Source of the DNA: Gilvimarinus gilvus
GTDB taxonomy: Bacteria; Pseudomonadota; Gammaproteobacteria; Pseudomonadales; Cellvibrionaceae
Reading direction: 5' to 3'
Length of the DNA stretch: 35,515 nucleotides
Assembly: GCF_030518155.1 (NCBI RefSeq)
Contig: NZ_JAULRU010000257.1
Coordinates: 1-35,515, forward strand
In this document: positions 1 to 35,515 of the stretch, piece by piece
How the letters are laid out: every line of letters starts with the position of its first letter
How positions within the stretch are numbered: the first letter of the stretch is position 1
Position numbers and translations under genes: made by a program
The notes under the pieces: generated by a model
Seen by the model: the letters and a program-made list of their open reading frames with translations, nothing else
Databases searched by the model: none
What the model was told of the DNA's origin: nothing

Positions 1-85
1 GGTCGCATTAACTGCTTGCATGAGGAAAATGATGACAATATTAAACGCCATGATCCGTGACGGAAAAGAATGGCAGCAAGCTTAA
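1..85 (+). CDS. IS110/IS1111-family transposase, C-terminal end (partial, runs off the left edge)
   Basis: An open frame entering from the left edge (codons from base 2) reads VALTACMRKMMTILNAMIRD and seven more residues before a TAA at 83-85. This matches the usual C-terminus of IS110/IS1111 transposases (pattern VAL-x-A-CMRK-xx-TILNAM-x-RDG), the Transposase_20 region of a DEDD-type recombinase. Only about 27 residues are in the window. The following 20-25 bases (about 86-108, containing TTTGTCAAAAGAATACGTTGG-like sequence) resemble the subterminal inverted repeat of IS1111-type elements. A plausible half attC site then begins, so the element probably targeted an attC. The family call rests on a short but characteristic motif. 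Confidence 0.72.
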   Translation, partial: VALTACMRKMMTILNAMIRDGKEWQQA

Positions 86-104
86 TTTGTCAAAAGAATA
101 CGTT

Positions 105-142
105 GGTTCAGGCTTGATTTTTACCACAGTCGCTTGTTATAT
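105..142 (-). other. Half of an integron attC site (R'' side), interrupted by the IS1111-type element
   Basis: Directly after the stop of the zinc-ribbon cassette gene, the minus strand reads GGCATATAACAAGCGACTG. ATATAAC (142-136) occupies the inverse-core position and is followed by the AAGCG typical of attC left arms. No matching right arm or GTTRRRY core is seen before the IS110-like sequence at the window edge. I infer that the second half lies beyond the insertion element. The inner boundary is approximate. Confidence 0.5.
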
Positions 143-146
143 GCCA

Positions 147-434
147 CTATTCGACCACCTCCAATGGAGATATTACTGCGTACACCACATCGAAAATAAA
201 CCACGCAATACCGACTATGATAATACCCGCCACACCGAACGTATTAAGAGACAATATAGCGGCGAAAAAGAATACAACGAATCCCAGTGTGAAAACCACT
301 GTACCGAAAATCCAATGTGCCCTTACTCTTGCCCCACATGATCCACATTTAGCACCGCGGATTGCTATTGGCGCAATAAGCCCGAATAGACTGACACTGT
401 GTTGGGCACACTTCGGGCACTTTCGTTTACGCAT
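147..434 (-). CDS. Small zinc-ribbon membrane protein (integron cassette gene)
   Basis: A 95-residue protein. The N-terminal third carries two CxxC pairs (CPKC near residue 6 and CGSC near residue 30), the pattern of a short zinc ribbon. Two hydrophobic segments follow (roughly residues 43-63 and 66-88), so it is probably an inner-membrane protein with a cytoplasmic zinc-binding head. The ATG at 434 has a good ribosome-binding site (GAGGGG) and starts 17 bases after the GTTATAT core of the upstream attC, exactly where a cassette gene should begin. The gene fills its cassette and ends next to another attC-like core. A protein of the same architecture, but little obvious identity, is encoded at 34474-34803. 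Function unknown. Confidence 0.75.
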   Translation of the reverse strand: MRKRKCPKCAQHSVSLFGLIAPIAIRGAKCGSCGARVRAHWIFGTVVFTLGFVVFFFAAILSLNTFGVAGIIIVGIAWFIFDVVYAVISPLEVVE

Positions 435-445
435 GTCGCCCCCTC

Positions 446-530
446 ATATAACGCCAACATTTGCAGATTTTTGGTTGTTGCTGTCTTTCAAGCAACAGCC
501 AAAAATTCCGGCAAGATGGCTTTGTTATGT
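446..530 (-). repeat. attC recombination site
   Basis: On the minus strand the site starts with the inverse core ACATAAC (530-524) and ends with GTTATAT (452-446). Between them are GCCATCTTGC and GCAAATGTTGGC, which pair imperfectly, and an inner hairpin with GGCTGTTGCT against AGCAACAACC. Size (85 nt), complementary cores and position between two short minus-strand genes all fit a chromosomal-integron attC read on the minus strand. Confidence 0.75.
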
Positions 531-539
531 TTTTATTTG

Positions 540-881
540 CTAAATTCTTAATAGTTGGATATAACACCTGCCTTGCGAATCCACATCGCTTTCATCTACC
601 CAAACTCTTATTGGCTTATTAGCCATATATGCAGCCAGAGCTATTGAATAGCCTTTACTATAGTCAGTGGATCTCTTAAATCTTAAAAGTATTTTTCCAG
701 AATCTAAAGTACACCCGCCAAGCTGGGACAAGTTTAAGGTTATAAAGTCTTCATATGGTTGATTCTCGGAGGAAAATCCAATCGCCTCGATACTTGCTGA
801 AGCGCTGGTTAATGCCATTGTTTTATTAGTGGCAAACGTAGAAACAGTAAAAATTAGGATTATCATTATTAAATTTTTCAA
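540..881 (-). CDS. Small exported protein of unknown function (integron cassette gene)
   Basis: A 113-residue protein with an N-terminal signal peptide (hydrophobic residues 3-18, probable cleavage near ALTSASA at 23-29). The mature part is about 90 residues with two cysteines (near 57 and 105) that could form a disulfide. Its sequence (SxGYSIALAAYMANKPIRVWV, then a CYIQ end) resembles small periplasmic hypothetical proteins common in marine gammaproteobacteria, for which I know no function. The start is TTG at 881, with GGAG eight bases upstream; an internal ATG at 866 would cut the signal peptide short. The gene is followed by an attC (446-530). It is preceded by the group II intron, which separates it from its own upstream core site. 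Confidence 0.7.
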   Translation of the reverse strand: MKNLIMIILIFTVSTFATNKTMALTSASASIEAIGFSSENQPYEDFITLNLSQLGGCTLDSGKILLRFKRSTDYSKGYSIALAAYMANKPIRVWVDESDVDSQGRCYIQLLRI

Positions 882-920
882 TTTTACACTCCATTACTTA
901 AAAATAGGACTTAAAAACAG

Positions 921-2893
921 TCGTGGTAGAACGCCCCATTACTGAGACGCCCCCACACAGATCCGGACGTGCGGAATTACCGCATCCGGCTCCTCATTAA
1001 TATCATTGCCCGCGTAAATCACAAGCTCTCTCATCATACCAATCCACAATGACGCGCGGCTTGCGCACTCGCATTGACTGGAAACCAAAGTGGTTAAGCA
1101 TACTTTTCATTCCATTCCATGTGAAGCTCTTCCTCTGACTACGCCTGTTGAGCCATTTGTAAAGACTCTCAAGTATATAGTCAAAGACCCTACCCACACT
1201 GCGACTGTTACCACTGAGTGCAAAGTAGTTTCGAAAGCCCTGCACCTTTCTATTTAGCTGAGGAATCAACTGGCATAGCCGCTTATGGCGGTGCTCTTTG
1301 ATCCAACCATAGAAAGTACGCAGTGCCGCCCTGTGTTTCTTAGGGCTGGTTTCTCGCCGCACCCTCGCCTCGCCTTTATAGTCAATCTCCCAGAATAGTC
1401 TAAATCCCAAGAAATCAAAGTGCATGGCCTGATTCGGCTTGAAACGACTGAAGCGCTTTAGCGATGTTTTATCCCGCGCCACCTCTAAACTGAATTTATT
1501 CAGTCTGGAAGGTAGCTCTTGGTAAAACATTTCGGCTTCATCTTTATACTGAAAAGCGACCACAAAGTCATCGGCATACCGTATCAGCATGGCGTGTCCT
1601 TGCAGTCGTGGCTTGATAACCTTCTCAAACCAGAGATCAAGTGCGTAGTGCAAATAGATATTTGCCAAAACAGGACTGATCACACCGCCTTGCGGCGTTC
1701 CCGCGCTCGGCTTCTGCTTTCGGCCTGTCGGCTCCACAACACGTGCTTTTAACCACTGGTTGATTAAGCTCAGCAACGCATGATCTTCGATTTTAAGCGC
1801 AAGCATTTTCAGCAGCCAATCATGATCCATGTTGTCAAAGAAGCCTTTAATATCAGCCTCTACAATATAGCCATAACTGCCGTACTGTAAGTTCATCTGT
1901 AAACTATGAACCGCCTGGTGAGCACTTTTCTTAGCGCGATAGCCGTAGCTACACGTTAAGAATTCCGGCTCCCAGATACTCTGCACTAAATCAGATACAC
2001 TTTGCTGAACGATTTTATCGGTTAACGTTGGCAACCCTAAAGGGCGCTGCTTTCCGTTTGCTTTGGGAATATACACACGCTTCACATCACTGACCCGATA
2101 GCGTTTAGCTTCGAGAGCACCCGCGAGCGAATGAATATTCTCGACCAGCCTCGCTTCATAGTCTGGCGCTGTTACGCCATCTATGCCTGCCGCTGAAGAT
2201 TTATTGAGATTAAGCCACCCATTAAACAGTGATTTCGCAGTCAATTGTCCATAGAGATTTTGAAAGCGATGTTTCGGGTGTGTTTGTGCTTTAAATGCTA
2301 TGGCGTTTAATTCGGTTGTCATAGTAATTCCAGCCCTACTTTGTCCGGACTATGTATCTGTTAAACGCCGCGATATTAATGTCAGCCCCTTTGCCGTGTA
2401 AGTGGCTTTCCCACTCTCAGACTACTATGAGCTGATCCGACTTCCAGAGCGTCTTCGGTTGCCTCGCCTTTTACTTAGCTGCCCTACCCACTCCATTGGG
2501 AACGACTCTGGATCTCACAAGTTCCTGCCGAAACTCTTTATACATGCCACGGTTTGATAACTCCGCTAGGTCTTTACAATCTCGCCTGAAAAAAAAATAA
2601 TGATTGCTCAGCATGGACTTCGATGGCGTTACAAACCTCGTCACCTAGGATTCGCTACTTTCGGAGCGATACCAACACTTCAGGGCCACGGCAGCCCCTA
2701 TGGCCTATATAATTCTCTGTCTACGCTTCACGCTGGTTGTTTCTGCTGTTTGTGGGAGGGTCGCCCCTCGCACCGGAAAGTGTATGCGATCCACAGCTTC
2801 CGCGCAGCGCGCAAGACTCGATACCGGTGAGCGGCTAACTCTTGCCCGACAGGGACTTTCACCCTGCAAGTTTCGACAAGCTTCTTGTCGCAC
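921..2893 (-). mobile_element. Group II intron (complete, ~1.97 kb) inserted in an attC core
   Basis: The 5' end at 2893 reads GTGCGACAAGAAGCTTGTCG, the standard GUGYG start, followed by a domain I-like segment with GGGTGAAAGTCCC. About 570 nt of structured leader precede the maturase gene. After the gene, a domain V hairpin (about 964-1000; GAGCCGGATGCGGTAATTCC then GCACGTCCGGATC) and a domain VI end in CTACCACGAC at 921. The candidate branch-point A lies eight bases from the 3' end. The upstream exon ends ...GGGCGTTA and the downstream exon begins TGTTTTTAAG; joined, they give a GTTATGT core. The intron and its gene point the same way as the cassettes. Boundaries come from motif reading, not structure prediction. 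Confidence 0.88.
1003..2322 (-). CDS. ltrA: Group II intron reverse transcriptase/maturase
   Basis: This 439-residue intron-encoded protein helps splicing and copies the intron into DNA at a new site. RT fingers and palm run from about residue 45 to 310: GIDGV (46-50), RPLGLPTLTDK (93-103), the first catalytic aspartate in EADIKGFFD (D157), GTPQGGVISPVLANI (208-222) and the RYADD box (248-252, catalytic D251/D252). The GIIM maturase (X) domain covers about 330-410 (FYGWIKEHR ... LNRRSQRKSF). No C-terminal HNH endonuclease is present, so insertion probably uses single-stranded or replicating target DNA. It is full length with all catalytic residues, so the element may still be active. The ATG at 2322 has GGA upstream. 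Confidence 0.93.
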   Translation of the reverse strand: MTTELNAIAFKAQTHPKHRFQNLYGQLTAKSLFNGWLNLNKSSAAGIDGVTAPDYEARLVENIHSLAGALEAKRYRVSDVKRVYIPKANGKQRPLGLPTLTDKIVQQSVSDLVQSIWEPEFLTCSYGYRAKKSAHQAVHSLQMNLQYGSYGYIVEADIKGFFDNMDHDWLLKMLALKIEDHALLSLINQWLKARVVEPTGRKQKPSAGTPQGGVISPVLANIYLHYALDLWFEKVIKPRLQGHAMLIRYADDFVVAFQYKDEAEMFYQELPSRLNKFSLEVARDKTSLKRFSRFKPNQAMHFDFLGFRLFWEIDYKGEARVRRETSPKKHRAALRTFYGWIKEHRHKRLCQLIPQLNRKVQGFRNYFALSGNSRSVGRVFDYILESLYKWLNRRSQRKSFTWNGMKSMLNHFGFQSMRVRKPRVIVDWYDERACDLRGQ

Positions 2894-2959
2894 TAACGCC
2901 CAAATTTGCGGGCGACTGAAGCGAAGCGTAAGGCGCTCCGCAAGATTTGTTTGTTAGGC
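2894..2959 (-). repeat. attC recombination site, split by the group II intron
   Basis: Minus strand: inverse core GCCTAAC (2959-2953), then CAAATCTTGCG, a loop with GCTTCGCTTC, then CGCAAATTTG and GGGCGTTA up to 2894. The two arms pair except for one extra G in the first arm, the extrahelical base typical of attC left arms, which fixes the site's orientation on the minus strand. The GTT core is cut after GTTA by the group II intron. The remaining core bases (TGT) are at 920-918. Confidence 0.85.
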
Positions 2960-2966
2960 TTAACGA

Positions 2967-3419
2967 CTAAACCCCTACTGGATACCTGCTTGCAATGGCA
3001 ATACGGTTCCAACTATTCATTAGAACTCCAGCCCACTGGACTGACGAAATCTGAACATCTGTTAATTCCGAACTGGCCACTTTATAAACGTCATCAGATA
3101 TCTGGCCATCCGAAATATTTGTAATAGCCTCTATTAAAGTTAATGCTGCTCGCTCAGTTTCTGTAAAATATTGTGTCTCTTTCCACAATGAAAGAACAGC
3201 TAGTCGATCAAGGCTTTCCTCGGATTTTACTGCGTCACTCGAATGCATTTTCATGCAGAAAGCACAACCGTTTATTTGTGATACCCTCAGTTTAAGTAGA
3301 TGGCAAAACCCCTCAGTGAAGCCCGCGCCCTCAAGGTCTGCAGAAACCAATTGATCTAGCTCTACTACTTTTTTGTACATTTCAGGCGAGGTTTTTCCGA
3401 GGTTTATCCTTTCTTTCAT
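2967..3419 (-). CDS. Carboxymuconolactone decarboxylase / AhpD-like family protein (integron cassette gene)
   Basis: A 150-residue all-helical protein of the AhpD/CMD family. The hallmark is NGCAFCMKMHSSDA near residue 55, with the CxxC pair and the downstream histidine that AhpD-type peroxidases use for thiol-disulfide chemistry. Family members are small oligomeric antioxidant or peroxidase-like enzymes; the substrate cannot be told here. I take the ATG at 3419 as start; a TTG two codons upstream is also open. The stop lies eight bases before the GCCTAAC inverse core of its attC. A GTTAGGC core lies 19 bases upstream of the ATG, so this is a complete cassette, the one nearest the integrase remnant. 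Confidence 0.85.
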   Translation of the reverse strand: MKERINLGKTSPEMYKKVVELDQLVSADLEGAGFTEGFCHLLKLRVSQINGCAFCMKMHSSDAVKSEESLDRLAVLSLWKETQYFTETERAALTLIEAITNISDGQISDDVYKVASSELTDVQISSVQWAGVLMNSWNRIAIASRYPVGV

Positions 3420-3437
3420 ACTCAAATCTCATTAATA

Positions 3438-3505
3438 GCCTAACAGTTAATTCAAAAGACTAAGTAAAATCCCTCGCGGCAATATAACACCCCGAGAAGT
3501 TAGAC
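3438..3505 (-). repeat. Putative attC or attI-like core at the head of the left array
   Basis: On the minus strand GTCTAAC (3505-3499) and GTTAGGC (3444-3438) flank 54 bases, with GTTAGGC exactly at the start of the AhpD-like cassette. The internal arms (TTCTCGGGG against CGCGAGGGA) pair poorly, so this may be a degenerate attC or the attI junction rather than a working attC. Confidence 0.45.
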
Positions 3506-3760
3506 GAAAAAGTGTTGCTAAGCAATTGATATTACTAGACAAGGAGCAATTTTTGACAGTTCCTTGTCCGAGAAAAGAAAGACTCTTTCTTTATAATTCT
3601 GACTTTATTCGTTTTCTTTGTTCTGAACAACCCCTATGCAACCTAATGATTGTATTGCGGTTTTTACAACCCTCACTCGAATTGGCGTCAAACTTTGCTT
3701 AAAGCTACGTGAAAAAGTGTTTTGACAAAATTTGCGGGGGAAATTTACCTATTTATCCAT
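3506..3760. other. AT-rich stretch without recognisable genes
   Basis: No plausible reading frame with a ribosome-binding site was found on either strand. GAAAAAGTGTT occurs twice in direct orientation, in CGAAAAAGTGTTGC (from 3505) and GTGAAAAAGTGTTTTG (about 3710-3725). This would be the place of attI and the cassette promoter if the integron were intact, but neither can be assigned. Confidence 0.4.
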
Positions 3761-4065
3761 GGGTCTTCCCTAGTTCAGGTGGGCGGGAATTAAACACAGC
3801 TCTCCCAAATGAAACAGAGTGGCCGCCTTAAACCGTTCTTTATTTCTGAATCCTCGCCACGTACCTTCAACAGTTTTATTCTTCTATTGATACTTTCTGC
3901 TCCAGCATTGCTTTTTCTATGAACGATTGCGTTGATGATTCCCCAGAGATTCTTCTTAATGCTAGCCACCACTGTTTTAATCGGAGTTAGCCTGGCACGG
4001 GCCGCCCATCCGTACCAACGAGCCCAAGCTCTCTGAGCGCAACCTCGAGTAGAATAGTTCCATAA
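3761..4065 (-). pseudogene. ISL3-family transposase remnant (C-terminal part, frameshifted)
   Basis: The minus strand reads LWNYSTRGCAQRAWARWYGW and then RLTPIK, LWGIINAIVHRKSNAGAESI and RRIKLLKVR. These match the C-terminal DDE domain of ISL3-type transposases (WYxWAxRxRLxPI, WGIINAI, NAxAESIN). After KVR the frame is lost: the expected RGFRNKERFKAATLFHLGEL continues in another frame to a TAG at 3770-3772. The next bases on the plus strand, GGGTCTTCCCTAG from 3761, look like the outer end of the element. The N-terminal half is missing, and the fragment stops within 30 bases of the integrase remnant. Confidence 0.72.
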
Positions 4066-4092
4066 ACGTCCAGCTCACTAAGGAGGTTTAAT

Positions 4093-4323
4093 ATGTCACG
4101 GAGTCCTTTTCTTGAAATGGTACGCCAAGAGATTCGCTTGCGAGGGTATAGCATGCGCACAGAGCGTACCTATCTTTACTGGATTCGTCATTTCGTCTTG
4201 TTTAACGATAAACTACACCCCGAGGCGTTAGAGAACGCAGAAATAGAAAGGTTTCAGCGCTACCTCGTGGTTAATCGCAAAGTTAGTGCTGGCACTCGTA
4301 GCCCTGTCGATAGCCTATTCTAA
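4093..4323 (+). pseudogene. intI: Truncated integron integrase (IntI N-terminal fragment)
   Basis: 76 residues. The segment FLEMVRQEIRLRGYSMRTER followed by TYLYWIRHFVLFNDKLHPE is the N-terminal core-binding (SAM-like) domain of integron tyrosine recombinases. It is a standard match up to VVNRKVSAGT (about residue 68), where intact IntI proteins continue QNQALxALxFLY. Here the sequence becomes RSPVDSLF and stops, so the catalytic domain (R-H-R-Y) and the IntI-specific patch are missing. The ribosome-binding site AAGGAGG sits at the right spacing before the ATG. Orientation is opposite to the cassettes at 1-3440, as in a normal integron. It cannot recombine sites by itself. The break at about 4300 marks the edge of the mobile region. 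Confidence 0.85.
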
Positions 4324-4409
4324 ACATTCACGTGCTTGTGAAAACTTATTCTGATTTTGTTCATGCCTATGTCGCATTGTTCAAACTTATGCGCGGATTT
4401 ACGTTGCGT

Positions 4410-5771
4410 TTACAACGACAACTTACTGGCAGGCATTACCTGCCCATTTTGTTGTAATGTTAACGCTTGTGCCACGCCCGTATCATCCAGCTCAAAGTGC
4501 AAGCTTGCCTCAACCGCCTTAAAGAAAAATTCAGTATCCGAGCGAGCGAAAACAGGCAACTTGCCTTGCCCCGTTGCTTGAGCAAACAGCTGATCGTCTT
4601 CCAGTGTGACGCTAAGTACAAAACCCGGTGCCAACTGATACTCCCCGGTAAGTTTCCTTAACTGATCGGGCGCAACAGCATGCTGGGCAGTTTGATCCGC
4701 TAAGTATTGCCCCAAGGTTCTGGCCATAAAAGCGTGGCCTAGCGCATCGAAGTCTTGCGCTGCATTTAGGAGAATCACAATACCGCGTTGATTCTCTTTG
4801 TCAAAAGCCATAAACGATCGCGAACCACCAGTACCGCCATTGTGCCAATGGTAGGTCGCATTAGGAGTGGATTGAATAAACCACGCCAAGCCAATTTTCA
4901 GGCCGGGAGCAACGTCGGCGATCGGCTTATGGGTTAGGGAAATGGCATCGGCCAGCTCACCACTGGGGGCAAGGTTTAATGCTAAATACCTGTGCATGTC
5001 ATTGATACTGGCGTTAATAGCGCCGGCACCGGCCATGGCTAAAAAGTGCCAGCGTGGGGCGGGGCTGTTGGCAGTAAAGTGCGGGGAGGCAACCTTCTGA
5101 TTGTTGTCAGCGGGCTCGTTGATAAAGCTGTGCTGCATTTTGAGTGGGGTTAATATCTTTTGCTCGAGTAACTTGTCGTATTCACTCCGATTCGCCTGCG
5201 CCACGAGCTCACCCAGTAATCCAGTGCCTAAATTTGAGTATTCAACCAAAGTCCCAGGTTCACGAGTCTTGTCAAAGCCGGATAAAAATTTCCACAAATG
5301 CTCGCGATCATAATCGGCATAGGGGTCGAGAAAATTCAATGGTGAAAAATCAGTCGGGATACGTGGCAAGCCGGAGCGATGAGTGGCAAGATCGGCAAAG
5401 GTAACCTTCGTTAATCCGTTTGCTTCGTTAGCAACCTGCTCAGGCATATACCCGGCAACCTGGTCATTGAGCTTTACTACTTTACCTTGTACCGAGTCGG
5501 CTAGCAGTAAGCTGGTAAAGGTTTTGCTGATGGAGCCAATTTCTAGGGCATGCTGGCGCGTAAGCTTCTCTTGTGTTTTAGCGTTCGCCAAGCCTAAGGT
5601 TATAACAGATGTGTTGCCCGCCTCAATGACCACAACGGCGGCACCCACACCGAGCCCCTGCTCACTTATACTATGCGTCAGGTACTGCTCAATATCCTCA
5701 GCCGGTGTAGCAGACGCCTGACACGCCGCCAAACTTAGTAGTACGGCGCCAATCCTATGATAAATATGCAT
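4410..5771 (-). CDS. Serine hydrolase of the class C beta-lactamase / PBP4-like family, exported
   Basis: A 453-residue exported enzyme. The N-terminus is a signal peptide; LAAC at residues 14-17 is a usable lipobox, though cleavage after ASA (about 21) is also possible. Catalytic motifs are present: SxxK at S80-I-S-K83 (nucleophile and base), YSN at 178-180, and HNGG at 310-313 in place of KTG. The C-terminal ~100 residues form a small beta domain (DUF3471-like). Relatives include esterases, peptidases and AmpC. HNGG rather than KTG and the extra domain favour an esterase or peptidase over true beta-lactamase. The start is ATG 5771 with GGAGAGG upstream; a longer frame to 5903 lacks a signal peptide at its end. 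Confidence 0.87.
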   Translation of the reverse strand: MHIYHRIGAVLLSLAACQASATPAEDIEQYLTHSISEQGLGVGAAVVVIEAGNTSVITLGLANAKTQEKLTRQHALEIGSISKTFTSLLLADSVQGKVVKLNDQVAGYMPEQVANEANGLTKVTFADLATHRSGLPRIPTDFSPLNFLDPYADYDREHLWKFLSGFDKTREPGTLVEYSNLGTGLLGELVAQANRSEYDKLLEQKILTPLKMQHSFINEPADNNQKVASPHFTANSPAPRWHFLAMAGAGAINASINDMHRYLALNLAPSGELADAISLTHKPIADVAPGLKIGLAWFIQSTPNATYHWHNGGTGGSRSFMAFDKENQRGIVILLNAAQDFDALGHAFMARTLGQYLADQTAQHAVAPDQLRKLTGEYQLAPGFVLSVTLEDDQLFAQATGQGKLPVFARSDTEFFFKAVEASLHFELDDTGVAQALTLQQNGQVMPASKLSL

Positions 5772-5862
5772 CTTGCCTCTCCCTATCAACGCAATATATG
5801 TTGTGCGGTTTACATACTTAGTCGCAGGGGCAAGACAATTCTTACCAAGGTGTAAATTTATT

Positions 5863-6465
5863 TTAAGAATTTGCCATATTAATATAGCCAGGCTGCGCTT
5901 CAATATCGCTTAGCCACCGTGCTATATGCGTAAAAGAACTCAAATCAAATCCGCCCTCGGCGGCAACGTGGGTATAAGCATAAAGGGCTATATCGGCAAT
6001 GCTGTACTGACCGGCCACCAAATATGGATTACCTGCCAAGTGTGTATCCATCACCCTAAGAGCCGCATAACCTGCCTTGCGCTTGGCTTCAATCTCCTGC
6101 TCGAACTGATCCGCGGTATTCGCAATATGCACCCAGTACCTTATCGTGGCGATATTGGGCTCGTGAGAGTATTGCTCGAAGAACATCCATTGCAAAAGCT
6201 GGGCCTGCGCAAACGAATCGGTGGGCATTAATGCTGAACCCTGCGCCAGGTACCAAAGCGCCGCATTGGACTCCGGCAAGTAACGCTCGCCCACTTTCAA
6301 AACGGGTATGCGACCATTGGGATTCATCGCTAAAAATTCTGGCGTGCGGGATTGTTTTTGTAGAATATCCACCTCGACTTTATGAAAGGGGATACCCAAC
6401 TGATGCATGGCAAGGCGTAACTTGTAGCAGTTACCTGAGCTTTGAAATTGATAGAGAGTATGCAT
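5863..6465 (-). CDS. Glutathione S-transferase family protein
   Basis: A 200-residue, full-length cytosolic GST. The N-terminal thioredoxin-like domain (1-80) has YQFQSSGNCYKLRLAM at the glutathione site, the cis-proline loop NGRIPVL (about 50-56) and the PESNAAL motif (about 64-70) that binds the gamma-glutamyl group. The C-terminal helical domain (about 90-200) contains YLVAGQYSIADIALYAY, the N-capping box/hydrophobic staple of the fold. The family conjugates glutathione to electrophiles or acts as a reductase or isomerase; the substrate cannot be read from sequence. ATG 6465 has a GGAAGATG leader. It lies upstream of, and in line with, the serine hydrolase, separated by about 90 bp, and may or may not be cotranscribed. 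Confidence 0.9.
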   Translation of the reverse strand: MHTLYQFQSSGNCYKLRLAMHQLGIPFHKVEVDILQKQSRTPEFLAMNPNGRIPVLKVGERYLPESNAALWYLAQGSALMPTDSFAQAQLLQWMFFEQYSHEPNIATIRYWVHIANTADQFEQEIEAKRKAGYAALRVMDTHLAGNPYLVAGQYSIADIALYAYTHVAAEGGFDLSSFTHIARWLSDIEAQPGYINMANS

Positions 6466-6521
6466 GGCTCATCTTCCATTGACGATGTGACTCATCATAC
6501 CGTTCTGAACCGGACAAAAGC

Positions 6522-6556
6522 AAAAAGGCCAGACGTATGCTCATCTGGCCTTTTTT
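6522..6556. terminator. Bidirectional rho-independent terminator
   Basis: AAAAAGGCCAGA (6522-6533) pairs with TCTGGCCTTTTTT (6544-6556) around a 10-base loop, giving a GC-rich stem with A/T runs on both sides. It lies three bases after the stop of the SGNH esterase gene (minus strand) and closes the fucose operon. Confidence 0.88.
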
Positions 6557-6558
6557 GC

Positions 6559-7836
6559 TCATTTTACTAAGCGTTTAATATCGTCTTTAATCGCTTCGGC
6601 CCACAGGGAATAGCCATATTCTTCCGGGTGTAGAAGATCTGGCATTACCTTTTCAGTTAACACACCGTCTTCGGTGAGAAACTCGCTATTAATATCTTTA
6701 AAGAAGACGCGTTCGCCGTCAGCGAAGTTGCGAATGCGCGCATTGATTAAACTGTTAATTTCACGCAAATGATTGTCAGCAGTCGCACTGCGGGGGAAGA
6801 TGGCGTGCAACAATACCTTAGTATTGGGCAGCTTCTGTTGCAGCTTGTCGAGAATTGCTTTAATCCCCTCGGCAACCAGTGCAGGCGAATCCTGACGGTG
6901 GCCGGTGTTGTTGGTGCCAATCATCAATACCACAAGTTTGGGGTCAATATTGTCGACTTCACCGTGGTTAAGGCGCCACAAAACATTTTCCGTTCGGTCA
7001 CCACCAAAACCCAGGGTTAGGGTTTCGTACTGGCCAAAATATTTTTCAAACACACCGGCCCCTGCATTCTCCCAGCCCTCGGTTATCGAATCACCGATAA
7101 ATACCAATTCGGGATCAGTTGTTTGCGCAAGCTTTACTTTGACTTCGTGGCGCGGCATCCACCAACTCAATGCCCAGTGCTCGGTGAGCGGTGCGGGCTC
7201 CAGGGCAACCGTCTTGTAGTTTGGGCACTCAAGCACTGTCGCCTTTACCTCATTCAGCGAGTCAACCCACTTAATACCTGAAAACGCCACCTTACCTGTA
7301 CCACCCGCACCGATGCGCAGAGGTGTTTTTACATATCCGGCATTGTCGGTATCGCGAATAAAGCAGCTGGATGGTACAAGCAAACTCTGTGTGCCTGCTC
7401 CTAAAAACGCACCCATTTGTTGTGTTGCACTCGCTTTACGCTCGCAACCTGGCCCACACTGCCAGGTAATGTCCATTCCAGCTTCCTGAAAAGACTCAAC
7501 CGATAGATTGAGCAGTAACCCACCGCGCCGAAATTTTTCCAAGTTTGCCGGCTGCTTTAAGTTGATGCTAAACGCACTCCACCAAGCGTTTTCAAACTCG
7601 AAAACCAAATCCCCATTTTGGTTTTTAGACAGTATGGTTTTTCGCTCATCACCTAAATTCAACACATCCCCGTGCCACGGTTGAACATCATCGTGGTTAT
7701 GAGCGTTAACCGTTTGCTCGTGAACAGCTGGCCACAGCTGCAGCTGATTCTGGGCTGAATCGCTCGCACTGTGTGCACTGACCAAACTGGCCAACAATGA
7801 GGTAATCGCAATGGCGCTCTGGGCAATAATTTTCAT
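6559..7836 (-). CDS. Exported SGNH/GDSL esterase with N-terminal Exop_C-like carbohydrate-binding domain
   Basis: 425 residues. A signal peptide (1-24) is followed by a beta-sandwich region (about 30-205) that resembles the Exop_C (galactose-binding-like) domain of marine exo-glucanases: QCGPGC near 126-131, LVPSSCF near 153-159 and GKVAFSGIKWV near 181-191. The SGNH hydrolase domain (about 225-425) resembles PAF-acetylhydrolase beta-type enzymes: FIGDSITEGW with nucleophile S250, FGGDR near 277-281, GTNN (307-310) and DLLHP with D400/H403. It probably removes acetyl or other ester groups from a polysaccharide in the periplasm. As last gene of the fucose operon, 27 bp after the FAH gene, its likely substrate is an acetylated fucose-containing glycan; this part is inference. 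Confidence 0.88.
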   Translation of the reverse strand: MKIIAQSAIAITSLLASLVSAHSASDSAQNQLQLWPAVHEQTVNAHNHDDVQPWHGDVLNLGDERKTILSKNQNGDLVFEFENAWWSAFSINLKQPANLEKFRRGGLLLNLSVESFQEAGMDITWQCGPGCERKASATQQMGAFLGAGTQSLLVPSSCFIRDTDNAGYVKTPLRIGAGGTGKVAFSGIKWVDSLNEVKATVLECPNYKTVALEPAPLTEHWALSWWMPRHEVKVKLAQTTDPELVFIGDSITEGWENAGAGVFEKYFGQYETLTLGFGGDRTENVLWRLNHGEVDNIDPKLVVLMIGTNNTGHRQDSPALVAEGIKAILDKLQQKLPNTKVLLHAIFPRSATADNHLREINSLINARIRNFADGERVFFKDINSEFLTEDGVLTEKVMPDLLHPEEYGYSLWAEAIKDDIKRLVK

Positions 7837-7863
7837 TATTTTTTCTCAGTTCATTTCAATCGA

Positions 7864-8712
7864 TTAGTACGGGCACGGCAATACTTTTTGGCGTTGTTCG
7901 CCAAGCCCTTCAATACCCAAATGCACTTCATCACCTTCGTTTAAGTACACCGGTGGCTTTTGACCCAGACCAACACCCGGCGGCGTACCGGTAGATATAA
8001 TATCCCCCGCCTGTAAACTCATAAACTGACTTAAGTAGGAAACCAGTTTGGCGGGCCCGAACACCATGTTCTTGGTGCTGGAGTTTTGAAATTCTTTACC
8101 ATTTACGTTCAGCCATATATTGAGATCCAGTGGGTTTTTAACCTCGTCACGGGTCACCAAAAATGGGCCGATGGGACCAAAAGTGTCGCAGCCTTTACCT
8201 TTGTCCCATTGGCCACCGCGCTCCAACTGGAAGTTGCGCTCCGACACATCGTGCACCACACAAAATCCAGCGACATAATCCATCGCATCCTCTTCGCTGA
8301 CGTAGCGCGCATCACGACCAATGACAATGCCCATCTCCACTTCCCAATCGAGTTTTTCGGAACCCTTAGGCTTAATCACGCCGTCGTTGGGACCGGTAAT
8401 GGCACTGGTGGCTTTCATAAATACCACGGGTTCTTCCGGGACAGCCGCACCCGTTTCTTCGCAGTGATCGACATAGTTTAAGCCAATACAAATAAACTTA
8501 CCGACACCGTTTACACAGGCGCCGATACGCGAGTCCGACGCAATTTCTGGCAGAGCAGAAATATCTGTGCCTGCAATGTTTGCCAAAATTTCTGAACTAA
8601 GAGCCGCGCCATCAATATCCGCCACAACAGAGGAAAGATCGCGATACTTGCCGTCGCTATCGACAATAGCCGGACGTTCGGCCCCCGGCTCACCCACACG
8701 TAGTAATTTCAT
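7864..8712 (-). CDS. FAH-family hydrolase, probable 2,4-diketo-3-deoxy-L-fuconate hydrolase
   Basis: 282 residues of the fumarylacetoacetate hydrolase family. Signature elements: ICIGLNYVDHCEE (about 74-86), EPVVFMKATSAITGPND, the metal-binding EVEMGIVIGRDA (about 125-136), VVHDVSERNFQ, KGCDTFGPIGPFL and STGTPPGVGLG (about 240-250). In the non-phosphorylating L-fucose pathway such an enzyme splits 2,4-diketo-3-deoxy-L-fuconate into pyruvate and L-lactate. The SDR directly upstream would make that substrate, and lldD nearby would use the lactate. ATG 8712 gives the standard family N-terminus (MKLLRVG). It is separated from the SDR by 261 bp filled with short tandem repeats, so expression may be uncoupled from the upstream genes. 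Confidence 0.88.
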   Translation of the reverse strand: MKLLRVGEPGAERPAIVDSDGKYRDLSSVVADIDGAALSSEILANIAGTDISALPEIASDSRIGACVNGVGKFICIGLNYVDHCEETGAAVPEEPVVFMKATSAITGPNDGVIKPKGSEKLDWEVEMGIVIGRDARYVSEEDAMDYVAGFCVVHDVSERNFQLERGGQWDKGKGCDTFGPIGPFLVTRDEVKNPLDLNIWLNVNGKEFQNSSTKNMVFGPAKLVSYLSQFMSLQAGDIISTGTPPGVGLGQKPPVYLNEGDEVHLGIEGLGEQRQKVLPCPY

Positions 8713-8782
8713 AATTAGATCCGTACGATTTGTATTTAGTTTCTGCGCTTTTCGTTTAAAACAAAAAATATTAATTTTCTAG

Positions 8783-8884
8783 CGGTTTACGGTTTACGGT
8801 TTACGGTTTACGGTTTACGGTTTACGGTTTACGGTTTACGGTTTACGGTTTACGGTTTACGGTTTACGGTTTACGGTTTACGGT
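8783..8884. repeat. Tandem repeat, 14 perfect copies of the heptamer CGGTTTA
   Basis: Bases 8783-8880 are 14 uninterrupted CGGTTTA units (CCGTAAA units reversed... read TAAACCG on the minus strand), ending in a partial CGGT at 8881-8884. The array lies between the SDR and FAH genes of the fucose operon. A heptamer array of this purity can change length by slippage. Confidence 0.97.
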
Positions 8885-8896
8885 AAAAGTATAGTT

Positions 8897-8965
8897 CGTC
8901 TTCCCGTCTTCCCGTCTTTCCGTCTTCCCGTCTTCCCGTCTTCCCGTCACCCGTCACCCGTCACC
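8897..8965. repeat. Compound tandem repeat, 6 x CGTCTTCC then 3 x CGTCACC
   Basis: Six 8-base units run from 8897 to 8944 (the third is CGTCTTTC), followed directly by three 7-base CGTCACC units (8945-8965). On the transcribed minus strand this is GGTGACG x3 then GGAAGACG x6, starting nine bases after the SDR stop codon. Only 12 bases (8885-8896) separate it from the heptamer array. Confidence 0.95.
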
Positions 8966-8973
8966 CAGAAAAC

Positions 8974-9699
8974 CTAATTACTCCAACCACCGTCGATGAT
9001 ATTAACGGTGCCTGTGGTAAAGGCGCTATCGTCACTGGCCAGATAGAGTGCCAGCTTCGCCATTTCTTGGGCCGTACCCAAACGCCCCATTGGCTGACGA
9101 GCCACAAAGGCTTTGTGTGCCGCTTCATAGTCACCGGTTGCAGCGAGTCGCTCTTGCAAAGAAGGAGTATCAACCGTGCCGGGGCATATGGCGTTGCAAC
9201 GTACACCCTGTGTAACAAAGTCTGCCGCTACGGCTTTGGTTAAGCCGATAACAGCCGCTTTCGTCATGCCGTATGCACAGCGATTTGGTGCGCCTTTAAT
9301 GGAACTGGCTACAGAGGACATGTTAATAATGGAGCCCCCCCCGGTTTCCAGCATTTGCGGTAAAAAGGCGCGAATGGTTCGGTGCATTGAATTGATATTC
9401 ATATCAATAGAACGCTGCCAGCTGTCTTCATCACAATCGAGTATAGTGCCCGAATGTACGTACCCGACACAATTAAACAGTACGTCGATAGGACCGACTG
9501 CAGCAGCCAGGTCATGCACCGCTTGTGTATTGGTCACATCCAACACGTGCGTTTCACAATTCAATTGCTGCAGCGAGTCGGGATTAATATCCGTGGCAAT
9601 CACGCGCGCACCTTCAGCCAAAAACAAATTAGCTGTAGCCAGTCCGATCCCCTGCCCGGCGGCCGTGATCAACGCCGTTTTATGTTGCAAGCGGGCCAT
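8974..9699 (-). CDS. Short-chain dehydrogenase, probable 2-keto-3-deoxy-L-fuconate 4-dehydrogenase
   Basis: 241 residues, a classical SDR. It has the cofactor motif TAAGQGIG (12-19), the acidic residue D37 favouring NAD, NCVG (76-79) in place of NNAG, catalytic S129, Y143 and K147 (YGMTK), and ICPGTVDTP. It resembles the BDH2-like branch that includes 2-keto-3-deoxy-L-fuconate dehydrogenases. These oxidise C4 to give 2,4-diketo-3-deoxy-L-fuconate, the substrate of the FAH-family enzyme encoded next. It lies 30 bp downstream of the UxaA C-part gene. ATG 9699 has GAGGAAAC upstream. The substrate is assigned from context. Confidence 0.88.
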   Translation of the reverse strand: MARLQHKTALITAAGQGIGLATANLFLAEGARVIATDINPDSLQQLNCETHVLDVTNTQAVHDLAAAVGPIDVLFNCVGYVHSGTILDCDEDSWQRSIDMNINSMHRTIRAFLPQMLETGGGSIINMSSVASSIKGAPNRCAYGMTKAAVIGLTKAVAADFVTQGVRCNAICPGTVDTPSLQERLAATGDYEAAHKAFVARQPMGRLGTAQEMAKLALYLASDDSAFTTGTVNIIDGGWSN

Positions 9700-9729
9700 A
9701 GTTTCCTCAGTGAATATTAGGGCTGAACG

Positions 9730-10944
9730 CTATTGGCGCACTGGCAAACATGCCGGACCAATGGGCTCAAACGATTTATAAGTTAAAATAAATTCCTGAT
9801 GACCAAGCGCTTCCGACAAGCTGCGTTCGCCCGCTGCGATCGCAAGTACCTGCTGATATATTTCTTCACCGACTTCGTCAAGGCTCGCTTCGCCGGTCAA
9901 AATTTTGCCGGCATTTACGTCCATATCATCGGCAAGGCGCTCATAGGTGGCGGGATTCGCACACACTTTTATCACCGGTGATATCGCCGAACCCACCACC
10001 GAACCGCGACCGGTGGTAAACAGTGTGAGGTGACAGCCACAGGCAATCATTTCGACAATTTCGGCGTTGTCAGCGATATTGGGGAAACCAAATCGCGGCT
10101 CGCCATCGGGCACCACGTCCAGCAAGTACAAGCCGCCGCGCGGTGGCACGTCGCCAGGCTTAATAAGCCCGTGAATTTGACTGGCACCCGATTTGGAATA
10201 GGCTCCCATGGATTTTTCTTCCAGGGTGGTCAGGCCGCCGTCGGCGTTGCCCGGTGCAAAACTGCCAAATCCCATGGTGCGATAGTAGCGCTCGGCCTTG
10301 GCAACACACTCTTGAATCAATTTACCCAACTCAGGAGTGGCCGCGCGCTCCGCCATAATATTTTCACAACCGATCAACTCGCCGGTCTCTTCAAACATAC
10401 AGGTAGCGCCTTGCGCAACCAGGGCATCGAAACAGCGCCCCACCGCCGGGTTGGCCGAAATACCACTGGTGCCATCGCTGCCGCCACAAATGGTACCCAC
10501 TATTAACTCATTGAGCGCCATGGGGACAGTAGCGGTGCGGGATAACTCTTCTTGCAGTTGCTCTACGGCTGAAACACCGGCAGCGATAGTACTGGCGGTA
10601 CCACCTGACTCTTGAATAACCAACAACTGCGCGGCGCGGCCCGAGTCGCGAACATGATTGAGCAAGCCATCGCGATCCATACTTTCACAGCCCAGTGACA
10701 CCAGTAACACGCCGCCCACATTGGGGTGCGTGCACACCGCGCGCATCATTTCGCTGGCGTACTCGTTTGGGTAACACCCAGGAAAACCAATCAGGTGTAC
10801 ATCCAAATCATCCACCTTGCTGACAATACGGCGGCTCACATGGTGTGCACACTCCACTAAATAGGCCACAACCACCACGTTGCGAATGCCTTTGCGGCCA
10901 TCGGCACGGGGGTAACCTCGCAAGGTCCTTGTACTCGCACTCAT
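9730..10944 (-). CDS. UxaA-family dehydratase, large (C-terminal) subunit; probable L-fuconate dehydratase
   Basis: 404 residues corresponding to the catalytic C-terminal part of UxaA/GarD-type sugar-acid dehydratases (D-altronate and D-galactarate dehydratases). It begins RGYPRADGRKGIRN, contains FPGCYPN, LGCES and the hallmark GTICGGSDGTSGISANPAVG (about residues 151-170), EETGELIGCE, and CGCHLTLFTTGRGSVVGSA near 308-326. Conserved cysteines and histidines bind the catalytic Fe/Mn. ATG 10944 has AAGGTAG nine bases upstream; the longer open frame to 11055 overlaps the previous gene and is not used. The small N-part gene ends 16 bp upstream. In this pathway it should convert L-fuconate to 2-keto-3-deoxy-L-fuconate. 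Confidence 0.87.
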   Translation of the reverse strand: MSASTRTLRGYPRADGRKGIRNVVVVAYLVECAHHVSRRIVSKVDDLDVHLIGFPGCYPNEYASEMMRAVCTHPNVGGVLLVSLGCESMDRDGLLNHVRDSGRAAQLLVIQESGGTASTIAAGVSAVEQLQEELSRTATVPMALNELIVGTICGGSDGTSGISANPAVGRCFDALVAQGATCMFEETGELIGCENIMAERAATPELGKLIQECVAKAERYYRTMGFGSFAPGNADGGLTTLEEKSMGAYSKSGASQIHGLIKPGDVPPRGGLYLLDVVPDGEPRFGFPNIADNAEIVEMIACGCHLTLFTTGRGSVVGSAISPVIKVCANPATYERLADDMDVNAGKILTGEASLDEVGEEIYQQVLAIAAGERSLSEALGHQEFILTYKSFEPIGPACLPVRQ

Positions 10945-10960
10945 TGTATTTCTACCTTCA

Positions 10961-11278
10961 TCATTGGCCCGCGCGTCCAGTGCGGGTATGGCTCGCCAAA
11001 TAGTCGCTCTTGAGGTTGTGCATATGCACCCACGCCCCGGCCTGAACCGTTGCAAACAAAGAGCCTATGGGCGCGCCATAGCGAAAAATTTTAGTGCCCT
11101 TGGGCATGTCCACACGGGCAATTTTATTGCCAATGGGCACCGCCTGGGCCATACGATAATGCTGGCCGTGAAAGTCGAACTCAGCCCCTTCGGCCAGGTG
11201 ACAGACACTGATCAGCACATTGTCGTCGGGATGCAACAGCACCACACTCGGTGCATTAGCCGCGTTATTGTCAGTCAT
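10961..11278 (-). CDS. UxaA-family dehydratase, small (N-terminal, SAF-domain) subunit
   Basis: 105 residues forming the SAF domain found at the N-terminus of one-piece altronate/galactarate dehydratases. VVLLHPDDNVLISVCHLAEG starts the domain, then VPIGNKIARVDMPKGTKIFRYGAPIG (around 48-73) and HMHNLKSDY near the end. In one-piece enzymes this domain precedes the catalytic part; here the two are separate neighbouring genes, as in the C. jejuni fucose locus. It probably forms a complex with the large subunit and helps close the active site. ATG 11278 is preferred; a TTG at 11287 is also open. It starts nine bases after the stop of the aldo/keto reductase gene. Confidence 0.86.
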   Translation of the reverse strand: MTDNNAANAPSVVLLHPDDNVLISVCHLAEGAEFDFHGQHYRMAQAVPIGNKIARVDMPKGTKIFRYGAPIGSLFATVQAGAWVHMHNLKSDYLASHTRTGRAGQ

Positions 11279-11287
11279 TCGATCCAA

Positions 11288-12334
11288 TTACTCCGTCGGC
11301 GTGGGTGCGCTCGGGTCTATTAAGCCCGTATTGCGCAGCTGTCGCCAAAACTCTTGCGGTATGTCGGTATTCACCCAGCGCTTGGCGCTATTCACTTGCT
11401 CGGCACTGGCGAAACCCGCCAGCACCGACACCACCTGCGGGTGCGCTAACGGAAACTGTAACGCGGCCGCCGGCAATGGAACGGCATACTCATCACATAC
11501 CGCCTTGATAGCCCGGGCATGACGGACAACGTCATCCGGTGCCGGCGCATAGTTATAGTAGATTTGACCATAATCTAAGGTTCCCGCCAAGATACCGGAG
11601 TTAAATGGCCCGGCTGCAACCACCGCAACACCGCGCCGCTGGCAAGCCGGAAACAGCGTTTGCAAAGGGGTTTGCTCCAATAAGGTGTAGCGCCCCGCCA
11701 GCAAAAATAGATCCACATCCAACTCGACCAAAGCGCGCTGGCACACCTCGACTTCATTCACCCCCAAACCAAACGCTTTGATTCGACCCTCGGCCTTCAA
11801 CGCTTGGATAGCATGCATTCCGCCGCTACAAAAGTTCTGCCAGTGCACCTTGTGCTGATCACCATGGGTCAGCTCTCCCAAATCGTGCGCAAATACTATG
11901 TCGATGTTTTCGCGCCCCAGCCGCCGGCAAGACTCCTCAAAAGAGCGCATTACACCGCTGTAGCTGTAATCAAACACCGGTTTAAGGTCGGGCGTGTCGG
12001 CAAACCCAAATCGCACATCAGCGCGCTCACTTGGCGCTATGGGTTCAAGTACCCGGCCCACTTTGGTCGACACCAACGGGGCACCGACGGTCTCCGCGCC
12101 GAGCCCCTGTAAGAAATGTCCCACCCGGGATTCACTTAGACCGAAGCCGTAATGAGGGGCGGTGTCGATATAATTCAAACCCGCGCCCAACGCGGCCCTG
12201 AGCGTAGCTTCAGCTACATCGTCCGCGACAGCTTGGTACAAATTGCCCAGCGGTGCCGCACCTAAAGCATAAGGCGGCACAACTACGCCAGTGTTACCGA
12301 CTTGCTGACCCAGTATTAGGTTTCTATTTACCAC
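11288..12334 (-). CDS. Aldo/keto reductase, probable L-fucose dehydrogenase (D-threo-aldose 1-dehydrogenase type)
   Basis: 348 residues, a TIM-barrel AKR with the tetrad D57 (YIDTAPHYG), Y62, K91 (STKVGR) and H150 (FAHDLG). The N-terminus GNTGVVVPPYALGAAPLGN and the LGVNEVEVCQ and GPFNSGIL segments are typical of L-fucose/D-arabinose/L-galactose 1-dehydrogenases. It would oxidise L-fucose with NAD(P)+ to the lactone, which the lactonase encoded at 13299-14171 opens. It is the first gene of the second fucose unit. The start is GTG 12334 with AGAGG four bases upstream. The AT-rich 150-bp region before it probably holds the promoter. Confidence 0.88.
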   Translation of the reverse strand: MVNRNLILGQQVGNTGVVVPPYALGAAPLGNLYQAVADDVAEATLRAALGAGLNYIDTAPHYGFGLSESRVGHFLQGLGAETVGAPLVSTKVGRVLEPIAPSERADVRFGFADTPDLKPVFDYSYSGVMRSFEESCRRLGRENIDIVFAHDLGELTHGDQHKVHWQNFCSGGMHAIQALKAEGRIKAFGLGVNEVEVCQRALVELDVDLFLLAGRYTLLEQTPLQTLFPACQRRGVAVVAAGPFNSGILAGTLDYGQIYYNYAPAPDDVVRHARAIKAVCDEYAVPLPAAALQFPLAHPQVVSVLAGFASAEQVNSAKRWVNTDIPQEFWRQLRNTGLIDPSAPTPTE

Positions 12335-12360
12335 GGCACCTCTTTTTATAATTGAAAATT

Positions 12361-12375
12361 ATATTACAAGTAAAA
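12361..12375 (+). promoter_or_regulatory. Possible operator shared with the fucP-lldD region
   Basis: ATATTACAAGTAAAA, upstream of the aldo/keto reductase operon, resembles ATATTTATAAGTAAAA at 15498-15513 between fucP and lldD. These are the two places where a local fucose regulator would be expected to bind. The similarity is short and lies in AT-rich DNA. Confidence 0.3.
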
Positions 12376-12450
12376 ATTAGTAGGCGAAAAATGTCAAGCC
12401 GTTAGACGATTTGGTCAGGCCAATGTAATTGATCACCGCTTAGATATGTA

Positions 12451-12477
12451 TAAGCCGGGCCTTTAGCACCGGCTTAA
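12451..12477 (-). terminator. Hairpin after the IclR regulator gene
   Basis: TAAGCCGG (12451-12458) pairs with CCGGCTTA (12469-12476) around a ten-base loop, 10 bases past the IclR stop. No long U tract follows on the minus strand, so termination may be weak or rho-dependent, but it separates the two fucose units. Confidence 0.55.
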
Positions 12478-12486
12478 TACGCAAAA

Positions 12487-13278
12487 TTAGTGGCTTTGCT
12501 GGGTCAACTGAGATGAAATTTTAAGCGCCGCTGCCCGAAGTTTCGCTAATGCATCATCGGCGCTGCAAGGGGCGGGGTGGTAAACCACATGCGGAACCGT
12601 CAACGCCGCTACCGCACCACGAAAACCCATTACCGGCGCCGACAGATCGGTGACACCATCAATAAAATCACTGGGCGTGCGCACATAACCTTGCTCCTTT
12701 GCCTTAGCGGCCTCAGTGATCAATGCCGCCAGATCCTGCTCGTCAGCACTTTGCAGCGCCCTGCGCATCACCTCTTGCACATCGGAGGCCTGAAAGCCGT
12801 ACAAAATACGTCCTGAAGCCGCTTTAACCATAGGGCGGCGATAACCAATTCTTACCGCAAAACCGAGGTCGCCCGGGCTCTCTATGCGTCCGACCACTAC
12901 GATTTGATCACCGGAGGCAACCGCCAGATGGCAGGACTGACCCACCTCCCGACTCAAGGCGGCCATCACCGGCAGCGCTTCTTCGAGCAAGGTTTTGGTC
13001 GGCGCCCGGGCAATGCCGAGGGTGAACAATTTATTCGATAAAATATAGCCGTCGCGGCCATCGTCCGACTGAACAATGTAACCCCGATACTCCAGTGCCA
13101 GTACCATACGAAATAATTCACTGACTGAGCGTCCCAGTTTGCTCGCCATTTGTGAGGTGGTCATTGGCTCTACAGAGGACGCCAATAATTCGAGTATATC
13201 CAAGCCTTTTTCCAGGGCGGGTGCTTTGTATTTGCGCCCGTCGTCTTCTACGGCTTTTGCGGGTGTCTTGTCGCTCAT
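12487..13278 (-). CDS. IclR-family transcriptional regulator of the fucose genes
   Basis: 263 residues. The N-terminal winged helix-turn-helix (about 20-85: KAPALEKGLDILELL, MTTSQMASKLGRSVSELFRMV) is followed by the IclR effector-binding domain (about 95-255: SREVGQSCHLAVASGDQIVVVGR, RPMVKAASGRILYGF, SAPVMGFRGAVAALTV). Family members usually repress catabolic genes and bind a pathway intermediate. It is the third gene of the fucP unit, right after the lactonase. An IclR-type regulator also accompanies the C. jejuni fucose genes, so the role as local fucose regulator is likely. I chose ATG 13278; an in-frame TTG at 13296 is possible. The effector is unknown. Confidence 0.88.
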   Translation of the reverse strand: MSDKTPAKAVEDDGRKYKAPALEKGLDILELLASSVEPMTTSQMASKLGRSVSELFRMVLALEYRGYIVQSDDGRDGYILSNKLFTLGIARAPTKTLLEEALPVMAALSREVGQSCHLAVASGDQIVVVGRIESPGDLGFAVRIGYRRPMVKAASGRILYGFQASDVQEVMRRALQSADEQDLAALITEAAKAKEQGYVRTPSDFIDGVTDLSAPVMGFRGAVAALTVPHVVYHPAPCSADDALAKLRAAALKISSQLTQQSH

Positions 13279-13298
13279 GCGTCGCTGCTCAGTCAAAA

Positions 13299-14171
13299 TT
13301 AATCGTTTTTATTAAGTAGTGGCTCGGGAAGACCCGGCTCCAGACCATAAACTTTTATGGCATTGTCACAGAAAATCGCCTTTTCCGCTGACGAATCGAA
13401 GGATTTTACCAACTTTTGGCAGAAGTCGTGCCATTGTCGATACTCTGACGCCAAATTTAACACGGGCCAATCACTACCCCACAACACACGTTCACTGCCA
13501 AATAGGTTAAGCACAGCCTCGGCATAATGTGTAACCACAGCAAGAGATGCCCCTGGCGCCGCCTCGGTAATCAAGCCCGACAGTTTACAGTAGACATTCG
13601 AGCGCGCCGCCAATGGTACCAAGTGCCCATACCACTGCGTCCATTCGCCCCCCGCGATATCTGGCTTGGCACTGTGATCAATGACGATACGCAGGTTGGG
13701 ATATTGGTCCGCCAAAGCGAGAATATGCGGTAAGTGGCGGGTAAACACGAGAGCGTCGAAACACAAATCAAGTCTTACCAACGCATCAAGCGCCGGCGCA
13801 ATTGCATCTTGCAGTATCCAGCGGTCATTTTGTAGCCCCTGCAGCATAGGCCGAACACCGCGCAACAGCCGGTCGCGAGCAAAGTGCTCAAGGCGCTGCA
13901 CGGCATTGGATTCGGCCAAATTCACCCAACCCACCACCCCCAATACAGACCGGTGGGCTCGCGCCAAGTTGAGTAAATACTCAGTGTCCTGTTCAGTCGG
14001 TTGCGACTGTACCAGTACCGATGCCACATCAGGTCCCGCAGCTGCGGCGAAATCAAGAGGGCTAAAGTCTCGGTAAATGGGCTCTAGCTCCGATGTGGGC
14101 CACTCGGCCGTTGCCAGTTGCCAACAGTGCTGATGTGCGTCGATGCAAGACCAGGGTGAAGATTTATTCAT
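13299..14171 (-). CDS. Amidohydrolase, probable L-fuconolactonase
   Basis: 290 residues of the amidohydrolase_2 (COG3618) group, TIM-barrel lactonases and decarboxylases. The metal-binding or active-site HxH is H13-Q-H15 (IDAHQHCW). Then come LRGVRPMLQGL, IVIDHSAKPDI (about 162-172), VYCKLSGLITEA and the C-terminal LWGSDWPVLNL (about 232-242) with the conserved aspartate. L-fuconolactonases and L-rhamnonolactonases belong here; it would hydrolyse L-fuconolactone to L-fuconate in the cytoplasm. The ATG overlaps the end of fucP by eight bases, so the two are translationally coupled. The substrate comes from context and family. Confidence 0.9.
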   Translation of the reverse strand: MNKSSPWSCIDAHQHCWQLATAEWPTSELEPIYRDFSPLDFAAAAGPDVASVLVQSQPTEQDTEYLLNLARAHRSVLGVVGWVNLAESNAVQRLEHFARDRLLRGVRPMLQGLQNDRWILQDAIAPALDALVRLDLCFDALVFTRHLPHILALADQYPNLRIVIDHSAKPDIAGGEWTQWYGHLVPLAARSNVYCKLSGLITEAAPGASLAVVTHYAEAVLNLFGSERVLWGSDWPVLNLASEYRQWHDFCQKLVKSFDSSAEKAIFCDNAIKVYGLEPGLPEPLLNKND

Positions 14172-15441
14172 GCCCGCCTTCGCTCAAGCTTCTTTTAGCA
14201 AACAACCCAACAACGCCAAAGCACAATAAAGGCACAACAACCGCCGTGTGCATACTGGTCAAATCGGACACCAACCCCATGATCGCGGTAATGATAGCGC
14301 CCCCGATAATAGCCATAATCAGCAGCGAAGACCCGGTCTTCGCTAAACCGCCCAAGCCTTTAATGCTAAGGGCAAAAATAGTCGGGAACATCAGCGACAT
14401 AAAGAAGCTGGTAGAGGCCAGCGCAATAAGCCCAGAGTGATTGGCCGCGACCACAGCGTAACCGCATAGCAGAATATTGATAAGCGCGTACCACCCCATT
14501 AAACGGGCCGGATTTACATAGCCCATCAGCCAGGTAGAGAAGAAGCGCCCCACCATAAACGCCACCAATGACAGCGTCAGATAAGTTGCCAGCGACTTTT
14601 CACCCGCGCCCGGCATTGCCTCCTGACCGTAGCGAATCATAAAGCTCCAAATGCAAACCTGCGCCCCCACATAGAAAAACTGCGCCAACACACCAAACAT
14701 ATAGTACCGCTGGTTAAACAACGCTTTAAAATCAGCCAACCGGAAGGTTTCATCGCTGTCAGTGTGTTTACTGGCTAACACTGGAAACTTAACCAGCGCC
14801 ACGGCCAGCGCCCAACACAGCACCACCGCTGCGATGGCCAAATAGGGGCCGGCCACCGCCTGCACCTCCGAGGTGTAAAACGCGGTTTGCTCGGCGGCAC
14901 TCATAGCGGCCAATTCATCGGGGGAATGTTCAACACCCGATAAAATAAACTCGCGGCCGATAAGCACACCCGATATTGTCCCCAATGAGTTAAACGACTG
15001 AGCAAAATTCAGTCGTCGCTCGGCCGTTGCCGGATCGCCCAACGCCACAATCAACGGATTGGCGGAGGTTTCCAGAAAAGACAAACCGCTGGCAATAATA
15101 AAGAGAGCCGCCAGAAAAAAGACATACTCGTGGGCAAGCGCAGCCGGGTAAAACAAACCCGCACCAACCGCATAGAGCAGTAACCCGACGATAACCGCCG
15201 CCTTGTAACCAAAGCGCTTCATGGCGAGAGCCGCGGGTATCGCAAACACAAAATAACCAAAGTAGAACGCCGACTGCACCAAACCCGACTGCAAATCCGA
15301 CAGTACGAAGGCTTTTTTGAACTGCGTAATTAGAATATCGTTAAGGTTGTTCGCCACACCCCACATAAAGAACAGGCTGACGATAAGCAGTAGTGCAACC
15401 CATATAAGGGCGGGACGGCTGGATGACTGAGAATTACTCAC
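14164..15441 (-). CDS. fucP: L-fucose:H+ symporter (MFS permease)
   Basis: 425 residues with about 12 membrane segments. The first helix carries SLFFMWGVANNLNDILITQF, very close to the FFLWAVANNLNDILLPQF region of E. coli FucP, including the asparagine-aspartate pair whose aspartate couples protons. SGLVQSAFYFGYF follows. A C-terminal half with LIMAIIGGAIITAIMGLVSD matches the FucP/FHS group. It imports L-fucose as first step of the pathway. I prefer GTG 15441, which has GGAG five bases upstream; an in-frame ATG at 15459 lacks a clear binding site. It is the first gene of the fucP-lactonase-iclR unit, divergent from lldD. Confidence 0.93.
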   Translation of the reverse strand: MSNSQSSSRPALIWVALLLIVSLFFMWGVANNLNDILITQFKKAFVLSDLQSGLVQSAFYFGYFVFAIPAALAMKRFGYKAAVIVGLLLYAVGAGLFYPAALAHEYVFFLAALFIIASGLSFLETSANPLIVALGDPATAERRLNFAQSFNSLGTISGVLIGREFILSGVEHSPDELAAMSAAEQTAFYTSEVQAVAGPYLAIAAVVLCWALAVALVKFPVLASKHTDSDETFRLADFKALFNQRYYMFGVLAQFFYVGAQVCIWSFMIRYGQEAMPGAGEKSLATYLTLSLVAFMVGRFFSTWLMGYVNPARLMGWYALINILLCGYAVVAANHSGLIALASTSFFMSLMFPTIFALSIKGLGGLAKTGSSLLIMAIIGGAIITAIMGLVSDLTSMHTAVVVPLLCFGVVGLFAKRSLSEGGHE

Positions 15442-15474
15442 AAGATCTCCACTGGGCATTATGATTATTCGTTA

Positions 15475-15513
15475 TTGTGTCTTGTATACCACAAAAAATA
15501 TTTATAAGTAAAA
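15475..15513. promoter_or_regulatory. fucP-lldD divergent control region with inverted repeat
   Basis: TTGTG (15475-15479) and CACAA (15490-15494) form an inverted repeat with a 10-base spacer containing GTATAC. The segment ATATTTATAAGTAAAA (15498-15513), which resembles one upstream of the aldo/keto reductase operon, follows. The spacing suits an IclR-type operator controlling both directions. No experimental support. Confidence 0.45.
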
Positions 15514-15579
15514 TGGTCTTTATATTTAAAATGTCGTAATCTGCCGAATACTAGAAAAAACAACCTCAAGGCTCACACC

Positions 15580-16725
15580 ATGATTCCTGCCAGCGTTAGC
15601 GATTATCGTACACTCGCACAGCGTCGCCTACCTAAGTTTCTGTTCGAATACATCGACGGTGGCGCCTTTAGTGAATCAACCCTGAGGCGCAATGAAAGCG
15701 ACTTCGAGCACTACCGACTGCGCCAACGCATTCTGCGAAATGTGGATAATGTCGACACCTCCACCGAAATTCTGGGCCAACACGTTGCACTACCGCTGGT
15801 GCTGGCTCCGGTTGGTATCGCCGGGCTCAATGCCCGCCGCGGCGAGGTACAGGCGGTAAAGGCCGCCCACGGCGCCGGTGTCCCTTTTTGCCTTTCCACG
15901 GTTTCCGCCTGCTCGGTAGAAGAGGTCGCCGCCAGCGCCCCCTCCGACTTCTGGTTTCAGCTGTACATGATTCGCGACCGCGGCTTTCTCGACGCGATGC
16001 TCGAGCGCGCCTGGGCTGCCGGCTGCCGCACACTGATTTTTACCGTGGATATGCCGGTACCGGCAACTCGCTATCGCGATATTCGCTCAGGTTTATCGGG
16101 CGGCACCGCACTTCGCAGAAAACTGGCCCGAGCCTCGCAAGCCATGCTTAAGCCGCGCTGGGCATGGGACGTTGGGCTGTGGGGAAGGCCGCACAATCTC
16201 GGCAATATTGCGCCAATACTCGGCGAGAATGCCGGAATCGACGAATTCTGGCGCTGGATGGCAGAGAATTTTGACCCCAGAGTTACCTGGGATGATATGG
16301 CCGTTATTCGCGAAAAATGGCAAGGTAAGCTGGTCATTAAAGGCATACTGGACGCCGATGATGCCATGGCCGCGCGCGACACCGGGGCCGATGGTATTGT
16401 TATCAGTAACCACGGCGGCCGCCAGCTCGACGGCGCCAGCTCCAGTATTGCAGCCCTACCCGCCATCAGTGCAGCCGTAGCTGGGGATCTCGACATTCTG
16501 CTGGACTCGGGTGTTCGCACCGGCGTCGATATTGTGCGAGCGCTGGCATTGGGGGCCAGCGGAGTCATGATCGGTCGGCCATGGGTGTATGGATTAGCCG
16601 CTCGCGGAGAGCGTGGTGTCGCCGACATAATCGACATATTCGCCAAGGAAATGCGCGTGGCCATGGCGCTAACGGGCCAGCAGGGTGTTGCGGGTTTAAC
16701 CCGCGACATCCTGCTGGAGGAATAG
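15580..16725 (+). CDS. lldD: FMN-dependent L-lactate dehydrogenase
   Basis: 381 residues, the usual length for LldD-type alpha-hydroxy-acid dehydrogenases, peripheral inner-membrane enzymes that oxidise L-lactate to pyruvate and pass electrons to quinone. FMN and active-site residues are visible: LAPVGIAG (75-82), FQLYMIRDRG with Y129, TVDMPVPATRYRD (D157, R164), K254 in VIKGILDADDA, SNHGGRQLDG with catalytic H278 and R281, and LLDSGVRTG / GRPWVYG near 305 and 328. Placed divergently from fucP, it would consume the L-lactate released by the FAH-family hydrolase. ATG 15580; only a weak AAGG binding site precedes it. Confidence 0.94.
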   Translation: MIPASVSDYRTLAQRRLPKFLFEYIDGGAFSESTLRRNESDFEHYRLRQRILRNVDNVDTSTEILGQHVALPLVLAPVGIAGLNARRGEVQAVKAAHGAGVPFCLSTVSACSVEEVAASAPSDFWFQLYMIRDRGFLDAMLERAWAAGCRTLIFTVDMPVPATRYRDIRSGLSGGTALRRKLARASQAMLKPRWAWDVGLWGRPHNLGNIAPILGENAGIDEFWRWMAENFDPRVTWDDMAVIREKWQGKLVIKGILDADDAMAARDTGADGIVISNHGGRQLDGASSSIAALPAISAAVAGDLDILLDSGVRTGVDIVRALALGASGVMIGRPWVYGLAARGERGVADIIDIFAKEMRVAMALTGQQGVAGLTRDILLEE

Positions 16726-16737
16726 CTCAATACGCCG

Positions 16738-18132
16738 TTATTGCATCATTGCGCCGAGCGGGAAAGGCTGGCCATTAACGGTGAAAGAGCCGTCGGCCAT
16801 ATTCAGCTCGGTTTTGATTTTACCGTCGCTCTCGGTAAATATGCCCTGAGCAATCATCATATTGAGCATATCCACACCGGGATCACTGCCATCTCCGGGC
16901 GTCATCCCCTGCGCCGCCGCACCCAACTGAGCAAACATTTCCGCCAGTGGGCGATCCAGCTCCGCATTAGCGTTAACCGACACTGCGGTCATTAGCCAAA
17001 ACATGATCATCTCTTGCTCCGGCACCTCTGATTCTTTATCAAAGGTCATGGCCAGATCCGCTTCCATAGTGCCCTGAGGCACGGTAAACGCCAATTCATC
17101 GATGCGAATTTCTGGCCCGCGCGCAACGAACTGCTGCATCACCTCTTGATTAAACATTTTGGAAAAGTCAGGGGCCTCGGGCGTGGCAGCATCCGCCGAC
17201 GCCGCTTGCATAACTTCAGTGTAAGCATCGAGATAGGCGCGGTACGCGTCTAGATCTACATTGACCAGCGACATAACGATTTTAAGGTCTGTGGCCGCCC
17301 CGGCATCGCCCATCACCTTGTCCAGACTCACTTCGCTGACAACATCGAACGCACCGCCGTCATCACTTAACTCAACGTCCGAGGCGACGCGCAACGCGTC
17401 CAAGCCACCACTACCACCAAACGGAGTGCGAAATTCAGCCCCCTCTAAAGTCAGCTCCATCGAGCCTGGGTACACCATTGTGCGCCAATCGAGATGTGCC
17501 AAATCGGCTGCCAGCTCGGCGTTTAGGCCGCGCATGGATGCACTGCTGCTGCCGTCGCTAAACGACGCCTCCGTCATAGCGCCCTGATAGCTCAGCTCGC
17601 CGCCACGAGTTACTCTGCCCTCCCCCTGGTAACCGGAAAAGTCGGCATTTAACTCAGGTGTTTGCAAGGTAAAACCGCGCGCTTTGTCCTGAAACTCAGT
17701 CTCGCCCAACAGCGAGGTTTTACCCCAAACACGGTAAAACGGTTCATCGCCTTCTAACGCCAAGGCATCGTGTACGGTCGTCAGAGTTTCGCCGGCCGGC
17801 CCTGCCCGCCATGCGTAGAGCCCAACTGCGACCCCATCGTTTAGCAGTACCGGACCATGGTCGATAGCGAGTAATACCTTAAATGTCATGGACGGCAACC
17901 CGGCCAGCTCTTCGCTGTTAAACTGAGCCACATCAATACCCAGCTCTACTTCCACCGTAGAGGTGAGCCAGCTGCGCTGATAACTTTTAATATTGGCTTC
18001 GTAGCCTGGGTAGTTATTTAAGCTCTCGACCACTTGCTCAATATGTCCCTGTGCCTGGCGCCCCAAAAGCATTGGAGCGCTCAGCAAGGCGATAATCAGT
18101 GCGATAACAATAATGCCTGAGAGTTTTTTCAT
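16738..18132 (-). CDS. DUF945 (YdgA-like) family protein
   Basis: 464 residues. One N-terminal membrane anchor (about 4-22) is followed by a long beta-rich periplasmic part. The start (MKKLSGIIVIALIIALLSAP), GYEANIKSYQRSWLTSTVEVEL and the C-terminal AQGIFTESDGKIKTELNMAD and NGQPFPLG segments match the DUF945/YdgA family, whose molecular function is not established. ATG 18132 has AAGGA seven bases upstream. The gene faces lldD with 12 bp between stop codons and no clear terminator. Confidence 0.88.
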   Translation of the reverse strand: MKKLSGIIVIALIIALLSAPMLLGRQAQGHIEQVVESLNNYPGYEANIKSYQRSWLTSTVEVELGIDVAQFNSEELAGLPSMTFKVLLAIDHGPVLLNDGVAVGLYAWRAGPAGETLTTVHDALALEGDEPFYRVWGKTSLLGETEFQDKARGFTLQTPELNADFSGYQGEGRVTRGGELSYQGAMTEASFSDGSSSASMRGLNAELAADLAHLDWRTMVYPGSMELTLEGAEFRTPFGGSGGLDALRVASDVELSDDGGAFDVVSEVSLDKVMGDAGAATDLKIVMSLVNVDLDAYRAYLDAYTEVMQAASADAATPEAPDFSKMFNQEVMQQFVARGPEIRIDELAFTVPQGTMEADLAMTFDKESEVPEQEMIMFWLMTAVSVNANAELDRPLAEMFAQLGAAAQGMTPGDGSDPGVDMLNMMIAQGIFTESDGKIKTELNMADGSFTVNGQPFPLGAMMQ

Positions 18133-18306
18133 TCTGGATTCCTTTCTTTAGCTTTTCGTAGGGGCGAGGTTACCACAAAGCCAGTTAACTGTAGCTAGCG
18201 CGACGCGTAAATGGATCATACCGGCATAAATGAGGGACATGGTTTTGACGCAGCGCGGCGCTGGCAGTATTCTGCTGGCCACATTACCGCAAGCGCAACG
18301 CACCCT

Positions 18307-20481
18307 ATGCCAAACTCTCTACTCAAGAGCGATAGACTCCTCGCAACTGTTACAGTTGTTATCGGTATTCTTGCCATAGCAATGGCAGGGTTCGACCTGT
18401 ATGAAAACGGACCCTTCGGAAAATTGATTACCCGGGCTGCGGTGCTAGAGGGCGGCCTCGAGGCTATCGCGCTGGCATCAATTCTCGCTGTTTGTGCATT
18501 GTTAGCAAACCGTATTGCCTTATGCATCGGCATCTGTGTCACTCTGGCGTATTTGCGCAGGCACAATGCCGAATTGTGCTTACTCGCCGGCGTGCTCTAC
18601 CTGGAATTTATACTTGGGTTTAGCCGTACACTTCGCACCAGACTGTCTGCGTCGCCGTGCGCCGAACAATCACTTATACCCGATTTTATTACCGGCATTA
18701 GTCTATGGCTATTACTGTCTTTGCTATTGTCCTGGTTGGGCTTCGCCTACCCCATAACACTGCTGCTAACCTTGGCAGTGCTCGGCACAGCGTGCTTTTG
18801 GGTAAACCAACAAGCGCCGATTACCTATCAATTTGCGCGGTTTTCCCTGACGCTACCCAAACATGAACGAGCGCTCATTGGCTTACTTGCCAGCTGGTTT
18901 TTAATATTGGCTGCACGCACGGCAAATGTCGTAACACACGATTCTCTTTGGTACTTAGCACAGGGCGACCGCTTGCTCGCCCCGCAAGGCTCCATTTTTG
19001 ACCAACTTGGTCTTGTATCCGCCGTTCATTATTTCCCCAAATTGTGGGAGACGTTACTGCTGCCACTAACCTATTTCGATGACGTTCGGGTACAGCAAGG
19101 ATTAGCGCTGGCCATACTAGGCTGGCTGGGTCTCACTATTTACGGTCTTTGTCAGCAACTAAACATTAAGCGCATTTGGTGTTGGTATGCACTGCTTGTT
19201 TTGTTGAGCCTACCTGCCATCGCTAACTCTTCGATCGCGTTAAAAACGGATTTACTGTGCGCCGCGTTTGTCATGATGATGTGTACCGGTCTTGCACAAT
19301 GGAGTACCAAGCGCCGCGTGGGTGATCTATTTATTGCGATTGGCGCCGGCGCTTTGGCCTGTTCGACTAAACTGATTGCCATCCCGTATGTCGGTATTGT
19401 GTTTATCTGTGCTCTGGTTTACGAAATACTGTTTACTCGCAAAAGCTACCCGGCAATTACCCCGCCCAACATTTCGCAATGGCTTATGGTCACCAGTGCG
19501 CTTTTGGTTTCACTCGGCCTGCTGTTGCGAACTTGGCTGTTGACGGGCGTTCCGACCATCGGGCCCGACCCGCTGATAGCGATCTGGCAGGCACTGGGCA
19601 TGGAGATTCAATCCCCCGCGGGTACCTGGAACTGGACCCGATCGCAACAATGGTCTGACGTACCCACATTGCTCTACCAATGGTTGCTGGCGCCCAGCAA
19701 TATGCCCTCCATTCGCATCACTTGGTTTGGCAATATCTGGTTTGTTTGTTTGCTTCTGACCGCATTGGCGATGCTGATTGGCCACAAGCGAACGCAGCCA
19801 ACGCAGGCAATAAATCGTTTCTTACAGCCTCTGGCTATTGCCGGACTCGTTATCGCGGTGGCATGGCAGTATTTTTCGCGAGGTGGCGATGGCAATTATT
19901 TCGTCATTCCGATTGTGGCGGTAACCTGTCTGGCCATGGCTGCTTTAACGCTTCGAATGAAGGCTCAGTGCTCGGCGAGCACAGTGGCCCTACAAATAAT
20001 TTTCCTGAGCGCGTTTGCACTGCACGTATCTCTAAGTTTTATGAACGCCGCCTGGACGCCACCAGGCACCCGGACACTCGACACCAATTTCACGCAAAAA
20101 CCTTGGCAGCCAGGAAACTGGCGAACCCAACGGCTGGATAAAGCCGGGCTCACCAAGATCAACCAATACTTAGAAACTCGCCCTAACACGGAGCGCCTGG
20201 TATCGAGATACTTAAAACAAACCGCTGTGCTACTTCCGGTCCGCACGGAAGCGTTTTTCTCAATCTGGGTTATGCGGCCAGAAATCACAGCAACAACGCA
20301 AAATTTTGTGAGTTATATGCAGCGGTATCAGATCGATCACATGCTCTTTAAGAAGCCCGCCAAGGAAGATGATACTCAGCGCCAAGAGTTACTTGAAGCA
20401 CTACGCAAGCAAGGCTGGAACAAAATAGAAGACCGTGGCGGGGTCCTACTTACGCGACCGGATGCGCGGCTCAACCGGTAA
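18307..20481 (+). CDS. Large polytopic membrane protein, GT-C glycosyltransferase-like
   Basis: About 724 residues with roughly 12-14 hydrophobic segments across the first 600, then a soluble C-terminal tail of about 130 residues. A loop after the fourth or fifth membrane segment carries NVVTHDSLWYLAQGD, reminiscent of the acidic motif in the first large loop of GT-C lipid-linked-sugar transferases. Overall layout fits that fold, but I recognise no specific family, so the transferase idea is weak. I use ATG 18307 (MPNSLLKSDRL); the frame opens at 18211, but its first 32 residues look non-native and neither start has a good binding site. The 3' end overlaps the convergent MATE gene by 11 bp. 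Confidence 0.75.
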   Translation: MPNSLLKSDRLLATVTVVIGILAIAMAGFDLYENGPFGKLITRAAVLEGGLEAIALASILAVCALLANRIALCIGICVTLAYLRRHNAELCLLAGVLYLEFILGFSRTLRTRLSASPCAEQSLIPDFITGISLWLLLSLLLSWLGFAYPITLLLTLAVLGTACFWVNQQAPITYQFARFSLTLPKHERALIGLLASWFLILAARTANVVTHDSLWYLAQGDRLLAPQGSIFDQLGLVSAVHYFPKLWETLLLPLTYFDDVRVQQGLALAILGWLGLTIYGLCQQLNIKRIWCWYALLVLLSLPAIANSSIALKTDLLCAAFVMMMCTGLAQWSTKRRVGDLFIAIGAGALACSTKLIAIPYVGIVFICALVYEILFTRKSYPAITPPNISQWLMVTSALLVSLGLLLRTWLLTGVPTIGPDPLIAIWQALGMEIQSPAGTWNWTRSQQWSDVPTLLYQWLLAPSNMPSIRITWFGNIWFVCLLLTALAMLIGHKRTQPTQAINRFLQPLAIAGLVIAVAWQYFSRGGDGNYFVIPIVAVTCLAMAALTLRMKAQCSASTVALQIIFLSAFALHVSLSFMNAAWTPPGTRTLDTNFTQKPWQPGNWRTQRLDKAGLTKINQYLETRPNTERLVSRYLKQTAVLLPVRTEAFFSIWVMRPEITATTQNFVSYMQRYQIDHMLFKKPAKEDDTQRQELLEALRKQGWNKIEDRGGVLLTRPDARLNR

Positions 20482-21835
20482 GATTTTTTAACCATACCCC
20501 TTTGCTTGTACGTTGACGAATGGGCCACCACTTCAGTGCGTCCTCTACATAAGTAAGGGCGTACAAAACCACAAAAGAGAAGTCAGTAAAAAAGACTGCC
20601 CCCAAGTAAATAGGCACCCCAAAAACCCACATAACAATCACATCCACTAGCAGGCAGTAGTGGGTGTCGCCCCCCGCTCGCAAGACACCCAGTATGCGTA
20701 GCATGTTAATGACCTTCATCCAGACACCCAAACAAAAAACCGCGATGGTTTGGCGCAGTAGCGTTGTGGTGGCGCTATCGACGTGATCAAAGAACTGTAA
20801 AATCCAGGGGCTAATCAACCACAATATAAAAGAAAGCGTAATCACCGTGGTGATTGTTATTCGACTGAAAAACCGACAAAGATAGTCTGCGCCTGCAATA
20901 TCATTGCGCCCTAATGCCTGGCCAACCATTACAGCCGCGGCATTGGCAAAACCGACAAACAGCGCAAAAAAAGTTGTTTCTATGGGCACCATGACGCCCA
21001 TGACAGCCAGCGCCGTGGTACCCGCAAACCCCGAGGCGACATGGTATGCCGCATTGCCAAGCGCCCAAATCGCATGGTTAACCAACAGGGGTATAGAGAA
21101 CCGAACAAAACGCTGTAACTCAACAGGCTCCAGTGCCTGTTTGAGTTCCTGCCATCCAATCGCAAAGCGATGGCGGGTGAGATACAGCCAAGCCAATGTC
21201 AAACCAAGCTGAATGATTCGCGCAAGCAATGTACCCCAGGCCGCGCCGGCGACACCCAGCTCCGGCAACCCAAATTTGCCGAATATCAGCACATAGTTAA
21301 AACCAATGTTTAGGACAACGGCAATAGCTGCAAATATAAGAGGGGCCGTGGTGTTGCCTAACGCCCGCAGCGCCGCCTCATAAACTGTGATGAGCTGAGT
21401 GAGTAGCAGCACCGGAGCCGTTATAAGTAAAAACTGTGCCGTTAGCTGAACAACCGATTGATCTGGGTTAATCCAACCCAACCAAAATGCCCCAAGGCAG
21501 AATATCAAGGTGAATGGCACCATAAACACAGCGCCGAGCAACAAGGCAATTGCCAACGTTTTTTGGCTCGCACGGGTGTTATTTGCCCCCGTATATTGCG
21601 CCACCATGATAGAACAGGCCGTCGCCACGCCCATCATCGTAACCAACATTAAAAAATGCAGCTTTGCAGCCAGGCCCACAGCGGCGACAGCCTCAGCGCC
21701 CAAACCACCCACCATAATCACATCGGCCATACCCAAGAACGCCTGCAATACCATTTGCAGGGCTACGGGCAGAGCGAGTATTAGCATCTTGCGCCAAATA
21801 GGCGGTGCTGAAGAATTGGCAGGTATCTTGATCAT
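20471..21835 (-). CDS. MATE-family multidrug/toxin extrusion transporter
   Basis: 454 residues with 12 membrane segments. The N-terminal LALPVALQMVLQAFLGMADVIMVGGLGAEAVAAVGLA block (about 15-50) and the matching second-half block starting IPLLVNHAIWALGNAAYHVASG (about 245) are the internally duplicated halves of MATE proteins. These export cationic compounds using Na+ or H+. VAQYTGANN (about 80) and VGQALGRNDIAGA (about 303) are the conserved loop motifs. The NorM-like branch is likely; the substrate is unknown. ATG 21835 follows AAAAGGG. Confidence 0.92.
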   Translation of the reverse strand: MIKIPANSSAPPIWRKMLILALPVALQMVLQAFLGMADVIMVGGLGAEAVAAVGLAAKLHFLMLVTMMGVATACSIMVAQYTGANNTRASQKTLAIALLLGAVFMVPFTLIFCLGAFWLGWINPDQSVVQLTAQFLLITAPVLLLTQLITVYEAALRALGNTTAPLIFAAIAVVLNIGFNYVLIFGKFGLPELGVAGAAWGTLLARIIQLGLTLAWLYLTRHRFAIGWQELKQALEPVELQRFVRFSIPLLVNHAIWALGNAAYHVASGFAGTTALAVMGVMVPIETTFFALFVGFANAAAVMVGQALGRNDIAGADYLCRFFSRITITTVITLSFILWLISPWILQFFDHVDSATTTLLRQTIAVFCLGVWMKVINMLRILGVLRAGGDTHYCLLVDVIVMWVFGVPIYLGAVFFTDFSFVVLYALTYVEDALKWWPIRQRTSKGVWLKNLTG

Positions 21836-22015
21836 GAAGCCCTTTTGGCTAAAAAGCGCGCAATATAGTACACAGACACCTCATCGAGCCAGTAGGTTTT
21901 TGTAAACAAGTACCAATACCTGAGCGCTTAATCTGCCAGTGAATGTGCCTTTGCAGAGTAAATACGCTATATTGGCCAAAGCTCCCATTTCCGCCATTAC
22001 GAACCGGACGTCATA

Positions 22016-24052
22016 ATGATGAACCTGATTACACGCTCGCCCCTGCGTTGGCTGGCCCAAGTTACTGCGCTGTTCTCGATTTTGGTGATGTCTGCATGTG
22101 GTGGAGGCAGCTCCGGCACCACATCCGACGGCCCCTCTGACCCAGATACAATCAAGCAAGAACAACCCACATTGTATTTTTCGCAATCTATAGTCGTTAT
22201 GGACTTTGGCGAAACCCCACTGGAGAACCAACTTCTGGGTGGCGCGGGCCAAGGGCTCGTCACCTACAGTTCAAGCGACGTCGATGTTGCGGCCGTCAAT
22301 GAGCGTACCGGCCGGCTGGATATTCGCAAATCAGGTAGCACAACGATTTCAGCGGTTAAAGCGGCCGATGCAAATAACTTTTCCGCCCAAGCCACCTACG
22401 TATTAACGATTGCAGTCGCGGCGCAAGAGCCTCTGGTGTTTGCTCACAACTCGATTGAGCAATACATCGACGAGGAACCGGTGGTCAATACGCTTAGCGG
22501 CGGTTCAGGCACTGTAGAAACCGTCTACAGCTCCAGCGACCCTAGTGTTGTCTCGGTCAACGCTGCAACCGGCGCTCTTACTTTTGTTGACGACGGTACG
22601 GCAAGCATTACCGCCTACAGACCGGCCGACGAGCGTTACGACGAAACCAGTGCGAGCTACACCATCAGCATTTCCAAGTACCCCCAAGAACCTCTCAACT
22701 TTGCCTTAACCGACATTGAGGGAGCCATAGGGTTCGCGCCAGAGGAAAATTCGCTCAGTGGTGGCAGCGGCAATGGTGAAGTCGTGTTCTCATCCCAAGA
22801 TCCAAGCATTGCCACTGTCGCATCAGATACCGGCCTCGTTACACTGGTCAGTTCCGGCAGTACCGACATTACCGCCACCAAACTCGACGACGATTACTAC
22901 CAAGCTACCAGTACCAGCTACACCATCAATGCGTATGACATTGTTGGCGAGTTAGAGATCGACGCAGGCCTAACAGACACTCAAATACAGTGGGCCAGCC
23001 AGAGTGGTAGCATCAATGTACAACGCTCTCGGTTTGCGACCTGCGAGCCAGGAGTGATATCTGGCTGCTATGACTATTCATTGCAAATATTCGCCAACGC
23101 GGACGAAGTACCTTACTTGGACACCTATCCTCGCATTGACCGCACGGCTTATCTTCAATTTAGCAACGACCGCTATGAGTCTGAGCCACTTTTGGTAGCG
23201 CCAACAGAGCAGCCATTTCTACCAACAACCGGAAACTCTCTTTTATTTGTAGAGGGTATGTACTGGTCACTCGGTGGCGCCACCAATGGAACCGTCAACG
23301 ATGAGGTCTGGTTTAGTTCCAACGGGGCGCAGTGGCAAGCATTACCTTTTACTCTCGCACAAGCCGCCCGCGATTTGAGCGCTGTAGTGTTTAACAACGA
23401 AGTGTATATTGGCGGCGGCTGGAACGAGGGTTATTTGCATACCATTTGGAAGCTTACCGATACTGGCTGGCAGCAGGTTGCCGACCCGCAAATCGCTACC
23501 GATACCAGCAGTCATCTAGTTGTTTACAACGACTCGCTATGGCTGGTGAGCAGCGCCGGTATTTGGCACAGTAGCGACGGTAATCAATGGAGTTTACTGA
23601 CCGATGCGCCGGCCTTCAGTGCCCGCAATAACTTCACGGTGTTTACCTTTCACGATCAGCTCTACTTACTAGGCGGCATAGCACTGGATGGCAGCGATGC
23701 GCTTTTGCAAGATGTGTGGCACTCCGCCAACGGCAGCGACTGGCAACTGCTTAGTGCCAGCGCAGGTTTCCCGCCACAATCACATGCAAAAGTGGTTTTA
23801 CACTATGACAGCCTGTATCTGTTGGGCGGTAATACCGGCGTAACCAATGCAGAGGTATACTGGAGCGATGATGCCAACTCTTGGGCGCTCGCCGGTAGCG
23901 CGGATGTTGGCGACTTAACTGATGCTGCCGTCGGCCTCGATGATAACGGCCTGATTATGACCTCACCGCAATCATCGTATTTTTGGCGTTCAAGCGATGC
24001 GTTTGTCTGGCGAACGCCTGTGAATGCGCAGCTTCAATGGCTGGAGAAATAA
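22016..24052 (+). CDS. Surface lipoprotein with three Ig-like (Big_2-type) repeats and a kelch-like propeller
   Basis: 678 residues. The signal peptide ends in VMSAC, giving lipidation at C28, followed by a glycine/serine-rich linker. Three repeats of about 85 residues (about 50-133, 136-220, 221-310) share a pattern: L-x-F near the start, then LxGGSGxGxVxYSSSDPSVxxV, TGxLTxxxxGxxxITA and a closing TSxSYTIxI, as in bacterial Ig-like domains. The C-terminal half (about 395-675) repeats the kelch pattern (LYLLGGxxxxxxxLxDVWxSxNGxxWxLL), suggesting a beta-propeller. Probably an outer-membrane-attached adhesion or glycan-related protein. It starts ATGATG at 22016 and is followed after 40 bp by the DUF748 gene, probably in one operon. 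Confidence 0.87.
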   Translation: MMNLITRSPLRWLAQVTALFSILVMSACGGGSSGTTSDGPSDPDTIKQEQPTLYFSQSIVVMDFGETPLENQLLGGAGQGLVTYSSSDVDVAAVNERTGRLDIRKSGSTTISAVKAADANNFSAQATYVLTIAVAAQEPLVFAHNSIEQYIDEEPVVNTLSGGSGTVETVYSSSDPSVVSVNAATGALTFVDDGTASITAYRPADERYDETSASYTISISKYPQEPLNFALTDIEGAIGFAPEENSLSGGSGNGEVVFSSQDPSIATVASDTGLVTLVSSGSTDITATKLDDDYYQATSTSYTINAYDIVGELEIDAGLTDTQIQWASQSGSINVQRSRFATCEPGVISGCYDYSLQIFANADEVPYLDTYPRIDRTAYLQFSNDRYESEPLLVAPTEQPFLPTTGNSLLFVEGMYWSLGGATNGTVNDEVWFSSNGAQWQALPFTLAQAARDLSAVVFNNEVYIGGGWNEGYLHTIWKLTDTGWQQVADPQIATDTSSHLVVYNDSLWLVSSAGIWHSSDGNQWSLLTDAPAFSARNNFTVFTFHDQLYLLGGIALDGSDALLQDVWHSANGSDWQLLSASAGFPPQSHAKVVLHYDSLYLLGGNTGVTNAEVYWSDDANSWALAGSADVGDLTDAAVGLDDNGLIMTSPQSSYFWRSSDAFVWRTPVNAQLQWLEK

Positions 24053-24092
24053 ACCACTACGCAGCACATTAATCCAAAAGTGGAAGGAATCC

Positions 24093-27026
24093 ATGAAGGC
24101 GAAGAAACCACTCTTAGTTACCGCTACGTTTTTCCTCGCCGTTTATATGGTGTTTGTTCTGGCAAGTTACTTTTACTTGCCAGGAAAACTAAAAACAATC
24201 GTTCAGAACGATGTCGCCGCCATGATTGGGCGCGACATTTCGGTTGAAGCATTTCAGTTCAACCCCTTTCAATTGCAGCTTACTTGCCATCAGCTGGCCG
24301 TTAGCGATACACCCAATACGCCGATTCTAGAATTTCAGTCGCTTTCGGTTGATTTGGGCTTTTGGCAATCGCTGTTTAAATTTTACCCCGTTATCGAATC
24401 CATAGACTGGGTTGCGCCAGAAGTTCAAGTACATAAACTGGCACACGGCTTTAACTTTGACAGTATCGTTGAAAATCTATCTGCCGCTCAACCTGAGCAT
24501 GAAGGAAAAACATCAGGCCAAGCCGACAGCGCGCCCCTCCGGTTATTGATTGAGAGCATAAATATTCAAGCGGGCGAAGCCTCTTACTTTGACAGCTCAA
24601 AATCAATTGCTGCCGATGCTCATCTCGAGAACATTAACGTAAGCTTTGAAAACCTTTATATCGCCACTGGCGCTGACAATAACAACCCCTACTCCATCGT
24701 AACCAAGCTCAGCAATGGCGGAACAGTCACTTTAAAGGGCGAGTATCGCTTGGAACCGCTGTATCTGGATAGCCAGATAACACTTTCAGATTTGGCACTA
24801 GCCGAGGTTTCTGATTTTCTGCGCAATATAGTCAATGCAGACTTATCCGGCCATTTAAATGGCAACGGTCACTTAACTGTGCAACAAATTGATGATAAGC
24901 CTCTGGCATTCAACCTTACTGATACCGATCTTGTTATTACCGCTCTGGCATTGGACGACCTTGAACAAGGCCCAAAAGTTGTCGAAATTGACACGTTAAA
25001 AGCCAGTGGTATCGCTTTCGATTTAAATCGACAGTCGCTAACGATTAATCAACTGATTTACGACGGCCTTACTTTAAACCAATGGCGCAACAACAATGGT
25101 GAGTTTCGTTACCAATCACTCATGGTACGCACAGCACAACCAGAAGACACGCCTGCAACTGCGCAAGCCCCGACAACATCACCCCACGCGCAAAGCCCAA
25201 AAGAGTTGCCGTGGCAAGTCGATATCAATACTTTCTCGATTCAGTCGAGCCAAGTATTGTTTAGCGACCGAACACTTGAACCCGCCGCACAGTGGAATAT
25301 TGACGACATTTCGCTATTAATAGAGCCTTTGCATCTCACATCAGACCAACCCAGTCCGCTGCAAATTTCAGCCACCTTAAATGAAAAAACGTCATTACAT
25401 CTACAGGGCGAATTCACAGCAATACCTTTTAGCATTTCATCCCAATACGCCGTAGATGATTTTTTACTGGAGTCTCTTAACCCCTATTTGGCATCCATTA
25501 GCCATGCGATAATGCGCCAGGGAACACTCAGCACATCGGGCAATGTTCAAGTGCAAACCCTGCCCGAGCTTTCCGTATCTGTATCCAATAATCTCGCCAT
25601 TACCAATTTTGAATTGGAAAACCTAGAGACTCACTCTGATGTTTTGTCCTTTAGTGATCTGAATATAGAAGATACTAACATCACGCTGCCGGCAACAAGT
25701 GTCAGCATTGCCAATATCGAGCTTGCCAACCCCACGATTACGCTCGAGCAAGCCCAGCGACCTAACTGGGAACTCATGAAAGCTGACGGGCAGAAGGGTT
25801 TAACTGAGGAAGTAACACCACCGAATACCGATGACAAAAATGAAAAGCCAAATATAGAGTTTGCCTTACACAATCTGTCTTTGACCAATGGCAACGTCAA
25901 CTTTGAAGATGCCTCACTCTCACCTACTCTGCGCTCCAGCCTTAACAATATCGATATGAAGGTGACCAACTTCAGCACGCTTGCAACGGAGCCAGCCCAG
26001 GCCGAGCTAAGCGCCAATGTTAATCACCAAGCGCCTTTTGAGCTAAAATCCAACTTCAACCTAAACGAAACTAAGGCCAGCATAGAAGGTAGTCTAGCGG
26101 CGCTCGATTTGCGCCACTTTTCCCCCTACACAGCAGCGTTTATGGGTTTTGCTACGGAACGGGGCAATCTCAATTACGATTTTGGTTACACGCTTGAGGG
26201 CACAAAGGTAGACGGAAGCAATCGCATAAAAGCCGACGACTTTTACTTAGGTGAAAGAGTGCCCAGTGAGAAAGCCATCAACGCCCCGGTTAAACTTGGC
26301 ATGTCACTACTGCGTGATTTTGAAGGCGGTATCAGTCTCGACCTGGACATTAACGGCGACCGCAGTGACCCAAGCTTTAGCGTAGGCGGGCTTTTGGCAA
26401 AGGCCCTCACGAATATTTTAGTTAAAGTCGCCGCATCACCATTCACCATGTTGGGAAGCTTACTTAGTTCTGACCAAGACCTAAGCTCAGTTACCTTTAC
26501 AGCGGCCAGTGCCGAGCTGGACGAGCAAAGCCAGACAACGCTAAAAGCGCTGGCATCCGCACTAAAATCAAAACCCGAGCTGGTTCTGGATATTCGGGGC
26601 AATGCTACTCCAGGCAAAGATGCCGTTGCTATCGCGCGCCAACAGGTCGTGAATCGTATTACGCCAAATCAAAAGGTAGACAGTTCCGCGCTGGCCAACT
26701 GGCGCCAACAAAATACGGCGGCCATAGTTCGTGAATTTAACAAACGCGGTGCAGGTAAATACCAAGAGCTGCGTGAAAGCTATCGATCACAAGAAGAAGA
26801 CAAAAATGCAGCCGACACCAAAGCACTGTCCCGAGCCTTCGATTTACTGGTGCAAGATGTAACTGTCGATACCGCATCCCTGCTTGCCCTAGCCGATGCT
26901 CGCAGCGAAAAAATACAAACCTTTCTACTGACTCAGCAACTAGAGGCGAATCAAGTTGCAGTCAGACCAGCCCAGGGCGACTCACTTAACGGCACGACAA
27001 TAAAATTTGAACTGGAAACTCAATAA
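24093..27026 (+). CDS. DUF748 (AsmA-like) envelope protein
   Basis: 977 residues. One N-terminal membrane segment (7-27) is followed by a very long repetitive beta-rich periplasmic region: KLKTIVQNDVAAMIGRDISV, FNPFQLQLTCHQLAV, repeated LxLxxLxLxNGxVNFEDxSL. This is typical of DUF748/AsmA-like proteins, thought to bridge the periplasm and assist lipid transport or outer-membrane assembly. Near the end, DEQSQTTLKALASALKSKPE with LDIRGNATP has an OmpA-like look, usual for DUF748. I chose ATG 24093, with GGAAGGA five bases upstream; the longer frame from 24024 overlaps the lipoprotein gene and lacks a signal. Likely cotranscribed with that gene. Confidence 0.88.
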   Translation: MKAKKPLLVTATFFLAVYMVFVLASYFYLPGKLKTIVQNDVAAMIGRDISVEAFQFNPFQLQLTCHQLAVSDTPNTPILEFQSLSVDLGFWQSLFKFYPVIESIDWVAPEVQVHKLAHGFNFDSIVENLSAAQPEHEGKTSGQADSAPLRLLIESINIQAGEASYFDSSKSIAADAHLENINVSFENLYIATGADNNNPYSIVTKLSNGGTVTLKGEYRLEPLYLDSQITLSDLALAEVSDFLRNIVNADLSGHLNGNGHLTVQQIDDKPLAFNLTDTDLVITALALDDLEQGPKVVEIDTLKASGIAFDLNRQSLTINQLIYDGLTLNQWRNNNGEFRYQSLMVRTAQPEDTPATAQAPTTSPHAQSPKELPWQVDINTFSIQSSQVLFSDRTLEPAAQWNIDDISLLIEPLHLTSDQPSPLQISATLNEKTSLHLQGEFTAIPFSISSQYAVDDFLLESLNPYLASISHAIMRQGTLSTSGNVQVQTLPELSVSVSNNLAITNFELENLETHSDVLSFSDLNIEDTNITLPATSVSIANIELANPTITLEQAQRPNWELMKADGQKGLTEEVTPPNTDDKNEKPNIEFALHNLSLTNGNVNFEDASLSPTLRSSLNNIDMKVTNFSTLATEPAQAELSANVNHQAPFELKSNFNLNETKASIEGSLAALDLRHFSPYTAAFMGFATERGNLNYDFGYTLEGTKVDGSNRIKADDFYLGERVPSEKAINAPVKLGMSLLRDFEGGISLDLDINGDRSDPSFSVGGLLAKALTNILVKVAASPFTMLGSLLSSDQDLSSVTFTAASAELDEQSQTTLKALASALKSKPELVLDIRGNATPGKDAVAIARQQVVNRITPNQKVDSSALANWRQQNTAAIVREFNKRGAGKYQELRESYRSQEEDKNAADTKALSRAFDLLVQDVTVDTASLLALADARSEKIQTFLLTQQLEANQVAVRPAQGDSLNGTTIKFELETQ

Positions 27027-27058
27027 CGCCAACGTGCAGGCAATAAATATACCCTGAG

Positions 27059-27670
27059 CTATTCATACGGTTGCCTAATCACCGTTTTCCAGTTGCTGGG
27101 ATTGGCACGGCGAATATCGCTCAAATAAATCTCATGGTGTTTACCACGCAAATTGCCCACCTCGGTAATGGCCTCGTGGACGCGGGCAACCGTCGGGCCT
27201 TCTTCTGAAAATGGACCAATGTGCATGGTTTGCATGCATAGACCCTCGTCAAAGGTTTGCAAACGCAAGCGATCCAGACCCGACACATTATTTTTTTCTC
27301 TCACCGACTCAATACATTGCTCAATAATAGTATCGGGTACGATATCCGGCTGCATAATCATCATGGTCCATAACCACTGGGATTTATCCCCGGTTTCAAA
27401 TACGCGCATGTCATCGGCCCACCATAAACCTTCGAGTGGCATCACCGCATAATCGGTTGCCATTGAGCCTTTTTTGACCGTGAACTTCGCCGTGTACGAT
27501 ACTTTATACAGTGCCTCAATAGCCTCTTGATAAGAAGCCGAACCGGGCTCGCCTGTTCCGTCCACCATTAAGTAGCGCAGCGGTGGCACCTCCACTTGCT
27601 GCACGACTTTGGCAGAGGGTCGGTACAAATGTTTTAACTTTTTCTTATAATCTATCTTTTCCATATTCAT
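27059..27670 (-). CDS. GyrI-like small-molecule-binding domain protein
   Basis: 203 residues consisting of one GyrI-like (SOUL/GyrI superfamily, COG4832-type) domain. The N-terminal part is KKKLKHLYRPSAKVVQQVEVPPLRYLMVDGTGEP, then LEGLWWADD, SQWLWTMMIMQPD and MHIGPFSEEGPTVARVHEAI, the conserved end of the barrel. Relatives bind small cationic or hydrophobic compounds, often as stand-alone sensors or hydrolases. There is no DNA-binding domain. It follows the DUF3224 gene by 12 bp and is probably cotranscribed with it. Confidence 0.88.
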   Translation of the reverse strand: MNMEKIDYKKKLKHLYRPSAKVVQQVEVPPLRYLMVDGTGEPGSASYQEAIEALYKVSYTAKFTVKKGSMATDYAVMPLEGLWWADDMRVFETGDKSQWLWTMMIMQPDIVPDTIIEQCIESVREKNNVSGLDRLRLQTFDEGLCMQTMHIGPFSEEGPTVARVHEAITEVGNLRGKHHEIYLSDIRRANPSNWKTVIRQPYE

Positions 27671-27682
27671 CAGCCTGCTAGA

Positions 27683-28153
27683 TTATTTACTCTCACCCTT
27701 TGGCAGATCAAAATTAAGTGTATATCGATGTTCACCGTCGCTCTGCTCAATACTCATGGAACCTGTGATTCCTGCAAAATCACCGCTCCCCGAACCGGGT
27801 AAAATTTGAATATCCAAAGACTGACTAGCCTCATTCATCAGCCCCTTGTGCAGCAAGGTAAATGCGCCCTTACGCCCCTCTATCGCGCCAGTAAACTCTT
27901 CCAGTGCAACATAGGCGGCGCTACCACTAGCCGTACGCTTGCTAAGCATCTGACCAAGCCCCTGGCCGAAAAGGTCGCCAGAGTAGTGTTTGTTTATGAG
28001 CATTCGCCCCGCAGGAGTTTCATCATCCTTGACTGGAACCAGTTCAACCTCAAATTTACCCGTAACCGACATACTGTTTAATTTCACATCCCGCTCCTGT
28101 GCAAAGGTACTTACCGCCAACATAGCGATCAACATCACTAAATATTGTTTCAC
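27683..28153 (-). CDS. DUF3224 family protein with signal peptide
   Basis: 156 residues: signal peptide (1-18, cleavage near STFAQ) plus one beta-barrel-like DUF3224 domain. Diagnostic stretches are VTGKFEVELVP, GRMLINKHYSGDL, GSAAYVALEEFTGAIEGRKGAFTLLHKG and GSGDFAGITGSMSIEQSDGEHRYTL. The family resembles allene-oxide-cyclase-like barrels but has no established reaction. The start is GTG 28153 with AGGAG eight bases upstream. First gene of a pair with the GyrI-like protein. Confidence 0.88.
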   Translation of the reverse strand: MKQYLVMLIAMLAVSTFAQERDVKLNSMSVTGKFEVELVPVKDDETPAGRMLINKHYSGDLFGQGLGQMLSKRTASGSAAYVALEEFTGAIEGRKGAFTLLHKGLMNEASQSLDIQILPGSGSGDFAGITGSMSIEQSDGEHRYTLNFDLPKGESK

Positions 28154-28190
28154 TGCGTTTACTCCTGATTCTTTGCTAAAAGAATATAGG

Positions 28191-28219
28191 GCAATTACGC
28201 CAATTTGTGACGTAATTGC
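28191..28219. promoter_or_regulatory. Inverted repeat upstream of the DUF3224-GyrI pair
   Basis: GCAATTACG (28191-28199) and CGTAATTGC (28211-28219) are perfect 9-base arms 11 bases apart, about 40-65 bp before the DUF3224 start. An operator is more likely than a terminator because there is no T run. Confidence 0.5.
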
Positions 28220-28278
28220 TGAAGCTTAGCTCATTTAGTTGGTTGAACACAGATAGTAGATTACATGCGAGGAAGGTG

Positions 28279-28596
28279 TTATCGAGCAGGATCGTAATCG
28301 CGGCGCCACAAAGTAACAATAACACTCACTACAAATATACATACAGGCAATGGCAGTACATAGAGCATATGCCGGGATTCACTCATCACAATTGCGAAAC
28401 CGCCCGGTAAGATTGCAACGCCATGACCACCTGCGGCAAAGGTAGGGGTATATAGCAATGCACGAATGCTCGCCTTTAACAATTCTTTTGGCCACCCGGT
28501 TACCATCGGACGGACGTACTTGACCATCATAAACCTACCCAAAATAATAGACAGTATGTAGGCCGTTAGAAGTGCACTTACAAGTATCAATATCAC
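28279..28596 (-). CDS. Small membrane protein of unknown function
   Basis: 105 residues with three hydrophobic stretches (about 2-24, 45-65 and 77-97) and a basic C-terminus (WRRDYDPAR). I do not recognise a family. The start is probably GTG 28596, with AAGGAG at rather long spacing (about 13 bases). It stands alone between the DUF3224 pair and the cydB end. Confidence 0.6.
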   Translation of the reverse strand: MILILVSALLTAYILSIILGRFMMVKYVRPMVTGWPKELLKASIRALLYTPTFAAGGHGVAILPGGFAIVMSESRHMLYVLPLPVCIFVVSVIVTLWRRDYDPAR

Positions 28597-28641
28597 CGGT
28601 TTATATGGCTCCTTATGGTCGCTAAAATGTTATTTTCGCCT

Positions 28642-28675
28642 ATACGCCGCACTGATACTTCGGCGGCGTATTTTT
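28642..28675. terminator. Hairpin downstream of cydB
   Basis: ATACGCCGC (28642-28650) pairs with GCGGCGTAT (28663-28671) across a 12-base loop. A T run follows on the plus strand; on the minus strand only AT-rich sequence follows. It lies 50-80 bases past the cydB stop and probably ends the gbsR-cydA-cydB transcript. Confidence 0.6.
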
Positions 28676-28724
28676 CGCACATTTGTATTTAGACACTCCA
28701 GGACATTATGAGTCTAGCAGGCTG

Positions 28725-29756
28725 CTAGTGGTACTTGAGCTCTGTTGCCTTACCCCAAAAAACACGATAGGAAAAGGCGGTGTAGAGCAAAATGATCGGC
28801 ACTACCACGGCCGCTCCGATACCAATCGGTACTAACGCAGAGGAATCTGCGGCGGCCTGCCAGATGTTGAGCTGGCCGGGCACAATGTCGGGGAAAAAGC
28901 TGTAACCCAGCCCAACAAAACTCAACAAAAAAATGACGACCGCAGCGCAAAAGGGAAGCCAGCACCACCGCTCACCCGTCCCCGGGAATCCACGCAAGTA
29001 AGTCTCGGTGATCATAGTCACCAACAACAGCGTTAGTGGAACCAACAAAAGTATAAAAAATTGGGGCAATTCGAACCACTTACTGAATACTTCTGGGTTT
29101 ACCCACGGATTCACCACAGAGATTAGCAGCAAGCCAAGTAAGGTCACCCAAAGCATGGTGCGAGCCCAATTGGCAGCCCGTCGCTGTAAATCAGCTTCGG
29201 TTTTCATAATCAACCAGGCCGCGCCGATGAAGCAGTAGCCTGCGCTCACACAAACACCACTGAACAGAGCGAAAGCCAGGCCCCAAAGGTTGTACTCAAA
29301 CCCCACTACGTACATACCAATCATAAACCCCTGACTGTAGGTGGCGAGCAGCGAGCCTAGCTTAAACACCCAATCCCAACGTGTTTTATGGACACTCGGC
29401 GACTTAGCGCGAAAATCAAATGCCACTCCGCGTAGAATCAAACCAACGAGTAATGCTAATGCTGGCAAATACAAATTACCCAGTACTAACGAATGCGCAC
29501 TTGGAAAAGCAATCAACATTAATCCTACCGCCAATACCAACCAAGTTTCATTAGCATCCCAGAACGGTCCGATCGAGGCGATCATGGTATCGCGCTCGCT
29601 AGCAGTCGCGCTTTTATTATCCATCGGCAATAGAATTCCCACCCCCAAATCGTAACCGTCAAGCACGGCATAGATAAAAAAGGCTAGTGCCATTAAACCG
29701 ACAAACAGCACGGGTAACCAGTATTCCAATCCTGAAAGCATTGGGCTGCCTGTCAC
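28725..29756 (-). CDS. cydB: Cytochrome bd-type ubiquinol oxidase subunit II
   Basis: 343 residues with about eight or nine membrane segments, full length. Family marks are LMALAFFIYAVLDGYDLGVG (about 17-36), the stretch SIGPFWDANETWLVL (about 61-75), and FPSAHSLVLGNLYLPALALLVGLILRG. Subunit II packs against CydA and stabilises the haem b595/d site. The GTG start overlaps the cydA stop by four bases (GTGA), so translation is coupled. No small CydX-like gene is visible directly downstream. Confidence 0.94.
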   Translation of the reverse strand: MTGSPMLSGLEYWLPVLFVGLMALAFFIYAVLDGYDLGVGILLPMDNKSATASERDTMIASIGPFWDANETWLVLAVGLMLIAFPSAHSLVLGNLYLPALALLVGLILRGVAFDFRAKSPSVHKTRWDWVFKLGSLLATYSQGFMIGMYVVGFEYNLWGLAFALFSGVCVSAGYCFIGAAWLIMKTEADLQRRAANWARTMLWVTLLGLLLISVVNPWVNPEVFSKWFELPQFFILLLVPLTLLLVTMITETYLRGFPGTGERWCWLPFCAAVVIFLLSFVGLGYSFFPDIVPGQLNIWQAAADSSALVPIGIGAAVVVPIILLYTAFSYRVFWGKATELKYH

Positions 29757-31123
29757 GCTTGCACCTCCCGGGTTTTTGTAGGTGAGCCTTGTGTAGGCCT
29801 GGCATCGCTAAAACTTTCTAGCTGGGCAGCTTTTCGAGCCATTAGGAACAGTGTATGAATATACGCCCACAACAAACACGCATACACTATGGCGTAGGTA
29901 ATCAAAGACAGCCAGACAAACTCAGGGGGCTGATCTGTGACCGCATCGCGCGTACGCAAAATACCCGACACTATAAAGGGCTGCCGGCCAATTTCCGTTA
30001 CATACCAACCAGCCAGGGTTGCCAACCAACCGGCGAACGTCATTGCCAGCAGAACCCGCAGTTGCCAGCGATACAGTTGACCGCGCCGATACAGCGTCCA
30101 GCAACCCGCAATGCCGACCAATATCATCAGTACGCCCATGCCAACCATCACTCGAAAACTGAAGAATACGGGTGCCACCGGGGGATGAGCATCGGCAAAC
30201 TCGTTAAGTCCCTTAATTTCCCCGTCAAGATCGTGGGTTAAGATTAAACTGGCCCCTTTAGGAATACCAATTTCAAAATGGTTTGTTTTCTGCTTCGAGT
30301 CCGGTAAAGCAAACAGCAATAAGGGCGCGCCGCGTTCGGTGTGCCAAATCCCCTCCATGGCGGCAATTTTAGCAGGCTGATGCTGTAGCGTGTTTAATCC
30401 GTGAAAGTCGCCTACCAAAGCCTGGGCAGGGGCCAGGAATAAAACCGCAACTAACCCAAATTTTAACGTGTAGCGTGGGCCGGGCTTATCATCACCACGT
30501 AATAATCGATAGGCCGAAACGCCGGCAATCAAAAACGCACAGGTTAAACTGGAGGCCAACATCATATGCACAAAGCGATACGGGAAAGACGGATTAAAGA
30601 TGATAGCAAGCCAACTTTCCGGGTACACAACACCATCTCTCACCACATGACCTGCTGGTGTATGCATCCATGAGTTGAGCGCTAGAATCCAAAACGCTGA
30701 TAAAGTAGTACCGATCGCCACCATAAAAGTCGCCAAGGTATGCACCCGGTTCGATACTTTATCGCCACCAAACAACATTACGCCTAGAAAAGTCGCCTCA
30801 AGAAAAAAAGCTGTCAGTACTTCATAGCCAAGCAGCGGCCCCGCCACATTCCCCACTTTCTCCATAAACCCAGGCCAGTTGGTGCCGAACTGAAATGACA
30901 TGGTAATGCCGCTGACAACGCCCAAAGCAAAGGTCAACGCAAAAATCTTAACCCAGAATCGGTAAATGCGATTCCAGGTATCATCGCCTGTGATATTGGC
31001 ACGCAACTTAAAAAACAGCAGTGCCCAGCACAGGGCAATAGTGATAGTGGGGAAAAGAATGTGGAAACTAATATTCAGCGCAAACTGAATTCGTGACAGC
31101 ATCAATGTATCGAGCACTTCCAT
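29753..31123 (-). CDS. cydA: Cytochrome bd-type ubiquinol oxidase subunit I, short-Q-loop (CIO-like) form
   Basis: 456 residues, about nine membrane helices. Visible marks: haem ligand H21 in LNISFHILFP, FQFGTNWPGF, LEATFLGVMLFG, SWMHTPAG, the quinol-loop region HDLDGEIKGLNEF, the methionine region FRVMVGMGVLMI, and ETGRQPF-type motif as TEIGRQPFIVSG. It is clearly shorter than E. coli CydA (~520) because the Q loop is short, as in cyanide-insensitive oxidases (CioA). It reduces O2 to water with quinol, with high affinity and without proton pumping. ATG 31123 follows CGAGG. It lies 43 bp after the GbsR-like gene. Confidence 0.94.
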   Translation of the reverse strand: MEVLDTLMLSRIQFALNISFHILFPTITIALCWALLFFKLRANITGDDTWNRIYRFWVKIFALTFALGVVSGITMSFQFGTNWPGFMEKVGNVAGPLLGYEVLTAFFLEATFLGVMLFGGDKVSNRVHTLATFMVAIGTTLSAFWILALNSWMHTPAGHVVRDGVVYPESWLAIIFNPSFPYRFVHMMLASSLTCAFLIAGVSAYRLLRGDDKPGPRYTLKFGLVAVLFLAPAQALVGDFHGLNTLQHQPAKIAAMEGIWHTERGAPLLLFALPDSKQKTNHFEIGIPKGASLILTHDLDGEIKGLNEFADAHPPVAPVFFSFRVMVGMGVLMILVGIAGCWTLYRRGQLYRWQLRVLLAMTFAGWLATLAGWYVTEIGRQPFIVSGILRTRDAVTDQPPEFVWLSLITYAIVYACLLWAYIHTLFLMARKAAQLESFSDARPTQGSPTKTREVQA

Positions 31124-31166
31124 GGTTACCTCGCATGGTTGCTACAAGTATTGGCCACTTCGACCA

Positions 31167-31730
31167 TTACGATTTACCGGTTAACTTCCCTTTGAAGTCC
31201 AGCACCTTGCCAAGCCCGGCACCTAGCTTCAGTAACCGGGTTAGCTGCTCAGTAGACAGTTGATTAAACTCCTCAGAAACTTGGGTAAGCTGTTCCATCA
31301 AGTCATGCATTTGGTGAATACGTTTTTGTGCGTACACGTCGCGCTCGTCTTGCGGAGTCTGCATCAACGCGTCGCGCAACACACTCAAAGTCGGATCAAT
31401 TTCGCGTTTGCGCCGCTCGGCGACAAGCGTTCTGGCAATTTGCCAAATATCTTCCGGTGCATTGAAGTAATCCTTGCGATCGCCCGGGTAGTGCACCGTA
31501 CTCAGCAGTTGCCAGGAGCCTAACTCCTTTAGCCCCATCGACACGTTCGAGCGAGAAATACACAGGGCTTCACCGATTTGATCGGCATTGAGAGGGACGT
31601 CACTGAGCACCAGCAGAGCGTATATTTGCCCAACCGTACGATTTATACCCCATCTACTCCCCATTTCGCCGAAATTAGCTACTACTTTCTGCATCATCGG
31701 CGTCATTAGCTCTTTAGTGTCGCCCGTCAT
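31167..31730 (-). CDS. GbsR/MarR-type transcriptional regulator, probable regulator of cydAB
   Basis: 187 residues. The winged helix-turn-helix (about 25-90) reads GSRWGINRTVGQIYALLVLS, PLNADQIGEALCISRSNVSMGLKEL and LLSTVHYPGDRKDYF, the signature of the GbsR group of MarR-like regulators. The C-terminal half is helical and probably dimerises. It precedes cydA by 43 bp on the same strand and very likely controls that operon and itself: a perfect palindrome sits 11 bp before its start. The signal sensed is unknown. ATG 31730 has a weak binding site (GGAAAAGCT). Confidence 0.9.
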   Translation of the reverse strand: MTGDTKELMTPMMQKVVANFGEMGSRWGINRTVGQIYALLVLSDVPLNADQIGEALCISRSNVSMGLKELGSWQLLSTVHYPGDRKDYFNAPEDIWQIARTLVAERRKREIDPTLSVLRDALMQTPQDERDVYAQKRIHQMHDLMEQLTQVSEEFNQLSTEQLTRLLKLGAGLGKVLDFKGKLTGKS

Positions 31731-31740
31731 AGCTTTTCCA

Positions 31741-31762
31741 ATTTTCAGTAATTACTGAAAAT
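31741..31762. promoter_or_regulatory. Perfect 22-bp palindrome, probable GbsR-type operator
   Basis: The core TTTTCAGTAATTACTGAAAA (31742-31761) plus one flanking pair makes an uninterrupted 22-bp palindrome, 11 bp upstream of the GbsR-like start codon. Position and symmetry fit autoregulation of the gbsR-cydA-cydB operon by a dimeric winged-helix protein. Confidence 0.75.
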
Positions 31763-32048
31763 ACTAAATGCTAAAACTGCGGTGCGCAAGGCTCTTTACA
31801 CTTTATCCCGCCCACCATGCCTTTGTAGGACAACTCTGGCACACCTCAATTTACGGTTTATAACTTCATTGCAGCCGTAAACAGGGAAAAGTGACACCTT
31901 CACCCATTTTGCGAACTTGCGCGCAGATGGCGATAACCCTGTTATGTCGGATAGGCTAGGAAGAATAGAGATTCAGGAGCTGAGCAGCCCATTGGGAAAG
32001 ATCGGTGATTTTTACACGACAACCCTTAGCATGGATTGTCGGACTTAC
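31763..32048. other. Intergenic region without a convincing gene
   Basis: It carries the promoter of the regulator-cydAB operon. A plus-strand frame from 31917 runs into, and antisense to, the MmcQ/YjbR gene and has no ribosome-binding site. ACATAACAGGGTTAT (near 31940) recalls recombination cores but the two halves are too close to be an attC. Confidence 0.4.
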
Positions 32049-32417
32049 TTAAAGAAAGCCCAACTCGCGTTGCAACTTTTTGGTCAAGCCCGCAGCGACG
32101 ATACGGTGAGACTCACGAATATAGTATTCCAGCTCATCGTCTTTTTCCGGACCCGCAGCGTATTGCTGAATCCATTTCATTCCCCGTGACGCTAAGTAGG
32201 GTGCTGGCCGGTAACCAGGCTCGTCGCTCAACAGATGAAAATGCAACTCTGAAGTCTTAAACGTAAAAGCGGGCTGGTTATTCTTTTGCCAACCGCCGAC
32301 GGCAAATACCTTACCTCCGACTTTCCACACATCAGAATTACCCCACTGAACGACATGGGTCGTAGCGGGTAAAGACGCGCACAAGTCGTTAAATTGAGTA
32401 TATTCCACGCTTTTCAC
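32049..32417 (-). CDS. MmcQ/YjbR family protein
   Basis: 122 residues, a complete MmcQ/YjbR (CyaY-like fold) domain. PATTHVVQWGNSDVWKVGGKVFAVGGW (about 17-43), FKTSELHFHLLSDEPGYRPAPYLASRGMKWIQ (about 53-84) and DDELEYYIRESHRIVAAGLTKK are conserved stretches. The family is called DNA-binding by structural analogy; its role is not settled. The start is GTG 32417 with a poor binding site (ACACAG). Such small proteins are frequent integron cargo, but I see no attC next to this one. Confidence 0.85.
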   Translation of the reverse strand: MKSVEYTQFNDLCASLPATTHVVQWGNSDVWKVGGKVFAVGGWQKNNQPAFTFKTSELHFHLLSDEPGYRPAPYLASRGMKWIQQYAAGPEKDDELEYYIRESHRIVAAGLTKKLQRELGFL

Positions 32418-32606
32418 CTGTGTTACTAGTCAAGGCAGTGTTGCCAATCACTATGGCTGCTTAGATTATGAAGGCCACAGCTAATCTCATGGACAACAAC
32501 CATGGCAACATGTTCAGCATCGACTCATTCCTTCTTTATAAGCGATAGCTTTGTAACCTAATTAAGACCAAAACATACTTATACTAAAATACCTTTTCGA
32601 GGCGGC

Positions 32607-32903
32607 CTAAACTTGGTAGTCAAAAACAATAATATCCTCGAGCAAAGGAATAAACACTTCTTTCAATTTTTCATGCGCTGGGTGTGGCAAATAACTTTGT
32701 CGAGCCTTCTCATCAGAAAAGGTCATCATGACTGTATGTGTGAAGCCCTGATTCATCCCCTCGGGGCTATCGTTTTCACCCCACTCAACCGCTATCACGC
32801 CCGTAACTTTTCCCGGCATTGCTAAAAACATAGCTTTAATTTTTTCGATCTCTGATTCATCAGATGCATCTTTGAACTGAATAAGTAAAATATGCCTAAT
32901 CAT
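32607..32903 (-). CDS. Dabb (stress-responsive alpha/beta-barrel) family protein
   Basis: 98 residues covering one dimeric ferredoxin-like Dabb domain: MIRHILLIQFKDASDESEIE at the start, VIAVEWGENDSPEGMNQGFTHTVMMTF in the middle and YLPHPAHEKLKEVFIPLLEDIIVFDY at the end. The YxxHPxH motif is the family's most conserved stretch. Plant and bacterial members range from stress proteins to polyketide cyclases; no substrate can be assigned. ATG 32903 follows AGGAAATG. Confidence 0.88.
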   Translation of the reverse strand: MIRHILLIQFKDASDESEIEKIKAMFLAMPGKVTGVIAVEWGENDSPEGMNQGFTHTVMMTFSDEKARQSYLPHPAHEKLKEVFIPLLEDIIVFDYQV

Positions 32904-32979
32904 TCAACATTTCCTGTGTTATGCGTCTCAATCTATTAAGTATGTTATTGGATCTATAAAAAGGAGAAAAATCTCGGCT

Positions 32980-33102
32980 TCATTTCAGTCGGCATTGGAT
33001 ATATCTATTTCCAACATATTTCTCAACTGCTTCCTTGGGCTTACATTCATTAAACATCAACGAATAGAATCTCTGTGCATTCTGTTTGTCTATTTCACTC
33101 AT
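32980..33102 (-). pseudogene. NTF2/SnoaL-like protein, N-terminal fragment
   Basis: A 40-residue frame starting ATG 33102 reads MSEIDKQNAQRFYSLMFNEC, then KPKEAVEKYVGNRYIQ, before a short unrelated end (CRLK) and TGA. The pattern FYxLMFNxxxPxEAxEKYVGxxYIQ is the N-terminus of ~130-residue SnoaL-like (nuclear transport factor 2 family) proteins, which continue HNPxVADGK. The rest of the domain is absent. It lies just left of the last recognisable attC of the right array, so it may be a decayed cassette. Confidence 0.65.
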
Positions 33103-33175
33103 ATAGTAACTCGACAATCAAATTGATCCGAAACCCCGCGCTTTGCGGCGGCTTTGTAGCGCCAGCGGAAAAGCA

Positions 33176-33236
33176 GTCCAACAAAAGCGCTTTGTAGCAA
33201 TTTGCCGCATTTGTGGCGCATTGCTACAGTTGAGGC
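33176..33236 (-). repeat. attC recombination site
   Basis: Minus strand: GCCTCAAC (33236-33229), TGTAGCAATGCGCC, a short loop, GGCAAATTGCTACA, and the core GTTGGAC (33182-33176), which fits GTTRRRY exactly. The arms pair over 12 of 14 positions. Left-most clear attC of the right array. The toxin-antitoxin promoter must overlap or lie beyond it. Confidence 0.72.
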
Positions 33237-33257
33237 TAGTTAACGTTGGAGGTACAA

Positions 33258-33479
33258 ATGGCTACGAACAGCATTCGCTTAGATCAAAAACTAATTGAAA
33301 AAGCCACTATTATAGCCAAGGCGCTTAATCGGACCCCGCCCAAGCAAATAGAACATTGGGCGAAAATCGGTGAAATGATGGAAGATAACCCCGATTTACC
33401 CTACGAGTTTGTAAGGCATGCCATTATCGCGCAGGCCGAGCTAGATGCCGGAAAACTGGATGCCTACGACTTTGGTTAA
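33258..33479 (+). CDS. ParD-like antitoxin
   Basis: 73 residues. ATNSIRLDQKLIEKATIIAK and NRTPPKQIEHWAKIGEMMED match the ParD-like antitoxin family (PF11903-type), with an N-terminal ribbon-helix-helix-like DNA-binding part (about 1-45) and a C-terminal toxin-binding tail. ATG 33258 with GGAGGT six bases upstream is the start; a TTG at 33246 is in frame but is part of the binding site region. It is encoded opposite to the cassette direction. It overlaps the toxin start by 20 bases, the usual antitoxin-first coupling. Confidence 0.88.
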   Translation: MATNSIRLDQKLIEKATIIAKALNRTPPKQIEHWAKIGEMMEDNPDLPYEFVRHAIIAQAELDAGKLDAYDFG

Positions 33480-33762
33480 GGCTACCAGTGTATTACAGAC
33501 CCCTACATTCAAAAAAGCGGTGAAGAGGCTCAAGCCCAACCAGAAAAAAGACCTCGACTTGGCCGTTAAAAACCTAATGGCCAACCCCAACATCGGAGAA
33601 CAAAAGAAAGGGAATCTGGCCTCTCTACGAGTCCATAAGTTCAAAATGAACAAGCAATTGACTCTGCTGGGTTACAGTTTTGATAATGGTGCTCTTGTCC
33701 TTGAACTGATGGTCCTAGGCTCACACGAAAACGTCTACCGCGACCAAAAGCGGAAGAAATGA
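33460..33762 (+). CDS. RelE/ParE-superfamily toxin
   Basis: 100 residues. TPTFKKAVKRLKPNQKKDLDLAVKNL, then GEQKKGNLASLRVHKFKMNK, QLTLLGYSFDNGALVLELMVLGSHENVYRDQKR form the compact fold of ParE/RelE-like toxins; the end resembles the ParE-like toxin family (PF15781 type) usually paired with ParD-like antitoxins. Relatives cleave ribosome-bound mRNA or poison gyrase; which applies here cannot be told. The ATG at 33460 lies inside the antitoxin gene. The stop is two bases before the GTTACAA core of the neighbouring attC. Confidence 0.87.
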   Translation: MPTTLVKATSVLQTPTFKKAVKRLKPNQKKDLDLAVKNLMANPNIGEQKKGNLASLRVHKFKMNKQLTLLGYSFDNGALVLELMVLGSHENVYRDQKRKK

Positions 33763-33764
33763 TG

Positions 33765-33820
33765 TTGTAACGCTTCAGTCAGCCGCAGCGATAGCGGTCG
33801 GCTGAACTGACTTGTTATCT
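33765..33820 (-). repeat. attC recombination site
   Basis: Minus strand: AGATAAC (33820-33814), then AGTCAGTTCAGCCG, loop, CGGCTGACTGA, and GCGTTACAA ending at 33765. The arms are complementary except for one extra T in the first arm, the attC orientation mark. The last codons of the PD-(D/E)XK-like gene (QPTAIAAAD) are read from this site. Confidence 0.85.
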
Positions 33821-34383
33821 CGTTTGTTAATTTCAGCACCCAATCTCTCATACTTAACGTGAGTAGGCTTTAATTCCAACAGACTGGACAAAGTGATTGT
33901 TTGTTGTTCTGGCGCTTTTTCATTCAGCACGGATGTCGAAAGAATATAAAAGTCCCATTGTTCTAGACTCAGCGGATTTACTGACGACATATCCTTGTGC
34001 GCGAGAACACAAAACACATAAATATCTGCTTTCCTGGATTTCTCTTCACCTCTTGTTTGTGATGTGCCAGTTGGCTGAATACCAAAAGAAATTCTAGAAG
34101 GCTTATTTTGTTGCCAACTTTGCAAGTAAGATGAGGATTTAACTTCTATTTTTAAACCGCTTGATGCCACAACATCAAATTCATCCCACTCTTCTCTCAG
34201 ACTTGATAGTGCATCAATGCTGGAAGCCACAATAAATTCTGCTAGCTTTCCGCGAAGAGCATTTCCCAGCAATTCAGAACTTGACCATTGCCAGAAAGAC
34301 AAAACATCAAAATCTAGTTTTGCGCCTTGATAAGTGAAAGGTTCATTACCTTTTTTCAATTTTGAGTCCGTTGTTTTTATCAC
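33775..34383 (-). CDS. PD-(D/E)XK nuclease-like protein (integron cassette gene)
   Basis: About 202 residues. After an N-terminal helical part (LLGNALRGKLAEFIVASSI, about 38-56) comes EWDEFDVVASSGLKIEVKSS, where the aspartate in EFDVV and the E-V-K 10-12 residues later form the D-x(n)-ExK core of restriction-endonuclease-like folds. KADIYVFCVLAHKD and QWDFYILST follow, like the beta strands closing that fold. I recognise no named family; a DNA-acting or defence role is possible. The start is GTG 34383, with AAAGGAG nine bases upstream; a longer frame to 34419 runs into the attC. The C-terminal KSVQPTAIAAAD is encoded by attC sequence. Confidence 0.82.
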   Translation of the reverse strand: MIKTTDSKLKKGNEPFTYQGAKLDFDVLSFWQWSSSELLGNALRGKLAEFIVASSIDALSSLREEWDEFDVVASSGLKIEVKSSSYLQSWQQNKPSRISFGIQPTGTSQTRGEEKSRKADIYVFCVLAHKDMSSVNPLSLEQWDFYILSTSVLNEKAPEQQTITLSSLLELKPTHVKYERLGAEINKRDNKSVQPTAIAAAD

Positions 34384-34401
34384 TCGATGCGGCTCCTTTC
34401 G

Positions 34402-34480
34402 AGACAACGTCCGTAGCACTGGGCCATTTTTGGGAGCGTAGCAACTAAAAATGGCTCCGCGTGATTACGCTTGTTATAAG
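34402..34480 (-). repeat. attC recombination site
   Basis: Minus strand: CTTATAAC (34480-34473), AAGCGTAATCACG, GAGCCATTTTT, loop, AAAAATGGC, AGTGCTACGG, then GTTGTCT (34408-34402). Inner arm GCCATTTTT/AAAAATGGC is perfect; the outer arms pair with one extra base on the first side. The stop codon of the upstream cassette gene is inside the first core. Confidence 0.75.
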
Positions 34481-34803
34481 CGATCATCCTTCTCATACCG
34501 TATTGTAAAAAACGAAACCAGAAACCCTGTGACCGCCAAAGTAAATCCTATTTCGTTGAAAGGTGATACAGGAACAACATCTTCACCGAGAACAACTCTG
34601 GCAACCGAAAGAATTAATAGCGGCAACGCAAGTCCTATCCACCTAACAGATTTAGCGCTTACCTTCACCTTATTGTTACAGTATGGGCAAACCGAAACAT
34701 TCCTAGTCAGTGAATACCACTTAGGCTTTAATTCCGATTCTCTTGCACCAAGTTGATAGGTCGAAACTTTGTGTTCGCACCAAGGGCATTGTGGTCTCAG
34801 CAC
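34474..34803 (-). CDS. Small zinc-ribbon membrane protein (integron cassette gene)
   Basis: 109 residues. Two CxxC pairs (CPWC at 6-9 and CPYC near 38-41) form a likely zinc ribbon, followed by two hydrophobic segments (about 53-70 and 83-100) and a charged end (RYEKDDRL). Same architecture as the protein at 147-434 in the left array. GTG 34803 with GGGAGG four bases upstream is the start, 16 bases after the GTTATAA core. The TAA stop is part of the next attC (CTTATAAC). Function unknown. Confidence 0.75.
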   Translation of the reverse strand: MLRPQCPWCEHKVSTYQLGARESELKPKWYSLTRNVSVCPYCNNKVKVSAKSVRWIGLALPLLILSVARVVLGEDVVPVSPFNEIGFTLAVTGFLVSFFTIRYEKDDRL

Positions 34804-34818
34804 TGAGCCTCCCCGAGC

Positions 34819-34914
34819 TTATAACGCAGCCGGCAGCGGCCGGAGTGAAGGCGAGAAGCGCCGTATCGGAGGTCCAGCCCACGAAGTGGGCGATGCTGAC
34901 CGGCCTTGGTAAGC
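34819..34914 (-). repeat. attC recombination site
   Basis: Minus strand: GCTTACC (34914-34908, one base off the core consensus), AAGGCCGGTCAGC, a long variable middle with CCCACTTCGTGGG, then GCTGCCGGC and TGCGTTATAA ending at 34819. GCCGGTCAGC pairs with GCTGCCGGC except for one extra T in the first arm, as in the other attC sites. Confidence 0.75.
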
Positions 34915-35283
34915 ATTTGGACCCACCACTATTTGAAACTCATCTTCGTAAACGATGTTACCAGGTTCGGCAGACAGCCTAACGTTAACACTAATGTCCT
35001 GCCTCCGAAGTAGCCGGACAACCGATAGCGATTGTTCCAGATGCTCTGTGCTTCTGAGCTTGAACCAGCTTTGCGCTTTAAACCTAATGCTTTTGCAGAT
35101 GGGCTCTTCGAAGCAGGACGGATTCATCAAACTACTATTGAACCAATTCGCCACATTTATATACCAGATATGCTCTCGGAGACTCATTGACCCCTGGCGC
35201 TTAGCATCACCCATGGCTGCAAATATCCCCTTCGCGCACGATGAATTGCTAAATTTGAGCTCCGTTTCGAATCGTATGTACAT
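34819..35283 (-). CDS. Unknown cassette protein with attC-encoded C-terminal tail
   Basis: About 154 residues. The native part (about 1-122) begins MYIRFETELKFSNSSCAKGI and contains LREHIWYINVANWFNSSLMN, CFEEPICKSIRFKAQSWFKL and NIVYEDEFQIVVG. It has a mixed alpha/beta look without signal peptide or membrane segments, and I do not recognise it. The last ~32 residues (NAYQGRSASPTSWAGPPIRR and on) are translated from the attC, with TAA inside the GTTATAA core. ATG 35283 lies three bases after the GTTAAGC core, so almost no leader exists and initiation may be leaderless or depend on upstream translation; the open frame extends through the attC to 35340. Confidence 0.7.
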   Translation of the reverse strand: MYIRFETELKFSNSSCAKGIFAAMGDAKRQGSMSLREHIWYINVANWFNSSLMNPSCFEEPICKSIRFKAQSWFKLRSTEHLEQSLSVVRLLRRQDISVNVRLSAEPGNIVYEDEFQIVVGPNAYQGRSASPTSWAGPPIRRFSPSLRPLPAAL

Positions 35284-35285
35284 GT

Positions 35286-35381
35286 GCTTAACGCCCAGCT
35301 CACTGGCGGAGTAAGCTGGCGCGAGTTTTTGCGCAAGCAAAAAGCGCGACAGTTTGCGGAGTCCAGTGCAGCTGATTGATA
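35286..35381 (-). repeat. attC recombination site
   Basis: Minus strand: degenerate first core TATCAAT, then CAGCTGCACTGG, a variable middle (CGCAAACTGTCGCGC and a GCTTGCGC loop), CCAGTGAGCTG and GGGCGTTAAGC ending at 35286. The arms pair with one extra C in the first arm. The second core GTTAAGC fits the consensus exactly. Confidence 0.75.
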
Positions 35382-35515
35382 CTTATGATGACCTCCTCCT
35401 CTAGATTCCGGAGGAACCTTCTAAACTTAGAGTGCGAAAAAAAGTTAATCAAGAAGGAGATCATCTCATGAGATTTTATACCAAATCCCACAAATATTTT
35501 TGCGGAATCGATTTG
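35300..35515 (-). CDS. Partial cassette gene at the right edge (C-terminal part)
   Basis: A frame open to the right edge reads QIDSAKIFVGFGIKSHEMIS, FLINFFSHSKFRRFLRNLEE and EVIISIN before entering the attC, which adds about 25 more residues. The native part looks like the end of a real protein (hydrophobic then basic/acidic helix), but no family is recognised and no start is inside the window. An internal GTG or ATG start is less likely. Confidence 0.45.
   Translation of the reverse strand, partial: QIDSAKIFVGFGIKSHEMISFLINFFSHSKFRRFLRNLEEEVIISINQLHWTPQTVALFACAKTRASLLRQ

Follow-up and report, generated by a model that had tools for sequence, protein, structure and literature searches.

A complete group II intron of 1974 nt was found inside the attC core of an integron gene cassette in Gilvimarinus gilvus (contig NZ_JAULRU010000257.1; the whole stretch of 35,515 nucleotides analyzed here is referred to as the window), and we consider it very probable that this intron is a mobile element of a non-IIC, class-E-like lineage that favors the attC sites of integron cassettes as its home. 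The case is made from sequence: from the anatomy of the intron, its exact site and orientation, the covariation of its EBS1 with the exon, the folded upstream exons, the repeated copies and the lineage of its reverse transcriptase (RT). We further lean toward the view that hairpin-guided invasion of attC has a second origin, outside IIC and directed at the other strand, in a class-E-like intron whose EBS1 fits GCGTTA and in which a hairpin would replace IBS2; being sense to the cassettes, such an intron would be a spliceable, nearly silent passenger that IntI could carry.

The intron is intact and lies on the minus strand, its 5′ end at 2893 and its 3′ end at 920, beginning with GTGCGACAAG (GTGCG...) and terminating in CTACCACGAC (Table 1). 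It has the parts by which a group II intron is recognized, namely a GUGYG 5′ end, domains I-VI, a bulged A, an AY 3′ end and an RT/maturase. The AGC triad of domain V is located at about 991-989, within GAGCCGG, and the bulged A of domain VI is base 927, the eighth counting from the intron 3′ end. The RT ORF matched TIGR04416 with 357 bits and contained RVT_1 and GIIM; these two were the only Pfam matches at E 0.001, and no endonuclease domain was found in the ORF. The AGC triad and an RT without endonuclease domain are both class E traits.

Table 1. Features of the cassette array and of the intron within it, in window coordinates and listed from the integrase remnant onward.
Feature	Position	Strand	Basis or detail
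Integron integrase remnant	4093..4323	+	About 70 N-terminal residues, then a short stretch resembling the IntI C-terminus; middle missing
First core of the array, GTTAGGC	3438..3444	-	Complement of the cassette 1 R″
Cassette 1 ORF, AhpD/carboxymuconolactone-decarboxylase-like	2967..3425	-	NCBIfam/Pfam
attC1 up to the insertion point (5′ exon)	2894..2959	-	R″ GCCTAAC at 2959-2953, then the hairpin arms, with GTTA at 2897-2894 opening R′
Complete group II intron, 1974 nt	920..2893	-	GTGCG...CTACCACGAC; Rfam domains I-IV and V-VI
Ribozyme domains I to start of IV	2551..2859	-	RF02005 (domains I-IV), 93.2 bits, E 3.7e-25 (Rfam)
EBS1 (TAACGC)	2626..2631	-	Complementary to the last six 5′ exon bases, GCGTTA; loop and exon covary among relatives
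Reverse transcriptase/maturase of the intron (439 aa, with YADD motif)	1003..2322	-	Open ORF; TIGR04416, RVT_1, GIIM
Domains V and VI	920..994	-	RF00029 (Rfam), 40.7 bits, barely over the gathering score of 40; fold z -3.73
Remainder of the split attC1 core, TGT (3′ exon start)	917..919	-	GTTA+TGT = complement of ACATAAC 530-524
Cassette 2 ORF, without NCBIfam or Pfam match	540..881	-	Position; the intron sits in the cassette 2 5′ leader
attC2	446..530	-	R″ ACATAAC 530-524, core GTTATAT 452-446
Cassette 3 ORF, without NCBIfam or Pfam match	147..434	-	Position
attC3	40..142	-	R″ ATATAAC 142-136, core GTTTAAT 46-40

The minus strand of the window carries a short array of three cassettes adjoining a remnant of an intI gene. 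The attC sites stand in tandem, and in all three cassettes the core at the start complements the R″ of that same cassette at 7/7 positions (GTTAGGC with GCCTAAC in cassette 1, GTTA^TGT with ACATAAC in cassette 2 and GTTATAT with ATATAAC in cassette 3, ^ marking the intron), the signature of an integron cassette array in which intI is present only as a remnant. The ORFs were assigned to the three cassettes by position and share the strand of the intron, and the first core of the array (3444-3438) is probably the attI junction. Over 73 residues (4084-4302) the intI remnant is 53% identical to an intact IntI, and it is oriented opposite to the cassette ORFs and the intron; a family-profile search of the window's own genome found no IntI above the family cut-off, the remnant included.

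The intron splits the R′ core of attC1, which then reads GCCTAAC-AAACAAATC...GGGCGTTA^TGT, with a 5′ exon ending in GGGCGTTA and a 3′ exon beginning with TGT. Since the rebuilt core GTTATGT matches the R″ (ACATAAC) of the downstream cassette at 7/7 positions, no target base was lost or duplicated. An attC is nearly palindromic, so that only its asymmetry tells the two strands apart; the exon of the window runs TAACAA...GCGTTA, which is the attC top strand, with the insertion at R′, and the intron is sense to the cassettes and directed away from the intI remnant. The original prediction of a complete group II intron within an attC core, in the orientation of the cassettes and with the attC hairpin arms directly in the 5′ exon, was borne out on each of these points, the arms abutting the insertion and the junction scoring 17.6 in an arm-complementarity attC scan; the range of 921-2959 predicted for it does contain a real intron but also takes in the attC arm at 2894-2959.

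We placed the RT in a maximum-likelihood tree of 56 RTs. The window RT fell in a group of 25 members with support of 100/100, made up of 23 members, hereafter the clade, and two Akkermansiaceae introns placed inside or beside it, and outside IIC, which formed a separate group with support of 100/98 and is represented in the tree by two solved IIC RTs and related loci, with no named IIC-attC RT among them. Forcing the window group together with IIC made the tree 44 log units worse and was rejected (p-AU 0.008), whereas forcing it together with the sole class E anchor, S.me.I4, cost 6.7 log units and was not rejected (p-AU 0.32); the groups under test were named after a first tree, which weakens both p-values. 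The S.me.I4 sequence, which we take to be an RT fragment on pRmeGR4b, stood beside the window group in the free tree and shares 38% identity with the window RT; S.me.I4 is also matched by the 5′ and 3′ profiles. Its class is the nearest named one, although the window group stands apart from it with full support. S.me.I4 has been named class E (PMC5894124, consulted in part). From these comparisons the lineage of the window intron is class-E-like, and we do not assign it to class E.

Domain V is consistent with the tree. The IIC triad is described as CGC in the available part of PMC7923331, and in three relatives of the solved IIC RTs (L144, L149 and L043) domain V reads GAACCGCC, the CGC form. 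L039, outermost in the IIC group, is followed by GAGCCG, an AGC-type domain V, so the AGC triad supports the tree but cannot decide alone. The view that the triad sets the window intron apart from the usual class C form is borne out by the three CGC introns, though an AGC triad by itself is compatible with kinship to IIC. The proposal of a separate lineage using attC hairpins is supported by the rejected union with IIC and by the attC evidence at the junctions of relatives given below.

The sequence UAACGC (2631-2626) sits in a loop of the 5′ part of the ribozyme and is the EBS1 of the window intron. An EBS1-IBS1 pairing of at least 5.5 of 6 was found in 30 of 36 introns, whereas permuted exons gave 11.6 on average and 20 at most; the 36 include L072, L074 and L087, three related introns outside the clade. 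The loop position was the same in 26 of the 30, while the four pairings at another loop position (L159, L127, L160 and L165) are probably due to chance. Compensatory exon/EBS1 pairs were seen in GCGTCA/TGACGC (L018), GCGTTG/CAACGC (L158), CCGTTG/CAACGG (L131), TTGTTA/TAACAA (L135) and ACCGTT/AACGGT (L052), and outside the clade in GTGCAT/ATGCAC of L072. The six introns short of the threshold were L190, L180, L132, L058, L073 and L082, the last of which has no exon on its contig; L190 (RT 71% identical) is inserted at GTCA, mismatched to its own EBS1. In L165 and L180 a longer, different sequence replaces the EBS1 loop, and their sites, TCTCGTTA and TATGTCTA, are unpaired at the usual place.

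No IBS2 signal was found in 34 clade introns over five exon segments from -16 to -7 (z -0.4, 0.1, -0.4, -0.1 and -1.2), whereas 22 related introns gave a weak one in two of the five segments (z 2.2, 2.8, 0.8, 0.9 and 0.7). The upstream exons of the clade are unusually foldable, with a median fold z of -1.8 over 32 exons compared to -0.03 over 96 control windows (MWU p 2e-8, a value that is too small since the sequences are related and their kinship is uncorrected), and no such enrichment was found in 23 related introns (median z -0.25, control -0.26). The window's own 5′ exon is moderately folded, with z -1.39 as RNA and -2.50 as DNA. Exons other than GCGTTA were still strongly folded in L068 (ACTGTT, z -7.5) and in L055 and L057 (both ACGTTA, z -3.3 and -4.1). 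Taken over the relatives, these statistics argue for target recognition by a stem-loop replacing IBS2 together with a short IBS1, in the manner of IIC. The two Akkermansiaceae introns of the fully supported RT group, L068 and L091, are inserted after GTT, L068 behind its very stable hairpin and L091 behind an unremarkable exon (z -0.25); hairpins may have been used before attC sites were.

The relatives were drawn from the best 80 of at least 568 related loci, and the exon, scan, R″, fold and EBS1/IBS2 counts cover loci with a recognizable 5′ or 3′ end. Three attC criteria were applied to 37 junctions, namely the scan score, a downstream R″ complement and TAACAA upstream, with L159, L130, L052 and L082 left aside for a 5′ flank under 100 bases; the criteria are imperfect, in that R″ variants and long sites are missed. 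The 5′ exon ended in GTTA in 30 of the 37 relatives. A scan score of at least 17 was reached in 11 of the 40 rows, or in 10 of 38 junctions once the double entries for L165 and L167 are merged, compared to 2.8% of 1168 other GTTA sites in the locus flanks; the specificity of the scan is modest, 9.5% of ordinary GTTA sites reaching 13. The R″ test is independent of the upstream hairpin and relies on the rebuilt core complementing the next downstream R″: among 37 loci with a readable 3′ end (in 11 of which the 5′ end is missing and GTTA was assumed) an exact complement lay within 1.8 kb downstream in 16, whereas exchanging cores between loci by permutation gave 4.7 on average and 11 at most; an exact complement with attC-like arms lay there in 14, with 2.9 on average and 8 at most under permutation. 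TAACAA, the start of many attC sites, was present 45-150 bases upstream of 15/37 junctions, compared to 5.4% of 1169 other sites. At least one criterion applied to 23 of the 37 junctions and at least two to 13, while 14 showed none, so attC is favored and yet is not the sole target; the expectation that other copies would also sit in attC cores holds for the 23 and not for the 14.

An IntI family match was obtained in 20/20 chosen intron genomes, 18 of them over the cut-off (the choice left out the intron carriers G088, G297-G299, G301, G303, G304, G698 and G771), and within the order of the window 122 of 286 genomes have an IntI over the cut-off. Eight copies, two fragments included, were placed within 50 kb of an intI gene, and every one is directed away from it, as cassettes are; they come from five genomes (G209, G294, G422, G616 and G624), one set of matches comprising those at E ≤ 1e-90. 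In the 5000 best-scoring plasmid records and in 70 phage records, the best place for the intron had less than 60% identity in every record.

Copies within single genomes bear on the mobility of the intron. Genome G616 holds three copies, one of them partial, at different sites, each with TAACAA upstream and with differing flanks; their aligned intron sequences are 99.9% identical, and similarity stops at the intron 3′ edge in the two full copies and 6-12 nt before the 5′ edge. Since near-identical copies have unrelated flanks, the intron itself has moved recently in this genome. L189 and L017 belong to one genome and are 99.1% identical; L017 occupies an attC, whereas L189 shows none of the attC criteria and is apparently an ectopic copy. 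The window's own genome contains the one full copy and a 3′ fragment of 328 bases with 93% DNA identity (L004, G000:C332:77299-77626, with one TAA in its RT remnant), for whose 3′ flank no R″ match was found within 1.8 kb downstream. The copies L215 and L216 of G942, both at AGTTA, are 98.6% identical, some 260 bases of shared 5′ flank included, and may represent a duplication or a repeated target.

These data were weighed against three other explanations. That the intron is an ordinary IIC-attC intron whose strand or core had been misread is highly improbable. The attC target, the lack of an endonuclease domain and the short IBS1 with an upstream hairpin do agree with what is reported for IIC-attC introns in the available part of PMC7923331, but the rejected union of the RT with IIC, the AGC in domain V where L144, L149 and L043 have the CGC form, a top-strand exon GCGTTA with TAACAA upstream instead of bottom-strand TTGT/T, and an intron sense to the cassettes and directed away from the intI remnant all speak against it; by tree (with IIC represented by two solved RTs and related loci), domain V and strand we reject an IIC-attC identity of the window intron. 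It is quite unlikely, too, that a conventional homing intron is at hand, with a 6-nt EBS1 that happens to fit GCGTTA as a common conserved exon and a hairpin of no relevance. EBS1 accounts well for the exon, and some insertions are at GTTA or GTCA without attC features (L189 and L190). The homing explanation has more difficulty with folded upstream exons that are enriched in the clade and not in the 23 related introns, with an IBS2 signal that is missing from the clade though weakly present in the related introns, and with L068, L055 and L057, which keep folded upstream exons at other target sequences.

An insertion elsewhere must also be considered, the intron having come to the window locus with cassette 2, moved by integrase, so that no insertion took place at this locus; we regard this as unlikely. 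IntI cuts at G^TT, which would let the intron and cassette 2 excise as one circle, and the IntI match in every intron genome searched is in keeping with such carriage. Carriage, however, would only push the insertion back to a previous attC: the split core fits the R″ of its own cassette all the same, and in G616 the flanks of near-identical introns are unrelated on both sides, so there the intron itself moved.

We return to an intron that itself invades attC, and read the data as a non-IIC lineage that came independently to target the top strand of attC by means of a hairpin plus IBS1. Under this reading the intron RNA would recognize attC at its 3′ end on that strand, through pairing of EBS1 (UAACGC) with the R′ box GCGTTA, while the hairpin just upstream would substitute for the IBS2 exon pairing and would be needed for insertion. 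Reverse splicing would take place directly after GTTA, three bases past the IntI crossover and with no target base lost or duplicated, presumably into single-stranded attC, and priming may occur at the replication fork. Lying sense in the leader of the next cassette, the intron could splice out of cassette transcripts. Because the insertion point is three bases from the IntI crossover, the intron and cassette 2 could excise together, the intron being carried along with its cassette.

The closest known counterparts are the IIC-attC introns of the S.ma.I2 type, which share with the window intron an RT lacking the endonuclease domain, insertion in cassette attC sites and an upstream stem-loop with a short IBS1 (PMC7923331, here and below as far as available). 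They differ in having IIC RNA and RT, the CGC triad and insertion at the bottom-strand R″ (TTGT/T), opposite to the cassettes, in contrast to the non-IIC RT, AGC triad and sense insertion at the top-strand R′ (GCGTTA/) seen here; the original prediction had given the inverse core and the opposite polarity for them, in agreement with that paper (PMC7923331). The window intron is not the first non-IIC intron in cassette arrays, since H.ha.F1, H.ha.F2 and UHB.I2 have already been reported (PMC7923331). H.ha.F1 and H.ha.F2 are truncated class E (IIB) introns in a CALIN of Halorhodospira halochloris, class E by the tree of that paper (PMC7923331). They resemble the window intron in being non-IIC, in lying in cassettes with an attC-like structure upstream and in being stated to lie on the leading strand, as the cassettes' top strand does, but are 5′-truncated with broken RTs, and no EBS1 or target rule is derived for them in the part of the paper available; the comparison made here is of published descriptions (PMC7923331). 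UHB.I2 (IIB1/CL1) is likewise non-IIC, oriented as the cassettes and located right after an attC, but has a CL1 RT, unusual ends (UUGCG..GU) and poorly conserved exons and is a single case (PMC7923331). An intron of S. algae KC-Na-R1 also has the orientation of the cassettes and is discussed among class C-attC introns in the accessible part of PMC9229058. A further intron in that orientation is cited in PMC7923331 and is called IIC.

Judged by titles and abstracts, PMC7923331 was the sole paper found on non-IIC introns in integrons, and no prior report was found of an intact member, a top-strand GCGTTA rule, EBS1 covariation or a lineage-wide link to hairpins; nor did the literature covered, in the parts available, yield a statement that intact class E introns use hairpins or attC sites. 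According to a 2015 review, every lineage except class C homes to a defined site (PMC4424553, consulted in part). If the proposal is true, stem-loop and short IBS1 are combined by a second lineage, which uses the opposite strand of attC in an orientation compatible with splicing; this would amount to convergent evolution of target choice, and such introns would offer a direct test of single-strand recognition of attC without integrase. A sense intron can in principle splice from cassette transcripts, whereas an antisense IIC-attC intron cannot; an intron in a cassette would then not need to silence the array.

A hairpin directly before GTTA (CCGC..GCGG) occurs in many of the exons from Alteromonadales loci; it looks like part of attC itself, and we dropped it as a separate targeting signal. 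Additionally, five Alteromonadales loci (L127, L159, L165, L158 and L160) have ttctacag[c/t]ctCGTTA upstream or AGG[C/T]TGTAG downstream, which are inverted repeats of each other and may belong to a cassette, or to some other element, that recurs at the target.
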